Virus record (IMG/VR): IMGVR_UViG_3300025853_000041
Coordinates: 1 to 64,000 of that record
DNA from: a virus
Length of the DNA stretch: 64,000 bases
Reading direction: 5' to 3' (one strand)
In this document: in pieces, positions 1 to 64,000 of the stretch
Layout of the letters: the number at the start of each line of letters is the position of its first letter
Position numbering within the stretch: the stretch's first letter is position 1
Position numbers and translations under genes: made by a program
Notes under the pieces: generated by a model
What the model saw: the letters and a program-made list of their open reading frames with translations, nothing else
What the model was told of the DNA's origin: nothing
Databases searched by the model: none

Positions 1-289
1 TGAATGGCATTCCATGCATATAGAATTCACCTTCAAGAATAATATTATTATCCAAGCAAACTTGATTCAGTTTAGCAAATCTTGCCTTAACAAGGTCACT
101 TCCTGGTTCTTTCAGGCTTCTGGTTAAGACTTTTGGTCCTAAACCAAATTCCATTCTACATCCATCTTTCTTTGGAAAGATTATATATTCTTCAATCCCA
201 CCATTCTTAGCAATTGTTGTTTCAAATGCTGTCTTATCAAATGACCCATCTTTAGGGGCATTTGGTATTAAATTCGGTTTAAATTTCAT
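1..289 (-). CDS. ATP-dependent DNA ligase, N-terminal part (cut by window edge)
   Basis: Only the first 96 codons are in the window; the gene continues past position 1. The product starts at the ATG at 289. It carries the nucleotidyltransferase motif I, K40-K-D-G-C-R45, where Lys40 would take the AMP, and about 45 residues later a LEGEFY segment that fits motif III. This is the signature of the ATP-dependent DNA/RNA ligase superfamily. DNA ligase is favoured over RNA ligase because the neighbours are a polymerase, helicases and an SSB-like protein, so the likely role is sealing nicks during phage replication. The start overlaps the end of the upstream gene by 11 nt, which suggests one polycistronic message. 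Confidence 0.72.
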   Translation of the reverse strand, partial: MKFKPNLIPNAPKDGSFDKTAFETTIAKNGGIEEYIIFPKKDGCRMEFGLGPKVLTRSLKEPGSDLVKARFAKLNQVCLDNNIILEGEFYMHGMPF

Positions 290-548
290 ATTCTTCTAAT
301 GTTTCTATTTCTATTTGTTCATATTCATGCCCATTTTCACTTCTTTCCATAACAAATCTATAAGCTGTCTTGCCATCTTTATCAGTAACAATTTTTTCAG
401 CTAATTTTTGGTCTTTTTCATAATAATAGTGCATTTTTAAATGCTCTTCTATAATATTTAAACAAGCTCCTTTCATAAGAGAATTTGTTGTAACATTCAT
501 TATTGAATCATTATGTTTTCCTTTTAAGATTAATACTTTTATCTTCAT
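279..548 (-). CDS. Hypothetical protein, 89 aa
   Basis: I do not recognise this protein. It is lysine- and glutamate-rich, with an N-terminal KIKVLILKGK strand-like segment and an acidic tail (EQIEIETLEEYEI). No signal peptide or membrane segment is visible. It overlaps the ligase gene downstream and touches the 151-aa gene upstream (shared base at 548), so it is translated as part of the replication operon. A role in replication is inferred from position only. Confidence 0.6.
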   Translation of the reverse strand: MKIKVLILKGKHNDSIMNVTTNSLMKGACLNIIEEHLKMHYYYEKDQKLAEKIVTDKDGKTAYRFVMERSENGHEYEQIEIETLEEYEI

Positions 549-1003
549 TATTGTATGGTATTAGTTTTACTGGTTCTTCCTAAACCTGCTTCTTTTTGTG
601 CTAAGTACTTGTCATACCAATCTGCAAATTCATATATTGCATCAGCTCCTTGTCCTTTCTTTAGAAAGAAATGTGGATATCTAATGTATTTTGAATTTGT
701 TTGTGATAAGTATAGCTTTGTGGTAGCTATAACATCTTCTTTACGAATTTCAGGAAATGCTGCAAACATTGCCTTCATTCTTGAGATAGATTCTCGTACT
801 TTACCACCTTTTGCTGGGTTTTTGGCTTTAAACATTGCACAATACTCGTTGCCAACCCAACTCCAAGGTCCTTCTTTAGTCTCTTGCTTAGTACCTACCA
901 AGCTGTCCATTAATTCTTCTACAAAATTTTTTGCTAATTCTGCATCTTCAGGAGTAGAAAAATTAATGGCACTCAACTTTTTTAATGCTTGATTTTTTGT
1001 CAT
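548..1003 (-). CDS. Hypothetical replication-operon protein, 151 aa
   Basis: No family recognised with confidence. The protein is soluble and basic. It has a central region rich in charged residues and a motif near residues 105-130 with YIRYPHFFLKKG followed by an aromatic-rich helix (YEFADWYDKY). This arrangement resembles accessory replication proteins that contact a helicase or polymerase, but that is only a guess. The ATG overlaps the stop of the SF2 helicase gene (1000-1003), indicating translational coupling with it. Confidence 0.6.
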   Translation of the reverse strand: MTKNQALKKLSAINFSTPEDAELAKNFVEELMDSLVGTKQETKEGPWSWVGNEYCAMFKAKNPAKGGKVRESISRMKAMFAAFPEIRKEDVIATTKLYLSQTNSKYIRYPHFFLKKGQGADAIYEFADWYDKYLAQKEAGLGRTSKTNTIQ

Positions 1004-2115
1004 AATACTAAATCTTTAAATTCGATGTATTCTATTTTATCTGGGTTAAAATTGTTTAAAGTAGAGTTTAACCAAACCTCATCTTGAGTATTTCTTAAGC
1101 ATAAAATCCAAATAACAGCCTTATAGTCTCCTTGTTTTAAAAGAGTCCTGGCTATTTTCTGAGATGTAAGCCCATTATGGTCAGAATCAACTTGAGTTAT
1201 TAATAAATTATCAATATTTAAATATGTGTAACCTGTCCCACCTTTATTAACCATGGCTATTTTATTGGTCTCGCCATCCATAAATTTTTTAAGGTCTGCC
1301 TCATCAGTTTGTCCATGATACACATAATCACACAAGTCTTCAGCTTGCTCTCTACTAACTGCAAAAACTAACTTCTTACCTTCAAGGGAATTAAATATAT
1401 ACTTGGCTGCACCCAATTTTGATGGTGACCTGCCAATAATACTTCTCCTATGAATTAGTCCATATTTAGTTTTTGCTTTCTCTAACCTCAGGGTCAAGTA
1501 GTTATACTGGTCTTCCTCTGATGTCATAAAAGATTTAGGTTGCTTAGTTCTCTTATCTTTATATTCAACTTTGATATTCTTATTTGTATCAAGGTCTATC
1601 ATAACAACTTTAATCTCATAATTAGATAACATACCAATATCAACAGCTTTGTTAATGGATATCTTATACAGAATTTCAAGATTTAATAACTTGTACAACT
1701 CTCTTTTAGTTTTAGTTTTACTTTCAGTTCCTGTCATAGACAATAGAACATTACTAGTCAAATCTTTTGATATTAAATTCTTTGAATTAGCTGTTGTAAT
1801 AAACTGTTCTTCATCTAAAATAATCAAACTATAATGTCCAGTAATATTTTTTAAGCCTCTCCATGTTACAGTCTGAAGTTGAGGTAAATAAGCTTTTGCT
1901 TTCCATTTTTTGAATTCAGCAGGTATATCTGTATCAGCCAATTTACTTGTGGGTGTTACCCAAAGTATTTTTCCAGTTGGTTTGTCTCTTTTGATAATAT
2001 CAATAATTATCTTAGTTTTACCAATTCTAGGGGCTAATATTAATCTACCTGATTCTCCAAAAGGAATTGAGCTTATAATTTCTTTCTGTAATTCACTTTT
2101 CTCTTTACTTGTCAT
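1000..2115 (-). CDS. Superfamily 2 helicase / DEAD-like ATPase
   Basis: This 371-aa protein has a phosphate-binding loop APRIGKTK (about residues 28-35), a Walker B/DExx box in LIILDEEQF (about 95-104) and a motif III-like MTGTESK (about 127-133). These fit an SF2 helicase of the compact UvsW/RecG-like phage type that remodels forks or recombination intermediates. The C-terminal half (residues about 230-330, with NKGGTGYTY and a later ARTLLKQG segment) fits the second RecA-like domain with motifs V and VI. It lies between two small genes with 4-11 nt overlaps, in the same operon as polymerase and ligase. Exact subfamily is not resolvable by eye. Confidence 0.8.
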   Translation of the reverse strand: MTSKEKSELQKEIISSIPFGESGRLILAPRIGKTKIIIDIIKRDKPTGKILWVTPTSKLADTDIPAEFKKWKAKAYLPQLQTVTWRGLKNITGHYSLIILDEEQFITTANSKNLISKDLTSNVLLSMTGTESKTKTKRELYKLLNLEILYKISINKAVDIGMLSNYEIKVVMIDLDTNKNIKVEYKDKRTKQPKSFMTSEEDQYNYLTLRLEKAKTKYGLIHRRSIIGRSPSKLGAAKYIFNSLEGKKLVFAVSREQAEDLCDYVYHGQTDEADLKKFMDGETNKIAMVNKGGTGYTYLNIDNLLITQVDSDHNGLTSQKIARTLLKQGDYKAVIWILCLRNTQDEVWLNSTLNNFNPDKIEYIEFKDLVL

Positions 2116-2494
2116 TTTTGTAAAAATTCTTAAACTTAACCTCCCTTTGCATATACCAATCAGACCTTAAGTATCTAGGAAGATTTTGGATACCTTCTAA
2201 TCTTGCTATCTCCTCTTCCATTGCATCCTTTTTTTCTTTAAACTCTACTAATTTGTCACAGTCATAGCATAGTATAACTTCATACATTCTTCTAACAATA
2301 GTATCAACATTATCCTTCAGTTTGCTATTAATAGTAGTAAAATTATTTCTCATAGTCCTGGCAGTCTCGTCTATAAGACGACTCATTTCATTTTGAATCT
2401 CATATATCTCATATTCTATATTGGCATTGTTTGCTTTAAATATAGAGTTCCAAAATTTTCCTCTATTATCTACATACCCACATGTCTTTTTCAT
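2105..2494 (-). CDS. Hypothetical protein, 129 aa, helical
   Basis: Unrecognised. The sequence is strongly helical and charged, with a likely coiled coil over residues about 20-60 (repeated E/M/N/I heptads) and a second helix containing KEKKDAMEEEIARLEG. A Cys pair in LCYDCD near residue 80 could bind metal but is too little to call a zinc finger. It overlaps the SF2 helicase start by 11 nt and the 60-aa gene by 4 nt, so it belongs to the replication operon. Confidence 0.6.
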   Translation of the reverse strand: MKKTCGYVDNRGKFWNSIFKANNANIEYEIYEIQNEMSRLIDETARTMRNNFTTINSKLKDNVDTIVRRMYEVILCYDCDKLVEFKEKKDAMEEEIARLEGIQNLPRYLRSDWYMQREVKFKNFYKNDK

Positions 2495-2673
2495 AATTCT
2501 TCTAATTCTTCTAAAATGAGTAATTGACGTGCCTTGTTAAATCCAGACTTTGGCTTAAGCTTTTTTATATTCTTTATAAATCTTACTTTAAGTTCATCTG
2601 TTATTTTTTCTCTGTCCTTAATTAACAAATACTCCATATTTGTCAATTGTAAATTTGTTTCAAAATTTGTCAT
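2491..2673 (-). CDS. Small hypothetical protein, 60 aa
   Basis: A short basic, helical protein with no recognised motif. It ends in an acidic LILEELEEL run. Its ATG lies 9 nt downstream of the polymerase stop and its own stop overlaps the next ATG (ATGA type). It is accepted as real because it fills the gap exactly and keeps the tight operon spacing. Confidence 0.5.
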   Translation of the reverse strand: MTNFETNLQLTNMEYLLIKDREKITDELKVRFIKNIKKLKPKSGFNKARQLLILEELEEL

Positions 2674-2682
2674 AATCTTTGT

Positions 2683-4626
2683 TTAATGTACATCTGCGTA
2701 ATTTGCTCCCCATTCTGTGCTGTATCCAATTGAAACATTGAGTCCAAGCTGGTTATTCACCTGGGTCATAGCATCTTTAACTGCTTTGTCCACATAACCT
2801 TTAAACTCTCTTTTACACCATAATAAAAACTCATCATGATATTGCATACAAACTTCAATTCCTAAGGGATTCACTATTTCTCTAAACTTTTTCAACCAGA
2901 AATCAAAAACATACACACCTGTTGATTGATTCAATGTGGAAAACCTGTCTTTTTCAGCTTTTAGAAACATCCAAAATCCTGAAACAGGGTTGTATAACCA
3001 CTTTTGATTCTCAACAATTTTAACTTTAGCGTCCTTTGCTGTGCTTTTAACAGCAGCATTTCTCTTCCAATAAGTTTTATGTAGTTTAGTTGCAAAAGGT
3101 AAATCACATTTTAAAGTTTCTGCAATTTTAGGTGGTCCAGCTCCATAAGTAGCTGAGAAATTTACTATTTTTGCTTTTCCTCTAATATCTTTAATTGTAT
3201 AATACCTCTCTGCATCTTCCTGGCTTGAAAATTTAAACTCGTTGCCTAATTTATCCTTTTGAGCTTCAATTTCTTTATAGAAAACTTCGTCTTCTTTAGT
3301 AATCATTTCAGCTAAAACAGCAATATCAATATGAGGGTCAAATCCTGGGACTCTCATTTCTGTCACATAATCTGGGTCATAATTATATATGTAGTGTTGC
3401 TTAGTGTTGTCCTCTAGCCCACTGATATCACTCCCACACATAATGTATGAAGCATCAGGAACTGTTAGACAACCTCTAACTTCTTCTCCATAATATTTAC
3501 CAACTCCAGGTAAATTTGCTATTGGTTTAGCATGTTGCATCCTAAGGGTATTTGTAAAACCTTGAGCTCTTGAATAAACATATCCATTTTCATCTACACT
3601 CTTTAAAAATGCTTTGAAAAGACTAAATCTATGCCTTGCTCTATATAGTCCTGCTAAATCCTCAAGATAATCATACTTTTTAATTAGGTCTTTTACACTT
3701 GAGCACAATCCTCCACCAAAAGGTAAGGACACTTGTGGCACTTTCTCATCTTTTGCATTAACTTTGAAAGTAATGGGCTCCCAACCTAATGAGAATAACC
3801 AATCTTTCAGTTGTACAGGAGATGTAGGACTGCCTTTTGTAGTAATTACTGTTGTATCTTCAGGTAATTTCTTAAGTTTCAACAACTCTTTCCATTTGTG
3901 CCCATGAGCTGAGAGTTCACCATCTTTTTTGTACATTACTTTTGGTTGCTCTTTATCAACAATCCTGGGCATATACTGGGAAAGATTGGTAATCTTCTCA
4001 TCTATAATGAATTCAAGGTCTAATTTTGATTTTTCAGCCAACCTTAAATCTAATTTAATCTTTACTTTTTCTTGCTCTCTAAGACAATCCATTTTAAAAC
4101 CTAAATACCCAAATAATCTGAGTACATCTGAAATGTTATTATCATAAATCTGCATTGTGTAGTCCATTTGAAAGTGAAATAACTTCCTATTTATCTCTAC
4201 ATCCACCTCACATCTCTTGGTCATTTTTCTAATGAAATCTTCCCAAGTTTCTCCTGATAAAGGTCCAGCCCACTCATCATCAGCTACTACAACTTTTGGA
4301 TATTTGAATCTTTCTCCCCAAGCCTCTAAGCCATGTAGGAATCCTTTGACAGGATAATGATAGAATGAAATACTTAAAGTGTCAATTAATGTAGCTGTGA
4401 TTTTAATTCCTAATACTTTTTCAAGTGCAGGAATATCATAATCAATAATATTATGTCCTACTAAAACTTTTTGCTTCAGCACTAATTCTTTAATTTCTTC
4501 AGGATTAGTTAAAGTCCCTGACTGTATCAGTTCTCGACTATTATAAATCTCATAAGAAAATGTCCAAATTTTTGTAATACTATCTAGTAAGCCATTACCT
4601 TCTATATCAAAAAGGCAATAATTCAT
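2683..4626 (-). CDS. Family A DNA polymerase with 3'-5' exonuclease
   Basis: Replicative polymerase, 647 aa. The exonuclease domain starts at once: FDIEGNG with D7 and E9 (Exo I), VGHNIIDYD near residue 55 (Exo II) and CEVDVEIN near 138 (Exo III, with Cys where Tyr is usual). The polymerase domain shows motif A as CGSDISGLED near residue 396 (first catalytic Asp; DISGLED replaces the familiar DYSQIE), motif B around KIVNFSATYGAG near 485, and motif C QYHDE near 594 (second catalytic Asp-Glu). There is no 5'-nuclease domain, as is usual for phage enzymes of T7-like size. The SSB-like gene ends 3 nt upstream. Many crAss-like phages carry a family A enzyme here while others use family B. Confidence 0.93.
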   Translation of the reverse strand: MNYCLFDIEGNGLLDSITKIWTFSYEIYNSRELIQSGTLTNPEEIKELVLKQKVLVGHNIIDYDIPALEKVLGIKITATLIDTLSISFYHYPVKGFLHGLEAWGERFKYPKVVVADDEWAGPLSGETWEDFIRKMTKRCEVDVEINRKLFHFQMDYTMQIYDNNISDVLRLFGYLGFKMDCLREQEKVKIKLDLRLAEKSKLDLEFIIDEKITNLSQYMPRIVDKEQPKVMYKKDGELSAHGHKWKELLKLKKLPEDTTVITTKGSPTSPVQLKDWLFSLGWEPITFKVNAKDEKVPQVSLPFGGGLCSSVKDLIKKYDYLEDLAGLYRARHRFSLFKAFLKSVDENGYVYSRAQGFTNTLRMQHAKPIANLPGVGKYYGEEVRGCLTVPDASYIMCGSDISGLEDNTKQHYIYNYDPDYVTEMRVPGFDPHIDIAVLAEMITKEDEVFYKEIEAQKDKLGNEFKFSSQEDAERYYTIKDIRGKAKIVNFSATYGAGPPKIAETLKCDLPFATKLHKTYWKRNAAVKSTAKDAKVKIVENQKWLYNPVSGFWMFLKAEKDRFSTLNQSTGVYVFDFWLKKFREIVNPLGIEVCMQYHDEFLLWCKREFKGYVDKAVKDAMTQVNNQLGLNVSIGYSTEWGANYADVH

Positions 4627-4628
4627 TT

Positions 4629-4925
4629 TTAAATTATTTTAATAGAATAGATATAAATGTTATTATATCTTTTGTTGTTCTTCTCTGAACCTTGAAATAA
4701 ATACTTGATTTCTACTGTTGAACCCTGAGTAATATTCTCTGTATCTAACATTTTCAGTTTTCCATTTCTTAGTTCAGGAAATAACACTTGACCATCAGGT
4801 GTTTCTATTGTTAAAACTTTTTTGTACAAATCTGGAATTCCATCCCTTTCTATGTGGACTAAATCTCCAATCATGTGTACTGTCCCTTTCAAATTAAAAT
4901 AGTTTTTATCTATATGCTTATTCAT
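4629..4925 (-). CDS. OB-fold single-stranded DNA-binding-like protein
   Basis: A 98-aa protein that reads as a small OB fold: strands in LKGTVHMIGD, KVLTIETPDG, an SxVEIKYLFQGS segment and a final YNNIYIYSIKII. The strand order and the closing aromatic strand resemble the short SSB-like proteins (DUF3127 type) common in Bacteroidota phages. Placement between the SF1 helicase (4-nt overlap) and the polymerase (3-nt gap) supports a role in coating ssDNA at the fork. The acidic C-terminal tip of cellular SSB is missing. Confidence 0.6.
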   Translation of the reverse strand: MNKHIDKNYFNLKGTVHMIGDLVHIERDGIPDLYKKVLTIETPDGQVLFPELRNGKLKMLDTENITQGSTVEIKYLFQGSEKNNKRYNNIYIYSIKII

Positions 4926-6226
4926 ACTTTATATAAAATTAATAACTTACTGGCTCTTGTTATTGCTGTGTACAATAGCCTTTCTCGTTCTGTTTTGTTT
5001 TTGTTTAACTTAAGATTTTGGATGTTAACTATGGTTTGTCCATATGTACTACCCTGGCTTTTATGTACAGTAATTGCATGATTATATTTCAAATCAGCAA
5101 AACTCTCTTTAAAACTATAATAGTCAGTCCATGGGATAATCTTAGCTTTACACATACTCCTTAGATTCGCCAACAACTTATTAAAAGCTGCATCAGAGTC
5201 TTCGTGAATAAGTACAACATTATCAATTTGTTGCCCAAGCTCTTCATCGAATTTGGAATTGATAGAGTAATACTTAAAAGTAATAGGCTTAAATGTAGTT
5301 GTTGAGGTAAATGCTCCTGGGACTTTGCCAGCAGGATAATAAAACTTTTTCTCTAACACTTGTAAGCTTTCCACCTTAATCTCTTGGTTTGTAAAATACT
5401 CTTCTTTATATGGATTATTAAAAACTAAGGTTTCTCCAACCTCAACTTTATTGGGAGAGGGACCATATATCCTCTTTCTGACAAGATTATTAATCATGTC
5501 AACTTCTTTATTCGTCCACGCTAAATATTTTAGCTCATCTGTACCATTTACAGCAGCTAATGTTTCTATAACTTGGGGTAAATTGTCACTATATAAGTAG
5601 CCATTATCATCAATTCTATTATCAATTTTATTGAAAATAGCATCTAAATTACGACTTAAAGGTATAATTGGGTTACCTTCTCCTTGTCTGACAATTTCTG
5701 TAATCTCGACTTCTGGATATCCCTGAACAAAGATTGGTGATACGTCTTCTCCTACTGGATTCAATTGTTTGTGGTCTCCTATAAATATTACTATACAGTT
5801 GTTATTATCTGCATGTTCTTCCACATAACGTAGTAATTCAGTATTTAGCATCGAACCTTCATCAATAATTAATAGCCCAACTCCTTTGAGAGGTGGATAC
5901 TTTTCACTATAAAAAGGTTTGAAGGTGATTGCTCCTGTTCTAAAGTTTACTTCTCTTTTAATTTTTAGTGCTGAATGGACAGTGGTAAATTCGAGATTGG
6001 GTCTCTCATCTACTTTTCCTTTTAATACAGCTACTGCTTTATTTGTTGGTGCAGAACAATATATCTTTCTCATAAATGGTAGAGTTTTGGCTAATCTACC
6101 TATTAGTTCATTAACTAAGTAAGTTTTACCTACTCCTGCACTTCCTGTAATCAACAGTCTTTTACTATTTTTTAAGATTTCTAAACTTTCTACCAGTTTT
6201 TCTTCCTGGTGTGCTGTTAAACTCAT
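4922..6226 (-). CDS. Superfamily 1 helicase (Dda/RecD-like)
   Basis: This 434-aa protein has all main SF1 landmarks: Walker A GSAGVGKT (residues 28-35), a motif Ia segment YCSAPTNKAV, Walker B LLIIDEGSML near 115, motif III FIGDHKQLNPVG near 150, motif V AITVHKSQGSTYG near 385 and motif VI LLYTAITRASK near 420. The layout matches phage Dda and RecD2-type 5'-3' helicases, which unwind ahead of the fork or clear proteins from DNA. It is the first replication gene after the terminator-like hairpin at 6285-6318, so it could head the replication transcript. Confidence 0.9.
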   Translation of the reverse strand: MSLTAHQEEKLVESLEILKNSKRLLITGSAGVGKTYLVNELIGRLAKTLPFMRKIYCSAPTNKAVAVLKGKVDERPNLEFTTVHSALKIKREVNFRTGAITFKPFYSEKYPPLKGVGLLIIDEGSMLNTELLRYVEEHADNNNCIVIFIGDHKQLNPVGEDVSPIFVQGYPEVEITEIVRQGEGNPIIPLSRNLDAIFNKIDNRIDDNGYLYSDNLPQVIETLAAVNGTDELKYLAWTNKEVDMINNLVRKRIYGPSPNKVEVGETLVFNNPYKEEYFTNQEIKVESLQVLEKKFYYPAGKVPGAFTSTTTFKPITFKYYSINSKFDEELGQQIDNVVLIHEDSDAAFNKLLANLRSMCKAKIIPWTDYYSFKESFADLKYNHAITVHKSQGSTYGQTIVNIQNLKLNKNKTERERLLYTAITRASKLLILYKV

Positions 6227-6284
6227 TTTTTTACTTCATTTTTCATTAGGTTTTTTAATATTAAAAATTCTATAATACAGATAA

Positions 6285-6318
6285 AGAAAAATAGAGTAGG
6301 AAATTACCCTATTTTTCT
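6285..6318. terminator. Intrinsic terminator-like hairpin
   Basis: The sequence forms AGAAAAATAG-a-GTA ... TAC-c-CTATTTTTCT with a short GGAAAT loop. The A-rich left arm and T-rich right arm would work in either direction. On the minus strand it follows directly after the stop of the 62-aa gene at 6324 and precedes the SF1 helicase, so it probably separates the accessory genes from the replication operon, fully or partly. Confidence 0.6.
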
Positions 6319-6323
6319 TTTAA

Positions 6324-6512
6324 TTATTGTTTTTGCATTGCAAGTATTTGTTGCGTAGCATAACCTGGACCTTTCTGTATAAACTGTCCATTTGCAGGAT
6401 TACACATAATCCATCTACCTCTGTTTGATACCCTATAAAAGTCTAACCTTTTAAATAGGTCGTTCCAAACTGGTTTAACTCTTCCTCTTTTAAGCATTCT
6501 TTTAAGACTCAT
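6324..6512 (-). CDS. Small basic protein, 62 aa
   Basis: Unrecognised. It is very basic at the N-terminus (MSLKRMLKRGRVKP) and contains NRGRWIMCNPANGQF, suggesting nucleic-acid contact, but no known fold can be named. It is the last gene before the hairpin at 6285-6318. Confidence 0.5.
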   Translation of the reverse strand: MSLKRMLKRGRVKPVWNDLFKRLDFYRVSNRGRWIMCNPANGQFIQKGPGYATQQILAMQKQ

Positions 6513-6542
6513 AATTATTGTTTTGACCTGTTACTATTTTCA

Positions 6543-6788
6543 TTATTCACTTGGGTATATAGTATCATCAAAACTATTTGATAATACGGTTATTAATTTC
6601 TGTACTTGTTCTTGTGTCAATTGAATATAAGGTTGAGTGCTTAGCATTGTAAGCTGAAGCATTCTTCCATTTTCTGCTCCACCATAGAACCTAGTAATCA
6701 TCATACCTGTTGGCTCCTTAACGTGCTTTGCAAGAGTAGATTTTTTACTTTCTACTATACCTGCTATTGTTGTAATGTGTGTGCTCAT
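6543..6788 (-). CDS. Hypothetical protein, 81 aa
   Basis: No family recognised. A soluble protein with a predicted mixed fold (RMLQLTMLSTQPYIQLTQEQVQ) and an N-terminal segment that looks like a beta strand then a basic helix. A poly-A-rich leader precedes the ATG on the coding strand, as for most genes here, and it lies 13 nt after the larger 221-aa gene. Confidence 0.5.
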   Translation of the reverse strand: MSTHITTIAGIVESKKSTLAKHVKEPTGMMITRFYGGAENGRMLQLTMLSTQPYIQLTQEQVQKLITVLSNSFDDTIYPSE

Positions 6789-6801
6789 TTTTTCCTATAT
6801 T

Positions 6802-7467
6802 TTATAAGTTTTCTTTTATCCAATCTATAAAAAGTCCACTATGCACTAATTTAGCTTGTCCCCAACATTGTTTACATAGTTCTTCAACTTCTTCTCTACT
6901 ATACATCTTCTCTTCTACAGAAGTAATGTTCACAGTATTGTCTTGGTTTAGTTTTGGCAACATTATCCAATTTGGTTTATGTTTTAATCCAAAACGAATA
7001 TAATCTTCTTCCCAAGTTTTTGATAAAGGGTTAATATCTTTCTTTTCATACTCAACTTCCCACTCTCCATCAGGATTAGCAACATATTCTTCTAAGAATG
7101 ATAGTGGTACTTGTGGTATCTGGTGTTCAAGATATTCTTTAACTCCATTAGACTCATCAATTACTCCTGTGTATTCTTTAATAGTAAGCTTAGGGTTAGT
7201 AGTTGCTATGATTTTAACATAATCTTGTCTTACTTCCCAATAAGCTTTATCATTAGTAAGAGATTGTCTTACAGTATTAGTATCATCAATATACCAATCA
7301 CCTTCTTTAATAGGCTCTATATCTTGTGATACTGTTATGTATGTATGTTGCCAATTACCTAAAAATCCTTCATGGTTATCTCCAATATATCTTAATTTCT
7401 TTCCAACTAAACATATATTAGTTCTATCTTCTGTTGGTAGCATTATTACCTGTACTGGTTGTTTCAT
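6802..7467 (-). CDS. Bacteroidota-phage conserved hypothetical protein, 221 aa
   Basis: The N-terminus (PVQVIMLPTED) and the block with GDWYIDDTN and KIIATTNPKL match a protein family that I have often seen in phages of Bacteroidota, always without a function. No catalytic motif is visible. The C-terminus contains a basic-acidic helix (YSREEVEELCKQCW). It is the first gene after the structured stretch downstream of the tmRNA. Confidence 0.6.
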   Translation of the reverse strand: MKQPVQVIMLPTEDRTNICLVGKKLRYIGDNHEGFLGNWQHTYITVSQDIEPIKEGDWYIDDTNTVRQSLTNDKAYWEVRQDYVKIIATTNPKLTIKEYTGVIDESNGVKEYLEHQIPQVPLSFLEEYVANPDGEWEVEYEKKDINPLSKTWEEDYIRFGLKHKPNWIMLPKLNQDNTVNITSVEEKMYSREEVEELCKQCWGQAKLVHSGLFIDWIKENL

Positions 7468-7949
7468 AATTTACTTTGTGTTATTTATTAATAAAAATAT
7501 AAGCCTTGTTTATCTCACCTATTATATTAAAGTTGTCTTTGTATGTGACCAATAATACGTTTCCCCTGTTACCTTATCATACCTTTAGTAACCATTTGTG
7601 AATGCAGGAATTGCTTAGCCTAACTTCCTCTTAATGTTAGGTACTTATATTTATTAAAAAGTTCTTTGCCCAAATTTCAGTTATGGGGTATAGTTAGGAA
7701 TTTTACCTAATCTAGTATGGCTAACCGTATGACTTTTCCATGTCTTACTATACATCTACAATAAACACAACTGCTGATACAGTTTATAGCCTACACGCCA
7801 AGTAGTTTTACATAGCTTCGACACTACTGCTATTGTCTATCTTCAATTAAAGAACTATTCTAACCCTATATCTCATCAGCTATCATAAGATTTCGCTATG
7901 ATATTCAGATAATATCTATCTTGCTGATGAGAGGGCTATTAGATACTAG
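7468..7949 (-). other. Non-coding structured stretch downstream of tmRNA
   Basis: About 480 nt without a credible gene. The part from 7560 to 7931 contains several inverted repeats (for example GTTAC/GTAAC near 7570-7590 and the junction at 7872-7931) but no tRNA, RNase P or riboswitch core that I recognise. It would be transcribed as the 3' continuation of the tmRNA message and could be a second small RNA or a processing or termination region. Confidence 0.4.
7872..7931 (-). other. Three-way-junction-like hairpin after tmRNA
   Basis: A perfect 9-bp outer stem (CTCATCAGC with GCTGATGAG) encloses two inner hairpins: TATCATA/TATGATA around a 9-nt loop, and AGAT-AAT-ATCT. It begins 19 nt downstream of the tmRNA 3' end on the minus strand. 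It lacks a U tract, so it may define the end of the primary tmRNA transcript by blocking nucleases rather than acting as a normal terminator. Confidence 0.55.
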
Positions 7950-8326
7950 TGGAGACGCTGGGACTCGAACCCAGGTCTTTCATATATCAATAATAATATT
8001 TTATACAGCTTCACGTTTCTTTAAATTCTTTACGCTAGATTAGGACCAACTGTTAAGTTGATACTCCACCATCAAGTTAGTTACTCTTGAATACTTATAT
8101 TACATAGTTATGGACTATGCAGCCATCTGAAGTTCACCAGTAACAACATCATTAAGATGCTTACTAGCAAGAATGTTGTGAACAACACTCATGTTTGCTT
8201 CAATCTGTGCAGTTTCCTGCGTGGTAATTGTGTTTCCATTTAAGTAAACTCACCTTAGTTTTAAACAGTTATCTCTCTGTGCTGAACATTATTAAATCGC
8301 TATAAAATCAATTCCATGTCGTCCCC
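7950..8326 (-). ncRNA. ssrA: Phage-encoded tmRNA
   Basis: Both halves of the tRNA-like domain are present 377 nt apart. The 5' end GGGGACG pairs perfectly with the 3' strand CGTCTCC (positions 7951-7957), with discriminator A at 7950. The third pair is G-U, the alanine identity element of tmRNA and tRNA-Ala. Next to the acceptor are a D-loop-like TGGAATTGAT and a canonical T arm CTGGG-TTCGAGT-CCCAG preceded by AGAC. Helix P2 can form between CAGC and AATAAT near nt 34-46 and GCTG and ATTATT near nt 318-338. A tag frame opens with GGA at nt 90 and ends at TAG (8115-8117). The CCA end is not encoded. Host SmpB and AlaRS would be needed. It sits 12 nt after the CAP-domain gene. Confidence 0.9.
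8115..8237 (-). other. tmRNA tag reading frame (about 40 codons)
   Basis: If the resume codon is the GGA at RNA nt 90, the position used by the Escherichia coli tmRNA, the tag runs 40 codons to TAG. It begins Gly-Asn, much like the GENNYALAA type of Bacteroidota, and ends in ELQMAA, similar to the LAA degron. The frame is closed upstream by a TGA at RNA nt 75-77, so at most 44 codons are available. A later resume codon (for example GCA at 8198) would give a shorter tag. The position of the start is inference; the open frame and Ala-Ala end are seen directly. Confidence 0.6.
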
Positions 8327-8337
8327 AAATTCTATTT

Positions 8338-8826
8338 TTAATATCCAAAAGTTTGACAGTACCACGTTTTACCATTTTCATCTAAAACTTTTGCAATACC
8401 TGTATATTTCCAACGAGGATTTACAATGTTTTTATGATGCTTAAGACTAGCAATCCATTCTTGAACTAATCTCTCGGAAGTAACCCATCCTTTTGCTAAA
8501 TTTTCTCCTGTAAATTTAATTCCAAAAGGAATAAGATTCTCAGTTGTTATATCCATTCTATCATGACTTAGTTTTCCATGTTCAGCTTGAATCTCTGCTC
8601 TTTTATGTGCTTCAACATAAAATTTATCATCTGGTTTTAAATCATCTAAATCTCGTGATTCCCGATACCTATTTACATGAAGCAAAACAGCTCTTTCAAA
8701 ATTAGACCATTTCATACCATCAATAGATTGGTACTTTTTCTTTTTAAATAATTTCATTAAATATTTTCGATTACTACATATTACTACCACAGCAATAAAT
8801 ATTAGACCTGATATTAGTGTACTCAT
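8338..8826 (-). CDS. CAP/SCP-domain protein with N-terminal membrane anchor
   Basis: A 162-aa protein. Residues 1-20 form a hydrophobic anchor (LISGLIFIAVVVIC) followed by a KKKK stretch, so the rest is probably membrane-tethered. Residues about 45-160 show CAP-superfamily hallmarks: ERAVLLHVNRYR, the first-His segment AEHGKLSHDR, GENLAKGW, and the second half EWIASLKHHKNI...YTGIAKV with a closing WYCQTFG. Bacterial CAP proteins are usually extracytoplasmic and poorly understood. In a phage accessory region a role in envelope change, lysis or exclusion is plausible. It lies directly upstream of the tmRNA. Confidence 0.75.
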   Translation of the reverse strand: MSTLISGLIFIAVVVICSNRKYLMKLFKKKKYQSIDGMKWSNFERAVLLHVNRYRESRDLDDLKPDDKFYVEAHKRAEIQAEHGKLSHDRMDITTENLIPFGIKFTGENLAKGWVTSERLVQEWIASLKHHKNIVNPRWKYTGIAKVLDENGKTWYCQTFGY

Positions 8827-8856
8827 ATCTTTATCTATTTTAGTTGTTATTCGGAG

Positions 8857-9117
8857 TTAGGCTTCATTAGTGTATTGGTTGTAAGCCGTTCTAAGTTCTG
8901 ATAATGTTAAGCTATCTCCATGATTTTTCAATGTTGTATAATTTTCTGAAACCCAATCCACAAACGAAAGGCTAACATTGGCTATTGGTAAATTTAAAAC
9001 TTGCCTATATTTTTCTAATAATTCAATTAATTCATTAAATGTAAAATATTGTTTATAGTCTTCATTTGGTAGGCTGTTTAAGTTATACTCTTTTTTTAAA
9101 AATTCTGTAACTGTCAT
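8857..9117 (-). CDS. Hypothetical protein, 86 aa
   Basis: Not recognised. The sequence is soluble and helical with two LxELLEKY-like amphipathic segments. The intergenic leader (AACTAAAATAGATAAAGATATG in pattern, A-rich) is nearly repeated in front of the next two genes, suggesting a shared translation signal of Bacteroidota type rather than a Shine-Dalgarno sequence. Confidence 0.5.
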   Translation of the reverse strand: MTVTEFLKKEYNLNSLPNEDYKQYFTFNELIELLEKYRQVLNLPIANVSLSFVDWVSENYTTLKNHGDSLTLSELRTAYNQYTNEA

Positions 9118-9136
9118 ATCTATCTTATTTTAATTA

Positions 9137-9319
9137 TTATACGGAGTTGTGTGTAATAATCATTTGTTTAGGTTCGTCTAATAATGTTTGGTCTAATAAA
9201 AGATTTGCTTTAGGTTCAAAAAGCAACCCATTTTCTGCCATTATTTTTACTGGCAACTTTCGTAATTCAGGTTTAAGTGCCTGCAAATCTTTTATGAAGT
9301 CATCTATTGTCATTTCCAT
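9137..9319 (-). CDS. Small hypothetical protein, 60 aa
   Basis: A short protein with no named family. It starts MTIDDFIKDLQALKPELRKLPV, a pattern seen in many small phage proteins where a helix is followed by a strand (VKIMAENGLLF). The C-terminus is another strand (QMIITHNS). The A-rich leader resembles that of its neighbours. Confidence 0.5.
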   Translation of the reverse strand: MEMTIDDFIKDLQALKPELRKLPVKIMAENGLLFEPKANLLLDQTLLDEPKQMIITHNSV

Positions 9320-9330
9320 ATCTTTAGGTT

Positions 9331-9522
9331 TTAGTTGTTATTCGCTGCATTACATAATAAATTAAGTCTCCATACAGCAAGTTGATATTCTGCTTTTTTC
9401 AATAGCATATCATACTTACGCCATTTATTTGAATTAACTTTATACGAATCACGTCTTGCAGTATAAATTTTAATTCTGTTTTTCCAATATAGTATTGGTG
9501 AGCATTCAAATAAATTTTTCAT
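9331..9522 (-). CDS. Small hypothetical protein, 63 aa
   Basis: Unrecognised basic protein, rich in Arg, Lys, Tyr and Trp, with a helix-forming C-terminal half (YDMLLKKAEYQLAVWRLNLL). No signal peptide. It is the first gene after the structured stretch at 9523-9701. Confidence 0.45.
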   Translation of the reverse strand: MKNLFECSPILYWKNRIKIYTARRDSYKVNSNKWRKYDMLLKKAEYQLAVWRLNLLCNAANNN

Positions 9523-9701
9523 AACAAAACGTTTTATAATAATGTATATAAGTAATAAAAGAGCTGAGTATTAGGATGTGCATCTACACTTAATCTCATT
9601 TAATTGCTATTGTAAGTTCACGTTAAACCTCTCCACAAGCAAACTCTTCTTATAAACCTTTTACTCAGTAACTTAATACTTATTTCCACGCAAAGGGTTT
9701 C
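9523..9701 (-). other. Structured non-coding stretch
   Basis: No gene found. On the minus strand a roughly 100-nt RNA could be closed by TACTCAG/CTGAGTA, with the alternative pairing TAATACT/AGTATTA using almost the same bases. After the closing stem comes GCTCTTTTATTACTT, a weak U-rich tail. The two mutually exclusive pairings look like an RNA switch or simply a terminator with a large loop; I cannot tell which. Confidence 0.4.
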
Positions 9702-9767
9702 TTATTCATCCCAATTGGTTGAAAGTGCAATAATCATTATTACTATTAGAACTGCTGTTACTGTCAT
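9702..9767 (-). CDS. 21-aa membrane micropeptide
   Basis: Short reading frame MTVTAVLIVIMIIALSTNWD plus Glu. The first 15 residues form one membrane helix with a short polar tail. Its ATG overlaps the TGA of the upstream 18-aa peptide (ATGA), so translation is probably coupled. Phages use such peptides as holin partners or exclusion factors; no family can be named at this length. Confidence 0.5.
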   Translation of the reverse strand: MTVTAVLIVIMIIALSTNWDE

Positions 9768-9820
9768 CTTTTAGAAAATATAATTAAAATAAACATCACT
9801 ATTATATATATCCATCCCAT
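9764..9820 (-). CDS. 18-aa membrane micropeptide
   Basis: Reads MGWIYIIVMFILIIFSKR, a single hydrophobic helix with a basic end. The ATG shares bases with the stop of the 187-aa membrane protein gene (TAATG) and the stop overlaps the next ATG (ATGA). The double coupling argues for real translation despite the tiny size. Confidence 0.5.
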   Translation of the reverse strand: MGWIYIIVMFILIIFSKR

Positions 9821-10383
9821 TATTCCTTCCATTTAATTAAAGGACACATGTTTCTATATAAACTATAAAGCATATCTTTCAACAGTATAAAAAACTTAGC
9901 TAAAAGTTTGAATGGATACAATAATCCTCTTACTATCTTACTATCTGGATTAATAGACACTACAATTGCAATAACTGCTATCAATAAAGAAACAGCACCA
10001 ATTATAGCTAAAGCTTCAATAGGATATAAATAAGATTGGTATAAAAGAACACCAATCATAAATCCTCCTATAATACCTAAGCCTCCAAAGAATGTCCATT
10101 TAAAGACTTTTCCTGTGGAATACACAATTGAATATTTTTGATTGAAATTTGATATTGATTCTACTGCTTTTGACTTTTCCATTTTTTCTATAAAAGCTTC
10201 TGCTTTATCTGAAGTAGGAGTAATTGCATATAATCCTTTAAACACCAGTATGATTGGCAAAAATACTAAAGTTAAAACATATGACCAAAAATATGGACAC
10301 ATACTTTTAAATTTTTCTACATCTGTATTCCACACCCATTCAAAAAATCTGGCTGACCAAGAAAACTTGTTTAATTTGTACAT
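9820..10383 (-). CDS. Multi-pass membrane protein, 187 aa
   Basis: Hydrophobic segments at about residues 33-54, 97-115 and 120-143 and a less clear one near 160 suggest three or four membrane passes. Between the first two lies a charged loop (about 58-88). A Cys-Pro pair occurs twice (MCPYFW near the start, MCPLIKW near the end), giving a symmetric look. Similar unassigned proteins occur in other large phages. It heads a three-gene overlapping set with the two micropeptides at 9702-9820. A role at the host inner membrane is all that can be inferred. Confidence 0.6.
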   Translation of the reverse strand: MYKLNKFSWSARFFEWVWNTDVEKFKSMCPYFWSYVLTLVFLPIILVFKGLYAITPTSDKAEAFIEKMEKSKAVESISNFNQKYSIVYSTGKVFKWTFFGGLGIIGGFMIGVLLYQSYLYPIEALAIIGAVSLLIAVIAIVVSINPDSKIVRGLLYPFKLLAKFFILLKDMLYSLYRNMCPLIKWKE

Positions 10384-10445
10384 AATTTTTTGTTTTTTAA
10401 GGTAAGATATAGCCCTTTAGTTAATTAGACCAAAGGGCACTCATC

Positions 10446-10892
10446 TTATTCCTTGATTATTCTGTATTTAATATTTAATAAGCCTTTATCTAAGTTCCCA
10501 AGGGAATCAAAAGAGGCTTTTGATAAATCGAACACTCTTACTGGATGAGGTTCTAATGGTCTCAAGGCTCTACCTTTTGTGTCCATTTTAAATGGACCTC
10601 TATCATTGACCCTAACTCTTATGGTTTCATTGTTATCCAAATTGGTTATTTCAACAATAGTGTTAAAAGGTAAAGATGGACTGGCACATGTTAACAATTC
10701 ACAGTCATATATTTCCATATTAGCTGTGGTCCTACCATTCCATTTCTCTCCATAATATGATACTACTCCATAGCACCATACCTCATCTTCGTCATAAGGT
10801 ATTCTTTCAAATACATTATCTTCTGTTATAAATGAACTACTGGATAAAAATCCAATACTCATTAATAACAAATACATTAATACTTTTTTCAT
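10446..10892 (-). CDS. RlpA-like double-psi beta-barrel protein, secreted
   Basis: A 148-aa protein with an N-terminal signal segment (residues 1-20, MKKVLMYLLLMSIGFLSSSS). The rest fits the RlpA domain: GVVSYYGEKWNGRTTANMEIYD, then LPFNTIVEITNLDN, the hallmark VRVNDRGPF near residue 102, and VFDLSKASFDSLG. Cellular RlpA cleaves naked glycan strands of peptidoglycan or localises at septa. The phage copy is a good candidate for a cell-wall-acting or envelope-modifying enzyme. The usual SPOR domain is absent. Start overlaps the stop of the 92-aa gene. Confidence 0.82.
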   Translation of the reverse strand: MKKVLMYLLLMSIGFLSSSSFITEDNVFERIPYDEDEVWCYGVVSYYGEKWNGRTTANMEIYDCELLTCASPSLPFNTIVEITNLDNNETIRVRVNDRGPFKMDTKGRALRPLEPHPVRVFDLSKASFDSLGNLDKGLLNIKYRIIKE

Positions 10893-11170
10893 TATTTGTA
10901 TTTTTTGATTCTATTCTTTAAATCTGTCAAATTGTATAACAAATCTTGAATTTTTACTGACTTTTCAATCATGTCCACAGGTGTATTATTTATAGTGGCA
11001 TGGCTATATGAACCCTTGATGAACTTCTTTAGCTCATCAAGGGCAATACTATATTTCTTACCACCATAAACATACTTGAAGAAATATCTATTCGAGATAT
11101 CTCCTTTATGTACAGTCATTATTATGCCTTTATATTCAAATTCATCAACAATCACTGTGGTTTCAGTCAT
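10892..11170 (-). CDS. Hypothetical protein, 92 aa
   Basis: Not recognised. The N-terminal half reads as beta strands (TETTVIVDEFEYKGIIMTVHKG...YFFKYVYGGKKY), the C-terminal half as a basic helix. It is coupled to the RlpA-like gene by a one-base overlap and lies 3 nt after the acidic 189-aa gene. Confidence 0.5.
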   Translation of the reverse strand: MTETTVIVDEFEYKGIIMTVHKGDISNRYFFKYVYGGKKYSIALDELKKFIKGSYSHATINNTPVDMIEKSVKIQDLLYNLTDLKNRIKKYK

Positions 11171-11173
11171 TTT

Positions 11174-11743
11174 TTAGTCCTCTTTTTTAAAGTTGGATAA
11201 GATATTGTGTTTTGCCTGAATTTCAGGTTTCTTAAATCTCACTAAGATTTTTCTCAGAAACATTCTTAAAGGTGTTTCAACAATTTCCTCAACTACTGGG
11301 ACAGTAATATCATCTATATACTTTTCTCCTTCTTGCTCTTCAGCTTCTGCAAACAAATCTTCATCAAAATCACCTTGCTTTTCAGCTTTTTCAAAAAGAT
11401 TCTCTTCTTCTTCTCGCTCTTCTTCAAAGACTTGATTCTGAAGTTCTTTAGCTAAATTTAAAAAGAATTCATCATCAAGCTCAGTTTCCATTTCAGAGTC
11501 TGCAATATCATCCATCATTAGTTGCCAATTTGCAGAATGAGCACCTATCATTGTTCCAATGTGCAAAACAACTTCATCATTATTAGTATAACAGTTTTTT
11601 ATACCGATATTACAATGTGTAATATTTTCTCCTTCTTGCATTCCTGTGATTAAAATCACTGCTTCTTCCTGAGACAATAAGTCTGCAAGTGAAGCTAAAA
11701 ATGCAATGTTCTTAAAAGGTAATTCCCATTTAATTAGTTTCAT
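11174..11743 (-). CDS. Acidic hypothetical protein, 189 aa
   Basis: The first 90 residues look folded (strand-rich, with IAFLASLADLLSQEEAVILITG). Residues about 95-150 are extremely acidic (runs such as EEREEEENLFEKAE and DEDLFAEAEEQEGE) and probably disordered, followed by a basic tail (FLRKILVRFKKPE). The charge split recalls DNA-mimic or histone-binding-type proteins but no family is identified. Confidence 0.5.
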   Translation of the reverse strand: MKLIKWELPFKNIAFLASLADLLSQEEAVILITGMQEGENITHCNIGIKNCYTNNDEVVLHIGTMIGAHSANWQLMMDDIADSEMETELDDEFFLNLAKELQNQVFEEEREEEENLFEKAEKQGDFDEDLFAEAEEQEGEKYIDDITVPVVEEIVETPLRMFLRKILVRFKKPEIQAKHNILSNFKKED

Positions 11744-11764
11744 AATACTCTTTTTTATTTATTA

Positions 11765-12022
11765 TTAATGTTCTATAAATTCAACTTCATCTCCATTAAC
11801 ATCATACATATCTCTAACCTCTATTCCATAAGGAATCTTATATGTCTTTGTTACCATTGGATAATCTATTCCAACGTCTTCACAAAATTCTCGTATAGGC
11901 TCTATTGCTCGGTCACAATGAGTATCTAAAATATTCATTAAACCTTGTTTAATCTTAGCTTCAAAAGCTCTACTTTGTGCTTTTTCCTGTGCGAATTTTT
12001 TCTCTAGTTCTGCTTTTAACAT
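11765..12022 (-). CDS. Hypothetical protein, 85 aa
   Basis: Helical, charged N-terminus (LKAELEKKFAQEKAQSRAFEAKIKQG) that may form a coiled coil, then a Cys-containing middle and an acidic C-terminus (MYDVNGDEVEFIEH). No known motif. Its ATG overlaps the stop of the 59-aa gene (TAATG). Confidence 0.5.
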   Translation of the reverse strand: MLKAELEKKFAQEKAQSRAFEAKIKQGLMNILDTHCDRAIEPIREFCEDVGIDYPMVTKTYKIPYGIEVRDMYDVNGDEVEFIEH

Positions 12023-12201
12023 TATAAAGGTAATTTAACTCGTTTAAAATTAGTAAGAGCAACAAAATTGTTTGCTCTGTACATTTCTCTCCCAAAGATT
12101 CTCGCTAATTTTAAGTTAGAAAAAACACTAAATGTCTTCCCTTCTGGATTAGGTCTTAAGGTAGTAACTGTGTAACGCTTAATTTTTTTAGACTTCTTCA
12201 T
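12022..12201 (-). CDS. Small basic protein, 59 aa
   Basis: Reads from the ATG at 12201: a very basic N-terminus (MKKSKKIKRYTVTTLRP) followed by FSVFSNLKLARIFGREMYRANN and a KRVKLPL tail. It is the kind of small nucleic-acid-binding-like protein common in phage early regions, but no family is recognised. It is bracketed by overlaps with both neighbours (14 nt upstream, TAATG downstream), which supports it strongly. Confidence 0.55.
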   Translation of the reverse strand: MKKSKKIKRYTVTTLRPNPEGKTFSVFSNLKLARIFGREMYRANNFVALTNFKRVKLPL

Positions 12202-12424
12202 CTATTTTATCTGGGTTATCTTTAAACCAATTTATAGCATGGTTAGTTAGCATTATCATTTTTTGTAGCTGGTCCATCACAAACATAGGTGGTAAATTTG
12301 AATTTATAACAGGATTTATAGTCTCTCCTGTTCTTACCTTCACATATGTTTTAATAACATATAGTGATTCTTGTTGTTCAATTGGCAAGCTATTGTGTCT
12401 GTAAATAATATCTTTTATATTCAT
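12188..12424 (-). CDS. Hypothetical protein, 78 aa
   Basis: Unrecognised soluble, helical protein. The N-terminal IKDIIYRHNSLPIEQQESLYVIKTYV and the C-terminal PPMFVMDQLQKMIMLTNHAINWFKDN segments suggest two helices around a Pro/Asn-rich turn. It is the first gene after the paired structured stretches at 12441-12619. Confidence 0.5.
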   Translation of the reverse strand: MNIKDIIYRHNSLPIEQQESLYVIKTYVKVRTGETINPVINSNLPPMFVMDQLQKMIMLTNHAINWFKDNPDKIDEEV

Positions 12425-12440
12425 TTATTAGATTAAAAGA

Positions 12441-12523
12441 GGGCTTCTTTCTTAGTAATATTTTGTATAGCTTAGTCATCCCAATTATGATTTCAGCATA
12501 AATATCAGGCACCAAAGAAGCCC
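12441..12523 (-). other. RNA element closed by a 10-bp stem
   Basis: GGGCTTCTTT (12441-12450) pairs perfectly with AAAGAAGCCC (12514-12523) and encloses 63 nt. On the minus strand the stem is followed by TCTTTTAATC, a weak U-rich tail, so it could attenuate transcription into the genes downstream. A 29-aa frame (12390-12479) runs through part of it but overlaps the next gene and is not called. Confidence 0.45.
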
Positions 12524-12533
12524 ATTATAGTGG

Positions 12534-12619
12534 AGAACAAACACCGTTTAACCAGTTACGCATACTATCATTAGAATACTAATGGTATGTTTCAAATACA
12601 ATGGGTTTGTGTCTGTTCT
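12534..12619 (-). other. Nested hairpin RNA element
   Basis: An outer imperfect stem (AGAACAAACAC with GTGTCTGTTCT) surrounds an inner hairpin: CATAC...CATTAG-AATA-CTAATG-GTATG at 12561-12589. It lies right after the stop of the phosphoribosyltransferase gene and next to the element at 12441-12523. Together they form a 180-nt structured spacer whose job is unknown. Confidence 0.45.
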
Positions 12620-13179
12620 TATGAATTACCAAGCCAATTTTCTGTCATTTCAGTTGCTGCCTCTACATAGTAACCTGAATTTTCTGAATATTCAGCTACT
12701 GGCTCTATGTAGTAACTACCACAAATTATTGTTTCTATTTCCTTGTGATACTTAAAACTAGAATTTACATTTCCTGAGACAATAAGCATATCTGGAAATT
12801 GATAAGCTACGTTTAACATTTTCTCACAAATGGTATTCAAAGTTGTACCTGATGCCATAAAATCATCAATAACAATAAAATAGTCATCTCCTTCACACAT
12901 AAACTCTCCTGCATGAGAATATTCTCCAGGTTTCTTAAAATGAGTAATATACACATTATTATGAGGCAATCTTGATGCTACAATACCTGCAAGAATAGCT
13001 CCACTTGAACCACGACATAGAAAATGTAGTCTTCTGTCATTTATTGGAGCATGCTCTCTAATTAATTGAGCCATCACATCACAATAGAAAATAAGATTAG
13101 GCATATTTTTACCTATTGGATATTTCATTTCAATTTCTAATCTTGAATCAGTAATAAATTTAGTTTTAGATTCTTCCAT
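12619..13179 (-). CDS. Phosphoribosyltransferase-family protein
   Basis: This 186-aa protein contains the type I PRTase signature FIVIDDFMASGTT (about residues 95-107), where the Asp pair and the ASGTT loop bind PRPP. An earlier PPi-loop-like segment is LCRGSSGAI near residue 58. The fold matches small nucleotide-salvage PRTases, but the hood region that picks the base is not identifiable, so the substrate is unknown. In a phage it could recycle bases from degraded host DNA or modify nucleotide pools. Its ATG overlaps the 55-aa gene in another frame. Confidence 0.8.
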   Translation of the reverse strand: MEESKTKFITDSRLEIEMKYPIGKNMPNLIFYCDVMAQLIREHAPINDRRLHFLCRGSSGAILAGIVASRLPHNNVYITHFKKPGEYSHAGEFMCEGDDYFIVIDDFMASGTTLNTICEKMLNVAYQFPDMLIVSGNVNSSFKYHKEIETIICGSYYIEPVAEYSENSGYYVEAATEMTENWLGNS

Positions 13180-13333
13180 CTTTTAAATATTTATAGAAAC
13201 TTTGATTTGTAAATCCCCAAGTCTTTTTCTCACGATTAAACCTGGATTGTAGAACATTATGTTTACCCATAAAAGTGGTGGTCACAACTATGTAAACACC
13301 ACTCTTTTCAGGTAAATTATAATCCCATGTCAT
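13166..13333 (-). CDS. Small hypothetical protein, 55 aa
   Basis: Starts at the ATG at 13333 that overlaps the stop of the preceding gene (TAATG). The sequence begins MTWDYNLPEKSGVYIVVTT, a pattern typical of many small phage proteins in which a Trp-Pro turn precedes two beta strands, followed by a basic aromatic tail. The stop lies 14 nt inside the PRTase gene in another frame. Confidence 0.55.
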   Translation of the reverse strand: MTWDYNLPEKSGVYIVVTTTFMGKHNVLQSRFNREKKTWGFTNQSFYKYLKDGRI

Positions 13334-13509
13334 TATGTATAATACTTTTGAAAATTAAATATTACACCCACAGCTAAACCTGCTGCAAAGGTTCTGAGAG
13401 ACTCAGATGCATCAAAACCACCCCAACCAATAAACATAGCTAACATAATAATTAGCACCTGTACAAATTGGATGGACCTATACCATCTCTTTTGAATAAA
13501 TCTTTTCAT
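13333..13509 (-). CDS. Small two-helix membrane protein, 58 aa
   Basis: The chosen start, ATG at 13509, overlaps the previous stop (ATGA) and gives MKRFIQKRWYRSIQFVQVL. Two hydrophobic segments follow (about residues 12-30 and 38-52) with a short GGFDASES loop. Topology and size resemble small class II holins, but an inner-membrane accessory role is equally possible. A longer form from 13536 is possible but would overlap the upstream gene by 31 nt. Confidence 0.5.
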   Translation of the reverse strand: MKRFIQKRWYRSIQFVQVLIIMLAMFIGWGGFDASESLRTFAAGLAVGVIFNFQKYYT

Positions 13510-13709
13510 TCCCAAGGACAATTTCTCCCATGACACCAGTCACCAGGATGGTTATCTAAATGAGCCTGAGCTCCACTTTGAGTAAGATATAACACCTTTA
13601 TATTACCATTAGGTAATGGATGCCATATCCTATATATTTCTTCATCTTGTATTGGTGATGCTGCTACAAATGCAAACATCACTACAAATAATAGTAATAA
13701 CTTTTTCAT
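13506..13709 (-). CDS. Small secreted protein, 67 aa
   Basis: The first 18 residues are a clear signal peptide (MKKLLLLFVVMFAFVAAS). The mature part of about 49 residues contains NGNIKVLYLTQSGAQ and ends in WCHGRNCPWE, with two Cys that could form a disulfide in the periplasm. No family recognised. It lies between the outer-membrane barrel and the small membrane protein, so this set of genes seems aimed at the host envelope. Confidence 0.6.
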   Translation of the reverse strand: MKKLLLLFVVMFAFVAASPIQDEEIYRIWHPLPNGNIKVLYLTQSGAQAHLDNHPGDWCHGRNCPWE

Positions 13710-13727
13710 ATTTCTCTAAAATTTAGA

Positions 13728-14219
13728 TTAAAATCTTATTCCAATACCTGCAAATACACTATTTACAGTATGACTGTTCTCATTCCAAATAGCACTATCT
13801 GATTTCTTATCCATACCATAGACAAGTTTACCATATAATCCAAATGGTAATGTAACTTGTGCTCCTATCTCAGGTCCTAATAATGCAAATGGTCCATCGT
13901 ATCCTTCTCTAAAGACTCTACCACCTCTAAATCCTACATTCCATCGCCATTTAACTCCTACTGGATTACCATATTCCTGACCAACACCAAATCGAGCTAT
14001 TATATGGGTATATGTAATGTTATGAAGGTCTGCAAAATGAAATATCTCTGCACCTGCATAAGGTAAATTCCACTGATGTTCATATTGAACACCAATATTA
14101 AATCCATCATCATATGCTCCAGGAGCTGTAATAATAGTAAGGTTATTACTATCATTCTTTAATTGTGCACTCATATTAAATGTCACAATTAGCACTAATA
14201 AATACATTAGTTTTTTCAT
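13728..14219 (-). CDS. Outer-membrane beta-barrel-like protein
   Basis: A 163-aa protein with a flavobacterial-style signal peptide (MKKLMYLLVLIVTFNMSAQ, cleavage expected before Gln). The mature part is made of alternating hydrophobic and aromatic strands with turns at Gly/Asn: FNIGVQYEHQW, HIIARFGVGQEY, GVKWRWNVGFRGG, AQVTLPFGLYGKLVYG. The last residue is Phe in VFAGIGIRF, the C-terminal signal read by the BAM complex. Six to eight strands are likely. Phage-encoded barrels of this kind can mask receptors or block superinfection. No catalytic motif is visible. Confidence 0.72.
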   Translation of the reverse strand: MKKLMYLLVLIVTFNMSAQLKNDSNNLTIITAPGAYDDGFNIGVQYEHQWNLPYAGAEIFHFADLHNITYTHIIARFGVGQEYGNPVGVKWRWNVGFRGGRVFREGYDGPFALLGPEIGAQVTLPFGLYGKLVYGMDKKSDSAIWNENSHTVNSVFAGIGIRF

Positions 14220-14229
14220 AATACTCGTT

Positions 14230-14367
14230 TTATGGAGTGCATAGTAAGACTTTCGGCTTACATATCATCTCCTGTTTAAACTTTTCTTTCTTACTTTTAA
14301 GGCTGTAACTCAGACTTTCTGCTGAGCTACACCCTGTAAGTAATACAAGCACTAACAAATACTTCAT
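14230..14367 (-). CDS. Mini-lipoprotein, 45 aa (outer spanin-like)
   Basis: From the ATG at 14367 the frame reads MKYLLVLVLLTGCSS then a polar, basic tail. LLTGC is a good lipobox, so the mature protein would be a lipoprotein of about 33 residues. This size and layout fit the outer spanin subunits used by phages of Gram-negative hosts to fuse membranes at lysis. Its start overlaps the stop of the 48-aa gene (ATGA). Confidence 0.55.
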   Translation of the reverse strand: MKYLLVLVLLTGCSSAESLSYSLKSKKEKFKQEMICKPKVLLCTP

Positions 14368-14510
14368 CCCTGAGGTTCAAAGTATTGTCTATGCTTTGCC
14401 ATGGCTGTTACACCAAAAATGTTAGTAAAACCAGGCTTACAGCTTGGTACTCTCACCTTATCTTTTAATTCTTCTTTTAAATCCTGAAGAAATACTTTCT
14501 TTGGGCTCAT
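14364..14510 (-). CDS. Small hypothetical protein, 48 aa
   Basis: Starts MSPKKVFLQDLKEELKDKVR and ends YFEPQG. Soluble, no recognised family. The Cys in VPSCKPGF is the only one. It is coupled to the mini-lipoprotein downstream by ATGA. The tight spacing within this set of short frames supports real translation. Confidence 0.5.
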   Translation of the reverse strand: MSPKKVFLQDLKEELKDKVRVPSCKPGFTNIFGVTAMAKHRQYFEPQG

Positions 14511-14531
14511 AATACTGTTTTTAAATTAATA

Positions 14532-14681
14532 TTAGTTGTGAGGAATATAATAATATTCCATATCCATAGTTAACATTATAGTATGTCCTTCTTTAGCTGG
14601 GATTAATTCTACTTCTTCCCCTCTATTAGCTCGTTCAAGTTGTTCTGTCGATATTCTAAGCTTATTAGCAAACAAACCCAT
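14532..14681 (-). CDS. Small hypothetical protein, 49 aa
   Basis: Reads MGLFANKLRISTEQLERANR and ends in a tyrosine-rich strand (MDMEYYYIPHN). No family. It overlaps the preceding membrane peptide gene by 17 nt. Confidence 0.45.
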   Translation of the reverse strand: MGLFANKLRISTEQLERANRGEEVELIPAKEGHTIMLTMDMEYYYIPHN

Positions 14682-14763
14682 AAATCCACATTATTATTAA
14701 AACTATAATTAAAGCTATCATACCTGTCCTACCCTTGTCTTCAAATTTATCATATTCTTTCAT
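14665..14763 (-). CDS. 32-aa single-pass membrane peptide
   Basis: Begins MKEYDKFEDKGRTG, a charged cytoplasmic-type head, followed by a membrane helix MIALIIVLIIMWIYGFV and a Cys end. A type II membrane peptide with this layout could be an inner spanin-like or anti-holin-like partner of the small lysis or envelope genes nearby; this is inference. First gene after the terminator at 14813-14843. Confidence 0.5.
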   Translation of the reverse strand: MKEYDKFEDKGRTGMIALIIVLIIMWIYGFVC

Positions 14764-14812
14764 TGTCTTGATTCTTCTGTATTAAGACTAAAAAACAAAT
14801 TAGTCGGGTTAA

Positions 14813-14843
14813 ACAAAAATAGTAAGCTGAGTGTTAGCTTACT
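14813..14843 (-). terminator. Intrinsic terminator
   Basis: On the minus strand a perfect 8-bp hairpin (AGTAAGCT, 7-nt loop, AGCTTACT) is followed directly by ATTTTTGTTT. It would end transcripts coming from the structured stretch at 14844-15589. Confidence 0.75.
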
Positions 14844-15589
14844 GTTATATCCTTTTATTCAGGTTTCCCTAAAATACACACACCTACATTACTGCAGGTA
14901 GATATAATGTCCACAAGTTTCGATGCTTGCCATCTTTTACAAGTTGAGTCATAACTTTGCTTTCATACTAACTTCTCCTGGTAGAGATTCAAAGACTCCC
15001 ATCTTTTAGATAAATATTACTAACTTTGTTTACGAGTAGTCTTGAGAGACTATCTAGTATCTACATATAACCAATAGGTGCAGTAGAATAAGGACATTGT
15101 TATCAACAGGTCTCAATATGTTTTCTCTTGTTTAGTTTGTAAACTAAGCAGATAAGTCAAATAATGGAAGTCTTATTGAGTTGTATATCGTGCTACCTTT
15201 TGAGTAGTTTAGATATCAACTTCCATTTGCTTTCAGGTGTCAAACCTACTAACTTGCATAATGCTTTTCCTCAGTGCATTTCTGCAACCAAATACTTCAC
15301 ATAACATAATAACAGCTCTTTACAGACGACAATCTGTTTACACCATTACCTACTATATAATTTATTGGCATTTCTGCCTCAGCTCCTCATGACAAGAAGG
15401 AACATATTACACTTTTACTCTGTTGAGCCATTCCATGTAATACAATATATAATACCTTTCTGTGAAATGCAAATAAATTTACATCACAAGTAAAACTCTG
15501 TTAAGTTTTAAATTTTACCTGTTTTATACCATTGCTGGTTTATCCTTATGAGCTCGAAGGCAGCCCAATATCTTAAAATCGCTATTAAT
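14844..15589 (-). ncRNA. Candidate large structured non-coding RNA, about 750 nt
   Basis: No convincing gene; the longest ATG frame noticed is 24 codons (15297-15371) and most ATGs stop within 10 codons. Instead there is a dense series of inverted repeats: 15037-15052 (TAGTCT/AGACTA), 15132-15147 (TTAGTTT/AAACTAA), 15163-15171 with 15219-15227 (9 bp), 15254-15287 (TTGCA-AATGC nested), 15322-15337, 15367-15378, 15492-15509 and 15528-15539. Intrinsic terminators on the minus strand bound it on both sides. The orientation is inferred from the terminators. Large ornate phage RNAs such as GOLLD and ROOL are the obvious comparison; membership is untested. Confidence 0.45.
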
Positions 15590-15633
15590 ATAATAAAAAA
15601 CAGCATCTGAGTACCGATTAAACTCAGATGCTG
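15590..15633 (-). terminator. Strong intrinsic terminator
   Basis: A perfect 12-bp stem, CAGCATCTGAGT with ACTCAGATGCTG around a 9-nt loop, followed on the minus strand by TTTTTTATTATA. It ends the transcript of the 15.7-17 kb genes and isolates the structured stretch downstream. Confidence 0.88.
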
Positions 15634-15754
15634 TAACATAAGTAGGCTGTAAGTCACCATACTTTGACTGCAACTATCACACAGTCCATATTAATGTGAC
15701 CAGGTGTTGCACACCATTAAGAGCCTCAAGGAGAGAAGGGCTCAGTCACAATAA
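15634..15754 (-). other. Short spacer with two hairpins
   Basis: Between the 137-aa gene and the strong terminator lie GGTGT-TGC-ACACC (15703-15715) and GAGCC...GGCTC (15721-15743). No gene seen. They may stabilise the 3' end of the mRNA. Confidence 0.35.
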
Positions 15755-16168
15755 TTACTCTTGGATTTCTCCGAAGACAATAATCTCAATCTCTTGCCAA
15801 GTATAACAGTCTTTTAGAGGTAAGTTCATAGCCCTAATCTCTGCACTGTCCTGCTTAGCAACATCTCCTGCATAATGGTTATGGTAACAGTCTTCCTGAT
15901 ACATATTTATAACCTCATCAACTAAATCAAATAGAATAACATCAGGGTCTTCACCCTCTTCATAATATTCTACTTCAACAAATATCCAGTCATCTTCAGC
16001 ATCATTTGTGCTATCATAAATGACCTTAACACCACCATCAACTTGTTCTAATATGATTTCACAACAATTTTTATTGCTATGAATGTGGTGCTCTTCAGTT
16101 CTATTTATCCACGCTAATGTAAAAATAGAAGAACAAACTAATAATAAGATTATATAAAATTTTCTCAT
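15755..16168 (-). CDS. Secreted acidic protein, 137 aa
   Basis: An N-terminal hydrophobic signal (residues 1-20, MRKFYIILLLVCSSIFTLAW) precedes a mature part rich in Asp and Glu. It has a CC pair (NKNCCEIILEQ), a second Cys in EDCYHNHYAGD and a third in DCYTWQEIEI, so disulfides and export to the periplasm are likely. No family recognised. The following 25-aa frame and structured spacer separate it from the next gene upstream. Confidence 0.55.
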   Translation of the reverse strand: MRKFYIILLLVCSSIFTLAWINRTEEHHIHSNKNCCEIILEQVDGGVKVIYDSTNDAEDDWIFVEVEYYEEGEDPDVILFDLVDEVINMYQEDCYHNHYAGDVAKQDSAEIRAMNLPLKDCYTWQEIEIIVFGEIQE

Positions 16169-16191
16169 GATGATTTGGTTTTATATAGTGA

Positions 16192-16269
16192 CTACTTGTT
16201 ATCGTAGTCAACTATATCGTTAATACTAACTAAACTGCCTGTTGGAGTTAAATACAATACTCTTTTCAT
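16192..16269 (-). CDS. 25-aa micropeptide
   Basis: A short frame (MKRVLYLTPTGSLVSINDIV then DYDNK) with a strand-turn-strand look, placed 23 nt before the secreted-protein gene in the direction of transcription. Too short to assign. It is listed because the spacing and A-rich leader resemble its neighbours. Confidence 0.35.
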   Translation of the reverse strand: MKRVLYLTPTGSLVSINDIVDYDNK

Positions 16270-16654
16270 AACTTTAATTTAAAAGATTAATACTAAATTA
16301 AAAGCAAGATGGACACACAAACTATCTGTTCCTCAAACCTACCACAGGTTAATGAATGAGTTTTAGATGTGTAATCACAAATGGTTTTCAGTAACCTTGT
16401 GTGTCCTGGCTTTATCTTCGACAACCCTACATAACACTATTCCAAATGGTTAATAAGGATAGCAGAATATATGTTTCGACGCTTCTCTGAGCCTTTTCAG
16501 CCTTGATAACTTGCCTAATTAAATTGTGTACTGCGTTAACTCGTCTTATCAAGAGCCTTTAATATAGGTTACTGTCAATTCAGCTCAGCCTATAACCTTT
16601 GTACACAATAATATAATAAGTAGTTTGTCTTCTTACTTAGGAATACGTCGAATA
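16270..16654 (-). other. Structured non-coding stretch with possible pseudoknot
   Basis: No gene. Long perfect pairings are seen: GGACACACAA (16311-16320) with TTGTGTGTCC (16397-16406), AACCT/AGGTT at 16336-16350, CTTGATAA (16502-16509) with TTATCAAG (16546-16553), ATTGTGTAC (16523-16531) with GTACACAAT (16601-16609), and AGGTTA/TAACCT at 16566-16598. The third and fourth pairings cross, giving an H-type pseudoknot topology. The stretch could hold one or two small RNAs. Confidence 0.45.
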
Positions 16655-16888
16655 TCACGACCTTTCTGGTTCTCTAATTTCTAAATCTAACTGAAGATTT
16701 CCATTCATTAGATTGTGCTCTTCAATTATAAATAAGTTTTTATGCTTATTTAATATAGCCTCTTTCTCTTCTCTATAATAGACAATAACAGATACTGTAT
16801 AGTTATCTACTCTTTTACAAAAGAATCTTTCTACTAAACTATTAGTTATAAGATTCAATTGATTACTTAATGACATAGTATCTGACAT
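16655..16888 (-). CDS. Hypothetical protein, 77 aa
   Basis: Unrecognised. Reads as a small alpha/beta protein (NQLNLITNSLVERFFCKRVDN, YTVSVIVYYREEKEAI, LQLDLEIREPE). Starts 2 nt after the stop of the 56-aa gene, so the two are co-translated. Confidence 0.5.
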   Translation of the reverse strand: MSDTMSLSNQLNLITNSLVERFFCKRVDNYTVSVIVYYREEKEAILNKHKNLFIIEEHNLMNGNLQLDLEIREPERS

Positions 16889-16890
16889 AA

Positions 16891-17061
16891 CTATAATGTG
16901 TTATTTGTCTGATATTCTTTACCATTAATACTCCAAATCATAGAATATTCACCTTCATCATTAGCTCCTGATTGACCCACAAACTGTGGATTCATATCAA
17001 TAGCATATAACTCTCTTGGTGTGACTAGAGTTCTTTCTGGGGTAAGTTTTATATGTGACAT
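16891..17061 (-). CDS. Small hypothetical protein, 56 aa
   Basis: From the ATG at 17061: MSHIKLTPERTLVTPRELYA, then a polar middle and a beta-like end (YSMIWSINGKEYQTNN). It ends with TAG, showing that amber is a normal stop in this phage. No family recognised. Confidence 0.5.
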   Translation of the reverse strand: MSHIKLTPERTLVTPRELYAIDMNPQFVGQSGANDEGEYSMIWSINGKEYQTNNTL

Positions 17062-17279
17062 AGTTATAAGATTTAGCTATTAATTATTATGTTTGAATAG
17101 ATTTAGTTTATAGTAGAGGTAGAATATGTGGGTGAGAGGGCTGGTTAACCCACTCACACCACACATTACTAACTGCAATAATAAAAACTTAAACCAAATC
17201 ACTCAATTAAAGTTCAATTTAAAGCAAAGCACTAAGATGCACCAATGAATGATGCACCTTAATGACCTACCTAGCAAGC
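17062..17279. other. Intergenic spacer with repeats
   Basis: No gene. It contains an imperfect hairpin GTGGGTGAG...CTCACACCAC near 17128-17163 and an 8-bp direct repeat GATGCACC (17237-17244 and 17252-17259) just after the paralog gene. The hairpin may end or stabilise the paralog transcript. Confidence 0.35.
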
Positions 17280-17570
17280 TTAGTTAGCTCGCTTAGGATA
17301 TAGGTAGCTTAAAGTCGCTACTTGCTCTTCACCTTTATCATCGGTAAAAGGATACTCACTTTTAACAACGTCAAAAAGGTCAAGGTTTACATCACCACTA
17401 GTACCCTTAGCGTTCTCTTGGTCTGTAAACATATAGAAAGTGCGTCTTCCACCTTCTACCTCACCAAAGGCAGTCTTCACACCTTCAGTCTTACCAACTA
17501 ACTTGTTGGCGTAATTACCATTGACAGTCTTAGTACAAGACTCAATAGTCAAATTGATTACATTGCTCAT
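17280..17570 (-). CDS. Tandem paralog A, 96 aa, unknown function
   Basis: Shares over half of its residues with the gene at 17724-18008, including the identical core GGRRTFYMFTDQENAKG and the endings EYPFTDD and YLYPK. The pattern of short strands (VINLTIESCTKTVNGN, TLSYLYPK) suggests a compact beta protein. The family is not recognised. Codon use contains more G/C at third positions than the neighbours (for example in the AGC, CTC and GAC codons), which suggests high expression or recent gain. It has its own leader with the repeat at 17640-17660. Confidence 0.6.
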   Translation of the reverse strand: MSNVINLTIESCTKTVNGNYANKLVGKTEGVKTAFGEVEGGRRTFYMFTDQENAKGTSGDVNLDLFDVVKSEYPFTDDKGEEQVATLSYLYPKRAN

Positions 17571-17639
17571 AGCTGTAAAAAATTAAATCACTACTTCTAC
17601 CTAATTAAAATATATAATTAGTATAAATAAAAATAGCAA

Positions 17640-17660
17640 GAATTAGTTAGGGTCTTGAGT
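17640..17660 (-). repeat. Upstream repeat of paralog A
   Basis: On the plus strand GAATTAGTTAGGGT-c-TTGAGT, 70 nt upstream of the paralog A start. The same sequence with one difference occurs at 18055-18075 before paralog B, and a weaker copy at 18347-18370 before the 44-aa gene. It probably marks a shared promoter or regulator site. Confidence 0.55.
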
Positions 17661-17714
17661 AGAGTTAGGTACTAAAGGTGTAGGACACACCATTGCTGAT
17701 GTGTCCTTGCCTTG

Positions 17715-17745
17715 CCTATACCCTTAGGCTTTCTTCGGGTATAGG
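17715..17745 (-). other. Hairpin over the 3' end of paralog B
   Basis: CCTATACCC pairs with GGGTATAGG (9 bp). The hairpin includes the last codons and stop of the gene. No U tract follows, so a role in mRNA stability is more likely than termination. Confidence 0.5.
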
Positions 17746-18008
17746 TATGTCAGTGTTGCAACCTGTTCTGCACCTTGGTCATCAGTGAATGGATATTCCC
17801 TTTTGATTTGGTCAAACTGACTAAGGTCAACTTCTGCTGACAAGCCTTTTGCATTCTCTTGGTCAGTGAACATGTAGAAGGTTCTGCGTCCACCTTCAGT
17901 AGTACCAAAGGCTGTTGTTACAGAGTTACCTTTGCCGATTAACTTGTTCATAAAGTTGTCGTTAACTGTTTTCACTGATTTGTCGATAGTAAGAGTGATT
18001 TTGCTCAT
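17724..18008 (-). CDS. Tandem paralog B, 94 aa, unknown function
   Basis: Sister of the 17280-17570 product. The start is fixed by the matching MSKITLTIDKSVKTVNDN end. Identical core GGRRTFYMFTDQENAKG, with substitutions mainly on the flanks, so both copies look functional. The product is small, soluble and acidic. The leader carries the repeat at 18055-18075 and the 3' end folds as a hairpin. Position next to the strand switch, separate leaders and codon use fit a strongly expressed early protein, for instance an ssDNA- or host-protein-binding factor; this is inference. Confidence 0.6.
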   Translation of the reverse strand: MSKITLTIDKSVKTVNDNFMNKLIGKGNSVTTAFGTTEGGRRTFYMFTDQENAKGLSAEVDLSQFDQIKREYPFTDDQGAEQVATLTYLYPKKA

Positions 18009-18054
18009 AATGTAATGTATTAATGTTTAAGGACTATCATTAGGTCAAGTCCAG

Positions 18055-18075
18055 GAATTAGTTAGGGTATTGAGT
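18055..18075 (-). repeat. Upstream repeat of paralog B
   Basis: GAATTAGTTAGGGT-a-TTGAGT on the plus strand, about 47 nt upstream of the paralog B start codon. It matches the copy at 17640-17660 at 20 of 21 positions. Confidence 0.55.
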
Positions 18076-18095
18076 TAAGCTTGTTCACAAGAGTT

Positions 18096-18120
18096 ATCCC
18101 TTGGCGTTATACCAAGGGAT
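18096..18120. other. Strong hairpin after the 44-aa gene
   Basis: ATCCCTTGG pairs with CCAAGGGAT around a 7-nt loop. It follows the 44-aa gene on the minus strand by 15 nt. No U tract on that strand, so it may protect the 3' end of that message or only weakly terminate. Confidence 0.5.
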
Positions 18121-18134
18121 TTCTCCTGTTTGTT

Positions 18135-18269
18135 TCAGTTTGGAAACATGTAGCTCTTTGGCTTGTCTGTTAGTCCAAAGGTTAGCATCACAGCCTGCTC
18201 CTTGTTGTTCATGTCAAGGATTGCTTGGCACTGTGCCTGTCTGTCAAGAGAGATAGTTCTTAGTCTCAT
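18135..18269 (-). CDS. Small protein, 44 aa
   Basis: ATG at 18269 gives MRLRTISLDRQAQCQAILDM and a tail ending KPKSYMFPN. Unrecognised. It shares with the paralogs a leader containing a repeat-like copy (18347-18370), a G/C-richer codon choice and a 3' hairpin, so it probably belongs to the same early group. Confidence 0.5.
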   Translation of the reverse strand: MRLRTISLDRQAQCQAILDMNNKEQAVMLTFGLTDKPKSYMFPN

Positions 18270-18346
18270 GGTAGATAGTATGTATTAATTATGCTCCCCA
18301 GAAATGATTTCGGTTTGAATTTGGACAGGGGGGAGTTTCTCTGCCA

Positions 18347-18370
18347 GAAATTAGTGGGGGTTTTACTCAA
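18347..18370 (-). repeat. Degenerate third copy of the upstream repeat
   Basis: GAAATTAGTGGGGGTTTTAC then TCAA resembles the element before the two paralogs, with several changes. It is about 80 nt upstream of the 44-aa gene. The surrounding stretch 18270-18455 has no gene and is unusually rich in G/C runs for this genome. Confidence 0.35.
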
Positions 18371-18439
18371 GGTGGTTCACATTCTCACAAATCATCAAAA
18401 AATTTCCTACCTAAAAAAATTTTTCCCAAAAAATTATAG

Positions 18440-18461
18440 CCTAACCTAACCTAACTTAACC
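18440..18461. repeat. Short CCTAA tandem repeat
   Basis: Four near-identical 5-nt units (CCTAA, CCTAA, CCTAA, CTTAA followed by CC). They overlap the last codons of the 52-aa gene beside the strand switch. Similar TTAGG cores occur in the upstream repeats nearby, so they may be protein-binding sites. Confidence 0.4.
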
Positions 18462-18614
18462 AAAGACCAGTAGGAAGATGTATAGCCACATACCTATAAA
18501 GTAGATAAAAGAACATATAGCTAACAGTCTTGGCATGTACATATAGTGTATGGGTACTGTTGCACCTAATAGATACATGATTGTGCCTAAGATTTTAACT
18601 AAGATTTTGGACAT
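18456..18614 (-). CDS. Small membrane protein, 52 aa, probably leaderless
   Basis: Two hydrophobic helices (ILVKILGTIMYLLGATV and LLAICSFIYFIGMWLYIFLLVFG). I place the start at the ATG at 18614 and not at 18662, because a -7 element TATATTTG lies at 18620-18627 on the same strand, leaving 5 nt before the ATG. No family recognised. It is the first minus-strand gene at the divergence. Confidence 0.55.
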   Translation of the reverse strand: MSKILVKILGTIMYLLGATVPIHYMYMPRLLAICSFIYFIGMWLYIFLLVFG

Positions 18615-18619
18615 AGCAC

Positions 18620-18627
18620 CAAATATA
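18620..18627 (-). promoter_or_regulatory. Bacteroidota -7 element, minus strand
   Basis: TATATTTG matches the TAnnTTTG consensus read by the primary sigma factor of Bacteroidota. It is 5 nt before the ATG at 18614. It is one of the few such elements found in the left block. Confidence 0.55.
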
Positions 18628-18733
18628 CATATATGTATTAATAAAACCTGAAAAAAGTACACATATGTATAAAAAATCAGTCATTACTATACATATTTAT
18701 ACCCTAATGCATTATATATCATACATTTTCACT
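18628..18733. other. Divergent intergenic region
   Basis: An AT-rich spacer separating the minus and plus blocks. It contains ACACATATGTAT, a short palindrome (ACATATGT) near 18660, and TAATGCATTA (18708-18717), another perfect palindrome. A replication start or a regulator site would fit here, but no iteron array is visible. Confidence 0.35.
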
Positions 18734-18741
18734 ATCTTTGT
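18734..18741 (+). promoter_or_regulatory. -7 element for the first plus-strand gene
   Basis: TATCTTTG fits TAnnTTTG. The ATG at 18765 is 23 nt downstream, leaving a short leader. No clear -33 TTG was found. Confidence 0.55.
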
Positions 18742-18764
18742 GGCTTAAACAATAAAGAAAAACT

Positions 18765-18983
18765 ATGGATTTAACTAAAAAAAGAATTTCTCCCTTTTGG
18801 AATGCAGTGATAGGGTCTGTGATTATGGTGACCTCAGCATTACTTTTAGCAGAGTCATCAGTTATTAATACTGTGATTGTTTTTGAAGGTGTGCTTTTTG
18901 GTATTAAGATAGGAGATGACTTAATGAAGTCCTATACTATACAGAAGAAAGAGGATGTTAAAGAGAAAAAATTGGGTTACTAG
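18765..18983 (+). CDS. Small membrane protein, 72 aa
   Basis: Basic start (MDLTKKRISPFWNAV), then two hydrophobic helices (IGSVIMVTSALLLAESSV and VIVFEGVLFGIKIG) and a charged tail KKEDVKEKKLGY. Unrecognised. First gene of the plus block with its own promoter. It ends with TAG. Confidence 0.6.
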   Translation: MDLTKKRISPFWNAVIGSVIMVTSALLLAESSVINTVIVFEGVLFGIKIGDDLMKSYTIQKKEDVKEKKLGY

Positions 18984-19222
18984 TACTTGACAAAGAAAGA
19001 AAAGAACCAAAAGAAAGAAACTTGTGTATAGCTTTCCTATTATTATAAGTTTAGAAGTTTGTAGCAAGTCTTTCTGAAGTGTCTCGAAAGAAACTTGAGG
19101 CAAAGTTATAAGAAATTTTTCACATGTGCAAGTATCTGGCTATATTATTTTTTTATAGGTTTATACAAATACTATAAAGAAAATCTATAACCTTTTTAAT
19201 TGCATGTTATTCAACGATTAAC
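18984..19222 (+). other. Intergenic region before the fibre genes
   Basis: About 240 nt without a gene. It holds an imperfect hairpin at 19065-19097 (CAAGT-TTTC/GAAA-ACTTG), a repeated GAAAGAAACTTG (19012-19023 and 19086-19097), and at 19200-19202 a TTG that is 20 nt before the -7 element at 19223. Confidence 0.4.
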
Positions 19223-19230
19223 TATATTTG
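19223..19230 (+). promoter_or_regulatory. Promoter of the fibre operon (-33 TTG, -7 TATATTTG)
   Basis: TATATTTGC is a full match to the Bacteroidota -7 consensus, with TTG at 19200-19202 and a 20-nt spacer. The ATG at 19235 begins 5 nt after the last G, so the mRNA is probably leaderless. Confidence 0.75.
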
Positions 19231-19234
19231 CAAA

Positions 19235-20311
19235 ATGGCAGGACCTAGACCAACAAAGAAATACTATCCGAGGAGAAATAAAACCAAGGAACATTTTCAA
19301 CAGACAGATACTAATACAATAGATATCGAGATTCTTAAGAATGCTCCACCAGTAGAAGCAGGAGGAGGAAGTTTTAACTCACCTACAACAACTAAAGGAG
19401 ACCTTATTGTAAGAGATGCTACCCAGGATGTTAGATTTCCTGTTGGTGCAGATGGAGCTGTATTGATTTCTGATTCTGCTGAACCTGAAGGATTGAGATG
19501 GGAGACAGGACTAGTACCTGATTATATAGAATTAGTACTTGGAGTTACTCAAAATGTTGGAGGAGTAAATGGTACACAACATCAGTTTACTTGGACAACT
19601 CAAAATCATATTGATACAGCAACTTTTAGTCACGATACTGTGACAAACAATCACCAAATAACTATAAATAAAACTGGTTGGTACACTATTCATCATAATT
19701 TCTTTGCTACACAAACAGGAGCTAACAGAACAGTACAGATGGGTAGATTATGGATAGATACTGTTTTAGACTTTAAATTTTTACCTACTACATATGGGCG
19801 TGGTGTAACTTTTGGTTTATATATTGGATATCAAGCTACATACAGAAAATTTCTTAATGCTGGAGAAGTTGTAGAAATAGGAGTTCAGGTTGCTGACCCA
19901 GATGCTACTTATGTAACTAATGCTAGTCCTAGTGCAACTTATGTACAAATTGTAGCTGACCCAGCTTCTTTAGCAGGACCTCAAGGTCTTCAAGGAGTTC
20001 CTGGTGCTGCTGGTGGAACTCCTGTTAGTGTTGCTGATACAGGTACAATTATAGATGTTGATGAATTATATGGAAGCATTTGTAATGCTGCCTCACCTAA
20101 TACAAATACTATCTTCACTTTGGGGACCACAGCAGACAATGGGTTTGCTAGAGTATTTATTGATACAACAGGAGTAGTAATATTTCCTTCTGTAACAGGT
20201 GCTACTCTAATATCAGGGCATGCTTTTGAGGCTGATTACATATATGAAATGTTTTTAGAGCATATTGGAACTACTACCTATTATAGTTTCGTTAAAAGAA
20301 ATCCTGCATAA
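19235..20311 (+). CDS. Tail-fibre-like protein with collagen-type and C1q/TNF-like region
   Basis: A 358-aa structural protein. The basic N-terminus (PRPTKKYYPRRNKTK) may dock to the virion. Around residue 60 is a GDLIVRDATQDVRFPVGADG segment typical of fibre stalks. Residues about 105-245 form a jelly-roll-like domain (GWYTIHHNFFATQTG, FLNAGEVVEIGVQV). Then GPQGLQGVPGAAGG gives three collagen Gly-X-Y units, which trimerise fibres, followed by a small C-terminal beta domain. It shares a stop/start base with the next fibre gene. A role in host attachment is inferred. Confidence 0.75.
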   Translation: MAGPRPTKKYYPRRNKTKEHFQQTDTNTIDIEILKNAPPVEAGGGSFNSPTTTKGDLIVRDATQDVRFPVGADGAVLISDSAEPEGLRWETGLVPDYIELVLGVTQNVGGVNGTQHQFTWTTQNHIDTATFSHDTVTNNHQITINKTGWYTIHHNFFATQTGANRTVQMGRLWIDTVLDFKFLPTTYGRGVTFGLYIGYQATYRKFLNAGEVVEIGVQVADPDATYVTNASPSATYVQIVADPASLAGPQGLQGVPGAAGGTPVSVADTGTIIDVDELYGSICNAASPNTNTIFTLGTTADNGFARVFIDTTGVVIFPSVTGATLISGHAFEADYIYEMFLEHIGTTTYYSFVKRNPA

Positions 20312-22608
20312 TGCAAAAACATATTGAACATAGACGAAGAGTAGAACTTCCTGTAATAGAACCTCACTACTTAGATTTTGGAACTTGGGAATATTGGTAT
20401 TCATGGAATAGATGCCCAATTGTTTCAAAAGAAGACACAAACATGGCAATTATTTGGAAAACAGACTTAGATAATGCTAGTAGAAGAAGTTTGTGGTTTC
20501 AAGAAGGAGAATTTGCTGAAGTCACTGGTGCCTCTTTGATAGGAAGCTTTGATACTTATATCTTAGATGGTACTACTTTCTCAGATTGGTTAACTACATA
20601 TTCTATTGGTACAGGTAAAGTATATCAACATGAAATATTTGACCAAATTAATCAAAAGAAACTTTTAACTGCTAATGGTCTAGCAATGTGTGAGATGTGG
20701 GAGAATGGTACTCCTACATATGACCCCAATGGAAATCCATCTACTCTACAAACTGATTGGAGTGGTCTAAGAGCTATGCAAGGAGATATTAATCCTGATT
20801 ACACTAGAACAGGAGATTATACACTAATTGTTATAGCAAATAATAATAATGCAAGCACAACAGGCATAATATATGGGCAAGGGGATGGAACTACAAGCAG
20901 ACTTGGTTTAGAGGTGTACATAGATAGAGCAAGTACTAAAAAACTTATAGATTTCAGTAACTTTGGGAGGGCAGCAACTGAAAGTCTTTATTTACCAGAG
21001 ATTATAGATGAAGATGATGTTAGACATATTATTGTTAAGGTCTCTGGCAATGCAGTGAATGTGTACTTAAATTCTGTTATAGTGGGTAGAACAAATATCG
21101 CTGGATACAGAGATTGGTTAGTTTCGCAAGGAGCAGGAGTAAGTTTATTTTCAGATAGAGGAGAAACAGTTAAACTTTATGGTAATCTTGCAAGCTTAAG
21201 ATTATTAGATACTGCAATACCTGACGAAGATATTCCCACTTTATATGAATTAGATAAAAGACTGTGGAGTCTAAATCCTACTCCTACACAATATTATAAC
21301 TTTTTTGTTGGAGGAGCTGGAGCTTCCTATATACCTACTGCAACTAGTCTGGCTTCTCTTATTGACATTGGGACTGCAGATATACATAGATATGAAGTTG
21401 ATGGGAGTAATAATGTACAATGTTATATTACAAGTACTTTTGACTTTAGTGTTACAGATGCTATGTCTGATAGTAGTATAACATATTTGATTGATGCAGA
21501 TGGACTTTCTCTTACTGGAGATATTGTTTCAGGAGCAGCAAATATAGAATATCTGTATGTACCGAATTTATATAACTATGCACAAATAGCTATTCAAAGT
21601 TCTAATAAACTAAAAAGATTAGTTTCAGGGGTAACAGTGGCTAATGACAGGAGATTAATATCTGTACTACCAGCTCTTCAATCTTTTGATTGCCCAAGTT
21701 TAACATCAATAACTACTGGGACTAATGGAACGATATTCGAGAATTTAACAGGACTATTAAGATTAAAAATAATTAACCTAACTAGTATTAGTTATGGGTG
21801 TGAAATCTCTTCAATGTATTTAAGTGCTAGGGGATATATATTTTCAAGTGTAAAGTCTGGAGCAAAAATATACTATAATTCAGTTTTAGGTGTTACAGAT
21901 AGAAATGCTTTTGTAAGAACTACTAGTGGTTGGGCAGTAGGAGATACTGTGGAATTCAATGGTCTAGTATATACCTGTGTAGCTGGAGCTCCAACTACTG
22001 ATGGAGAATTTCAAGGAGATGGATTACACCCTAATACTGTTCATACTAACCTTAAAAATGCAGTAAATACTGACACAAGACCTGGAGCTTCAGATATGAC
22101 TATGGTTAATGATAATGCTTTGGGAGCTGTGAGAGCAAATGTTACTGGAGTTGCAGGAAACGCTTTTACTGCTTCAGTAGGAGGAAGTAACACAGGGTCA
22201 GGTTCAGTCTCTTGGGCTACTTTTCAACATGGAGTTGATGTGCATGCATCTTTAGTTGTGGCAAGAGATTTACGTGGAGCTAATTTAATTGAGGTTGGAG
22301 CACCTATAACAGTTGACCCACCAACAGTTCCTGGATATAGTAATGTAACAGCTACATCCTTTGATATATCTTTTACTCCACCTACACCTAATGCTAATGG
22401 TACTGAGGCTTACGAGGTTTGGATTGACGATGGCACACCATATAGAAAACATTTTTATTATAGGGAGATAACAGCGACTGGCACGACGATTGACCTTACA
22501 GAAGTTGTTAACGATGGTGGGACAGTGATAGGTACTACCTTTAAAATAAGGACTATGGATGGAGATATGAATTTTAGTGATTTTACAACAGAAATAACAA
22601 TAACATAA
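20311..22608 (+). CDS. Receptor-binding fibre with LamG-like and FN3 domains
   Basis: A 765-aa protein. Residues about 150-305 read as a concanavalin/LamG-like fold (GDYTLIVIANNNN, RHIIVKVSGNAVNVYLNSV, NLASLRLLDTAIPDEDI). Residues about 365-530 look like a leucine-rich or beta-solenoid section (SLTGDIVSGAANIEYLYVP, LPALQSFDCPSLTSI). The last 95 residues form a fibronectin type III domain (TATSFDISFTPPTPNANG ... FKIRTMDGD). Such modular proteins decorate phage fibres and bind glycans. The start codon overlaps the previous stop. Confidence 0.72.
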   Translation: MQKHIEHRRRVELPVIEPHYLDFGTWEYWYSWNRCPIVSKEDTNMAIIWKTDLDNASRRSLWFQEGEFAEVTGASLIGSFDTYILDGTTFSDWLTTYSIGTGKVYQHEIFDQINQKKLLTANGLAMCEMWENGTPTYDPNGNPSTLQTDWSGLRAMQGDINPDYTRTGDYTLIVIANNNNASTTGIIYGQGDGTTSRLGLEVYIDRASTKKLIDFSNFGRAATESLYLPEIIDEDDVRHIIVKVSGNAVNVYLNSVIVGRTNIAGYRDWLVSQGAGVSLFSDRGETVKLYGNLASLRLLDTAIPDEDIPTLYELDKRLWSLNPTPTQYYNFFVGGAGASYIPTATSLASLIDIGTADIHRYEVDGSNNVQCYITSTFDFSVTDAMSDSSITYLIDADGLSLTGDIVSGAANIEYLYVPNLYNYAQIAIQSSNKLKRLVSGVTVANDRRLISVLPALQSFDCPSLTSITTGTNGTIFENLTGLLRLKIINLTSISYGCEISSMYLSARGYIFSSVKSGAKIYYNSVLGVTDRNAFVRTTSGWAVGDTVEFNGLVYTCVAGAPTTDGEFQGDGLHPNTVHTNLKNAVNTDTRPGASDMTMVNDNALGAVRANVTGVAGNAFTASVGGSNTGSGSVSWATFQHGVDVHASLVVARDLRGANLIEVGAPITVDPPTVPGYSNVTATSFDISFTPPTPNANGTEAYEVWIDDGTPYRKHFYYREITATGTTIDLTEVVNDGGTVIGTTFKIRTMDGDMNFSDFTTEITIT

Positions 22609-22886
22609 TGAGAATAGAATTAGTAGTGCTACCAATAGTACAAGGAATACATATAGTTGATGCTCCAGAAGGGGTAAAAGCAATGAATATAAATGTAGTA
22701 GGGCAAGACCTATCATTATTTTATATGCTAGAAAACACTTATAATATGGTACCTCAAACTTTTTTAGTTATAGTGAACACAGGAGAGGTTATTCTACCTC
22801 CTAATACAAGTGTAGGATATATAGGTAGTGTTGAAAAAGGTAACAATTTCTACCATGTATTTGAATACATTGAAACAGCCCCATAA
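22608..22886 (+). CDS. Small protein following the fibre gene, 92 aa
   Basis: Strand-rich (IELVVLPIVQGIHIVD, FLVIVNTGEVILPPNTSVGYIG). It overlaps the fibre stop by one base. It may be a fibre chaperone or a small adhesin, but no family is recognised. Confidence 0.5.
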   Translation: MRIELVVLPIVQGIHIVDAPEGVKAMNINVVGQDLSLFYMLENTYNMVPQTFLVIVNTGEVILPPNTSVGYIGSVEKGNNFYHVFEYIETAP

Positions 22887-22926
22887 AATTTATTCATAAA
22901 AAGCTTGTATATATTAATATTTTTAT

Positions 22927-22934
22927 TAATTTTG
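22927..22934 (+). promoter_or_regulatory. -7 element before the regulator-like gene
   Basis: TAATTTTGC matches TAnnTTTG. The ATG at 22958 is 23 nt downstream. It starts a new transcription unit after the fibre operon. Confidence 0.6.
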
Positions 22935-22957
22935 CTTCAGAATTAAATTAAAAGCAA

Positions 22958-23329
22958 ATGCAAGTAATATCAAACATACAAAAAGTCAGTAAGTACGACT
23001 ACTATGTTAAGCATTTAGAGATGATAAACATTCTTTTACCTGAGAAAGATTTCCCAGAGAAGATGTCTATTAAAGAGATTGAAGTTTTGGCTGCATTCTT
23101 ATCTCAAGATAAAAGTCTTATAGAAGAGGACATGTTTAATGGAGTCGTAAGGAAAAAGGTTATGGCAAAGCTGAATCTTAAACCTGGTGGTCTCGGAAAC
23201 CACCTAAAAAAATTAATAGAAAAGAGATATTTATCGAAGAATGATATCACAAAGAAAATAGTGATGAAATCATTTTTAATACCTATTGATAATCATCAAG
23301 GGTACAGAATTAAATTAGTAAAAATATGA
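22958..23329 (+). CDS. Winged-helix-like DNA-binding protein
   Basis: The 123-aa sequence is mostly helical with a likely winged-helix core at residues 45-105: SIKEIEVLAAFLSQDK, VRKKVMAKLNLKPGGLGNHLKKLIEKRYL (recognition helix region), then a basic wing. A helix-turn-helix regulator at the head of the packaging and structure operon would fit control of late genes. The exact family cannot be named. Confidence 0.55.
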   Translation: MQVISNIQKVSKYDYYVKHLEMINILLPEKDFPEKMSIKEIEVLAAFLSQDKSLIEEDMFNGVVRKKVMAKLNLKPGGLGNHLKKLIEKRYLSKNDITKKIVMKSFLIPIDNHQGYRIKLVKI

Positions 23330-23562
23330 GTAAACAAATATTAGTATATGATATTAACAGTGTACCAAGCAATGCAGGACTGGATATGGATAGGATTATG
23401 TATCTATATAATGAACACCAGCTTGTAATATATAGTAGTAGAGATGAGAATGGAGAGAAAACAGATAAGCCTCAAGTACTTAATGTTCCTGAAGGTACAG
23501 AAATGAAATTTATAGATTCTATAACAGATGCAGAAGGCACTCGCCTTTGCCAAAAACTTTAA
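23326..23562 (+). CDS. Hypothetical protein, 78 aa
   Basis: Starts in the last codons of the previous gene (ATGA overlap). Mixed alpha/beta, acidic, no recognised motif. It is conserved in spacing with the genes around it, which is the main support. Confidence 0.5.
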   Translation: MSKQILVYDINSVPSNAGLDMDRIMYLYNEHQLVIYSSRDENGEKTDKPQVLNVPEGTEMKFIDSITDAEGTRLCQKL

Positions 23563-23566
23563 AAAA

Positions 23567-23806
23567 ATGAATTATATATTAGCAGTAGAAGGAAGTCAAG
23601 CTTATAATATCGAAACAAAACAATCTGAATACACTATGAAAATAGTAGTATCAGAGGATGTTTATAATTGGTTATGTTCTCATGATATGGAATATACAGA
23701 TTCTAGGCAAAGAATTTTTATTTGTAATAATTTAAGGTATGTAGATATAGGTCCTGAAATGAAGGATACAGTTATGCCTTTAGAAGACAAAGGATATGAG
23801 TGTTGA
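23567..23806 (+). CDS. Hypothetical protein, 79 aa
   Basis: I use the ATG at 23567 (MNYILAVEGSQAYNIE), because it follows the previous stop by 4 nt and has an A-rich leader; a longer form from 23528 would overlap that gene by 35 nt. The product is acidic and beta-rich, without known motifs. Confidence 0.5.
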   Translation: MNYILAVEGSQAYNIETKQSEYTMKIVVSEDVYNWLCSHDMEYTDSRQRIFICNNLRYVDIGPEMKDTVMPLEDKGYEC

Positions 23807-24119
23807 TAGATTAAGAAACGAAGAACTTTTACATGAGTTTTATGCAAAGTATGGAGACAATTATCCAGACTTAAACTTAGAACAATTTAAAGAAATAGTT
23901 TTTACACCTTGGATTTTTTTAAGACAAGAAGTTGAGTCAGGAGAATTAGAAACAGTTAGACTAAAATATTTTGGTACTTTTCAAGTGTACCCTGGGAGGG
24001 CAAAAAGAATGCTGACCAACATTAAAGAAAGATTCAAGTACAACAAAATTGAACCCAAGCAATTTTTTAAATTAAAAGATATGCTTGAAAAATTTATTAA
24101 GAAAAATGGGATTACTTAA
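23796..24119 (+). CDS. IHF/HU-like DNA-binding protein
   Basis: A 107-aa protein. After a helical N-terminus comes the block VRLKYFGTFQVYPGRAKRML (about residues 58-77), which matches the HU/IHF beta-arm signature (G-F/T-F then a basic arm). A long basic C-terminal helix follows. crAss-like phages are known to encode IHF-like subunits in the structural region, and a second candidate is at 44950-45408. It may bend DNA during packaging or late transcription. Confidence 0.65.
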   Translation: MSVDRLRNEELLHEFYAKYGDNYPDLNLEQFKEIVFTPWIFLRQEVESGELETVRLKYFGTFQVYPGRAKRMLTNIKERFKYNKIEPKQFFKLKDMLEKFIKKNGIT

Positions 24120-24309
24120 AAATTTATATGATGGTTATGGAAACCTAATAAAAGGAGTAGAAACACCTTTTGAAAAGAAGAGAGTGAAGATATGCAAAGC
24201 ATGCCCTCACTTTATACAAAATACAAATTTTTGGTGTAGCTTATGCCCTTGTCACATGAAGGCAAAAGTCAAAGCAGAGAGTGCAAAATGCAAGATAAAT
24301 AAATGGTAA
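24106..24309 (+). CDS. Small zinc-ribbon-like protein, 67 aa
   Basis: The start is taken at the ATG at 24106 (MGLLKNLYDGYGNLIKGVET), which overlaps the end of the IHF-like gene by 14 nt; a start at 24085 is also open. The C-terminal half holds ICKACPHF, WCSLCPCH and KCKINKW: six Cys and two His, a good zinc-binding set. Function unknown. Confidence 0.6.
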   Translation: MGLLKNLYDGYGNLIKGVETPFEKKRVKICKACPHFIQNTNFWCSLCPCHMKAKVKAESAKCKINKW

Positions 24310-24331
24310 TATGTATATAAAAAAGTAAAAA

Positions 24332-24913
24332 ATGACAAAAGTAAAAAATTATACAGATGAAGAATTATTAGAAAGAGTAAGTTCATTAAAATCTTTTAAG
24401 GGCTTTCCTCCAAATTATTGGATACTTGGTGTACAATCTCAAGAGGATGTATATGACCAATTTGATGATAAGTTTTATCTTTTTAAAGGTAAGAAATTTA
24501 TAATGGTTGTTTCAGGAACAACTAATGCTGGAACTACTGGTTTAAAGAACTATGAAAAATATAGTAAAGATGGAGTATTAGTTGTTAAGACAGATGAGTG
24601 GTATCATGGATTATGGAAGTTTGGACACCACAGAGGTAAGATGCCTGCACTAAAACAAATTCGTCCTATCAAATATTTCAGAGATTGGAATAAGAATGCT
24701 AAAGTAGAGCAGATGGGAGAAATGAGAGAAGGTATTAGAGGTGTTAATTTCCACACAGTTACCTATACAAAGAACCTATCACTAATTAGAAAATTCATTG
24801 GTGGTTGGAGTGTTGGATGTCAGGTGATAAATAATGTAGGGAGATATTATGAGATTTTAGACTTAGTAAAGAACCAAAGTTATGTAAGTTATTGCTTAAT
24901 AAAAGAATTCTAA
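24332..24913 (+). CDS. Possible cell-wall enzyme (YkuD-like), 193 aa
   Basis: Residues about 60-80 read KFIMVVSGTTNAGTTGL and residues about 145-175 contain VNFHTVTYTKN followed by GGWSVGCQVINN. The order His, spacing of about 20, then S-x-G-C resembles the His and Cys catalytic pair of L,D-transpeptidases and phage proteins of this look. An endolysin or virion cell-wall enzyme is possible. The match is weak outside these motifs, so the call is tentative. Next gene starts at the following base. Confidence 0.45.
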   Translation: MTKVKNYTDEELLERVSSLKSFKGFPPNYWILGVQSQEDVYDQFDDKFYLFKGKKFIMVVSGTTNAGTTGLKNYEKYSKDGVLVVKTDEWYHGLWKFGHHRGKMPALKQIRPIKYFRDWNKNAKVEQMGEMREGIRGVNFHTVTYTKNLSLIRKFIGGWSVGCQVINNVGRYYEILDLVKNQSYVSYCLIKEF

Positions 24914-25489
24914 ATGGCGTTCCTATTCACAGTTACAGAGAAAACAGTGTACCCAAACACTGAAACACTATTAGTTAATCCTTTTAAGGAGATATGGGAA
25001 AGAGATAAGTCTAAGCAGAAGTATCATGCTTTAGAGGAGTTTGCATATATTGAATTTATGAGTTCGATGAAAAAAAGCAACCCTTATAGACAGTATCCTG
25101 AAAATCAAAAAGAAGAAAAAGTTGTTAAAGATGTGATTACAGACAGAGAGAATTGGAAACCTGATGAATTGATTAAACAGGCAATTCACAAACTTATAAA
25201 ATTTCAGTCTGAAGCATCTACAACCTATAACTATTATATGGCTGCAAAAAGGGCTGCTGAGAAGATGCAAGAATTTTTTAATGAAGTAGATATAACAGCA
25301 GTGAATCCAAAAACCTTCAATCCTGTTTATAAGCCTAGAGACATTACCAGTGCTCTAAATGATACTGAAAAAGTCTTAGGAAACTTGAAGACTTTAGAGA
25401 AAAAAGTGGAAGAGGAACTTTATGAAGAAACAAAAAACAGAAGTAATAAAGAAATTTCTTTCTTTGCTGACCCAGAAAGTTTAAGATAA
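24914..25489 (+). CDS. Terminase small subunit candidate
   Basis: This 191-aa helical, charged protein lies directly before the large terminase gene (1-nt gap), the classical place of the small subunit. It has a predicted coiled coil over residues about 85-125 and 145-170. No helix-turn-helix is obvious and no similarity is recognised, so the assignment rests on position, size and composition only. Confidence 0.45.
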   Translation: MAFLFTVTEKTVYPNTETLLVNPFKEIWERDKSKQKYHALEEFAYIEFMSSMKKSNPYRQYPENQKEEKVVKDVITDRENWKPDELIKQAIHKLIKFQSEASTTYNYYMAAKRAAEKMQEFFNEVDITAVNPKTFNPVYKPRDITSALNDTEKVLGNLKTLEKKVEEELYEETKNRSNKEISFFADPESLR

Positions 25490-25490
25490 T

Positions 25491-27656
25491 ATGGAGGACT
25501 ATAATGTAGCAGGCAAGGTTGATTCTATTAGGAATGCTGATGGAACATGGATTAATACTCAAGTCTTTAGAGAAGCTGGAGAACACTTCATGAAACATAA
25601 GTATTATGTCTCTGACCCTTGGGGTACACCTGATTGGCTATCTTATTGGAAAAGAGAAAGAACAAGGTCTATTGATGGATATGAAGTAGGTAATGCAAAA
25701 ATCACTGGAGAACATTATAATTATCTAAACTATTGTCCTATACAAAAAGTAGGAGAGATTAAAGGTAATGTTGCAAGTAAGGTAGAGGGTTTTCCTGACT
25801 TCTGGGATGGAGATTATAATTACTTTTGGGTAAGAAAGATAGCTAGATATGGTATAATCGATACTCTATTAAAAGGGGAAGAAAAAGAAGCAACATTAAA
25901 ACTACCAACTAAAGAAAAAGCTCTTAAAGCAAAAGAATTGTTTGAGAGCTTAAACCTGTATGTAACTATTGAGCCAGACTACTTATATGGAGGATGGAAT
26001 CTTATTGTAGGTAAGAGTAGGAGGAAAGGGTATTCCTTAAAAGCTGCTGCTATTGGTTCAAACAACTATTTTACAAAACCTAATAAGCTAACAATTTTTG
26101 GAGCTCACGATAAGAAATACCTCTATCCAAATGGTATTTTTGGTATGGCTTATAAGAACATAAACTTTATTAATGAAAACACAGGATGGGCAATGCCTTC
26201 TGATGTTATTGATAGGTTAGGTTCAGGACACATTAGAGCTTCATACATACAATATAAAAATGGAATTAAGTTAGAGAAAGGTTTTAAATCTGAGATTTTA
26301 GCTTTAACATTTAAAGATAATGCTGATGCTGCCAGGGGTAAAGATGCTGAAGAAGTTTTCTTTGAAGAATCTGGAGCCTTTGGTACACCTGGTCTATTAA
26401 AAGATTCATACAAGGCAACTGAAGATTGTGTAATGGCAGGGGCAATCAAAACAGGAATGATTACAATATTTGGTACTTCTGGAGATATGTCAGGTGGAAC
26501 AGCAGATTATGCTGATATGTTTGGAAGACCTCAAGCTTTTGATTTACTTCCATTTGTAAATGTTTGGGATGAAGATAGTTTAGATTTAACTGTTGGATTT
26601 TTCCACCCTATCAATTGGAATATGGAAGGCTTTTATGATGAAAATGGAAATTCAGATAAAGAAGGAGCTAAAAAATTAGAGTTATTAACAAGGCAGAAAC
26701 TAATTGACCATGGAGCCACCTCAACAGAGATTCAAAAGAGAATGCAAGAAAAACCTCTTGGACCAGGGGAAGCATTTGCTGCTGTATCTGTTAATAACTT
26801 TCCAATACTTGAATTAAAAAGGCAACTGCAGAAAGTTAAAGGTAAAGGGTGGCAACAAAGTAAAGGTACTCCTGTTAATATGTATTACAAAGATGGTAAA
26901 GTTGTGGCAGAACCAATCTTAGATGGTACAGCAAACCCAATCACAAGTTATTATAATGTTCCCACTGACAAAAGAGGATGTCCTGTTATTTATGAACAAC
27001 CTATTGCAGAACCACCACCAGGATTATATAAAATTGGTTATGACCCTGTTAGACAAGATTCAGGGACATCTTTAGCTTCTATTACAGTTTATAAGAGTAA
27101 GCATAGAGGCACTGAACACTATGACATTATAGTGGCAGAATATATAGGTAGATTAGAAACACCAACTGATATAGATAGAATTGCAGAGATGTTTGCTGAC
27201 CTATATGGAACAAAAATTATGTATGAAAATGAAGTTACTGGTGTAAAAACTTATTTTCAAAGAATAAAAAGACTATATTTGTTGGCAGCTCAACCTGATA
27301 GAGTTATTAGTAAGAATATTAAAAATTCCAAAGTAGCTAGGATTTTTGGGTGTCACATGAATAACCAACTTAAAGATGCTGGTGAAAGGTATGTTAAAGA
27401 ATGGTTATTAACTGTTTATGATTATGACGAAAATGGAAATGCCATTACAGTTATAGATAAAATATATTCTATTAGACTATTAGAAGAACTGATAGCTTAT
27501 AATAGAACTGGAAACTTTGATGCAGTGTCAAGTTTGTTTATGTGTATGTTTCAAGTACAAGAAGAGGTACTTGATAAATCATATGGAAGTGGTAAAGAAA
27601 ACAATACTGCAAAAAAACTTTTAGAAAACATACAAAATATGTATAAAAAGAACTAA
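25491..27656 (+). CDS. terL: Terminase large subunit
   Basis: A 721-aa packaging motor. The ATPase domain has a degenerate Walker A, GKSRRKGYS (174-182), a Walker B with catalytic Glu in AEEVFFEESG (286-295) and a coupling motif in ITIFGTSGDMSGG. The nuclease domain follows with KIGYDPVRQDSGTS (the first metal-binding Asp), an acidic second site around TKIMYENEV and a later Asp-rich end. The protein is of the crAss-like type: long, with an N-terminal extension. It packages DNA into the capsid built from the genes downstream. Confidence 0.9.
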   Translation: MEDYNVAGKVDSIRNADGTWINTQVFREAGEHFMKHKYYVSDPWGTPDWLSYWKRERTRSIDGYEVGNAKITGEHYNYLNYCPIQKVGEIKGNVASKVEGFPDFWDGDYNYFWVRKIARYGIIDTLLKGEEKEATLKLPTKEKALKAKELFESLNLYVTIEPDYLYGGWNLIVGKSRRKGYSLKAAAIGSNNYFTKPNKLTIFGAHDKKYLYPNGIFGMAYKNINFINENTGWAMPSDVIDRLGSGHIRASYIQYKNGIKLEKGFKSEILALTFKDNADAARGKDAEEVFFEESGAFGTPGLLKDSYKATEDCVMAGAIKTGMITIFGTSGDMSGGTADYADMFGRPQAFDLLPFVNVWDEDSLDLTVGFFHPINWNMEGFYDENGNSDKEGAKKLELLTRQKLIDHGATSTEIQKRMQEKPLGPGEAFAAVSVNNFPILELKRQLQKVKGKGWQQSKGTPVNMYYKDGKVVAEPILDGTANPITSYYNVPTDKRGCPVIYEQPIAEPPPGLYKIGYDPVRQDSGTSLASITVYKSKHRGTEHYDIIVAEYIGRLETPTDIDRIAEMFADLYGTKIMYENEVTGVKTYFQRIKRLYLLAAQPDRVISKNIKNSKVARIFGCHMNNQLKDAGERYVKEWLLTVYDYDENGNAITVIDKIYSIRLLEELIAYNRTGNFDAVSSLFMCMFQVQEEVLDKSYGSGKENNTAKKLLENIQNMYKKN

Positions 27657-27661
27657 CTTTG
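27654..27661 (+). promoter_or_regulatory. -7 element for the portal gene
   Basis: TAACTTTGC overlaps the terminase stop codon and matches TAnnTTTG. The portal ATG at 27675 is 13 nt downstream. It would give separate, stronger expression of capsid genes. Confidence 0.6.
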
Positions 27662-27674
27662 CAAAAATAATAAT

Positions 27675-30080
27675 ATGGATAAGATTAAAAAGAATGAAAG
27701 GCTAAGCACTCAACAAAAGAATGCCAATAAAAAACAGTGGTATAAAGAGAAGGCAGATGAACTAGATGCTGACCACAACAGTTTAAGAGAATCTTATGGA
27801 CAGGTATCTGACTATAAGAGAATGCAGGTGAACTATCACCTTTTCAATAATCGTTTAGACCTTAAAGATTTTGAATATGTGTGTAAGCCCTTTGGTGCTG
27901 AATCAGGTGAATTGCCTGCTACCATGGTTAACCGAGATATTTCCTCTGGTAAAATAAAAGCTTTACTTGGAATGGAGATGAAGAGACCTTTCTCTTGGAG
28001 AACTATTGCTACAAACCCTGAAGCCACTACAAGAAAAGAACAAGTTGAATTTGGTAAAATTAGAGACTTTGTTATTGCTGAGATGCTTGGACCAATCAAA
28101 CAAAAACTTGAGATGGAAGCAGCCCAGGCTAATAAAGGGAAAGAGCTTAGTGAAGAAGAAAAAATTCAAATACAACAACAAATAAAAGATGCCTTGGATG
28201 CACAGACACCTGAGGAAACTAAAAAATATATGGAGAGGGAACATCAAGACCCTGCTGAGGTGATGAGCCACCAGCTACTTGAGTACCTTATATATAAGAC
28301 TGATATACGAAGAAAATTTAATGAGGCATTTAAGCATCTTAGCTTATCAGCCAAAGAGATAATGTATGTTGGTATTTTAAATGATGAACCTCAAGTGTGG
28401 AACATCAACTCTTTAGATGTCAATGCTAAAAGAGCTACCATATCTCCTTTTATAGAAGATGGAGAATCTGTTTCTGTTGAATATAGAATGACCCCTTCTG
28501 AAATTATACAGTACTTTGGAGATGAACTCACAGATGCTGAGATGGATAGAATTTATGCTTCTTATATTAGTGACAACTCTGCAGAAGACTTATTTGATAT
28601 AGCAGACAGAAATGATGAAATGGATGGAGAGTATAAAGACTACTCTAATGTTAGGGTAGTACACACTTTATGGAAGTCTTTAAGAAAACTTGCTTTCCTT
28701 ACCTACAAAGATAAAAATGGTAAAGAGCAGATGATGATAGTAGATGAGAAATATAGATTGAATCCTGCTGCTGGAGATGTAAGTATTGAATATGATTGGT
28801 TACCTGAGGCTTATGAAACATGGAAAATAGTGGTTGAAGACCCTATCTATGTGAATATGAGACCAATACCAGGACAATTTAAAGATATAGACAATCTTCG
28901 TCAATGTAAATTTCCTTATATTGGAGTATATGTTGATGATATGAATTCAGTTCCTACTGCTCCTATGGACAGATTAAAAGTGTATCAGTACTACTATAAT
29001 ATAGTTATGTATCGATTAGAATTACTTTTAGCCTCTGATAAAGGGAAGAAAGTAATGATGAACATTAATGCTATCCCAGACAGTGCAGGAATTGATATAG
29101 ATAAATGGCAGTACTTTTTTGAAAGTTCTCCTTTTATGTGGTTTGACCCAAATGAAGAAGGCACAGGATATTCTGATGTTAATACGATGGCTAAAACTAT
29201 TGATTTATCTTTAGCCTCAGATATTGGAAAGTATATCGAATTTGCTGAATACCTGAAAAGACAAGCTGGAGCATCCTTAGGGATTACAGAAGCTGTTGAA
29301 GGTCAGGCTGGACCTGGTGATTCTGTGGGTAATAACAGACAAAACTTAATACAAACTTCAAACATACTTGAACCTTATTTTGATATTCATAACTCATTTA
29401 AAAAGAATGTTCTTACTGCTCTAATTGAGACAGCTAAAATTGCATACTCAGGTAAAAAGGCTGTAAAGCTTTCATACCCTTTAGATGATATGTCTATTAA
29501 AATGTTAGAACTGGATGTCAATCTACTTGATAATTCTACCATAGGTTTATTTGTAGCTAATTCAACAAAAGCAGAAGAGGCTATGCAAACAATCAGACAA
29601 CTTGCTCATGCAGCCATGCAGAATCAAAAAGCTGAACTCTCTGACATCTTATCTGTAATTAGACAAGAAGGTATCATTGAAGCTGAAGAGACTCTTAAAG
29701 TAGCTGAGAAGGACAGAAAAGCTGAAGATGCAGCCATTGAAGCTAATAGAGGTAAACAAGCTAAAGAACTTGAATTGATAAAACAAAAAGGTTTAGAAAA
29801 AGAACATGAGAATGAGAAAGAACTTATTGTTCTTAAGGAAAAAGAAAGACGTAAAACTGTTATTGCTCAATCAGCTCTTACAGGAATGTCTTTTAATCCT
29901 GATGCTGATGCTGATAATGATGGTGTAAATGACTATCTTGAAATAGCAAGAAATGGCGTAGATGCTGAGATTAAGCGTGGTAAGAATCAATTAGACAGAG
30001 AGAAACTAAATCAACTAAAAAAAGAGCATGAAGATAAGATGGCTTTAGAGAACAAAAAACTTAAAAAGACCTCTAAATAA
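27675..30080 (+). CDS. Portal protein
   Basis: This 801-aa protein follows the terminase and has the length and layout of crAss-like portals: a basic N-terminus, a core of clip, stem and wing regions (PATMVNRDISSGKIKALLGM and QYYYNIVMYRLELLLASDKG) and a long charged coiled coil at residues about 670-735. Near residue 743 is DADADNDGVNDYLE, an Asp-rich calcium-loop-like motif. It forms the dodecameric channel at the vertex. Upstream it has its own promoter. Confidence 0.85.
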   Translation: MDKIKKNERLSTQQKNANKKQWYKEKADELDADHNSLRESYGQVSDYKRMQVNYHLFNNRLDLKDFEYVCKPFGAESGELPATMVNRDISSGKIKALLGMEMKRPFSWRTIATNPEATTRKEQVEFGKIRDFVIAEMLGPIKQKLEMEAAQANKGKELSEEEKIQIQQQIKDALDAQTPEETKKYMEREHQDPAEVMSHQLLEYLIYKTDIRRKFNEAFKHLSLSAKEIMYVGILNDEPQVWNINSLDVNAKRATISPFIEDGESVSVEYRMTPSEIIQYFGDELTDAEMDRIYASYISDNSAEDLFDIADRNDEMDGEYKDYSNVRVVHTLWKSLRKLAFLTYKDKNGKEQMMIVDEKYRLNPAAGDVSIEYDWLPEAYETWKIVVEDPIYVNMRPIPGQFKDIDNLRQCKFPYIGVYVDDMNSVPTAPMDRLKVYQYYYNIVMYRLELLLASDKGKKVMMNINAIPDSAGIDIDKWQYFFESSPFMWFDPNEEGTGYSDVNTMAKTIDLSLASDIGKYIEFAEYLKRQAGASLGITEAVEGQAGPGDSVGNNRQNLIQTSNILEPYFDIHNSFKKNVLTALIETAKIAYSGKKAVKLSYPLDDMSIKMLELDVNLLDNSTIGLFVANSTKAEEAMQTIRQLAHAAMQNQKAELSDILSVIRQEGIIEAEETLKVAEKDRKAEDAAIEANRGKQAKELELIKQKGLEKEHENEKELIVLKEKERRKTVIAQSALTGMSFNPDADADNDGVNDYLEIARNGVDAEIKRGKNQLDREKLNQLKKEHEDKMALENKKLKKTSK

Positions 30081-30146
30081 AAAATAGCTATTACACACTA
30101 ATTGAAAATTTTTCACTTTTATGTGAATTATTATTAATATTTATTT

Positions 30147-30154
30147 TATATTTG
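30147..30154 (+). promoter_or_regulatory. -7 element, leaderless start for the scaffold-like gene
   Basis: TATATTTGC, a full match to the consensus. The ATG at 30159 begins 5 nt after the final G, as at 19235 and 42110. Just upstream TTCAC-TTTTAT-GTGAA (30114-30129) forms a small hairpin. Confidence 0.7.
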
Positions 30155-30158
30155 CACA

Positions 30159-31340
30159 ATGATTAACGAAGATAATAACACTTTTGATGGTTTTGATGAC
30201 TCCGAAATGACAGACATAGACTTTTTTGCTGTCAATGATGGAGATGAAACACCTGAAGAAGATAAAACACAAAACCCTCCTAAACCTGAAGATTTTAGTA
30301 AGGAAGGGGAAGAGGAGCAAGAGCAAGAAGAAAGTTTGTTTGATGCTGCTGAAAATGAAGAAGAGGAAGAAGATGAATTTGAAGATTCTCGGAAACCTAA
30401 AGAAAATGGAGCTGATGAATCTTCATCAGGTTCTGGAACTGAAACAGAGGAAGGTCCTTCTATTGAAGCCCTAAACCTACTGAAAGAAAAAGGTCTAATT
30501 CAGTATGAGTTAGAAGAAAATGAAATTTTGACAGAAGAAAGAGCTGCTGAAATATTGGAAGACACTATTGAAGGAGAAATTTTTGAGCAAAGACTTGAAA
30601 CTTTATTTGATGGTTTACCAGATGTTGTTAAGGAGATTAACAAATTTGCACTTAATGGAGGTGACATCAATGAATTTTTAAATGCTGTGTCCTTAAATAA
30701 TGAGAGAGGACTAAGTACAAATCTTGATTTAGAAGATGAAGCCAATCAAGAATTAGCAATTCGCCATGGATTAAAAGGAGAAGGGTATGATGATGAATAT
30801 ATCAATGCTCAAATTGAATTCCTTAAAGATTCAGGTAGAATGAAAAAACATTCTGAAACACACTTTAATAAGTTTGTAAAGAAAAGACAAGAGGAAGAAA
30901 AAGCTATCCTCAAATCACAAGAACAAAAGAAACTTCAAGATAAAGAAGATAGACGAGCCCTTAAAGGCAAAGTGTCAACTTTTCTTAAAGAGACAGAAGA
31001 GATAAATGGATTCTCTATTTCTCCTTCTGATAAAAGACAACTACCAGACTATATGTCTGATAGAATAGTCAAGATGCAGAATGGTAATCAGATTACCAAA
31101 ATGCAAAAAGACTTAATGAGAGTTTTAAACAGTCCTACTGGTTCAGTCCAAATGGCTAAACTATTGAAATCAGCCACAGAAGATGGGGAACTAAATTTTG
31201 AGGAAATCAAATTAGATACAGAAACAAAGGTAGTAAAGAAGGTTAGAGATAATGTTAGGCGAAGTAAAAAGAGTGTTATATCACAATCAGGGGGTGTGTC
31301 TAAAAGACAGAACAGACCTTTAGCTGATTATTTTAATTAA
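30159..31340 (+). CDS. Scaffold-like acidic protein, 393 aa
   Basis: Placed between portal and capsid, the usual place for a scaffold. Residues 1-110 are extremely acidic and low in complexity (EEDEFEDSRK, EEEQEQEESLFD). The middle is helical with charged heptads (KFVKKRQEEEKAILKSQEQK) and the C-terminus is basic (KKVRDNVRRSKKSV), a feature that lets scaffolds bind capsid protein. A prohead protease is not apparent nearby. Function is inferred from place and composition. Confidence 0.6.
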   Translation: MINEDNNTFDGFDDSEMTDIDFFAVNDGDETPEEDKTQNPPKPEDFSKEGEEEQEQEESLFDAAENEEEEEDEFEDSRKPKENGADESSSGSGTETEEGPSIEALNLLKEKGLIQYELEENEILTEERAAEILEDTIEGEIFEQRLETLFDGLPDVVKEINKFALNGGDINEFLNAVSLNNERGLSTNLDLEDEANQELAIRHGLKGEGYDDEYINAQIEFLKDSGRMKKHSETHFNKFVKKRQEEEKAILKSQEQKKLQDKEDRRALKGKVSTFLKETEEINGFSISPSDKRQLPDYMSDRIVKMQNGNQITKMQKDLMRVLNSPTGSVQMAKLLKSATEDGELNFEEIKLDTETKVVKKVRDNVRRSKKSVISQSGGVSKRQNRPLADYFN

Positions 31341-31356
31341 ACAAAAACAATAATTT

Positions 31357-32838
31357 ATGGCAACACAAATTAACAAATTGCAGGTGCGACAAGCAAAGTT
31401 CAATTCTACAAAAATGACAGACTTGAACCATTGGAGTAACCAATTAGCAATTAAACCAACAGTATTTGAAGCTCCAACAAGAGCAATCTTTGCTTCAAAA
31501 ACTAACAGTCTTAACCTTTCCAATGGAAATGTTTTAGAAGGTATCTTTGGTTTAGGGAAAACTAAGTACATCGATGACCTAAACTGGTCATGGAAAATGA
31601 AAGTAAAAGGGTATCGTCCTATGACTATCCTTGAAAACAGAACTGTTGGCTCAACCCCAGGTAAGTATCGTCAAAATATCACTATTTTAGTAGATGTTGA
31701 CTTATTTACAATTGGTGAATCAATTGGACCAGGTTCTTCTGACAAATCACAAGTATGTGTAGTTAAGGACAAAAAAGCAGAGGGAACAAGAGGATTTATA
31801 TATACTCTTCAAGTTTATACTGAAGGTGCAGAGCATTTCTTGAACCCTAAATATTTAAAGCCAGGAACCAAGTGGACTCGTATGTTTAATATGCGTGGTG
31901 AAGCTGCTGAAAGTGGTTCACACACTGAGAATTACACTAATGTTGAGTACAAGAACTCACTTGTTAAACTTCGTAAGGAGTATAAAGTGACTGATTTTGC
32001 TGCTCAAGCAGTAGTTGAAATTGCTTTCCAAGATGATGATGGAAAAGTTCGTAAATCATGGATGGATAAGCAAGAGGCTGATTACTACATGGCAATGAAC
32101 AAAGAGATGGCAACATATGCTCTTTATTCTCGTCTTGGTGACCAACCTTTGATTGACCCTGATTCAGGATATCCAATCAACCCTGGTGCTGGTATGGAAC
32201 AGCAAATTAGTTTTGGTGGAAATGTAGAACGATTTACTACAATGTCTGCTGAACTAATTGAAGCATTTTTTGATAGAATTGTGTACTCTCGAATAAATCC
32301 AGGAGATTTAGGAGAGGTAGTAGGATTATCTGGACATTATGGAATGAAAGATTTCTCTAAAGCTCTTGATACTTGGACAGGTAGTAAAGCTATTATCCGA
32401 GAAAGTTCTACATTCATTAAAGGTGCTCAAGGAGTTCATAACAACTCATTGCGTACTGGATATCAGTTTGTAACTTATGACCTACCTAATGGTGGAGCAT
32501 TTAAGTTAGTTCACAATGCTATGAATGATGATAAGTCTATTCACCGAGATATTGACCCACTTACAGGTGTGCCTTTACAGTCACAAAGGGTTACAATCCT
32601 TGATGTAACTGGTGGAAATGGTGATAGCTTATCTAAAGACAACATCAAACTTGTTCGTAAGAATAAAGTTTATGGTAGCACACGAATTTTAGGTCGAGTT
32701 GGACCAGGTGGAGTTAGCACTGGAGACAGAGCAACACATTCAGGTGATTACTATGAAGTACATATCTCAGATAGTATTGGAATAGAAATCACAGATTCAA
32801 CTGTAACTGGTGAATTAGTGAAAACTGTTAACGAATAA
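31357..32838 (+). CDS. Major capsid protein
   Basis: The 493-aa product follows the scaffold-like gene and has a regular mix of strands and Gly-rich loops with a high content of FGLGKT, GPGSSDKSQ and PGTKWTRMFNMRGE segments, consistent with the HK97 fold of crAss-like capsid proteins. Codon use is the most optimised of the structural genes (many CGT, ACC and AAC codons), a sign of strong expression. No obvious protease site was seen. Homology was not tested. Confidence 0.8.
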   Translation: MATQINKLQVRQAKFNSTKMTDLNHWSNQLAIKPTVFEAPTRAIFASKTNSLNLSNGNVLEGIFGLGKTKYIDDLNWSWKMKVKGYRPMTILENRTVGSTPGKYRQNITILVDVDLFTIGESIGPGSSDKSQVCVVKDKKAEGTRGFIYTLQVYTEGAEHFLNPKYLKPGTKWTRMFNMRGEAAESGSHTENYTNVEYKNSLVKLRKEYKVTDFAAQAVVEIAFQDDDGKVRKSWMDKQEADYYMAMNKEMATYALYSRLGDQPLIDPDSGYPINPGAGMEQQISFGGNVERFTTMSAELIEAFFDRIVYSRINPGDLGEVVGLSGHYGMKDFSKALDTWTGSKAIIRESSTFIKGAQGVHNNSLRTGYQFVTYDLPNGGAFKLVHNAMNDDKSIHRDIDPLTGVPLQSQRVTILDVTGGNGDSLSKDNIKLVRKNKVYGSTRILGRVGPGGVSTGDRATHSGDYYEVHISDSIGIEITDSTVTGELVKTVNE

Positions 32839-32852
32839 AATAAGATAGAGCA

Positions 32853-33674
32853 ATGGTAGATAAAGATTTAAAAATAGAAATCAGACCAATACCAGGAAGA
32901 GATGGTATAAAAAGTTTTTCCGAAAACTTGGAATACTTTTCTCAGGCTCACATATTAGCCCCTTTTGTAAACCCTGTTACACTTAAATATGCAACAGGGC
33001 TTACTCAAGAGGAAGTTGAAAAATTACACTCAGATGGTTTTCCATATGATTTAGATTCAACTTATAGGCGAGGTGTAAGTCACCCATTCTGGGAAAGTCA
33101 AATCGTAAAGGTAGAATTAAGCAATAGTCCAATCTTTCTGTATCCAGGCAAAAATCAAATTGACTTCGTGAAATATAAGTATTTATTGGTAAACAATTAT
33201 ATTTATAAAAGTGAAGAAGAGATGAATACTGGAAGCAAGCCAGAAGCAACTCATTATATTTTTAATGAAAGTGCAGCTAATAAGATTAAGGCATCTAAGT
33301 TAGAGAGTCGTAACTCTTTAATAAAAGAAGTTTCAAATCTTTCTTTAGCGAGAAAAAGGCAACTTATTTTAATTTTACTGAATGAGAACACTGATAATAA
33401 GGATGAAGATTATTTAACTGTAAGATTTGAGGATATATTTAATAAAAAAGAGTTATCTTTGGAACTTCAAGAGTTACTTAAACAGGATTCTGAGCAAATA
33501 TCACTGACTGCTGACATAAAATCAGCTATTCAGAAAAATGTACTTAAACGTACTAAAAAAGGAATTTTCTACTTTGAAACCAATTTAGGTTTCAGTGAGG
33601 ATGATGTTAGAGAGACACTATCATCTTCAGATAATCAAGAGGTTTTATTAAATATAAAATCTAAAATACAATAA
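32853..33674 (+). CDS. Post-capsid virion protein, 273 aa
   Basis: Unrecognised by motif. The N-terminal third is strand-rich (IEIRPIPGRDGIKSF, TGLTQEEVEKLHSDGFPYDL), the rest is helical and charged. Comparable genes lie directly behind the capsid gene in other crAss-like phages and are part of virions. A head-completion or capsid-linked role is likely. Confidence 0.5.
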   Translation: MVDKDLKIEIRPIPGRDGIKSFSENLEYFSQAHILAPFVNPVTLKYATGLTQEEVEKLHSDGFPYDLDSTYRRGVSHPFWESQIVKVELSNSPIFLYPGKNQIDFVKYKYLLVNNYIYKSEEEMNTGSKPEATHYIFNESAANKIKASKLESRNSLIKEVSNLSLARKRQLILILLNENTDNKDEDYLTVRFEDIFNKKELSLELQELLKQDSEQISLTADIKSAIQKNVLKRTKKGIFYFETNLGFSEDDVRETLSSSDNQEVLLNIKSKIQ

Positions 33675-33676
33675 TT

Positions 33677-34891
33677 ATGAAACATACATTAGCACAGAAT
33701 AAGCAGCTCTTTCGAGTTGATGCAATAGCAGATTCTAAAACACTTGACCTTTTGGCAGATGGAGAATTTGGTGTATATGCTGAAGGCTCTGATACGAGTT
33801 TACCAGCAGCAACAGTTTGGGCTGGCTTACCAGACCGATTTAGATTTGTATCTAAATTGAATGGAGAAGTTTATTACTCTATGGACATTATTGACAAAGC
33901 GTCAGTTAGTAGAGCAGTATCACAAGATTATACTGCACCTGTGGTTAACATTTGGGAAGGCACTGTTGCCTCAACTGAGTGTGACTGCATTAGTACAGCT
34001 ACAATCAGAATTAATTTGGATGAAGAGTCACTTATGCGTGAGCGTGGACTTTCTTGGGTGAATATGGATACACATGTAGCCAGTTCTCCATCAGAGTTGA
34101 CAGCAGCTTGTGACTGTACTGGAAATCCAACTTATGACAATCACAATATTAGTCGTGAGTTGTTTAACCAAGTTAACAATGCAAATTCACCTTTTTACTT
34201 AGCAAAATTACGTTATGATGTAACAGGTTTAACTACCTATGCTGATGATGCAGCCAGAGATGCAGCAATTCCAGCTCCAACAGGAGGTGAACTTGTGTTG
34301 AACACTGCTGATGCAGCAATGCAAGTCTATGACATTGCAACAACTGCATGGATTGACGTAGCCAGCTTAACAGGATACATTTCAAATGTAGATGCATTTA
34401 TTACAGGTACAGCTATCTTGAATACAGATGCTACTCCTGCAACAGATACAGGAATGTTGATTCTTGTTATAGAAGGGAAACCAGCTACAACCAGAGATTA
34501 TAAAGACCTTGATGTTAATTATATCTTCCCAAGAGGAGTGAAATTGACACCTGCTGTTAAAATCAATGGTAATGCAGGTCCTTCTATTGAGTTCACTGAA
34601 ACACAAGATGTGGTTTATGAATTGGGTGCAGGAGCAGACTTGAGAGCAACTGAATTTGATTGCATGTCACTTTACACTAACTTGAATAACTATCCTCAAT
34701 TGAGTGATGGTATTGCAAGTGGAGATTTAGTTTATCAATTCGTTAATGGCGTTAGCTATAATGTAGTAAACTTTGAGTTTGCCACAGACAAGGTTAATAA
34801 AAATGATGGAGATAAGCGTTCTTTTGCAGTGATGTTAGCAACAGATGATGCTGGAGTTTATGCAGCATTAGAGGCTTTACTTAACGTATAA
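33677..34891 (+). CDS. Putative head decoration / auxiliary capsid protein
   Basis: 404 aa, Thr/Ala/Asp-rich, with beta-sandwich-like segments. Residues about 185-235 contain TYADDAARDAAIPAPTGG then VYDIATTAWIDV, a phage surface-protein pattern in which a short segment ends in a Trp. Two CDC clusters (TECDCIST, AACDCTGN) stand out. High-expression codon use (GCA, GGT, CGT) and location behind the capsid gene suggest an abundant virion protein. Confidence 0.55.
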   Translation: MKHTLAQNKQLFRVDAIADSKTLDLLADGEFGVYAEGSDTSLPAATVWAGLPDRFRFVSKLNGEVYYSMDIIDKASVSRAVSQDYTAPVVNIWEGTVASTECDCISTATIRINLDEESLMRERGLSWVNMDTHVASSPSELTAACDCTGNPTYDNHNISRELFNQVNNANSPFYLAKLRYDVTGLTTYADDAARDAAIPAPTGGELVLNTADAAMQVYDIATTAWIDVASLTGYISNVDAFITGTAILNTDATPATDTGMLILVIEGKPATTRDYKDLDVNYIFPRGVKLTPAVKINGNAGPSIEFTETQDVVYELGAGADLRATEFDCMSLYTNLNNYPQLSDGIASGDLVYQFVNGVSYNVVNFEFATDKVNKNDGDKRSFAVMLATDDAGVYAALEALLNV

Positions 34892-34910
34892 CCCTTTAAA
34901 TTAGAACCTT

Positions 34911-35615
34911 GTGACTATAAAAGATATGCATTATGACTTCAAATCGAAGTTAAATAAAATCGACAGCCAACAAACTCGGAACCTTAAAATACCTGAGATT
35001 GATTGGAAACTTAATGAGGCACAAGAACTTTTTGTTAAAATGGTAGCAAAGCCCAGACTTAAAAATAGTTTGGGTTTTGAGACCTCACAAAGAAGTATAG
35101 ATGACATTAGGACAGTAGTTAATGATAGCTACTGTCTTACTGTTGTTAATAATGTGCTTGCTTTACCAGGGGATTACTGGCACTTTCTTTCAGGAACAAG
35201 TTATATGAATAAAGGAGAGTGTGTTGAATTTCCAGCCACTATTACGATTAGACAACATGATGATGATTTTGAAAACAGCCCATTTGATTGTTCTTCATTT
35301 GAATGGAGAGTTGTAAATGCTATTTTCACTAAAGATGGAATAAAGTTACATGATGATGGTACATTTACTAACAAAAGAGCTTGTATTTCATATATAAAAA
35401 CATTACCTTATATCCATAATGCTGAAAGCTGGAGAGGTGGAGGAGGATATAATTTACCCTCAGGGGAATTATTAACTGGGACTCAGGACTGTATATTGCC
35501 TGCACACACCCATAGAGAGATTGTGGACTTAGCTGTCCTTATTGCTGCAGGAGACTTACAATTACCTGACTATCAAGTTAAACAAGCTAAATTAAACTTA
35601 AATAAACTAAACTAA
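34911..35615 (+). CDS. Connector-region structural protein, 234 aa
   Basis: The frame opens with GTG at 34911 (coding for TIKDMHYDFKSKLNKIDS); an ATG at 34926 is the other choice. The segment EIDWKLNEAQELFVKMVAKPR is conserved in connector-type proteins of many Bacteroidota phages, and LPGDYWHFLSGTSY is a second recognisable stretch. It probably belongs to the neck or tail hub of the podovirus-type virion. A metal-like CVEF/CSSF pair has no clear meaning. Confidence 0.55.
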   Translation: MTIKDMHYDFKSKLNKIDSQQTRNLKIPEIDWKLNEAQELFVKMVAKPRLKNSLGFETSQRSIDDIRTVVNDSYCLTVVNNVLALPGDYWHFLSGTSYMNKGECVEFPATITIRQHDDDFENSPFDCSSFEWRVVNAIFTKDGIKLHDDGTFTNKRACISYIKTLPYIHNAESWRGGGGYNLPSGELLTGTQDCILPAHTHREIVDLAVLIAAGDLQLPDYQVKQAKLNLNKLN

Positions 35616-35616
35616 G

Positions 35617-36201
35617 ATGGTAATAAATATATTAAGCATAGATTCTACTTTCACAACTATTACTTGTTCTTTATCTGCTGATGTAGGAAATAAAGTTCTT
35701 AAAGTTATAGGTTGGACAGGAGATACCTATTTAGATTATAACAATGTTATAGATTTAACTGCATTGTTATCTGGTGTAGATGAAAATGAAGATTTTTCAA
35801 TAACTGCAGCAGATATGGGAGTTGAAAGTTTTGCAGGTTTCTTTGCTTTTGAAGTTTATTCTGATGAAGCTGTATCAGAGGAAAGTTCTGTTATAGGAAT
35901 TGTCACCAACTTTTTACCTTACCATGAGTGTATGCTAGATAAGGTACTTAGTATTACAATAAAAAACTGTGAGATAAGTAATGATGAATGTGGAGAGAAA
36001 AAAGAAGTTCTATTTATTAGTACAGTCTTAGATACTTTATATGATACAATGAATTTTGGATTGTATGAAGAAGCTATTCAAATTATAGATACATTAAATG
36101 ACCTATGTGAAGTTTGTGCTGTGTGCCCAGACTTAGGAGAAGATTTAACTGGAACAGGTTTTGGATACAAAACAGTGGATAATATTATAACTTTAGTATA
36201 A
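35617..36201 (+). CDS. Structural protein, 194 aa, Ig-like
   Basis: The first 90 residues read as a beta sandwich (INILSIDSTFTTITCSLSADVG), the second half is helical with several Cys (KNCEISNDECGEKK, DLCEVCAVCPDLG). No family recognised. It follows the connector-type gene by 1 nt and overlaps the next start by 1 nt, so it belongs to the virion-assembly operon. Confidence 0.5.
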   Translation: MVINILSIDSTFTTITCSLSADVGNKVLKVIGWTGDTYLDYNNVIDLTALLSGVDENEDFSITAADMGVESFAGFFAFEVYSDEAVSEESSVIGIVTNFLPYHECMLDKVLSITIKNCEISNDECGEKKEVLFISTVLDTLYDTMNFGLYEEAIQIIDTLNDLCEVCAVCPDLGEDLTGTGFGYKTVDNIITLV

Positions 36202-36545
36202 TGAGTGATTTAAACAATACAAACATATTAGTAGGAAGTGTAAAAAAAGCTTTAGATATGAGGCTTATTTTAGGTGATACTATAAGCACAGACACTATTG
36301 TACTGTTTAATACTCTTAAAAAAGCACTAGAGTATTCACAAACACAATATAATGCAGGAAATCTTGAGTATTCAACAAAAATTAGAACAATAGAAGGTTT
36401 AATGAAAAGTTTGAGGTATAAATGCCCAAGCATATGTAATTACCATACACAATTTGTTAGTGCATTTGACTTCAAAGCAAGTAATGCTACTATCACCATT
36501 GATACTGTTAATTACAAGATTAGCCAACTACAAATACAAATATAA
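36201..36545 (+). CDS. Structural-operon protein, 114 aa
   Basis: Helical N-terminal two thirds (VKKALDMRLILGDT ... KKALEYSQTQYNAGN), strand-rich C-terminus (ITIDTVNYKISQLQIQI). Both ends overlap their neighbours by one base. No family known to me. It may be a small adaptor of the fibre that follows. Confidence 0.45.
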   Translation: MSDLNNTNILVGSVKKALDMRLILGDTISTDTIVLFNTLKKALEYSQTQYNAGNLEYSTKIRTIEGLMKSLRYKCPSICNYHTQFVSAFDFKASNATITIDTVNYKISQLQIQI

Positions 36546-38320
36546 TGGCACAACAAAACATCAACATAGGGACACCTAATGGACAGAATGGAGATTTCGT
36601 AAGAGATGCTTTTAGTAAAGCAGAAGACAACTTCACAGAATTATATAATATAAGTACTAATAGTGTAGATGCAGGAGCTGAATGGCGTGGAGGTTTAGAC
36701 TTTTATGTCTTTGCAAACAGCTTTAAAGTTGAAAATGTATGGTATAGTGCAGTAGCACAAACTTTAAGTCTTGCTGCTGCTAATGCAACTTTTGATAGAA
36801 TCGATTTAGCAGTAGCTAATATAAATGGTACAGTGCAAATTATTACAGGAGAAATTACAGGTGCAACACCTGCTGAGCCTAATTATGACCACGAAACACA
36901 ATTCCCTATCAAATTTATCTTTGTTTCTGCAGGTGCCACAGACCCAACAGGATATGGGAATGTTCAAATATTTGATGAAGATTTAGGAGACCCAACAGAA
37001 TGGAATTTCACAGCAGATGCACCAGAAGTAACAATTAATCCAGCCATATCCTATTCAGGAACTAAATCAGTTGAAGGTTTGAACACACTTCATGAAACTG
37101 CTTATTTTAGTTCACCATCAGCAGTAAATACAGCCGAAATGAATACTTTATCTTTTTGGGTAAAGTTAAAAGAGAACTATCAAGTAAAAGGTAAAATATT
37201 TGTTTATTTTGGTAGTGGTGCTGCTGAAACTCAAAGAGTCCCTATAAGTGTAGCTGAGATTAGACATAATCAATATGGTTTTGATGCTTTAGATACTGGT
37301 TGGCAACAAATTATTTTGCCTATTGCAGATGTGGATATTTATATTCCTGCTGTATCAGTAATTGAAATCAAACCTTACAAAGATATTGGAGGTACTACTG
37401 GATGGTATATTGATGATGTAATATTACAAACATCAACTACTGGAGGAATACCCACAGAACCTACTATACCTTCAAAAACTTCAGGAATAGAGAATGATGG
37501 TGCTGATGGTACTTCTACCTATGTAGAAGCTTCAGTTTTAGGGGCAGTAGCAACAAGTAATGATTACAATGATTTACTTAATCTTCCTGCACTAGTAACA
37601 GTAGCAACATCAGGGGATTACAATGATTTAAGTAATTTACCTTCTTTAGCTACTGTGGCTACATCAGGAGATTACAACGACTTAAGTAATTTACCAAGTT
37701 TAGCAACAGTTGCTACATCAGGTGACTATAATGATTTAAGTAATCTGCCAACTCTTTCTGATGAAATCTCAACAACTACTTTTAGACTAGTAGATGGAGC
37801 AACACCAACAAAAAAGATGTCATTTGATGTCTCAAATGTCCCAGCAGTAACAACTTGGGGAATGAGCTTTATAGGAGAAGGAACAATAATCACAGAAGAG
37901 TGGTTGACAGCTAACCCTTCTTCTCCAGTATCAAGTGTAAAAGAAGTGAAAGTAACTTTAACTCCTGCCCAACTATTGAATTTACAAACTACACCAGTTG
38001 TAGTAGTACCAGCAGGAGGAGCAAATACAGTTATAAAGATTCTAGCTATTACTGGATATCTTAACTTTAATACAGTTGCTTACGACTTTACAACACAACT
38101 TGATTTTAAATATGAAACAAGTGGTATTGAAATAAATGTAGGAGTAATTGCAGATTGGAATGCTGGAGCTATTCAAGCTTTTGATATTGATAAAACAGGA
38201 CCAAGTGGAGGAGAGTTATCAATTAATGAAGGTATAGCTTTATCTACTGTTACAAATGCAACAGTAGGTAATAGTGATATTAAACTTACAATTTTATATG
38301 CAATACAAGATTTTAGTTAA
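36545..38320 (+). CDS. Tail/head fibre with 18-residue repeats
   Basis: 591 aa. The N-terminus (NINIGTPNGQNGDFVRDAFSKAEDNF) is a common Bacteroidota-phage fibre anchor. Residues about 130-300 form a carbohydrate-binding-module-like beta sandwich (TLSFWVKLKENYQ, GWYIDDVILQ). Residues 335-406 contain four tandem repeats of the type VATSGDYNDLSNLPSLAT, a trimeric fibre shaft. The end is a small beta-rich knob. It probably contacts the host surface. Confidence 0.7.
   Translation: MAQQNINIGTPNGQNGDFVRDAFSKAEDNFTELYNISTNSVDAGAEWRGGLDFYVFANSFKVENVWYSAVAQTLSLAAANATFDRIDLAVANINGTVQIITGEITGATPAEPNYDHETQFPIKFIFVSAGATDPTGYGNVQIFDEDLGDPTEWNFTADAPEVTINPAISYSGTKSVEGLNTLHETAYFSSPSAVNTAEMNTLSFWVKLKENYQVKGKIFVYFGSGAAETQRVPISVAEIRHNQYGFDALDTGWQQIILPIADVDIYIPAVSVIEIKPYKDIGGTTGWYIDDVILQTSTTGGIPTEPTIPSKTSGIENDGADGTSTYVEASVLGAVATSNDYNDLLNLPALVTVATSGDYNDLSNLPSLATVATSGDYNDLSNLPSLATVATSGDYNDLSNLPTLSDEISTTTFRLVDGATPTKKMSFDVSNVPAVTTWGMSFIGEGTIITEEWLTANPSSPVSSVKEVKVTLTPAQLLNLQTTPVVVVPAGGANTVIKILAITGYLNFNTVAYDFTTQLDFKYETSGIEINVGVIADWNAGAIQAFDIDKTGPSGGELSINEGIALSTVTNATVGNSDIKLTILYAIQDFS
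37547..37762 (+). repeat. Four 54-bp tandem repeats in a fibre gene
   Basis: Copies begin at 37547, 37601, 37655 and 37709 and encode VATSxDYNDLxNLPxLxT. The protein is more conserved than the DNA, since third codon positions differ between copies. Copy number may vary between related phages. Confidence 0.85.
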
Positions 38321-38328
38321 TATTTAAA

Positions 38329-38766
38329 ATGAAAAAAAGTAAACTGATATTAAAATTTATAATAGGGATAGTGCTTCTTGCACTATCTCTATTTCTAATG
38401 AAAGAAACTTTTATTTTAGGAATCGTTAGTGTATTAGTTGCTAATATCTACAAAAGAAGATTCTTTGAAGGTTTAGCTAGAATAGGAGACATATTTACAG
38501 CAGGAGCTTATTGTATTGATGTGTTTGGATGTGTAGTCTTACAAGTACCTTTAAACTGGTTATTCTTATCTAAGAATAGCAAACATAAATTTGGCAGCAA
38601 GTATGAGACTATTAGTTATGTTTTAGGTAAAAACCAAATAGGTATAACTTTAACTAAGGTAGGAAAAGGACTTGTTGCAATTTTAGATTTTTTAGACCCT
38701 GGGCATTGCTTAAATACAGTGATATATACAGAGGGAATATTTGGCAACAAAAAAATAAGAAAATAA
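38329..38766 (+). CDS. Membrane protein, 145 aa
   Basis: Two N-terminal membrane helices (residues about 8-24 and 26-42) and a later hydrophobic stretch near 62-80. The C-terminal segment YETISYVLGKN ... LVAILDFLDPGHC is a pattern I know from unassigned membrane proteins in other large phages, where ETIS..LGK is followed by DPGHC. It lies among fibre genes and near the holin, so a part in lysis or membrane contact is possible. The codons near 38368-38389 fold into a strong hairpin. Confidence 0.5.
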   Translation: MKKSKLILKFIIGIVLLALSLFLMKETFILGIVSVLVANIYKRRFFEGLARIGDIFTAGAYCIDVFGCVVLQVPLNWLFLSKNSKHKFGSKYETISYVLGKNQIGITLTKVGKGLVAILDFLDPGHCLNTVIYTEGIFGNKKIRK

Positions 38767-38829
38767 GATGCTAAATTTAGCTCTTAAATGCTGCAGAAAG
38801 TATTATAATTAAACAATAAAACAATAAAA
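38767..38829 (+). other. Short spacer with a possible 14-aa frame
   Basis: An ATG at 38768 opens a 14-codon frame (MLNLALKCCRKYYN) ending at 38812. It may be translated but is too short to call a gene. Nothing else is seen. Confidence 0.25.
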
Positions 38830-40062
38830 ATGATAAATCTAGACTTAAAAAATACAAAAGACAAAAACTTAATAAGAACTCAATTAAATTTTCAAGAGAT
38901 ATACAGAGAGTTAGGGAATATTCCAGCTCCTGTTGCAAGTGCTCCTTCTCTAGGAGACTTAGAATTATCTGCTATTGGAAATAACTTTGGTTTGGAAAGT
39001 GTTGCTTTAGTGCATGGTACAGGTCCTGGAACAATTACTTTAGAAAATGGCAGCTCTAATGTTGTAGGTAATGGAACAGAATTTACTGACTCTTCTTTTA
39101 AAGGATTAGAATATTGGTACCAAATAGTTGTAATACTGCCAGGAGGAGTACACAAATATATTTCTTTTGCAGACCCAGCACCAGATGATGTAACTCATGA
39201 ATTTTCTGGTGATGGAGTATATGATAATCCTTACTATGAAGGGGTTCCTTCAGCAACTTGGGATGGACCTTCAGGAGAATATAATTATTTAATAGGTTTT
39301 GGTACTGCGTTAACTGGATATAATAGTGTAGGATTTGGATATGCTAACATCCACAGTAATGATGATGGTGCTGTCTTTGGTCAGGAAAACAGAGTAACTG
39401 GTCTAAGAGATGTAGTATTTGGAAAATATAACATTACTGTAAGTGGAGTACAGTCTTTTCAAAGATTTATTCATGGGCAAAATAACCATTCAGGAGGTAT
39501 TAAAAATTTTCAAATATTTGGAGACAATAATAACTTTGATGGTTTTAGTGGAGGTATCTTTGCTGTTTTTGGAGATAATAATTCTGCAACTAGCAATGTA
39601 TCCAATGGAGCTATATTTGGAAGTAATAATATTATGTCAAGACAAGGGGCTCACATTTTTGGAAGTAATAATATCAATTATGGGACACCTAATTATTTAT
39701 TTGGGAACAATCTAACAGGGCATTCAGGTTATGAATTTGTTTTTGGTCAATATAACACAACTTATACACCAAATTCACTTTTTCTTTGGGATGCTGCAGA
39801 TAGATTAATAGTTATAGGTAATGGTACAGGTGCAGGAAGTCTCAGTGATGCTCTAGTTATGTACAAAAATGGGCAAACTGTTTTTGGTGCAACAGTAGCA
39901 GTAGGAGAATATATAGTAGCTACTTTACCAGTAGCCCCTGCAACAGGAAGTATGGCTTATGTTACAGATGCAACAGCTCCAACTTATTTAGGAACTCTAA
40001 CAGGAGGTGGTGCAGTAGTGTGTCCAGTATTCTATAATGGAACTGCTTGGGTATCTCACTAA
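38830..40062 (+). CDS. YadA-like trimeric fibre protein
   Basis: 410 aa. Residues about 150-305 contain a run of short repeats of the type (V/I)FG-x-N-N and FGYANIH (for example AIFGSNNIM, HIFGSNNIN, YLFGNNLTG), the hallmark of the left-handed beta-roll of YadA-like adhesin heads. Residues 1-150 supply the virion anchor and the C-terminus a small domain ending AWVSH. Likely a tail or head fibre that binds the host surface; gene order supports this. Confidence 0.7.
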   Translation: MINLDLKNTKDKNLIRTQLNFQEIYRELGNIPAPVASAPSLGDLELSAIGNNFGLESVALVHGTGPGTITLENGSSNVVGNGTEFTDSSFKGLEYWYQIVVILPGGVHKYISFADPAPDDVTHEFSGDGVYDNPYYEGVPSATWDGPSGEYNYLIGFGTALTGYNSVGFGYANIHSNDDGAVFGQENRVTGLRDVVFGKYNITVSGVQSFQRFIHGQNNHSGGIKNFQIFGDNNNFDGFSGGIFAVFGDNNSATSNVSNGAIFGSNNIMSRQGAHIFGSNNINYGTPNYLFGNNLTGHSGYEFVFGQYNTTYTPNSLFLWDAADRLIVIGNGTGAGSLSDALVMYKNGQTVFGATVAVGEYIVATLPVAPATGSMAYVTDATAPTYLGTLTGGGAVVCPVFYNGTAWVSH

Positions 40063-40105
40063 ACAATAAAAAAGACAAAAACCTTTTTATTTAAGGATTA
40101 ATTTG

Positions 40106-40113
40106 TATATTTG
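40106..40113 (+). promoter_or_regulatory. -7 element before the holin gene
   Basis: TATATTTGC, full consensus, preceded by ATTTG at 40101-40105. The holin ATG is at 40171, giving a leader of about 50 nt that contains the short frame at 40131-40193. Confidence 0.65.
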
Positions 40114-40130
40114 CAAAATAATATATTATA

Positions 40131-40193
40131 ATGTCCTCATTTTTCTATTTGAACTTAAAAGAGTATTATAATGAAAACAATTCAAATGCATAG
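40131..40193 (+). CDS. 20-aa leader frame overlapping the holin start
   Basis: MSSFFYLNLKEYYNENNSNA, ending inside the holin gene in another frame (TAG at 40191-40193). Because it spans the holin start, ribosomes translating it could affect holin initiation. It might also be chance; no other evidence. Confidence 0.3.
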   Translation: MSSFFYLNLKEYYNENNSNA

Positions 40194-40758
40194 ACCATTT
40201 TATCTTTTAAATTTAGTATCAAATTTTAATTGGAAGAATCTTTGGATACTACTTCCAGCTCCACTTTTAGCTCAAATAGAAACTGTGATATACCCATTAA
40301 TAGCACTCTTTTTTGTTATATCTATTGATTTACTTACTGCATTGGTATCTTATTTTTGCCAGCTTAGACAAGAAAGAACAACTTCTTTGAAATTTTCAGA
40401 TTATAGATATGGAATTATATCAGGAGGAATAAGACAAACAATAGCAAAATCATACCAATATATAATGGCAGCCATTGTAGTCTTTGTAGTAGAAATCTAT
40501 GGCTTTGGAGGTGAAATTGAATTTACAGTACCATTAATTAATTTAGATGCTACTTTAACAAAATTTTTACTTTGGGCATTTGTTATGATTGAAGTAAAGA
40601 GTATTGATGAGAATTTAAAAGATGTTTCAGGAAAATCAGCCATAGGTTCTATTGCTGATATCTTCACATATTTTAGGGAAATTACTTCCAAAGTAACAGG
40701 ACAGACAAACAAAGAAGTCAAGTACTGGGAAGACAATGAAAACCCTGAAGGTCACTAA
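40171..40758 (+). CDS. Holin
   Basis: A 195-aa membrane protein with hydrophobic helices at about residues 26-50, 44-66 (partly continuous), 90-112 and 120-142, plus a basic cytoplasmic loop. The segment WAFVMIEVKSIDENLKDVSG is typical of the toxin-secretion/holin family (phage holin 4) found in Bacteroidota phages. It would form lesions in the inner membrane that release the endolysin. It has its own promoter, in keeping with a late, timed function. Confidence 0.78.
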   Translation: MKTIQMHRPFYLLNLVSNFNWKNLWILLPAPLLAQIETVIYPLIALFFVISIDLLTALVSYFCQLRQERTTSLKFSDYRYGIISGGIRQTIAKSYQYIMAAIVVFVVEIYGFGGEIEFTVPLINLDATLTKFLLWAFVMIEVKSIDENLKDVSGKSAIGSIADIFTYFREITSKVTGQTNKEVKYWEDNENPEGH

Positions 40759-40767
40759 AAAATACAT

Positions 40768-42090
40768 ATGATAAAAAAACAAATAATTAACCACCTTGTT
40801 AACAATGGTGGAAAATTAGGTACAGGAGAAACTTGGCTATCAATAGCTGAAAGATATGAAATTACAGCTCCAAATAAAAAGAGAGCACAAAAAGACAGTA
40901 AATACAGGAAAAAAGCAATAAGTAGGGAAGCTCAAAGAATGTGGCAATCCTATATAAAACAAGAAAAAAAGTTAAGTCTAGTAAAACAAACCTTTAAAAA
41001 TAATGAATTACAGTTTGAGACATTCAAACAAGAGGTAAAACAAGAGGTAGATATAGATTACGATAACTTTGAAATTGAAAGAGTAACAACTAATCCAAAT
41101 GGTAATCCTTGGATTAAAATGAAAAAGAAAGAGAATTTCTATTCTGAAGAGCATCTACAAACTTTAAAAGAAATTCTTACAAAAGAAATTACACCTTACA
41201 AATATGAACCCAACCTTTTCACAAACAATAAAGCACACTTTGTATATGGTTCAGATAAGCATATAGGAGCTCTTACTAAATTAGACTCCATTTATCAGAA
41301 CAAATATGATAGAAGTGTAATGAGAGAAAGAATAGTTTATGCTACTATTAAAAATATTGAGGAAAGTGTTGCTTTACATGGAAAATTTGAAGCTTTATAT
41401 ATTATGGATTTTGGTGATGCTTTAGATGGGTATAATCAAAAGACCACAGGAGGACTAAGAGGAACATCCTCACACACACTACCTCAACAATTAAATAATA
41501 GAGAGCAACAAGATTTTTATGTAGAATTACATAGAGAGTTGTTTGATTTAATTGTAAAAGGAGAATATGCAGCAGAAATCTATTTTGTTGCCACAAGTAA
41601 CTCAAATCATGGTGGAGACTTTGAATATGGAGCTATGAGACACCTTCAAACTTATTTGGAGTGTAAATACCCATTTATCAAAACTTATGTCTCCTACCAG
41701 CCTTATAATCATTTTGTCTTTGGAGGTCATGCAATAGTTTTTGGTCATGGAAAAGATGATGAAGATATGAAGAATGGTTTACCTTTAGTTATTAATGATA
41801 AGGTCTCTACTGTTCTTTCTGATTATATTAGGGTAAATGAACTAGATAAATACAATGTTAGTGTCATAAGTGGAGATTTACATCAATCAGCAGAAGGGTA
41901 CGCTAAAAACTTTAGATATAAGAAAGTACTATCCCAATATGGTAGTAGTAAATGGATGCACACAAACTTTGGTTCAGGACAACCTGGGCTATCATCTGAG
42001 GTGTATGTTTACAATTCTAAAAAGATTTATAAAGAGGACGAATTCTTTGATATTGAAAATGAATCCAATACAGGGATAGATTTTAAATAA
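40768..42090 (+). CDS. Calcineurin-like metallophosphoesterase
   Basis: 440 aa. The N-terminal 75 residues look like a helix-turn-helix (ETWLSIAERYEITAPNKKR). The catalytic domain shows the ordered metal ligands: GSDKHIG (first Asp and His), DFGDALDG (second Asp), SNSNHGG (Asn-His), FGHGKDD and SGDLHQSAEG (late His residues). Phage enzymes of this family act as nucleases or phosphatases during replication or recombination. The gene lies next to the PD-(D/E)XK nuclease, so a shared DNA role is likely. Confidence 0.75.
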   Translation: MIKKQIINHLVNNGGKLGTGETWLSIAERYEITAPNKKRAQKDSKYRKKAISREAQRMWQSYIKQEKKLSLVKQTFKNNELQFETFKQEVKQEVDIDYDNFEIERVTTNPNGNPWIKMKKKENFYSEEHLQTLKEILTKEITPYKYEPNLFTNNKAHFVYGSDKHIGALTKLDSIYQNKYDRSVMRERIVYATIKNIEESVALHGKFEALYIMDFGDALDGYNQKTTGGLRGTSSHTLPQQLNNREQQDFYVELHRELFDLIVKGEYAAEIYFVATSNSNHGGDFEYGAMRHLQTYLECKYPFIKTYVSYQPYNHFVFGGHAIVFGHGKDDEDMKNGLPLVINDKVSTVLSDYIRVNELDKYNVSVISGDLHQSAEGYAKNFRYKKVLSQYGSSKWMHTNFGSGQPGLSSEVYVYNSKKIYKEDEFFDIENESNTGIDFK

Positions 42091-42097
42091 TTTTTAT

Positions 42098-42105
42098 TAT
42101 CTTTG
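42098..42105 (+). promoter_or_regulatory. -7 element, leaderless start for the nuclease gene
   Basis: TATCTTTG, with the ATG at 42110 five nt after the G. It lies in the short gap after the phosphoesterase stop. Confidence 0.6.
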
Positions 42106-42109
42106 TCAG

Positions 42110-42820
42110 ATGAATGAAAATAAAATCATTGGTTTCTTTAAAGATTTAGAATTTAATGAACCCAACCACATATATAGTGTAAATGGAAACAGGATTAAAA
42201 ATTCTGTTTCCAAACTTATTAAAAGATTTGTCAAGAAAACAGATTTTGACGATATTGCTATAAGTATTGATAATAGAGATAGTCTTCCCAATGGGACTAC
42301 CTCTATGATGTGGAAACTTAACTCTGAGGTGTCCTTATCTATTGGAACTGCAGCTCATTATTTTGGAGAGATGTATCCTTTCAATAAAATATTAAAACCT
42401 TCAAATGGTTATGAAGAGGCAATAGTTAAGTTTTGGAATGATTTACCTGACCATATAGTTCCTGTTGTAATGGAACTAAAGATGTACCATAAAGACTATA
42501 TGTTTGCAGGTACTGGGGATATTCTTCTATATAACACTAAGACAGGGCATTATATTATAGGAGATTACAAAACTAATAAAGACCTCTTTAAGAATTTTAA
42601 AGAGCAAAGGATGTTAAAAATCTTTAAGGATTTATTAGACATGCCTATAAACCACTATCAATTACAACTTTCTTTCTACCAAATATTGTTTGAACAAACA
42701 GGATATACAGTAGAAGGAAGAAAAATTATTTGGTTAAAACCTAATGGAGAATATGAAATGTTTGACGCTCAGGATTATACAAATGAATTAAAAGAATATT
42801 TAAAATCAAATAAGGTATGA
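42110..42820 (+). CDS. PD-(D/E)XK nuclease (RecB/Cas4-like)
   Basis: This 236-aa protein has the core of the superfamily: VVMELKMYHKDYMFAGTGDILLYN (split: Glu near residue 122, GTGD with the catalytic Asp near 138), IIGDYKTNK (D-x-K motif near 152) and NHYQLQLSFYQ (QhxxY motif near 184). Related exonucleases occur in crAss-like phages. It likely trims DNA ends for recombination or packaging. It overlaps the next gene by 4 nt. Confidence 0.78.
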   Translation: MNENKIIGFFKDLEFNEPNHIYSVNGNRIKNSVSKLIKRFVKKTDFDDIAISIDNRDSLPNGTTSMMWKLNSEVSLSIGTAAHYFGEMYPFNKILKPSNGYEEAIVKFWNDLPDHIVPVVMELKMYHKDYMFAGTGDILLYNTKTGHYIIGDYKTNKDLFKNFKEQRMLKIFKDLLDMPINHYQLQLSFYQILFEQTGYTVEGRKIIWLKPNGEYEMFDAQDYTNELKEYLKSNKV

Positions 42821-43344
42821 AATTAGAATATTATGTGGAGAAACTCCCACGTTTATTTTGGAGAGTCAAACAATTAGAAGTAGCCACAGGAGGAATAGAA
42901 GAGGGTAGTAAAAAGTTGATTCAATATACAGTAGATAACTACACAGCTTTATTAGCTGTGCCAACTCCTTCTGTAAATGAATTTGCTTTTGTAAAGAATT
43001 CCCAGGGAACTAGTTGGCTTCCAGGGACACTAGGGGGAACATACTATGGTAAAGGGTTATATATATACAGTGGAGCTGATTGGGTAGAAGCTAATATAGA
43101 AATTAACACAGCTTTAGCAGACCTTTATAGAGAACACCAAGTAGAGTTTATTACTTCTGACATAGTATTAGAAGATTCAACAACTTTTGATGGACAAATA
43201 GTTATTAAAAATGTTACAGAAGGTCCTTTAAATGTGAACACAGTAGCTTTAGATAAACTTGAAGGTTTAGACACTCAAATTATATATGGGGGAGAATCTT
43301 TTACAATAAGAAAATATCAAATAAACGATTACAGAATAGTTTAA
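42817..43344 (+). CDS. Small fibre-related protein, 175 aa
   Basis: Residues about 45-90 read YTALLAVPTPSVNEFAFVKN then GTYYGKGLYIYSGADWV, the Y-x-x-L...AYVxxSQG...YxxGxW pattern found in Bacteroidota-phage fibres. Residues about 115-150 add a beta-strand-rich segment. A virion surface component is likely; it may attach to the ring or fibre proteins around it. Confidence 0.55.
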   Translation: MKLEYYVEKLPRLFWRVKQLEVATGGIEEGSKKLIQYTVDNYTALLAVPTPSVNEFAFVKNSQGTSWLPGTLGGTYYGKGLYIYSGADWVEANIEINTALADLYREHQVEFITSDIVLEDSTTFDGQIVIKNVTEGPLNVNTVALDKLEGLDTQIIYGGESFTIRKYQINDYRIV

Positions 43345-43360
43345 AATAAAATAAGAAATT

Positions 43361-44155
43361 ATGACACTTATAAGAAATACAAACAATTGGATTGAACACG
43401 CTAAAGAGATTATCTTTGCAGAAGATGGTGTTCGTGTTAGTGTAGAGGCAAAGAATAAAGACCTACTTAAATTTGGTAGAAATAGTCTAGTCAACACTTT
43501 AAAATCTACTATAATGACATTACCTGCTGGAATAGACAATGAAATCTTTGTGAATTCTAATTTAATAAATACAATGGTTTCAACCAATCCAGGAGATACC
43601 CAGACAGTAGAGCTTGAAGGGCATACAATAAGTGGTGGTTTATTTACATTTGTAGTTCAAAATGTTACTCTTACAGGTCAAACACCAGTAGCTTTATCAA
43701 CACCTCTTGCAAGAGTATCTAGAATTCGTAACAGACTTTCAGCTACTGATTTACTTGGGACTATTTATGTAACCGAGACTGACACATTTTCAGCAGGTGG
43801 TGTTCCTAATACACCTTCAAAAGTACATATAATGGTGAATGCAGGGTTAAATAATTCAGAAAAAGCAGCCACCACCATATCTAATAACGATTATTGGTTA
43901 GTCACAAAATTTTATGGGGATTGTCTTGAAAAAACAGCTACCTATGGGACTGTACATTTTGAAGTCAGATTACCAGGGGGTGTTTTCTTTAATCTAGTAG
44001 ATATAGCTGCATCAACAAATTTTTCTGGTGTACACTTTTTTGAACCCTATGTTATTATAAAACCAAATTCAGATGTGAGATTAAGAGCATTATCGAGTGC
44101 TGTTGGAAAAGATTTTTCTGGGGGAATTCAAGGGGTTTTATTAACTGCACAATAA
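43361..44155 (+). CDS. Virion structural protein, 264 aa
   Basis: All-beta with strong surface-protein character (GHTISGGLFTFVVQNVTLTG, FEVRLPGGVFFNLVDIA). N-terminal 30 residues are helical. It resembles fibre or baseplate plugs but no motif is decisive. A weak stop-rich gap to the next gene contains no other feature. Confidence 0.5.
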   Translation: MTLIRNTNNWIEHAKEIIFAEDGVRVSVEAKNKDLLKFGRNSLVNTLKSTIMTLPAGIDNEIFVNSNLINTMVSTNPGDTQTVELEGHTISGGLFTFVVQNVTLTGQTPVALSTPLARVSRIRNRLSATDLLGTIYVTETDTFSAGGVPNTPSKVHIMVNAGLNNSEKAATTISNNDYWLVTKFYGDCLEKTATYGTVHFEVRLPGGVFFNLVDIAASTNFSGVHFFEPYVIIKPNSDVRLRALSSAVGKDFSGGIQGVLLTAQ

Positions 44156-44179
44156 ATTATGAAAACAAAAAAATAAATT

Positions 44180-44950
44180 ATGATAATAAGAGAAATCATA
44201 CAAAGGGTTCAGTCACTATACTCAAAAGGAGTACAGTCTGATGATAGTAGATTGTCTTCAAGACATGTTTACAATAAACTCTTATCCACAAGGGCTAAGA
44301 TTTTAACACAAAAAATTAATAAGAGACAACCTATAAGTCAATGGGTATATCAAACTTTACCTTGTGTAGAGATGATTTCAGCTCTACCTTCTGAGTGCCC
44401 CTGTTTGCCTCCAGTTGGATGTAAGATTCTTAGAAGTAAATACCCATTACCAGCACCTTTAGTAGGGCATATGAATGGGCATGTCTTACAATCAGTTACA
44501 TCTATTGAAGGTAGTATAATATTTTCTGAGACCAATTGGGAGAAGAAAAAATATGCTGTTGGTAATAAATACACAGCAAAGAAACCTGATTTTTTTATAA
44601 GAAATAATTATCTGTATATTACAACTAAAACAGCTCCTAAAGTTATAGCAGTGACTGGTCTATTTAATGACCCACTTGAAGCAGCTAAGTATCCAAGTAT
44701 TTGTGGTACAACAGATTGTAAAGATACAACTATTATTACAGAAAGTAAGTATGAAGAGCAAACAGGATATAAGCCTGAGGATAATTGTCCTGAGTGTCTT
44801 AGTCCTTTAGATTTAGAGTTGCCTTTAGATAATGAAACAGTAGATACAGTAATAGAGATAGCAGTGATAGAACTTATTGATAGATTTGTCCCTAATGTAG
44901 AGGACACTAGCAATAATAGTACTGACACACCAAAAGAACAAAGTAAATAA
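44180..44950 (+). CDS. Ring protein 1 (head-tail adaptor, P22 gp4-like class)
   Basis: 256 aa. The N-terminus IIREIIQRVQSLYSKGVQSD and DSRLSSRHVYNKLLSTRAKI is the block that I associate with the crAss-like tail stabilisation/ring protein. PxCPCLPPVGCKILRSKYPLP and the later FLNDP-like loops follow. A dodecameric adaptor between portal and tail is expected. The gene order ring 1, IHF-like, ring 2, nozzle supports this. Cys clusters (ECPCLPPVGC, CGTTDC) may bind zinc. Confidence 0.65.
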   Translation: MIIREIIQRVQSLYSKGVQSDDSRLSSRHVYNKLLSTRAKILTQKINKRQPISQWVYQTLPCVEMISALPSECPCLPPVGCKILRSKYPLPAPLVGHMNGHVLQSVTSIEGSIIFSETNWEKKKYAVGNKYTAKKPDFFIRNNYLYITTKTAPKVIAVTGLFNDPLEAAKYPSICGTTDCKDTTIITESKYEEQTGYKPEDNCPECLSPLDLELPLDNETVDTVIEIAVIELIDRFVPNVEDTSNNSTDTPKEQSK

Positions 44951-45408
44951 TGAAAAATTTAAGAGAAAGTTATAAATTATATAAAACCTTAGTAAACAAT
45001 CCAATAGATATTAAAGACTATTTATTGTTAGCTGCCCAGTATAATTCTTTTTTGATAGAAAAAGTATTAGCTGGTAAAGAAGTTACCCTTCCTTCAAGAA
45101 TGGGTACTTTATCAATTGTAGGCAGAAAACAAAAAATAAGATTTGATGAAGATGGAAAAGTAGTTGGTTTAGCCCCTGATTGGGTAAAAACTAAAGAATT
45201 GTGGTTAAATAATCCACAAGCTAAAAAAGAAAAGAAACTTCTCTACCATACCAATCCACATACAGATAATGTGAGGTATAAGTTTTTATGGTCAAAGAAA
45301 AATGTTGCAGTAGAGAATAAAACTCTATATTCATTAAGATTGACTAGAGATAACAAAAGAGCTGTACATAAAAAAATTATGGAGGGCACTTTATATAAAA
45401 CAGTTTAA
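44950..45408 (+). CDS. IHF-like protein (second copy)
   Basis: 152 aa, very basic. After two helices (residues 1-40) comes EVTLPSRMGTLSIVGRKQKI, which fits the HU/IHF beta arm region (G-x-L/F followed by basic residues). The rest is a basic extension. crAss-like phages are known to place IHF-like genes between the ring genes. It may be a packaged or assembly-linked DNA-binding protein. Its start overlaps the ring protein stop. Confidence 0.55.
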   Translation: MKNLRESYKLYKTLVNNPIDIKDYLLLAAQYNSFLIEKVLAGKEVTLPSRMGTLSIVGRKQKIRFDEDGKVVGLAPDWVKTKELWLNNPQAKKEKKLLYHTNPHTDNVRYKFLWSKKNVAVENKTLYSLRLTRDNKRAVHKKIMEGTLYKTV

Positions 45409-45409
45409 A

Positions 45410-45670
45410 ATGGATGGACTAGAAAACAAAGAGGTAACAATTATTGGAAAAGACAATAGTACATTACCAGAAGGAGCAAAGGTAACAAAGAAAAGAGTTG
45501 ATATTACAGTAGAACAGATTGAGAATGGATTTATTCTTAAGAAAAACTATGATATAAGCTATACTTTAGGTGGTAAACAAGATTATTTATACTACTGTAA
45601 AAAAGTTTACAGTGAAGATAACCCTATTGAAATAAAAGAAGATAAAATGCTTGCAGATTATTTCGACTAA
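45410..45670 (+). CDS. Small hypothetical protein, 86 aa
   Basis: A soluble, charged protein (EVTIIGKDNSTLPEGAKVTK, VDITVEQIENGFILKKNYD). Strand-rich. No family known. It is flanked by virion genes with 1- and 12-nt gaps and is probably minor virion material or a chaperone. Confidence 0.45.
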   Translation: MDGLENKEVTIIGKDNSTLPEGAKVTKKRVDITVEQIENGFILKKNYDISYTLGGKQDYLYYCKKVYSEDNPIEIKEDKMLADYFD

Positions 45671-45682
45671 AAATATAAAAAG

Positions 45683-46594
45683 ATGAGTATGTTAAATTAT
45701 GTAACTATTGACAGGATATTTTCCAAACTACACAGGGACTTAAGAGGTACTGAAACAAATGAAACTGATGTTATTGAATGGATTGGGGAAGCTTTAGATT
45801 TCTTAAAAGTACCTCAAGTACTTGAAGAGAGGGTAGCTATTGTTACTGTATCTGATTATCACGCTGAGATACCTGATAATTTACATATGGTTACTCAGAT
45901 AGCAAGAAATAATAGTTGGACAAAATCTTGTGCCTGTGAAGGAGCATGTGCTTGTACAACAGAAGAAACAGTGGTGGAAACTGCTACTCCCTGTGACGAG
46001 GACCCATGTAATACTGTAAATCCAGAAATTACTTTAGATGATTGGTCCTATACAATCTGGACCAGTTCAGAGCTATACCAAAGAAATTATACTCCTGTCA
46101 GGCTTGCCACAGGAAGTTTTTTCAACAATTTAGTATGTAAAGAAAAAGATTTATCTCTATATTTGACCTGTGAGGATGAATATACCATTGTGGGTACTAC
46201 TTGTAAGAGGCTTAGATTTAATTTTATTGAAGGTCAGGTAGCTATTTCTTATTTAAAGAATGTGGCAGATGAAGATACTGGATATCCTTTAATACCTGAG
46301 AACATCTCTTATATAACAGCAATCACTTATTATATCAAGTGGAAGTTAGCTGAATTATTTGAATGGGCAGGCAGAGAAGGTTGGGCAGGTAAGGCAGAAA
46401 AAGCTGAACAAAGATGGCTTAAGTATGCAAGACAAGCAAAGAACCAACAAAAAATGCCAAAGACTTTAGATGAATATCAAAATCTTTTAGAGCAAACACA
46501 CTACTTAATTCCAAATCACAAGAGATATTATGGTTACTTTGGAAACTTAGGTAAAAGCCAAACAAGACAATTTAATAATTTTAATCGAGTATAA
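45683..46594 (+). CDS. Ring protein 2 / tail tubular-type protein
   Basis: 303 aa. The N-terminal TIDRIFSKLHRDLRGTETNETDVIEWIGEAL is the adaptor-like block seen at the top of podovirus tails (T7 gp11 class), followed by Cys-rich loops (SCACEGACACTT, CDEDPCN) and a C-terminal helical region ending in Tyr/Gly-rich KRYYGYFGNLGK. It would form the ring that joins portal-side proteins and the nozzle. Start of the 1946-aa gene overlaps its stop (TAATG). Confidence 0.65.
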   Translation: MSMLNYVTIDRIFSKLHRDLRGTETNETDVIEWIGEALDFLKVPQVLEERVAIVTVSDYHAEIPDNLHMVTQIARNNSWTKSCACEGACACTTEETVVETATPCDEDPCNTVNPEITLDDWSYTIWTSSELYQRNYTPVRLATGSFFNNLVCKEKDLSLYLTCEDEYTIVGTTCKRLRFNFIEGQVAISYLKNVADEDTGYPLIPENISYITAITYYIKWKLAELFEWAGREGWAGKAEKAEQRWLKYARQAKNQQKMPKTLDEYQNLLEQTHYLIPNHKRYYGYFGNLGKSQTRQFNNFNRV

Positions 46595-49500
46595 TGGCAA
46601 AGAAAATAACAGAAACTGGTATAGGGCTACATTTAGATAGTGCTATCGTAGAAAGACCTAAAGGAACTTATAGATATGCCCTCAATGCAGTTATGGAAAC
46701 TGACCTTGGGGACATTTCTCTTTTATCTAATGAAGAAAGTAATGAGCCCTGTGCCTATTTGCCACAAGGTTACACTCCTCTTGGAAAAGTTTATATTGGT
46801 GATAATAGAACTGCTATATTTTCAAAAAGTGCTGATGGTTTACTTGATGAGATAGGTATATTAGATAATGCTTGTACATATACTACACATGTAAATGGGG
46901 ATTTAGGTTTTAGTATAAACCACCAGATAGATGCTACATACAGATTAAGAAGAGGATGTGAAACTACAATTTACTGGGTAGATGGAAAGAACAATAAACC
47001 TATGTATTATGTATTTGAAAAACCTCAACAATTTAAAGATGGAGCTGGAGATTGGCTTAAAACAAAATTTGAACTTCAAAGAAGTTATAGAAAAGTACCA
47101 AAATTTGAAGATGTAATTTTACAGAATTCAGGTGGTGCTCTTCCTCCAGGGTCTTACAATATTGCAGTACAATATTTAGATGAAAATCTCAATCCTACTG
47201 AGTGGATTGCCACATCAGAGGTAATTATTTGCTATGGGGATGATACCACAGAAGCATATTTAGAAATTGAAGGAGAGATTAATATTGCAGAAGGAGCAGA
47301 TGTAGAAGATTATAGAACTTTTGGAGATACAGATAAGTCTATAAAAGTAGTGATGGATAATTTAGATGAAACTTTTTTATATTATCGATTAGCTTTTATA
47401 GGAGCAAACAATGGTAGTGGTCAAATTAATGAAATCCATTTTACTGAAAAACTGCCAACTCAAAACAATATTTTTATATACACTGGAACAAATTTTGAAA
47501 CAGAGGGTACTCTTGAAGAGATAGCTGAATTCAACAGTATAATTGAATCAGCAGGAAGTATAGAACAAGCAGACAATATATTAATTTTAGGTAACACTCA
47601 AGGAAAACAAATAAACTATTGTAATCTGCAAAGATATGCTTCTCGAATAAATACAGATTTGGTCACTAAAAAAGTGTTCACAAATCAAATGGTTGATGAA
47701 GCTAATCCAAAATACCCAACAGCCAGATTTAATGGTGTAGGGTATCAGCCAGGGGAAATATACTCTTTAGGAGTTGTGTATGTATTTGGAGATGGTACAC
47801 AAACTCCTGTATATCATATTCCTGGAAAAAACCCTACTATTTTAGATTCAGGATTAAACAATGTCTCTCAAGATTTTGTTTTTGCTCCTGGAGAAAATGT
47901 ATATCCTATGTCTCCTGATAATGAGAGTCTTAACAGTGTGTACAGTGATAATGATACTTGTTCAAATTCAGACTATTGGGGTACAGATTCCATAGGAGAT
48001 GCACTAAAATTTTCAAAAGTAAGACACCACAGATTTCCAAAAAGAAGTGAGTTAGGTATTGATTTTGTAAATGTAGAAACTGTTATTGGTGGAGACACAA
48101 CTTTTTACCAAGTCTCTTTAAATATAACTGGAAATTTAGTTACAAACTGGATTTGTGATGAGGCAGGGGTGACTGCTGGAACATGTAGTGTAGTAGGAGA
48201 ACAAGTACCTATGCCAACATTCCAAGCAAGAGTCACTTTTGATGTTGATGGTGTAACTGACTATTTAATTGTAAATATTAATCCTTCAGATTATATTGAG
48301 TCAGGTTTGACTACTGCTATTAATATTACAGAATACTCAGACTATTATACCACACCTTTAATTACTATCACTAACATAGAAGAAAGTTTAGATGATGGCA
48401 CAAGTGCAAGTATTGGAGTAAGTTCAGGAACAGGAGATGCAGAACATGGGCTTCTTAGTTATCAAGCTGCTTCAGGAACTGCTGTCTTTACAGCAGAAAC
48501 AAAAATATATTCAACACAAATTTATGGGTTGAAATTTTCAAACATTGAATTACCACCTACTTCAGTAACAAATGGAGAGAAAATTATTGGTTATTATATT
48601 GTTAGAAATGAGAGAACCGAAGAAGAAAAAACTATTTTAGACACTGCTGTTTTAACTCCTTCTACTATCAACGAAAAATATATTGCTCATGGATTACTAT
48701 ATCCTGAGTTTGGGACACTTGATAGAAAAATCTCAGATAGGGTATTTGGATTAATCTCACCTGAATTTCTTTTTGAAGGTAAGAAATATCCTGAGTTCAC
48801 TAGCTTAAAACAAGAAGGTAGATTCAGTGTTATTGACAGACTAAAAAGTAAATCGAGATATCTTGATATCACTGATGGGAGTAGTTATGATTCTTCAGTA
48901 CATAAAAGTGGTGGAGGTAAAGATAAAGATGGTTGGTCAATAAAAGCCATCACAAGAGATAATATAACAGAATTTGAAAAAGTATATGATGATTTCAACT
49001 TAGTACAAGATGATGTAGAAGATATTTTTTATTTAGATGCTTTACAAAGTCGAGACATTGAAGATGATTCTTTTTCTGTATTTAATATTGCAGGAGACAA
49101 CAAAGTGGGTATTTTACAATTAAAAGAAGACACTAGTGCTGTAATTGATAACACTCTCCCTTATGTATATTTAGAAAGACCAATTGCAGATTCTTATTCT
49201 ACATTTAGGTCACTTCCTTATTATAAGGTTAGTCAAAACCTTCATGAATTTTATTTAGCTGATGGTGAGACATATGACCCAGCTAGTGCTGAAGCCACTT
49301 TATTTAATGGTGATACTTATATTACAGCTTTGAGATATTTGAATACAGTATGGTGGGACAATAGAGTAGCTAAAAGAGCAGGAAGAACTTCTGTTTGGGA
49401 TTACATTATTGGAGCTATTTTACTTGTAATAGGGACTATCTTACTAATATTTGGTGGGTCTGGAGCTCTTGTTATAGGAGCTGGTATCGCAATTATAGGA

Positions 49501-52434
49501 GGTTCATCCTTATTTGTTTCATCAGGTATCAGAAGAGATGCTTTGGTAAGAGCTTATTATGATGAGTATGATAAAGGACTTAGAGAAACTTTATTAGATG
49601 ATTGGATAAACTATGAGTATATTGATTTACCTTGTGATAGAGGTGGGAGCAATAAGTGTCATACCCCTGAAGATGATGAGATAGAGTGGGCTGCTGACTG
49701 TGTAACAGACATGTGGTTTGAATCTCAGGTTAACATATCTTTAAGATATGGAATGAGTTCAAGACCTTCTACATTCTTAGCTGCTCCAGGTAAAATAGAA
49801 TCTGGAAATGATTTCTTAGAACGACACTATGAACATTTTGATATCTATAAACAAAGAGATGTATCTATTTATCCTTTTACAAAATTAGATTCTCATATAA
49901 TGGAGAAACTTATAACATTCAATCCTGAAAGAGAAGACAGTAAAGAGTATATAGGACACCCATTAGGAGAGTGGTATAAGATAAACCCTGATTATAAAAG
50001 AACTAACAAAGAGAAAGTGTTTTTTCACTTACCTCTTGAATATGACTGTTGTTCAGAGTGCCAAGAAGATTTTCCTCATAGGATTAATTACTCACAACAA
50101 TCTTATCAAGAAGAACTTACTGATAATTTTAGAGTGTTTTTACCTAATAATTATAGAGACATAGAGGGAGAGACAGGGCAAATTACAGATTTGTTCAGAA
50201 TTAAAAATAATATATACATACACACTGAAGAAGGATTGTGGCACCAACCTCAAAACTTTCAAGAGAGAGTTACTGGAGATATTGTATCCTTTCTTGGTAC
50301 AGGAGAATATTTTAGTACTCCTCCAAGAAAAATATTAGATGATAATAAAGCATCAGGTGGTTCAAGGCATAAAGATGCAACTATTAAAACTAAACATGGT
50401 GTATTCTTTCCTTCTGAAAATGAAGGGAAAGTATATGTTTTTGATGGTAATGAGTTGAAACCTATTAGTGACCTGGGACTCAACTCCTGGTTCTCTGAAA
50501 ATGGTAAAATTCAATTGCTTTCAGATTATTATGAGACTACTGGAAGACCTTATCCTTATGATAGTAATCCTTCTAATGTAGCAGGAGTAGGGTATGTAGC
50601 AGTTTATGATAGTTTAAAGGAAAGATATATTCTTACAAAACAAGACAGAATTCTTGCTGATACAATCACAGGAGACACTGAGATATGTGTAGATAACAAT
50701 GGTAATACAATTTTGATAGCAGACTATCAAGCAACTATTGATACTTATGAAGGTAATGGATGGACATTTTTAGGTCTTGAAAACTGTCAACTAAAATTTG
50801 AAAAAATTACTTATACAACTGAAACAATAACAGGAGAAGTAACAGCAGAAGAACCTTTACCTAATGATGTAGATATTCATGTATTCTATGATACTTCAGG
50901 TTCTTTTGATGCAGCAGGGTTAGCTCAGTTACATGCAACTGTTGATGCTTGGGTAGCTAATTATGGTGCTAGTAATCCTGATTGGATTGGTAATGTATAT
51001 GAATATGATGATGCTACTGAGCAATGGCTTAAGTATGCTGACATTATGGAGAGCACTACATACTTTGGTCAAGACCTTAGTACTAAGAATGTGCTAGTTG
51101 TTTCATTTTGTAATGAAGCTCAGGGAACTCAGGGTGATGGACCTTACCATGGAGTAGGACCAGTTGACAATCCTCTACCTGCTGTGGAAGCAACTTTTAC
51201 TGCTGACTATAATAATTTTACAGAAATTACATACCCTAAGTACTTATCCTTTATAGGTATTCATTATCCTGTTGTATTTGGACCAGGTACTCCATCTAGT
51301 GATTTAACTAGTTCAAGAAACTTTGTATTACATTCATTAGCAGCATTAAAAGGAGTTCCTTATACTTTAGCTGAAGTAAATGCTTTAAGTGAGAATTTAG
51401 GTTTTGATACTGGAGAATGGGCAACTTTAAAAGCTTCTTTACAAGGGGCTAATCCTTATCCTAACAATGGTTTAGAAAATTTTGGTTGGCTGGTACAGGA
51501 AGATAGATATGTCTCAGCAGCAGGCAGTATAATCACTCCTGCACAGTTTCAAGAGGACATCACAGCTCTATTAGAAGGAAGTAATACTACAACAGTTACA
51601 GAAACTGTGGTAGAGGTTCAAGTTCCTGTTCTTAATACAGAATTTGTATCTGGAGTTGTAGGAGACATAACTAAAGCTGATAATTCGTGGACTATGAGTT
51701 TCAACTTAAAGAAAAGTTCTTGGACTTCTTGGCACTCCTATATACCAAACTTCTTTATGCATATTGCAGATAAATTTTGGAGTTGGAAAATTGGTAAGAA
51801 GGCAACAGAGAAAGTTGCAGAAGAACAAAATGTATTTTGGAAGCATAATAAGAAAGGACATTATCAAAATTTCTATGGAGAAAGACATCCTTTTACAGTA
51901 GAGTATGTGTCTATGGAAGATAAACTCAAAACAAAAATTACAGATGATATTCTTTTATATACTGAAGCAAGGAAATATAATTCTGCTATGAAGCAATATT
52001 TTGACCAAAAAGATGTCACTTTTAATAAGGCTATTTTCTATAATTCAAGTCAATGTACTGGAGAGGTTACGTTAAAAGTTAAAGATGGACCTTCATTAGA
52101 CGATAAAAATTATCTTCTTGACCAGGTAATTGATATCTCTGCAGGCACTATTATTATTGATAAAAATGAAAGAGACTGGTCTATAAACGACTTAAGAGAT
52201 ATAAGAGTAGATATTGACCAACCTATATGGGATGCTGATATAATGTCACGCCAATCTGAATATTATACAGATAAAATATTAAATGTTTCATCTTTGGATG
52301 AAAATAAAGATTGGACTGAATTAGAAAGTTTAAGGGATAAATATTTGGTAGTTAGATTAATATTTGATACTTTTGACGATGTCAAGTTGATATTGAACTA
52401 TTCCATTGATTCTCAGACAGATTCCCAAAGGTAA
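46594..52434 (+). CDS. Nozzle (muzzle) protein, 1946 aa, with VWA-like insertion
   Basis: The largest complete gene. The N-terminus (GIGLHLDSAIVERPKGTYRYALNAV) and the many beta strands match the beta-propeller nozzle proteins at the tail tip of crAss-like phages. Three features stand out. Residues 937-976 are a hydrophobic, Gly-rich stretch (two possible membrane helices) in an otherwise polar protein. Residues about 1425-1640 contain IHVFYDTSGSF (1429-1438) with a DxSxS metal site and LVVSFCNEAQG, like a von Willebrand A domain. Residues after 1650 resume the propeller. It probably forms the gate for DNA exit. Ring protein 2 lies upstream. Confidence 0.78.
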   Translation: MAKKITETGIGLHLDSAIVERPKGTYRYALNAVMETDLGDISLLSNEESNEPCAYLPQGYTPLGKVYIGDNRTAIFSKSADGLLDEIGILDNACTYTTHVNGDLGFSINHQIDATYRLRRGCETTIYWVDGKNNKPMYYVFEKPQQFKDGAGDWLKTKFELQRSYRKVPKFEDVILQNSGGALPPGSYNIAVQYLDENLNPTEWIATSEVIICYGDDTTEAYLEIEGEINIAEGADVEDYRTFGDTDKSIKVVMDNLDETFLYYRLAFIGANNGSGQINEIHFTEKLPTQNNIFIYTGTNFETEGTLEEIAEFNSIIESAGSIEQADNILILGNTQGKQINYCNLQRYASRINTDLVTKKVFTNQMVDEANPKYPTARFNGVGYQPGEIYSLGVVYVFGDGTQTPVYHIPGKNPTILDSGLNNVSQDFVFAPGENVYPMSPDNESLNSVYSDNDTCSNSDYWGTDSIGDALKFSKVRHHRFPKRSELGIDFVNVETVIGGDTTFYQVSLNITGNLVTNWICDEAGVTAGTCSVVGEQVPMPTFQARVTFDVDGVTDYLIVNINPSDYIESGLTTAINITEYSDYYTTPLITITNIEESLDDGTSASIGVSSGTGDAEHGLLSYQAASGTAVFTAETKIYSTQIYGLKFSNIELPPTSVTNGEKIIGYYIVRNERTEEEKTILDTAVLTPSTINEKYIAHGLLYPEFGTLDRKISDRVFGLISPEFLFEGKKYPEFTSLKQEGRFSVIDRLKSKSRYLDITDGSSYDSSVHKSGGGKDKDGWSIKAITRDNITEFEKVYDDFNLVQDDVEDIFYLDALQSRDIEDDSFSVFNIAGDNKVGILQLKEDTSAVIDNTLPYVYLERPIADSYSTFRSLPYYKVSQNLHEFYLADGETYDPASAEATLFNGDTYITALRYLNTVWWDNRVAKRAGRTSVWDYIIGAILLVIGTILLIFGGSGALVIGAGIAIIGGSSLFVSSGIRRDALVRAYYDEYDKGLRETLLDDWINYEYIDLPCDRGGSNKCHTPEDDEIEWAADCVTDMWFESQVNISLRYGMSSRPSTFLAAPGKIESGNDFLERHYEHFDIYKQRDVSIYPFTKLDSHIMEKLITFNPEREDSKEYIGHPLGEWYKINPDYKRTNKEKVFFHLPLEYDCCSECQEDFPHRINYSQQSYQEELTDNFRVFLPNNYRDIEGETGQITDLFRIKNNIYIHTEEGLWHQPQNFQERVTGDIVSFLGTGEYFSTPPRKILDDNKASGGSRHKDATIKTKHGVFFPSENEGKVYVFDGNELKPISDLGLNSWFSENGKIQLLSDYYETTGRPYPYDSNPSNVAGVGYVAVYDSLKERYILTKQDRILADTITGDTEICVDNNGNTILIADYQATIDTYEGNGWTFLGLENCQLKFEKITYTTETITGEVTAEEPLPNDVDIHVFYDTSGSFDAAGLAQLHATVDAWVANYGASNPDWIGNVYEYDDATEQWLKYADIMESTTYFGQDLSTKNVLVVSFCNEAQGTQGDGPYHGVGPVDNPLPAVEATFTADYNNFTEITYPKYLSFIGIHYPVVFGPGTPSSDLTSSRNFVLHSLAALKGVPYTLAEVNALSENLGFDTGEWATLKASLQGANPYPNNGLENFGWLVQEDRYVSAAGSIITPAQFQEDITALLEGSNTTTVTETVVEVQVPVLNTEFVSGVVGDITKADNSWTMSFNLKKSSWTSWHSYIPNFFMHIADKFWSWKIGKKATEKVAEEQNVFWKHNKKGHYQNFYGERHPFTVEYVSMEDKLKTKITDDILLYTEARKYNSAMKQYFDQKDVTFNKAIFYNSSQCTGEVTLKVKDGPSLDDKNYLLDQVIDISAGTIIIDKNERDWSINDLRDIRVDIDQPIWDADIMSRQSEYYTDKILNVSSLDENKDWTELESLRDKYLVVRLIFDTFDDVKLILNYSIDSQTDSQR

Positions 52435-52462
52435 AGTTTTAAATTAATTAATTAAGATAAAT

Positions 52463-53974
52463 ATGAAAAAGAAAAAAGTTAAGAAATATCAATTGGGAAC
52501 AGGAAAAAATGGTGTTGTAAGACATTATATTGAAAGTCCTGCTGAAACTATGGTAGAAAATGATATCATGATGGCAAAAGCAAAAGCTGAAGCTGCTGAC
52601 AATCAGTGGGCTAAAGGTTTAGACTTGTTTGGGAATATGGCAATCCAATATGGAATGTCTCAAGCAGGAGGCTTAGGTGGTGTTGGACAAGGAATAGGAG
52701 AAGGAATGGGAAATATATTTGGAGGAAACAACACAAAAGGTATGATGGAAATACCAGGAGCAGTGGTTAGTAGAGCAGCTTTTGGAGGAACAGCAGGAGA
52801 AGTGCCAGTGGAAGTTGAAGGAGATGAGGTAGCAGAGTTGCCTGATGGTGGACTAATTGATTTTGAAGGTCCTTCACATGAAGATGGTGGTATAAATACA
52901 AATTTACCAGAAGGAACAGATATTTTTTCTAAGAGGATTAAAGTGAGTGGAAAAACAATGGCTGAGAGAAGATTAGCCAGAATGAAGAAGGAAAAAACTT
53001 TAACAGACCTATTAAAAGGGTCAAATTCTCATGATGTGGTTCTTAATCAAACTCTAAAAAGAACACAAGAAAACAACGCTATGGAACAAGAAAAAGATAA
53101 AAGATTACAACATGTGGTAAAACTATTACATGGAATGACAACTGCTAAAGTCAACCCAGGAACCCCTCAAGAAGCTAGTTTTGGTACATTCTTTAAAGGA
53201 CTTTTTGGTGATTCAGAAACAGGAGAAAAAGGAAGTCTGAATTTCACAGGAGGAGATTTAGTAGGTTTGGCTGGTACATTGTATTCAGCATTTGAACCTA
53301 TGAAAAACACACAAGAACAAAGAGCAGGAGATACTCCTAATATAAATGCTTTTAAAGATTTTGGTGTGGACGCTTTAGATACAATGGAGTCAGCAAAAAG
53401 TTATATAGGAAGTGTACAAGATAATGCTTTACAAGATATTGAATCTAGTAGAACTAAAGCTACTCTACAAAACAGACAATCAGCAAGAGGTGTAAATGTT
53501 ATGAGAGCATTAGACACAGCTACTCAACTTAATGCTGACAAAGCAAAAGGGGATATCTATGATAAGTTTGCCACACAAATGATGAACATGCTTACAAGAC
53601 AAGCAGGTTTAGAGAATGAGCAAGATTTACAAGTAATGACAGGAGAGCAAACTAGAGATGATGCTGATAGACGAGACAGAGATAATTACTACTCTCAATT
53701 AGCTAAAGATATTGCAAGTAAAGGACAAGGCATTCAACAAGCAGGAAAAATGCTTAATCAAAATAAAGCAAATACTGTTTCTGAAAATTTACTTAATCAA
53801 ACTTCAAAAAATTATAGAGTTGATAGTAATGGTAATATCCTTCTTAAAAGTGGAGATAGAGAAATGAGTGTAGAAGAAAGTTTAGCTTATGCACAATCAT
53901 TAGGTTTTAAGACAGTAGAAGCATACCTTGAAAGTCTTTTACCTGGTGCAACAACTGAAAAAACAACTGATTAA
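52463..53974 (+). CDS. Cargo/ejection protein 1, 503 aa
   Basis: A basic start (MKKKKVKKYQLG), a Gly-rich region (SQAGGLGGVGQGIGEGMGNIFGG) that could be membrane-active, then VPVEVEGDEVAELPDGG and GPSHEDGGINTNLPEGTDIF, a block that I recall from crAss-like virion proteins. The C-terminal half is helical, charged and polar. Location behind the nozzle gene agrees with proteins packed in the capsid and ejected with the DNA. Function is inferred from place. Confidence 0.6.
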   Translation: MKKKKVKKYQLGTGKNGVVRHYIESPAETMVENDIMMAKAKAEAADNQWAKGLDLFGNMAIQYGMSQAGGLGGVGQGIGEGMGNIFGGNNTKGMMEIPGAVVSRAAFGGTAGEVPVEVEGDEVAELPDGGLIDFEGPSHEDGGINTNLPEGTDIFSKRIKVSGKTMAERRLARMKKEKTLTDLLKGSNSHDVVLNQTLKRTQENNAMEQEKDKRLQHVVKLLHGMTTAKVNPGTPQEASFGTFFKGLFGDSETGEKGSLNFTGGDLVGLAGTLYSAFEPMKNTQEQRAGDTPNINAFKDFGVDALDTMESAKSYIGSVQDNALQDIESSRTKATLQNRQSARGVNVMRALDTATQLNADKAKGDIYDKFATQMMNMLTRQAGLENEQDLQVMTGEQTRDDADRRDRDNYYSQLAKDIASKGQGIQQAGKMLNQNKANTVSENLLNQTSKNYRVDSNGNILLKSGDREMSVEESLAYAQSLGFKTVEAYLESLLPGATTEKTTD

Positions 53975-53976
53975 TT

Positions 53977-55833
53977 ATGGGAAGATACTATGAAACTGCT
54001 AAACCTACCTTTGTAGATGATATTATTTACAAAGCACCTTATGAACTAATTGCAAGAGCTTTACAAACTAAAGACCTACAAGTAGAACAAGATAATGCTA
54101 CCATTGATGAATTTGATGTGTTAGGTGAAGATAAAAAATATACTGAGAAAGACAAAGAGAAAAGAAATGCTATTCTCAATGAATATAGAGCAGAGGCTGA
54201 TAAAATAGCTCAGCAAATTCAAGCTAACCCTCAGCATAGAAGTGCTTATATGAGGCAAATTGATGCTGCTAAAAGAAAGTTTGAAAAAGAAATTAGCACT
54301 GGATTCTTAGAGGCTGCAGACAGAAATTATAGTTTACGAGAAGCTGAAAGAAAGAAAATAGAGGCTAGAACTGATATAGGTGCAGAACAAAAAGCTGTTG
54401 CCCTTGCTCAATTGGACCACCTATTTAAAGGGTCTGATGCTGAGGAAGACAATGTTTATCAAGAAGGTATGCATATATATGAGAAGTTAGATGAAGAGAA
54501 ATTCATTAAAGATAAGAAAGCTGTAATCACAGCTAACTCTATAAAAACAAAAACTAATAGAACTGATGGTTGGTATTTTACAACTGATACAGGAGACAGA
54601 AAATTTATTGAGGAGGATAAACTAGACGATATCTTTGAAAATTCTACTGGTGTAGGTAAATGGGAGAAAGCTTTGTTGCAAAGACTAGATTGGCAAGTTG
54701 ACCAAGGAGTTATTACACCTGAAGAAAGAGATAGAACTTTCTATGAATCAAGAGAAACATTTAAACAAGATTTTATTAAGTCTTTAGAATTTGAACAAAA
54801 AGATACAGCAGAAAATATTTTATCCAAAGATGGTACTGCTGCTCAAAGACAAAGTCTTTCTATGGCTTGGGGTAGATATAATAAAGAAATGGATGAAATA
54901 GAAGATACAGGACAAGTTACTATTGATAGAGATATGATTCCTGTGCCTGAAGAAAATAAAACTGAAACTGATATGGAAGCTACTGCCTATAATGCTTCAG
55001 CTAAAAACTTTAAAAACTCTATTAGAGAAAGATTATTGGCTTCAGGTAATTTTACTACTGAAGTTCCTGTAAGTGGGGATGCACCTCAAACTGAAGCTGC
55101 AACTGCAGGTGTACAGACAGATGAAGAAGCTCTTAATGCAGCAGTAGAGGCTGAGTATAAAGAGACTCTTGACATTTTAGCATTACCTTTAGAGCAAAGA
55201 CGAGATGCTACTAAAAGTATGATTGAAAATGGATACTTACCTTCAGAAATTAATAATCTGATTAACTTTGCTGAGAACAAAAAAGAAGTATATGATGCTG
55301 CTGTTATGACCAGTAAAGAAAAGAAAACATTTAAAGAAGATACTTATAGTCTTATTCCTCCTACTTTAGTGGGACAGGTTACTTTACCTGATGGAACAGT
55401 CAAGAATATGACTAAAGCTGAATTTGAAAAAACAGCAGAGACTTTAATACCTACTAAAAAGACAGTAGAAAAACCTTTATTTGTAGTATCAAATGGAGAG
55501 AAAATTGCTGCTTGGAAAAGCTCCTCAGGTAACTTAATTAAAATTAGAACAGTAGATGGAGAAGATGTTCCTTTATCTGAATATGACCCTAATGGAGAGT
55601 ATGAAGCAGGTAAAAAAGCAGGTACAGAAAAAGCCACAGAAGTTGTTGGAGTTCAAGAAGACTTTGATATTAATAAAATGAGTCTTTCAACAACCAAAAA
55701 ATACAAATCAAATAGTCCACTACAAAGAAAAACTGAGAACCAAAAACTCAACATTCATGTAACAACCTCTGAAGGTCCTATGGTATTTAGAATCAACAGA
55801 ACTAAAGAGGGAGATTACACATCAATAAAATAA
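53977..55833 (+). CDS. Cargo/ejection protein 2, 618 aa
   Basis: The product is acidic, helical and rich in Glu, Asp and Lys. It contains long coiled-coil-like helices (residues 20-160). The first residues (YYETAKPTFVDDIIYKAPYELI) recall the start of ejected virion proteins in crAss-like phages. No enzymatic motif. It lies between cargo protein 1 (2-nt gap) and the giant ORF (7-nt gap). Confidence 0.58.
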   Translation: MGRYYETAKPTFVDDIIYKAPYELIARALQTKDLQVEQDNATIDEFDVLGEDKKYTEKDKEKRNAILNEYRAEADKIAQQIQANPQHRSAYMRQIDAAKRKFEKEISTGFLEAADRNYSLREAERKKIEARTDIGAEQKAVALAQLDHLFKGSDAEEDNVYQEGMHIYEKLDEEKFIKDKKAVITANSIKTKTNRTDGWYFTTDTGDRKFIEEDKLDDIFENSTGVGKWEKALLQRLDWQVDQGVITPEERDRTFYESRETFKQDFIKSLEFEQKDTAENILSKDGTAAQRQSLSMAWGRYNKEMDEIEDTGQVTIDRDMIPVPEENKTETDMEATAYNASAKNFKNSIRERLLASGNFTTEVPVSGDAPQTEAATAGVQTDEEALNAAVEAEYKETLDILALPLEQRRDATKSMIENGYLPSEINNLINFAENKKEVYDAAVMTSKEKKTFKEDTYSLIPPTLVGQVTLPDGTVKNMTKAEFEKTAETLIPTKKTVEKPLFVVSNGEKIAAWKSSSGNLIKIRTVDGEDVPLSEYDPNGEYEAGKKAGTEKATEVVGVQEDFDINKMSLSTTKKYKSNSPLQRKTENQKLNIHVTTSEGPMVFRINRTKEGDYTSIK

Positions 55834-55840
55834 AAAATTT

Positions 55841-58800
55841 ATGAACGAAGAAGATATCTTACAACTCAAATTAGCTGGGTACATAGTAGAGAATGGGAAT
55901 ATATTAAGTCCTGAAGGTCAGTTTTTATCTAACGTAGAAGTTAATGGTAAAGCTTACAATTCTCTTGATTCAGAAGAAGATTATAATTATCTTAAAGAAG
56001 CTGAAGAAACTATTTTATCAGATAGAACTGCTGCTGAAGAAGCCAAAAATCAACAAAAAGAAAAGATTACTCAATATGAAGCAAATCCTTTAATTTTTGC
56101 TGACCTTGATGATGTGTCTGATGAGGTGTTTACTGAATATATGGACAAAAAGGCTGAAGATAATGAGCCTGGAGCCTATATGCTTAAAGATGATTTGATT
56201 GCTGAAAAGAAATCAGAAGCTATTCAAGAGGACCTAGTTAATAATTTAGAGACAGGTGAGCCATTAAGTACAAACACAATCTTCACTGAAATTCAAAAAG
56301 ATACTATGTTTCAAGACAAAGGTATTAATTTTGATATTTTAAAAGAAGTATTACCTACTGAGAATAGAATAAAAGAAATTGAAAACGTAGATGAAGATGT
56401 GGACACTATACTAAAAGGTGTCACATCTGAAAAAAAGGATAAAGATAGAAATATTTTTAGCAAGTTAGGAGATTGGATGTGGGATGGCATATATAGTGGT
56501 ATTGCTGCATTGACTCCTGATGGTGTTGGAATGGATGATAAAGACCTTAAAAAAGAGTATGTTGGGTTAAATGAAAAAAGAAAAAATCTTTTAAAACCTG
56601 AGATTGCTAAAATAAGTAATGTCTTAAAAGAAGAATTAGATTTTTACAATAAAGACTATGAAGAAAATTATTCCAATGCTGGTGCTCTATTTGGTAGAGA
56701 AGACCAAGATATTAATAATTATGTTAGACGACAATTACAATCTAAAATAAATTATTTAGACTCTTTTGTTGATGATGCAAATGTTTATAACTTAATCAGT
56801 GAAGAATTTTTAACTGATGTGGGAACACTTGGGTTAAGAGATGCTCATGATGCTGTTAAGTATCGTGCCCATTTAATAGGTAAACTAGAGAATGGAGAAG
56901 AACTAACACCTACTGAACAAAGAGCTGTTGAGAATCTAGGAAGAATAGATTTATTGGGTGGTTTAGATTTAGAACAAAGTACATTATATAATTTAACTTA
57001 TGGTGCAGGACATTCTGTATCTTATTTAGCTGGTGGTGTCTTTGGTAGAATGGCTGGTAAAGTTGTTGGTAAAGGCATTGCCAAAGGTGTTACAGGAGCT
57101 GTTGGGTCTAACTTTGCAAGTAAATTAGCCACTGCAGGTGGTAAGCAAGTTGTAAAAGAGTCTATTGGAAGAACAGTAGGTTTAGTAGGAGATATTGCAA
57201 CTCAAGCTACACTACATACTTCTAATTTAGCAAATACTATTGACAATTATTATGGAACAGTTCATATGGGCTTTGATGAAGATGGTAATAAAGTTCTAGA
57301 AACAGATAGAATGCAATATGAATCTGTTCAAAGAGATATAACTTTATATGAAGATGCATTAAATAGTGGACTTGTTCCTGAAGACCAACTAGAAGCAACA
57401 AAAAGTAATCTAAAATACCTAAAACAAATGTTTAGTGAGATGAAAGAGCCTCAAACAGTTGGAGGTGCTCTGGCTAAATCTTGGACAGGCAACTTTGTTG
57501 AATCTGCTTCAGAGGTGGCAACTCTTAATGTTCTTAAAGGTATTCCTAATAACCTTGTAACTAGAAAACTAACTGAAGGACTTAGAAAAACACCTACTTG
57601 GAAAAATTTAGTTTCAAAGACAAAATCTTTCACAGCAGGACCTACTAATATTCTAAATAAAATAAATAAGCCTTTCCCTAAAACTATGGAAGCTTTGAAC
57701 AGCTTCTCTGGGAATAGATTAGGAAATGTCACTATTGGTGGCAACTTAGAAGAGGCATTAGAAGAAGTTGCAGTACAGGTAGTCCCAGTTTGGGGAGAAA
57801 CTGACAAAGAAGCTGCAGCAAGAAAAGATGAACTACTTCATGGAAGTTTCTATTTCAATGTTTTAGCTCAAGCTCCACTACAAAAAATAATTATGAGCCC
57901 TGTTGGTACTGCCATCAGAGGTAAAAATTATATAAATAGGAAATTAGATGCAGATTACAGACAAACTAAAAAGAATTTCAATGAGTTAATGAAAGACTTA
58001 CAAAAAGGAGGTCTTGAAAAAGAAGAGTTTGATGAAATACTAATGGCTGCAGGAAGTGGAAACTTTAGCCAACTAGAATATAAGAACAAGATTAAGGAGT
58101 TAGATGAAAGAGGTGAAACTGTACAAGCTAATAAGATTCGAGAAAATAGAATCTTTAATGCAGCTTTTATGGCAATGAAACATGGTAAAGGCAAAGAGTT
58201 CATTTCTGCTTTAGAAAAATCTTTAGCTAAGCAACAAGCACCAACTACAATTCCTACACAAAAAGAGGCAGCTACTATTGCTGCAACTATACAGGCTATT
58301 ACTGAAGCAAAAGCTGTTCAAAAAAGTATGAAAAAAGTTGAAGGGCTACCTAATGCTGAATTTATTTTGAACTTAGAATATAATAAAAGAAACTTAGAAA
58401 AGAATAAAGAAGGTATTAGAGCAGAATTGTCTGCTATTGATGCTTCTGAGTTACTAAGTGATGAGCAGAAAGAAGGGCAAAGACTTATGTGGGATGGTCT
58501 TATGGAAGATACAGAAAAAGGTCTTAGGGTTTTAAATAAAAAGATAGAAGGTGAAAAATCACCTACAAAAATAAAAAGATATAAGGATGAGGCTTCTATG
58601 ATGGTGTTTGCAAAACGTCATTTAGAACAACAGAAAAAAGAAGGAGTAGAACAAATGAGCTTAGAGACAGCAATAGAAGAAGCTTATGGTAAGTCTATTT
58701 CTAATTCGAGTAAGAAGAAAGTCCTTAAAACAATGGAAGCAGTAGAAATACTACAAATAGCTCAACAAGAAGCTAAAGAAAAAGCTGCTCCAATAGTAGA

Positions 58801-61800
58801 AGAACCCACAGAAGAGGTTAGCCCTGAGGACAGTCCAGAGACTGTTGAGGGGAATGAAATCACTGATACTGGCATCCCAGAGGCTGCACCTCCTGTGACT
58901 ACAACTCCATTTGGCACTGTCTCAACAGATAGAAACCAAGAAGTTGAAATGTTAGCAGAGGAATTCAAAGAAGCAGTATCAGAAGATATGGAAACTATTG
59001 AAGGTATGATTGAAGATGCACCTGAAGCTCCACCTATGGACATTTTTATGGACATGGATGAAGATGAGATGATTGAATCTTTAGGAGGTAAAAATCAAGG
59101 TAATCCTTTAGTAAGTATAGGTAACAAGATGAAAGATTTTGTTGCAAAGGCTAAGAAAACCACAGGTAGAGATGTAACTTTTGAAGATTTCTTATTAGCT
59201 GTTGCTGGTAGAGGACCAATATCTGATTACAAAAGCTACTTAACCTTATTTGCAAATGCTTGGAGCAATGCAGGTTTAGGTCAAGTAAATGCTCAAGAAA
59301 AGTATATAGCTGCAGTTGAGATGGCAAACCTACTTAATGAAAAAATTGAGATGGCTACCAATGAAGTTCTAGAAATATCTCCAGAGCAAACTAAAAAATT
59401 AGAAACAGAAGAAAAAGCTTTAGGTTTAACAACCACTGAAACAGAGGTAGTTAATCGTGATGCTAATGGAATTCCTGTTGTTACTCAAAAAAGAGATAAT
59501 GTCTTTGACGAGATTTACAAGATTAATAATGCTGCACTTGAGTTTACAGAAGAAGAAGTAACTGACCCTGAAACAGGAGAGGTATATATTCGTAGAACTA
59601 CTGCTCCTATTGCAAAAAGAAATGAAGAAGCAGGCACAAATATTAATAATCTTGTACATCCTGACAAAAATAATAAAGGAGATATTGTCACTGTTCCTAA
59701 ACCTGTCCCAGAAGAGATAGGAAGTATTATGGTTTCAGTGAGAAATGATAAAGGAAGAACAGTTAAAAGAATATCTTTTGCAGAATGGGCTGAAGAGAAT
59801 AGAGGAGACATGAGTATGGAAGAATTCTCTGAAACTGATGAATACATTGCAAAAGTTCCTATGTTTTATGTAGATAGTGAAGGACAAAAAATAGGCTGGG
59901 TAGCAGAGGCTGACTGGTTTAACCCTTCAACTGAAGGAGAAATGTCTGAAGCTGACAGAAACAACATTAAAGTAAGTAACCTTTCTGGAACTGAATTAGC
60001 TGAAATCGAAAGAAAAAAGCAAAGTGCTCTTTCATTAAGAAAAGAAATCTTAGCAGGGAATGTAGAACAATTTGAAATAGTTTCAGATGGTACTTCATTT
60101 GTTAGGTTATACTTCAAACAAGATGAAGAAGGTAACACTATACCTCCAAAACCTTTATCTGAGGTAGCTCCTGATAGTCAGATAGCAATAATGGGAGTTA
60201 ATGGTCTGCATTTTGTAGATGGTCAAACTCAAATTAGTACTGATGATATAATCAATTGGGGAGACAGTGATTCTGGTTTCTCAAGAAAAGTAGAAAAAGT
60301 TTCTGCTGATGGGAAATCTAAAAAGTTTGTTGTAGAGAATGCTAATAAAGCTGTATATCTTCAACATGTAGCTACTGTCAATGGAGTTAAAAAATATGAG
60401 ATTAGTCTCACTCAAAGACAAAATGATGAAAATGGTGCAGGTGTACCTAAATCAGTAATTGAGACTGTAAGAATTTTGGCTGCTGCTAATACTATTTTAA
60501 TGAATGATACCTTTAGTGTTAAAAAACCTGGTAACATTCCTTTCATTGCTAAGGATAATCCTTATAGAATGACAAAAGAGCAAGCTCAACAGATTCATGA
60601 TAAAGTTAAAAAAGAAACAGGACTTTCTTTATCTACATCTCTAAATGAGTTGATAGAAGGACTTGTTAACATTAAAGATGCTAAGGGAGGAAAAGTGAGT
60701 AGTGGTCTTACAATAGCTAGTCTATCTAACAGGTGGGACAAAGATAATGGTCATGCTGTTAAAGATTCACAGTTTGTTGAGAATACTAAATTTGGTAGAG
60801 ACACACATTTAGGTAAAATTGTATCTATTGCTAAAACAGATAATGGACAATTTGAAGTAAATGTTATTGCAGAAAGTTATATTGACTACTTAAAGGACAC
60901 ACATAAGACTAATATGATGGGTTACAATGTAGGCACAAGTGATAATCCTGTATATACTCCTGCTATTCAACAAGCAGTTAGAATCAAGCCAATCAGAAAA
61001 GTAAAACCAGTTAATGAAATTGTAGAAGAAAACACTACTGCTCCTACTGTTATACAAAAAACAGAGAAGATTGTAGAAGAAGTTAACAATATGGATGAAA
61101 TTGCTGAGGTTTTGGATATTGAAGTGGAAACCAAAACTGAAGAGCAAAAAGTTGCAAGAGAGGCTGCTTTAAATAAAGCCATTGCTACTATTGAAGCTCT
61201 TGGAGGTCAGGTAAACACTGTTGAAGAAAGTGATGAACTTATTGTTTCTGAAATGACTTCAGCACAAAATGTTACTGATTCAATATTAATTACTGAAGGA
61301 TTAACAGTAGAACAAGAAGAAGACCTTATTGGTAGTCTTGCTGCTGAACTGGCAGATAAAAACGCTGATTATAAGCAGATAATGATGAACCTAAATAGTG
61401 ATTTAGCTCATGCAAATACTGCTATTACTAATTCTAAAAATGATTTAATTGATTTTAAAGGTAATCCTACTGTGGATGCTGTGTTAAATTCTTTAAATAC
61501 TTTGAGCACACAAATTCAAAAAGTAAGAGAGAATAGAGATAGGCTGTTAGCTGAAGCTTCTGATAGAGGCAGAAGAGACAGTTTTGTTGTTGATGTTTAT
61601 GAGGAGACAGAAGGAATGTCTGAAAAAGATTATGGTAAAAAAAGTAATGAAGCATTACCAGTAGATAAACTGGGGACTGCTTTGAAAAGAATATTTGCTA
61701 AAGTAGAAACAGGGCAAAAAGGATTCTTAGGTAGAAATAAAATTGCACCATTTAAAAGTATGTATGATACTGTTTTATTAACACTATCTGAATCTATTGG

Positions 61801-64000
61801 AGCAACAACAGACTTTAAAGATATGATGAATATCTTAAGAGAATACTCTGATAGTAACTATTGGATGAAATCTTTAATTGAAAAATTAGAGGCTTCTGAT
61901 GAACAAATACAAAATGCTTTTGTTTATAACATGCATGCTCAAAAAGTTACAGCTTATTTTTCAGGTTTTACTCAAAACAATAATACTTTGAATGCTACAT
62001 TTTATGAGAGTAATTCAAATTCTGCAGTGAGAGCCATTAAAAGAAACTGGCAAGATAACTTTAATAGAACTGCATTAAATGATATGGGTCAATTGAACTT
62101 GGAAGAGGTTAATAGGCTATACAATGAATACTTAAGTTGGGGTAAAAGTCCTGAGAAACAAGATTCTGACACTTTAAGATATTGGTTAGACAACTTTGGT
62201 ATTCGTTTATCAGAGAAGACCATGGAACAGCTTATGTTAGGAGAACTAAGGATTGTAAAAGATGGTGTAGCAGTTAAGCAACCATTTAAGGCTTTATTTG
62301 AGCATTCTGCAGGTGTATTCAATATTTTGAATGAATACCTTATAAAAAACAAAGATGCAAAAGGAGACTTAGGTTTCAGCACAAACACAAAATTAAATCC
62401 TTTCAGTGATATGCACTCTTTATTAGAGCAATTAGCATATCTGGAAGCTAAAAATAATAATAAATATGCCAGTACTACAAGAAGGTCAGGTGGTAAAACT
62501 TTATCTGAAGTAGAGAATATGACATATTTTTACCAACAAATAAGAAAACTTAAAAACTCAGTATTGAGTAAAAACAGTTATGTTGATAAATTAAGAAAAA
62601 CAAGCTTTGCTCAAGATTCTTATATGTTGAGAATGCTTAAAGAAGACCCTGAATTTGTTGAAGCTTTTGACCATGGTTTGATGGACCTTATGGCATTGAA
62701 AGATATCTATAAAGATTCTCCAATGTTTGCAAGTATAGAAGAATTAAGTGAAGAAGATTATCAATTAGCTTTAAGAATTGCATTCCAAGCTAAAGGTAGA
62801 GATGCAAAAATGGACAAGAAAACTGGTTTTAAAATCAGATTATCAAACATGAATACTCTAACCAATTCTGATAAAGGTAGAATGGTAATGTTGAAAACTT
62901 TTGTCTATGATTTTTTCAGAAGTGAACAAGCTTTTGATAAAGACGAAAAGGGGAACTTCGTATTTTCTGATAATTTGAATGAATTGATGTGGAATGATTA
63001 TGTGATGCCTGAATTAAGAAGAATGCACACTTTCATTAATTCAAATCAAGTGACTGATATCAAAGGATATTCAGAGGGAGCTGTTAGATTTAATGTGTTC
63101 CCTGTCCTTAATACTATTACAAACAAAAAAGGGCAAACTATAAAAGAAGCTATTGAAGCTGGAGCCAGTTTAGAACAAATTAAAGAACAGTTTAAAACTG
63201 ATGCCACTAAAGAAGTAGAGAAAAATACTTTTGCAGAAGCTGAAAAAGTTTCAACTAAAAGAAAAACTAATAATGATGCAGAATATTTGGCAGGAAGAAA
63301 AGTTGGAACTCCTGAAGAAAAAAACTTTTTAGCTGAAGTTGATTTTATTTTGAATTCTAAACTGAGTTCAATGAATTATATGCAAATGGTTGCAGGAGAC
63401 CCAGCATTATACTATAAATCAAAAGCTGACAGTACCTCCAAAAATTTAAAAGAGGCTACTAAAGCTTCTATGCAAAGTGCTATTAACCTTGGTAAAAGGA
63501 TGGCAGCAATGATTGCACCAGGAAAGAATTTAGCCAACTCAAAAGGAAACAAGTATATTCAATTATTTATGGATGACATATATGGGTCAGCTTCTAATTT
63601 AGAAGACATTATAGGTTGGCACTATCCTGTTGAAGAGATTGATGAGATGAATCCTGAAACAAAGATGTCTTACAGAGCAATGATTAAAGTTTCTGTATCA
63701 GGAGACACTAAATATGACAAGATATTGAAAGCACAGTTTGATACTGTTTCAGATTTTATTGGAATTGAATCTACTGATGCTCAAGAATACTCAAGTGTTA
63801 AAGAACATCTTTATATCCTTGAAAAGCAAGGACGTTTACCTCAAGAGACAATTAATGAAATTCGTGAAAAGATTGATATGCAGCATAAATTTTACCACAC
63901 TAAATCTAATGTGGGTAAACCTATTCCTGCTGAGTTGTCTTTGAGCACTATAATTAACAGCAAAAATAAAGCAATTGATGGTAAAACACAATTAGAGATT
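55841..64000 (+). CDS. Giant virion protein, 5' 2720 codons; probable virion RNA polymerase region
   Basis: The frame starts at ATG 55841 (MNEEDILQLKLAGYIVENGN) and stays open to the window end. Residues about 385-425 form a Gly- and Ala-rich amphipathic stretch (YLAGGVFGRMAGKVVGKG) that could pass membranes. Residues about 950-1100 are acidic and low in complexity. The last 250 residues (LGKRMAAMIAPGKNLANSKG, ESTDAQEYSSVKEHL, NVGKPIPAEL) resemble the part of crAss-like virion RNA polymerases that precedes the catalytic DFDGD motif, which would lie beyond the edge. This polymerase is ejected with the DNA and starts early transcription. The polymerase call is inference. Confidence 0.62.
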   Translation, partial: MNEEDILQLKLAGYIVENGNILSPEGQFLSNVEVNGKAYNSLDSEEDYNYLKEAEETILSDRTAAEEAKNQQKEKITQYEANPLIFADLDDVSDEVFTEYMDKKAEDNEPGAYMLKDDLIAEKKSEAIQEDLVNNLETGEPLSTNTIFTEIQKDTMFQDKGINFDILKEVLPTENRIKEIENVDEDVDTILKGVTSEKKDKDRNIFSKLGDWMWDGIYSGIAALTPDGVGMDDKDLKKEYVGLNEKRKNLLKPEIAKISNVLKEELDFYNKDYEENYSNAGALFGREDQDINNYVRRQLQSKINYLDSFVDDANVYNLISEEFLTDVGTLGLRDAHDAVKYRAHLIGKLENGEELTPTEQRAVENLGRIDLLGGLDLEQSTLYNLTYGAGHSVSYLAGGVFGRMAGKVVGKGIAKGVTGAVGSNFASKLATAGGKQVVKESIGRTVGLVGDIATQATLHTSNLANTIDNYYGTVHMGFDEDGNKVLETDRMQYESVQRDITLYEDALNSGLVPEDQLEATKSNLKYLKQMFSEMKEPQTVGGALAKSWTGNFVESASEVATLNVLKGIPNNLVTRKLTEGLRKTPTWKNLVSKTKSFTAGPTNILNKINKPFPKTMEALNSFSGNRLGNVTIGGNLEEALEEVAVQVVPVWGETDKEAAARKDELLHGSFYFNVLAQAPLQKIIMSPVGTAIRGKNYINRKLDADYRQTKKNFNELMKDLQKGGLEKEEFDEILMAAGSGNFSQLEYKNKIKELDERGETVQANKIRENRIFNAAFMAMKHGKGKEFISALEKSLAKQQAPTTIPTQKEAATIAATIQAITEAKAVQKSMKKVEGLPNAEFILNLEYNKRNLEKNKEGIRAELSAIDASELLSDEQKEGQRLMWDGLMEDTEKGLRVLNKKIEGEKSPTKIKRYKDEASMMVFAKRHLEQQKKEGVEQMSLETAIEEAYGKSISNSSKKKVLKTMEAVEILQIAQQEAKEKAAPIVEEPTEEVSPEDSPETVEGNEITDTGIPEAAPPVTTTPFGTVSTDRNQEVEMLAEEFKEAVSEDMETIEGMIEDAPEAPPMDIFMDMDEDEMIESLGGKNQGNPLVSIGNKMKDFVAKAKKTTGRDVTFEDFLLAVAGRGPISDYKSYLTLFANAWSNAGLGQVNAQEKYIAAVEMANLLNEKIEMATNEVLEISPEQTKKLETEEKALGLTTTETEVVNRDANGIPVVTQKRDNVFDEIYKINNAALEFTEEEVTDPETGEVYIRRTTAPIAKRNEEAGTNINNLVHPDKNNKGDIVTVPKPVPEEIGSIMVSVRNDKGRTVKRISFAEWAEENRGDMSMEEFSETDEYIAKVPMFYVDSEGQKIGWVAEADWFNPSTEGEMSEADRNNIKVSNLSGTELAEIERKKQSALSLRKEILAGNVEQFEIVSDGTSFVRLYFKQDEEGNTIPPKPLSEVAPDSQIAIMGVNGLHFVDGQTQISTDDIINWGDSDSGFSRKVEKVSADGKSKKFVVENANKAVYLQHVATVNGVKKYEISLTQRQNDENGAGVPKSVIETVRILAAANTILMNDTFSVKKPGNIPFIAKDNPYRMTKEQAQQIHDKVKKETGLSLSTSLNELIEGLVNIKDAKGGKVSSGLTIASLSNRWDKDNGHAVKDSQFVENTKFGRDTHLGKIVSIAKTDNGQFEVNVIAESYIDYLKDTHKTNMMGYNVGTSDNPVYTPAIQQAVRIKPIRKVKPVNEIVEENTTAPTVIQKTEKIVEEVNNMDEIAEVLDIEVETKTEEQKVAREAALNKAIATIEALGGQVNTVEESDELIVSEMTSAQNVTDSILITEGLTVEQEEDLIGSLAAELADKNADYKQIMMNLNSDLAHANTAITNSKNDLIDFKGNPTVDAVLNSLNTLSTQIQKVRENRDRLLAEASDRGRRDSFVVDVYEETEGMSEKDYGKKSNEALPVDKLGTALKRIFAKVETGQKGFLGRNKIAPFKSMYDTVLLTLSESIGATTDFKDMMNILREYSDSNYWMKSLIEKLEASDEQIQNAFVYNMHAQKVTAYFSGFTQNNNTLNATFYESNSNSAVRAIKRNWQDNFNRTALNDMGQLNLEEVNRLYNEYLSWGKSPEKQDSDTLRYWLDNFGIRLSEKTMEQLMLGELRIVKDGVAVKQPFKALFEHSAGVFNILNEYLIKNKDAKGDLGFSTNTKLNPFSDMHSLLEQLAYLEAKNNNKYASTTRRSGGKTLSEVENMTYFYQQIRKLKNSVLSKNSYVDKLRKTSFAQDSYMLRMLKEDPEFVEAFDHGLMDLMALKDIYKDSPMFASIEELSEEDYQLALRIAFQAKGRDAKMDKKTGFKIRLSNMNTLTNSDKGRMVMLKTFVYDFFRSEQAFDKDEKGNFVFSDNLNELMWNDYVMPELRRMHTFINSNQVTDIKGYSEGAVRFNVFPVLNTITNKKGQTIKEAIEAGASLEQIKEQFKTDATKEVEKNTFAEAEKVSTKRKTNNDAEYLAGRKVGTPEEKNFLAEVDFILNSKLSSMNYMQMVAGDPALYYKSKADSTSKNLKEATKASMQSAINLGKRMAAMIAPGKNLANSKGNKYIQLFMDDIYGSASNLEDIIGWHYPVEEIDEMNPETKMSYRAMIKVSVSGDTKYDKILKAQFDTVSDFIGIESTDAQEYSSVKEHLYILEKQGRLPQETINEIREKIDMQHKFYHTKSNVGKPIPAELSLSTIINSKNKAIDGKTQLEI

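Follow-up and report, generated by a model that had tools for sequence, protein, structure and literature searches.

A phage tmRNA family with a long predicted tag that carries a conserved helix-like module

The question raised by this locus is whether the phage carries its own trans-translation RNA and, if so, what such an RNA would do to ribosome rescue in the host. In the window (the whole 64,000-nucleotide stretch of DNA analysed here), the earlier note had proposed a tmRNA gene at positions 7950-8326. This proposal was borne out by a match to the Rfam tmRNA model RF00023, by a second copy of the gene in the same genome and by 81 relatives. The match covers positions 7947-8326 on the minus strand and spans the whole model (57.3 bits, E 7.9e-20, against a gathering score of 47 bits), so that the Infernal search suggested at that time was positive. 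It ends at 7947 because it includes the CTA which occupies the place of the CCA. The features of the RNA itself are as follows.

7950-8326, minus strand: tmRNA gene, from acceptor G1 to discriminator A73, with an architecture common to 81 relatives
8320-8326, minus strand: 5' acceptor strand GGGGACG, forming seven of seven pairs with 7951-7957, including G3-U70
7951-7957, minus strand: 3' acceptor strand CGTCTCC, followed by the discriminator A at 7950 and then CTA, the CCA not being encoded
7958-7974, minus strand: T arm CTGGG TTCGAGT CCCAG, with a T stem of five out of five pairs and compensatory changes among relatives

The ends had been placed correctly: GGGGACG (8326-8320) pairs with CGTCTCC (7957-7951), G3-U70 is present and position 7950 is the discriminator A. 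The T arm is canonical, as had been described. The gene was found to possess several attributes of an RF00023 member, namely the model score, a tRNA-like domain (G3-U70, T arm, discriminator A) and P2. Pseudoknots PK2 to PK4, which follow the tag, were aligned by Rfam at low confidence with many non-standard pairs. The Rfam score is modest, which counts against the best reading, and ARAGORN, the other program that had been suggested, called no tmRNA gene in the window. The tag frame, the second tmRNA of the genome and the breadth of the family were absent from the earlier note.

A gene for a CAP-domain protein (cysteine-rich secretory protein family; window 8338-8826, minus strand) ends 11 bases upstream of the tmRNA. 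Directly downstream lie approximately 480 bases without a long ORF (7468-7946, minus strand), of which 7600-7946 folds better than shuffled sequences (z -3.09). Cellulophaga phages phi4:1 and phi17:2 share a 41-base piece of this stretch at 93% identity, and phi14:2 and L288 have matches of 30-39 bases. Rfam gave nothing convincing here; the stretch may be a second non-coding RNA.

Relatives were first located by a distant DNA search. The same RNA was identified among Cellulophaga phages, namely in phi14:2 (family Steigviridae of the Crassvirales), phi38:1, phi40:1 and Calle_1 to Calle_3, as well as in 29 Fpv1-type phages of Flavobacterium. Their RF00023 scores include 86.6 bits for Calle_1, 58.2 bits for Fpv1 and 46.0 bits for phi14:2, the last being just below the cut-off of 47, a point counted against the best reading. 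A survey was then based on the following signature.

8248-8279 (ends approximate), minus strand: PK1 core (CAGAGAGATAACTG...AAACTAAGGTGA)

This signature was found in at least 119 viral stretches of IMG/VR and, as an exact pattern, had no match among 84,980 genomes of bacteria and archaea. As it was taken from the PK1 core and not from the tag, the sample of relatives was not selected on the tag; being exact, it could miss more divergent relatives, prophages included. All 81 distinct full-length genes among the relatives have seven of seven acceptor pairs, G3-U70, the discriminator A and a T stem of five out of five pairs, the acceptor and T-stem counts being partly by construction because the parser required 11 of 12 acceptor and T-stem pairs and a GGG start. 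The counts for U70, the discriminator and P2 were not set by these criteria. The seven-position acceptor pairing with its G3-U70 wobble, which had been noticed in the window, is kept in 81 of 81 distinct relatives, and the wobble is retained by acceptors of differing sequence (e.g., GGGCCTG/CAGGTCC and GGGCTAG/CTAGTCC). P2, which had been thought drawable, is formed by the two gene ends and is backed by many compensatory changes over these 81 genes. When all helices are counted, 25 of 32 consensus pairs vary on both sides, with 95.5% of cells paired. The position of PK1 and its constant spacing of 11-13 nt to the resume codon fit a tmRNA; its core is invariant and so gives no covariation signal. 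The apparent lack of a T arm in some relatives was traced in part of them to an inserted group I intron, and in the others to a changed T loop or to the contig running out. In L039 (3998-4221), L042 (2766-2989) and L098 (1524-1739), group I introns (94-96 bits) occupy the 3' end of the tmRNA, either at the T arm or close to it.

The assignment to a crAss-like phage holds in a broad sense, on the basis of TerL, portal and capsid, although the nearest isolate, Flavobacterium phage Fpv1, is not placed in Crassvirales in its record. TerL identity is 62% between the window and Fpv1 and 31% between the window and phi14:2, and 42 of 50 carriers have a homologue. For the portal and the major capsid protein, the matches are to members of Crassvirales, at 21-30% identity. 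These three genes are common to nine of the ten genomes compared, Calle_1 being the one without them. The earlier remark that tmRNAs are not a regular feature of crAss-like phages remains valid for gut members, as none of 13 crAss-like records, nearly all of them from gut samples, had a tmRNA above the cut-off; a general crAss feature was rejected on this count. The remark does not extend to the flavobacterial crAss-like lineage, of which the tmRNA is a recurring feature.

Downstream of PK1 the gene contains a long reading frame, with the following parts.

8115-8237, minus strand: tag reading frame, 40 codons from the resume codon GGA (8237-8235), with the stop TAG at 8117-8115
8169-8207, minus strand: conserved helix module QIEANMSVVHNIL, a helix in the structure model
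8118-8168, minus strand: variable tail ASKHLNDVVTGELQMAA, with a degron-like end

From a host-like resume site the window tag runs unbroken through 40 codons as GNTITTQETAQIEANMSVVHNILASKHLNDVVTGELQMAA, and the tags predicted for Cellulophaga phages phi38:1 and phi14:2 are GNNTNAVNAQIEANMEAVNAILNLEVAVGV and GNDTDNTQLKANMTVVHNILNGSDALIGSSVQKLAMVA, respectively. Across 84 distinct tag frames (2993 codons) there are no stops in frame 0, with 378 and 267 in frames 1 and 2. The 81 distinct tag peptides have 24-49 residues (median 35), 30 of them exceeding 35, the upper end of the known range of 8-35 given in a review (PMC8012679). They have in common the segment Q-x-x-ANM-x-x-V-x-x-[LI]-[LI], a predicted helix. 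QxxANM is present in 83 of the 84 frames, with the V kept in 82 of those 83 and with third codon positions that vary, and the terminus is AA in 78 of 84, all of these being counts that take in related sequences and not independent events. The tags of L037 and L106 (GNIDNDAQEVVDINYTFST...) are the only ones without ANM; the complete L037 tag ends in QVAIAA.

Several observations bear on whether this frame is read as a tag. It has the form expected of a tmRNA tag (a start-less frame with a hydrophobic AA end), and departs from the usual in length. In the 84 tag frames the resume codon lies 11-13 nt past PK1, so that the frame relative to PK1 varies between phages. A strict form of the tag motif, searched in six frames of ten phage genomes, matched only at tmRNAs and in nine of the ten; the tenth, Fpv1, has Ala for Val and gave no strict match. 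In these genomes the open stretch bearing the motif extends no more than a few codons ahead of the resume codon. An alternative is that the frame encodes a free small protein which overlaps the tmRNA and has an independent start, for example the ATG of ANM. The Met is indeed invariant in 83 of 84 frames, and some in-frame ATG, GTG or TTG precedes the resume codon in 35 of 84. However, conservation reaches upstream of the Met (to Q, A and N), the other 49 frames have no start codon ahead of the resume codon, the frame is set from the resume codon, 11-13 nt past PK1, and not by a fixed start, and no motif was found outside the tmRNAs of the ten genomes. A free protein is thus quite improbable.

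The substitution patterns demonstrate a tag of three parts, namely a spacer with loose constraint, a helix-like module subject to purifying selection and a variable tail, the last two residues of which are nearly always AA. The QxxANMxxVxx[LI][LI] block is under the strongest selection (dN/dS 0.19); selection on the last five residues is intermediate (0.55), and that on the spacer, as measured in the commonest class, is weak (pN/pS 0.85). In the AlphaFold model, tag residues 6-24 form a helix, at moderate confidence (mean pLDDT 73, blocks 59-87). It could be argued that the RNA is a functional tmRNA in which the extra length is simply a flexible linker, helping host ClpXP or Lon to grip truncated proteins, the middle of the tag having no specific partner. 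A nearly neutral spacer would agree with this, as would an AA end that is kept while the lengths of spacer and tail vary. Such a linker leaves the invariant Q, A, N, M and V and the low dN/dS of the helix block unexplained, and we regard it as unlikely.

The genome to which the window belongs (G000, 105,181 bases) carries a second tmRNA at 103911-104311 (RF00023, 57.4 bits), the tag of which is GNTTSTQETAQIEANMSVVHNILNDFQGVSQDTMGGQVLIAA. The two copies are 95.7% identical over window 8169-8331 and 98.4% identical over 7947-8071, and they diverge between those blocks, i.e., in the tag tail and part of the interior. Among the relatives, one and the same spacer-helix part can be joined to different tails, and the same tail can also follow different spacer-helix parts. 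This shuffling of tails between tags, together with the identity pattern of the two copies, suggests recombination or gene conversion around the variable tail. The copies lie in a diverged duplication of approximately 8.5 kb (window 1-8842 against about 95666-104425 of the genome), which also holds two A-family DNA polymerases (66% identical) and two helicases (67%), with patches of 95-98% identity amid genes at 66-75%, as if by gene conversion. Alternatively, the duplication may be due to a chimeric assembly.

In both copies all acceptor pairs are present and the tag is open. The reading of the locus as a captured host tmRNA, now decaying or functionless, would fit the blindness of ARAGORN to the window gene. 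It is already contradicted by these two copies, by the compensatory changes and open frame found family-wide and by the absence of the signature from host genomes, and its probability is practically nil. Taken together, the alignments demonstrate that selection has kept both the tmRNA architecture, which is intact, and the long tag frame.

Annotation has overlooked the tag. ARAGORN missed both copies in the genome of the window as well as the Fpv1 gene, and recognised those of phi14:2 and Calle_1 with tags begun late, GNNTNAVNAQIEANMEAVNAILNLEVAVGV being started eight residues late. Recognition by ARAGORN is a rule of the program and not a defining feature of tmRNA. The tmRNA is unannotated in GenBank records KC821624 (phi14:2), KC821614 (phi38:1) and KU599877 (Fpv1), and hypothetical proteins are drawn across it in the phi14:2 and phi38:1 records; it is annotated in none of the phi14:2, phi38:1 and Fpv records examined.

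On the evidence of the sequences, the gene is quite likely a functional phage-specific tmRNA which works with the SmpB and AlaRS of the host, and in which the host tag has been replaced by a bipartite tag of helix module and degron. By analogy with the tmRNA family, it would be charged by host AlaRS through G3-U70 and delivered by host SmpB to ribosomes stalled on broken messages, where the ribosome would resume at GGA (8237) and tag the chain. Through its AA end, the tagged chain could then be passed to an AAA+ protease of the host, for example ClpXP. The helix, judging from its conservation, may be a module that docks onto a host factor (an adaptor, a protease or a chaperone), and such docking would place the fate of rescued chains under the direction of the phage. 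No SmpB was detected in 50 carrier records and no ClpP above the cut-off in 35, both sets being mostly metagenomic contigs and perhaps incomplete. A search of ten genomes for a common accessory partner gene returned only crAss-like structural and other widely shared genes, and no relatives of the tag were found in PDB, Pfam or plasmids. That these searches gave no partner for the helix counts against the best reading. As no shared phage partner appeared, a docking partner of the helix would most likely be a host factor. A phage without its own SmpB would have its RNA compete with the host tmRNA for host SmpB. An alternative is a decoy which occupies host SmpB or ribosomes and so blocks host trans-translation. 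A decoy has been proposed in the literature for a phage molecule with little beyond the tRNA-like domain, and a truncated tmRNA is described as able to inhibit tmRNA, perhaps by titration of SmpB (Hudson 2014; PMC4131195). The lack of SmpB in the 50 records agrees with a decoy, but a decoy does not need a tag, and here every relative has an open tag that is under selection, which makes this alternative very improbable.

For the preferred reading, a functional tmRNA with a phage-specific tag, the earlier suggestion that the phage replaces or redirects host rescue is plausible, and the tag gives a first concrete reason to favour redirecting over replacing. The fate of half-made proteins is probably altered by the virus during infection. 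It is also conceivable, at somewhat less than even chances, that trans-translation serves phages as a protein-sorting device. The helix would then be a phage-encoded address by which every chain that leaves a stalled ribosome during infection is directed to a particular partner (a protease, an adaptor, a chaperone or even the ribosome), and recombination would diversify the tail, which can be swapped and differs between the two copies of one phage. The tags of tmRNAs are usually viewed as simple degrons of short length. The tmRNA family described here is phage-restricted, extends across several phage groups and has an invariant tag module that evolves like a protein domain. The reason why phages carry tmRNAs thereby becomes directly testable, as a choice between replaced host capacity and changed fate of nascent chains; a specific, as yet unseen peptide is predicted in infected cells, and with it possibly a new degron/adaptor pair.

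Phage ssrA genes are known from mycobacteriophages Bxz1, Cali and Wildcat, Bacillus phage G, methylophage Melnitz and huge phages, and a long conserved tag is not reported in the accessible parts of these accounts (PMC4131195, PMC9004378, PMC7162821). The tmRNA of Melnitz is two-piece and SmpB is also encoded by some huge phages, the 2014 census covered ten phages (mycobacteriophages and Bacillus phage G; PMC4131195), and a 2022 study which discusses Melnitz listed ssrA in 402 phages (PMC9004378). Bartlau et al. counted one tmRNA in Calle, with no discussion of the tag in the text available (PMC8776804). No description of the long tag was found in the literature, mostly its openly accessible part, an absence which is no proof. 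The tmRNA of Cellulophaga phages Calle_1 and phi38:1 belongs to the same family, ending its tag GNNTNAVNAQIEANMEAVNAILNLEVAVGV at a stop codon; Calle_1 is recorded as Pervagoviridae and its gene is annotated merely as 'tmRNA', while that of phi38:1 is overlaid by a hypothetical protein. The ssrA tag of Mesoplasma florum is a cellular one, degraded by Lon in a bacterium without ClpXP, whereas the phage tag retains the AA end.

The closest comparison is with host ssrA. Of 32 Flavobacteriaceae host tmRNAs, 31 have a 9-residue tag (e.g., GENNYALAA) and one was unparsed, and GExNYALAA was found in at least 120 genome stretches, mostly of Bacteroidota. A second weak tmRNA in host genome G177 (L348 8762-9173, ~45 kb from the main one) was considered as a prophage copy and rejected, as its tag is the ordinary GENNYALAA of the host; it is a degenerate paralogue of the host gene. 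Like the ssrA of Flavobacteriaceae and other Bacteroidota (RF00023), the phage RNA is one-piece with a G3-U70 acceptor and P2, and has the same resume context (..TTTTAAAC GG..), a first tag residue which is usually Gly and an AA end. Unlike host ssrA, it has a PK1 core found in 0 of 84,980 genomes and a tag of 24-49 residues with an invariant helix module, about three to five times the length of the host tag. Given the shared resume context and the short host tags, the phage tag resembles a host tag in which the middle has been replaced.
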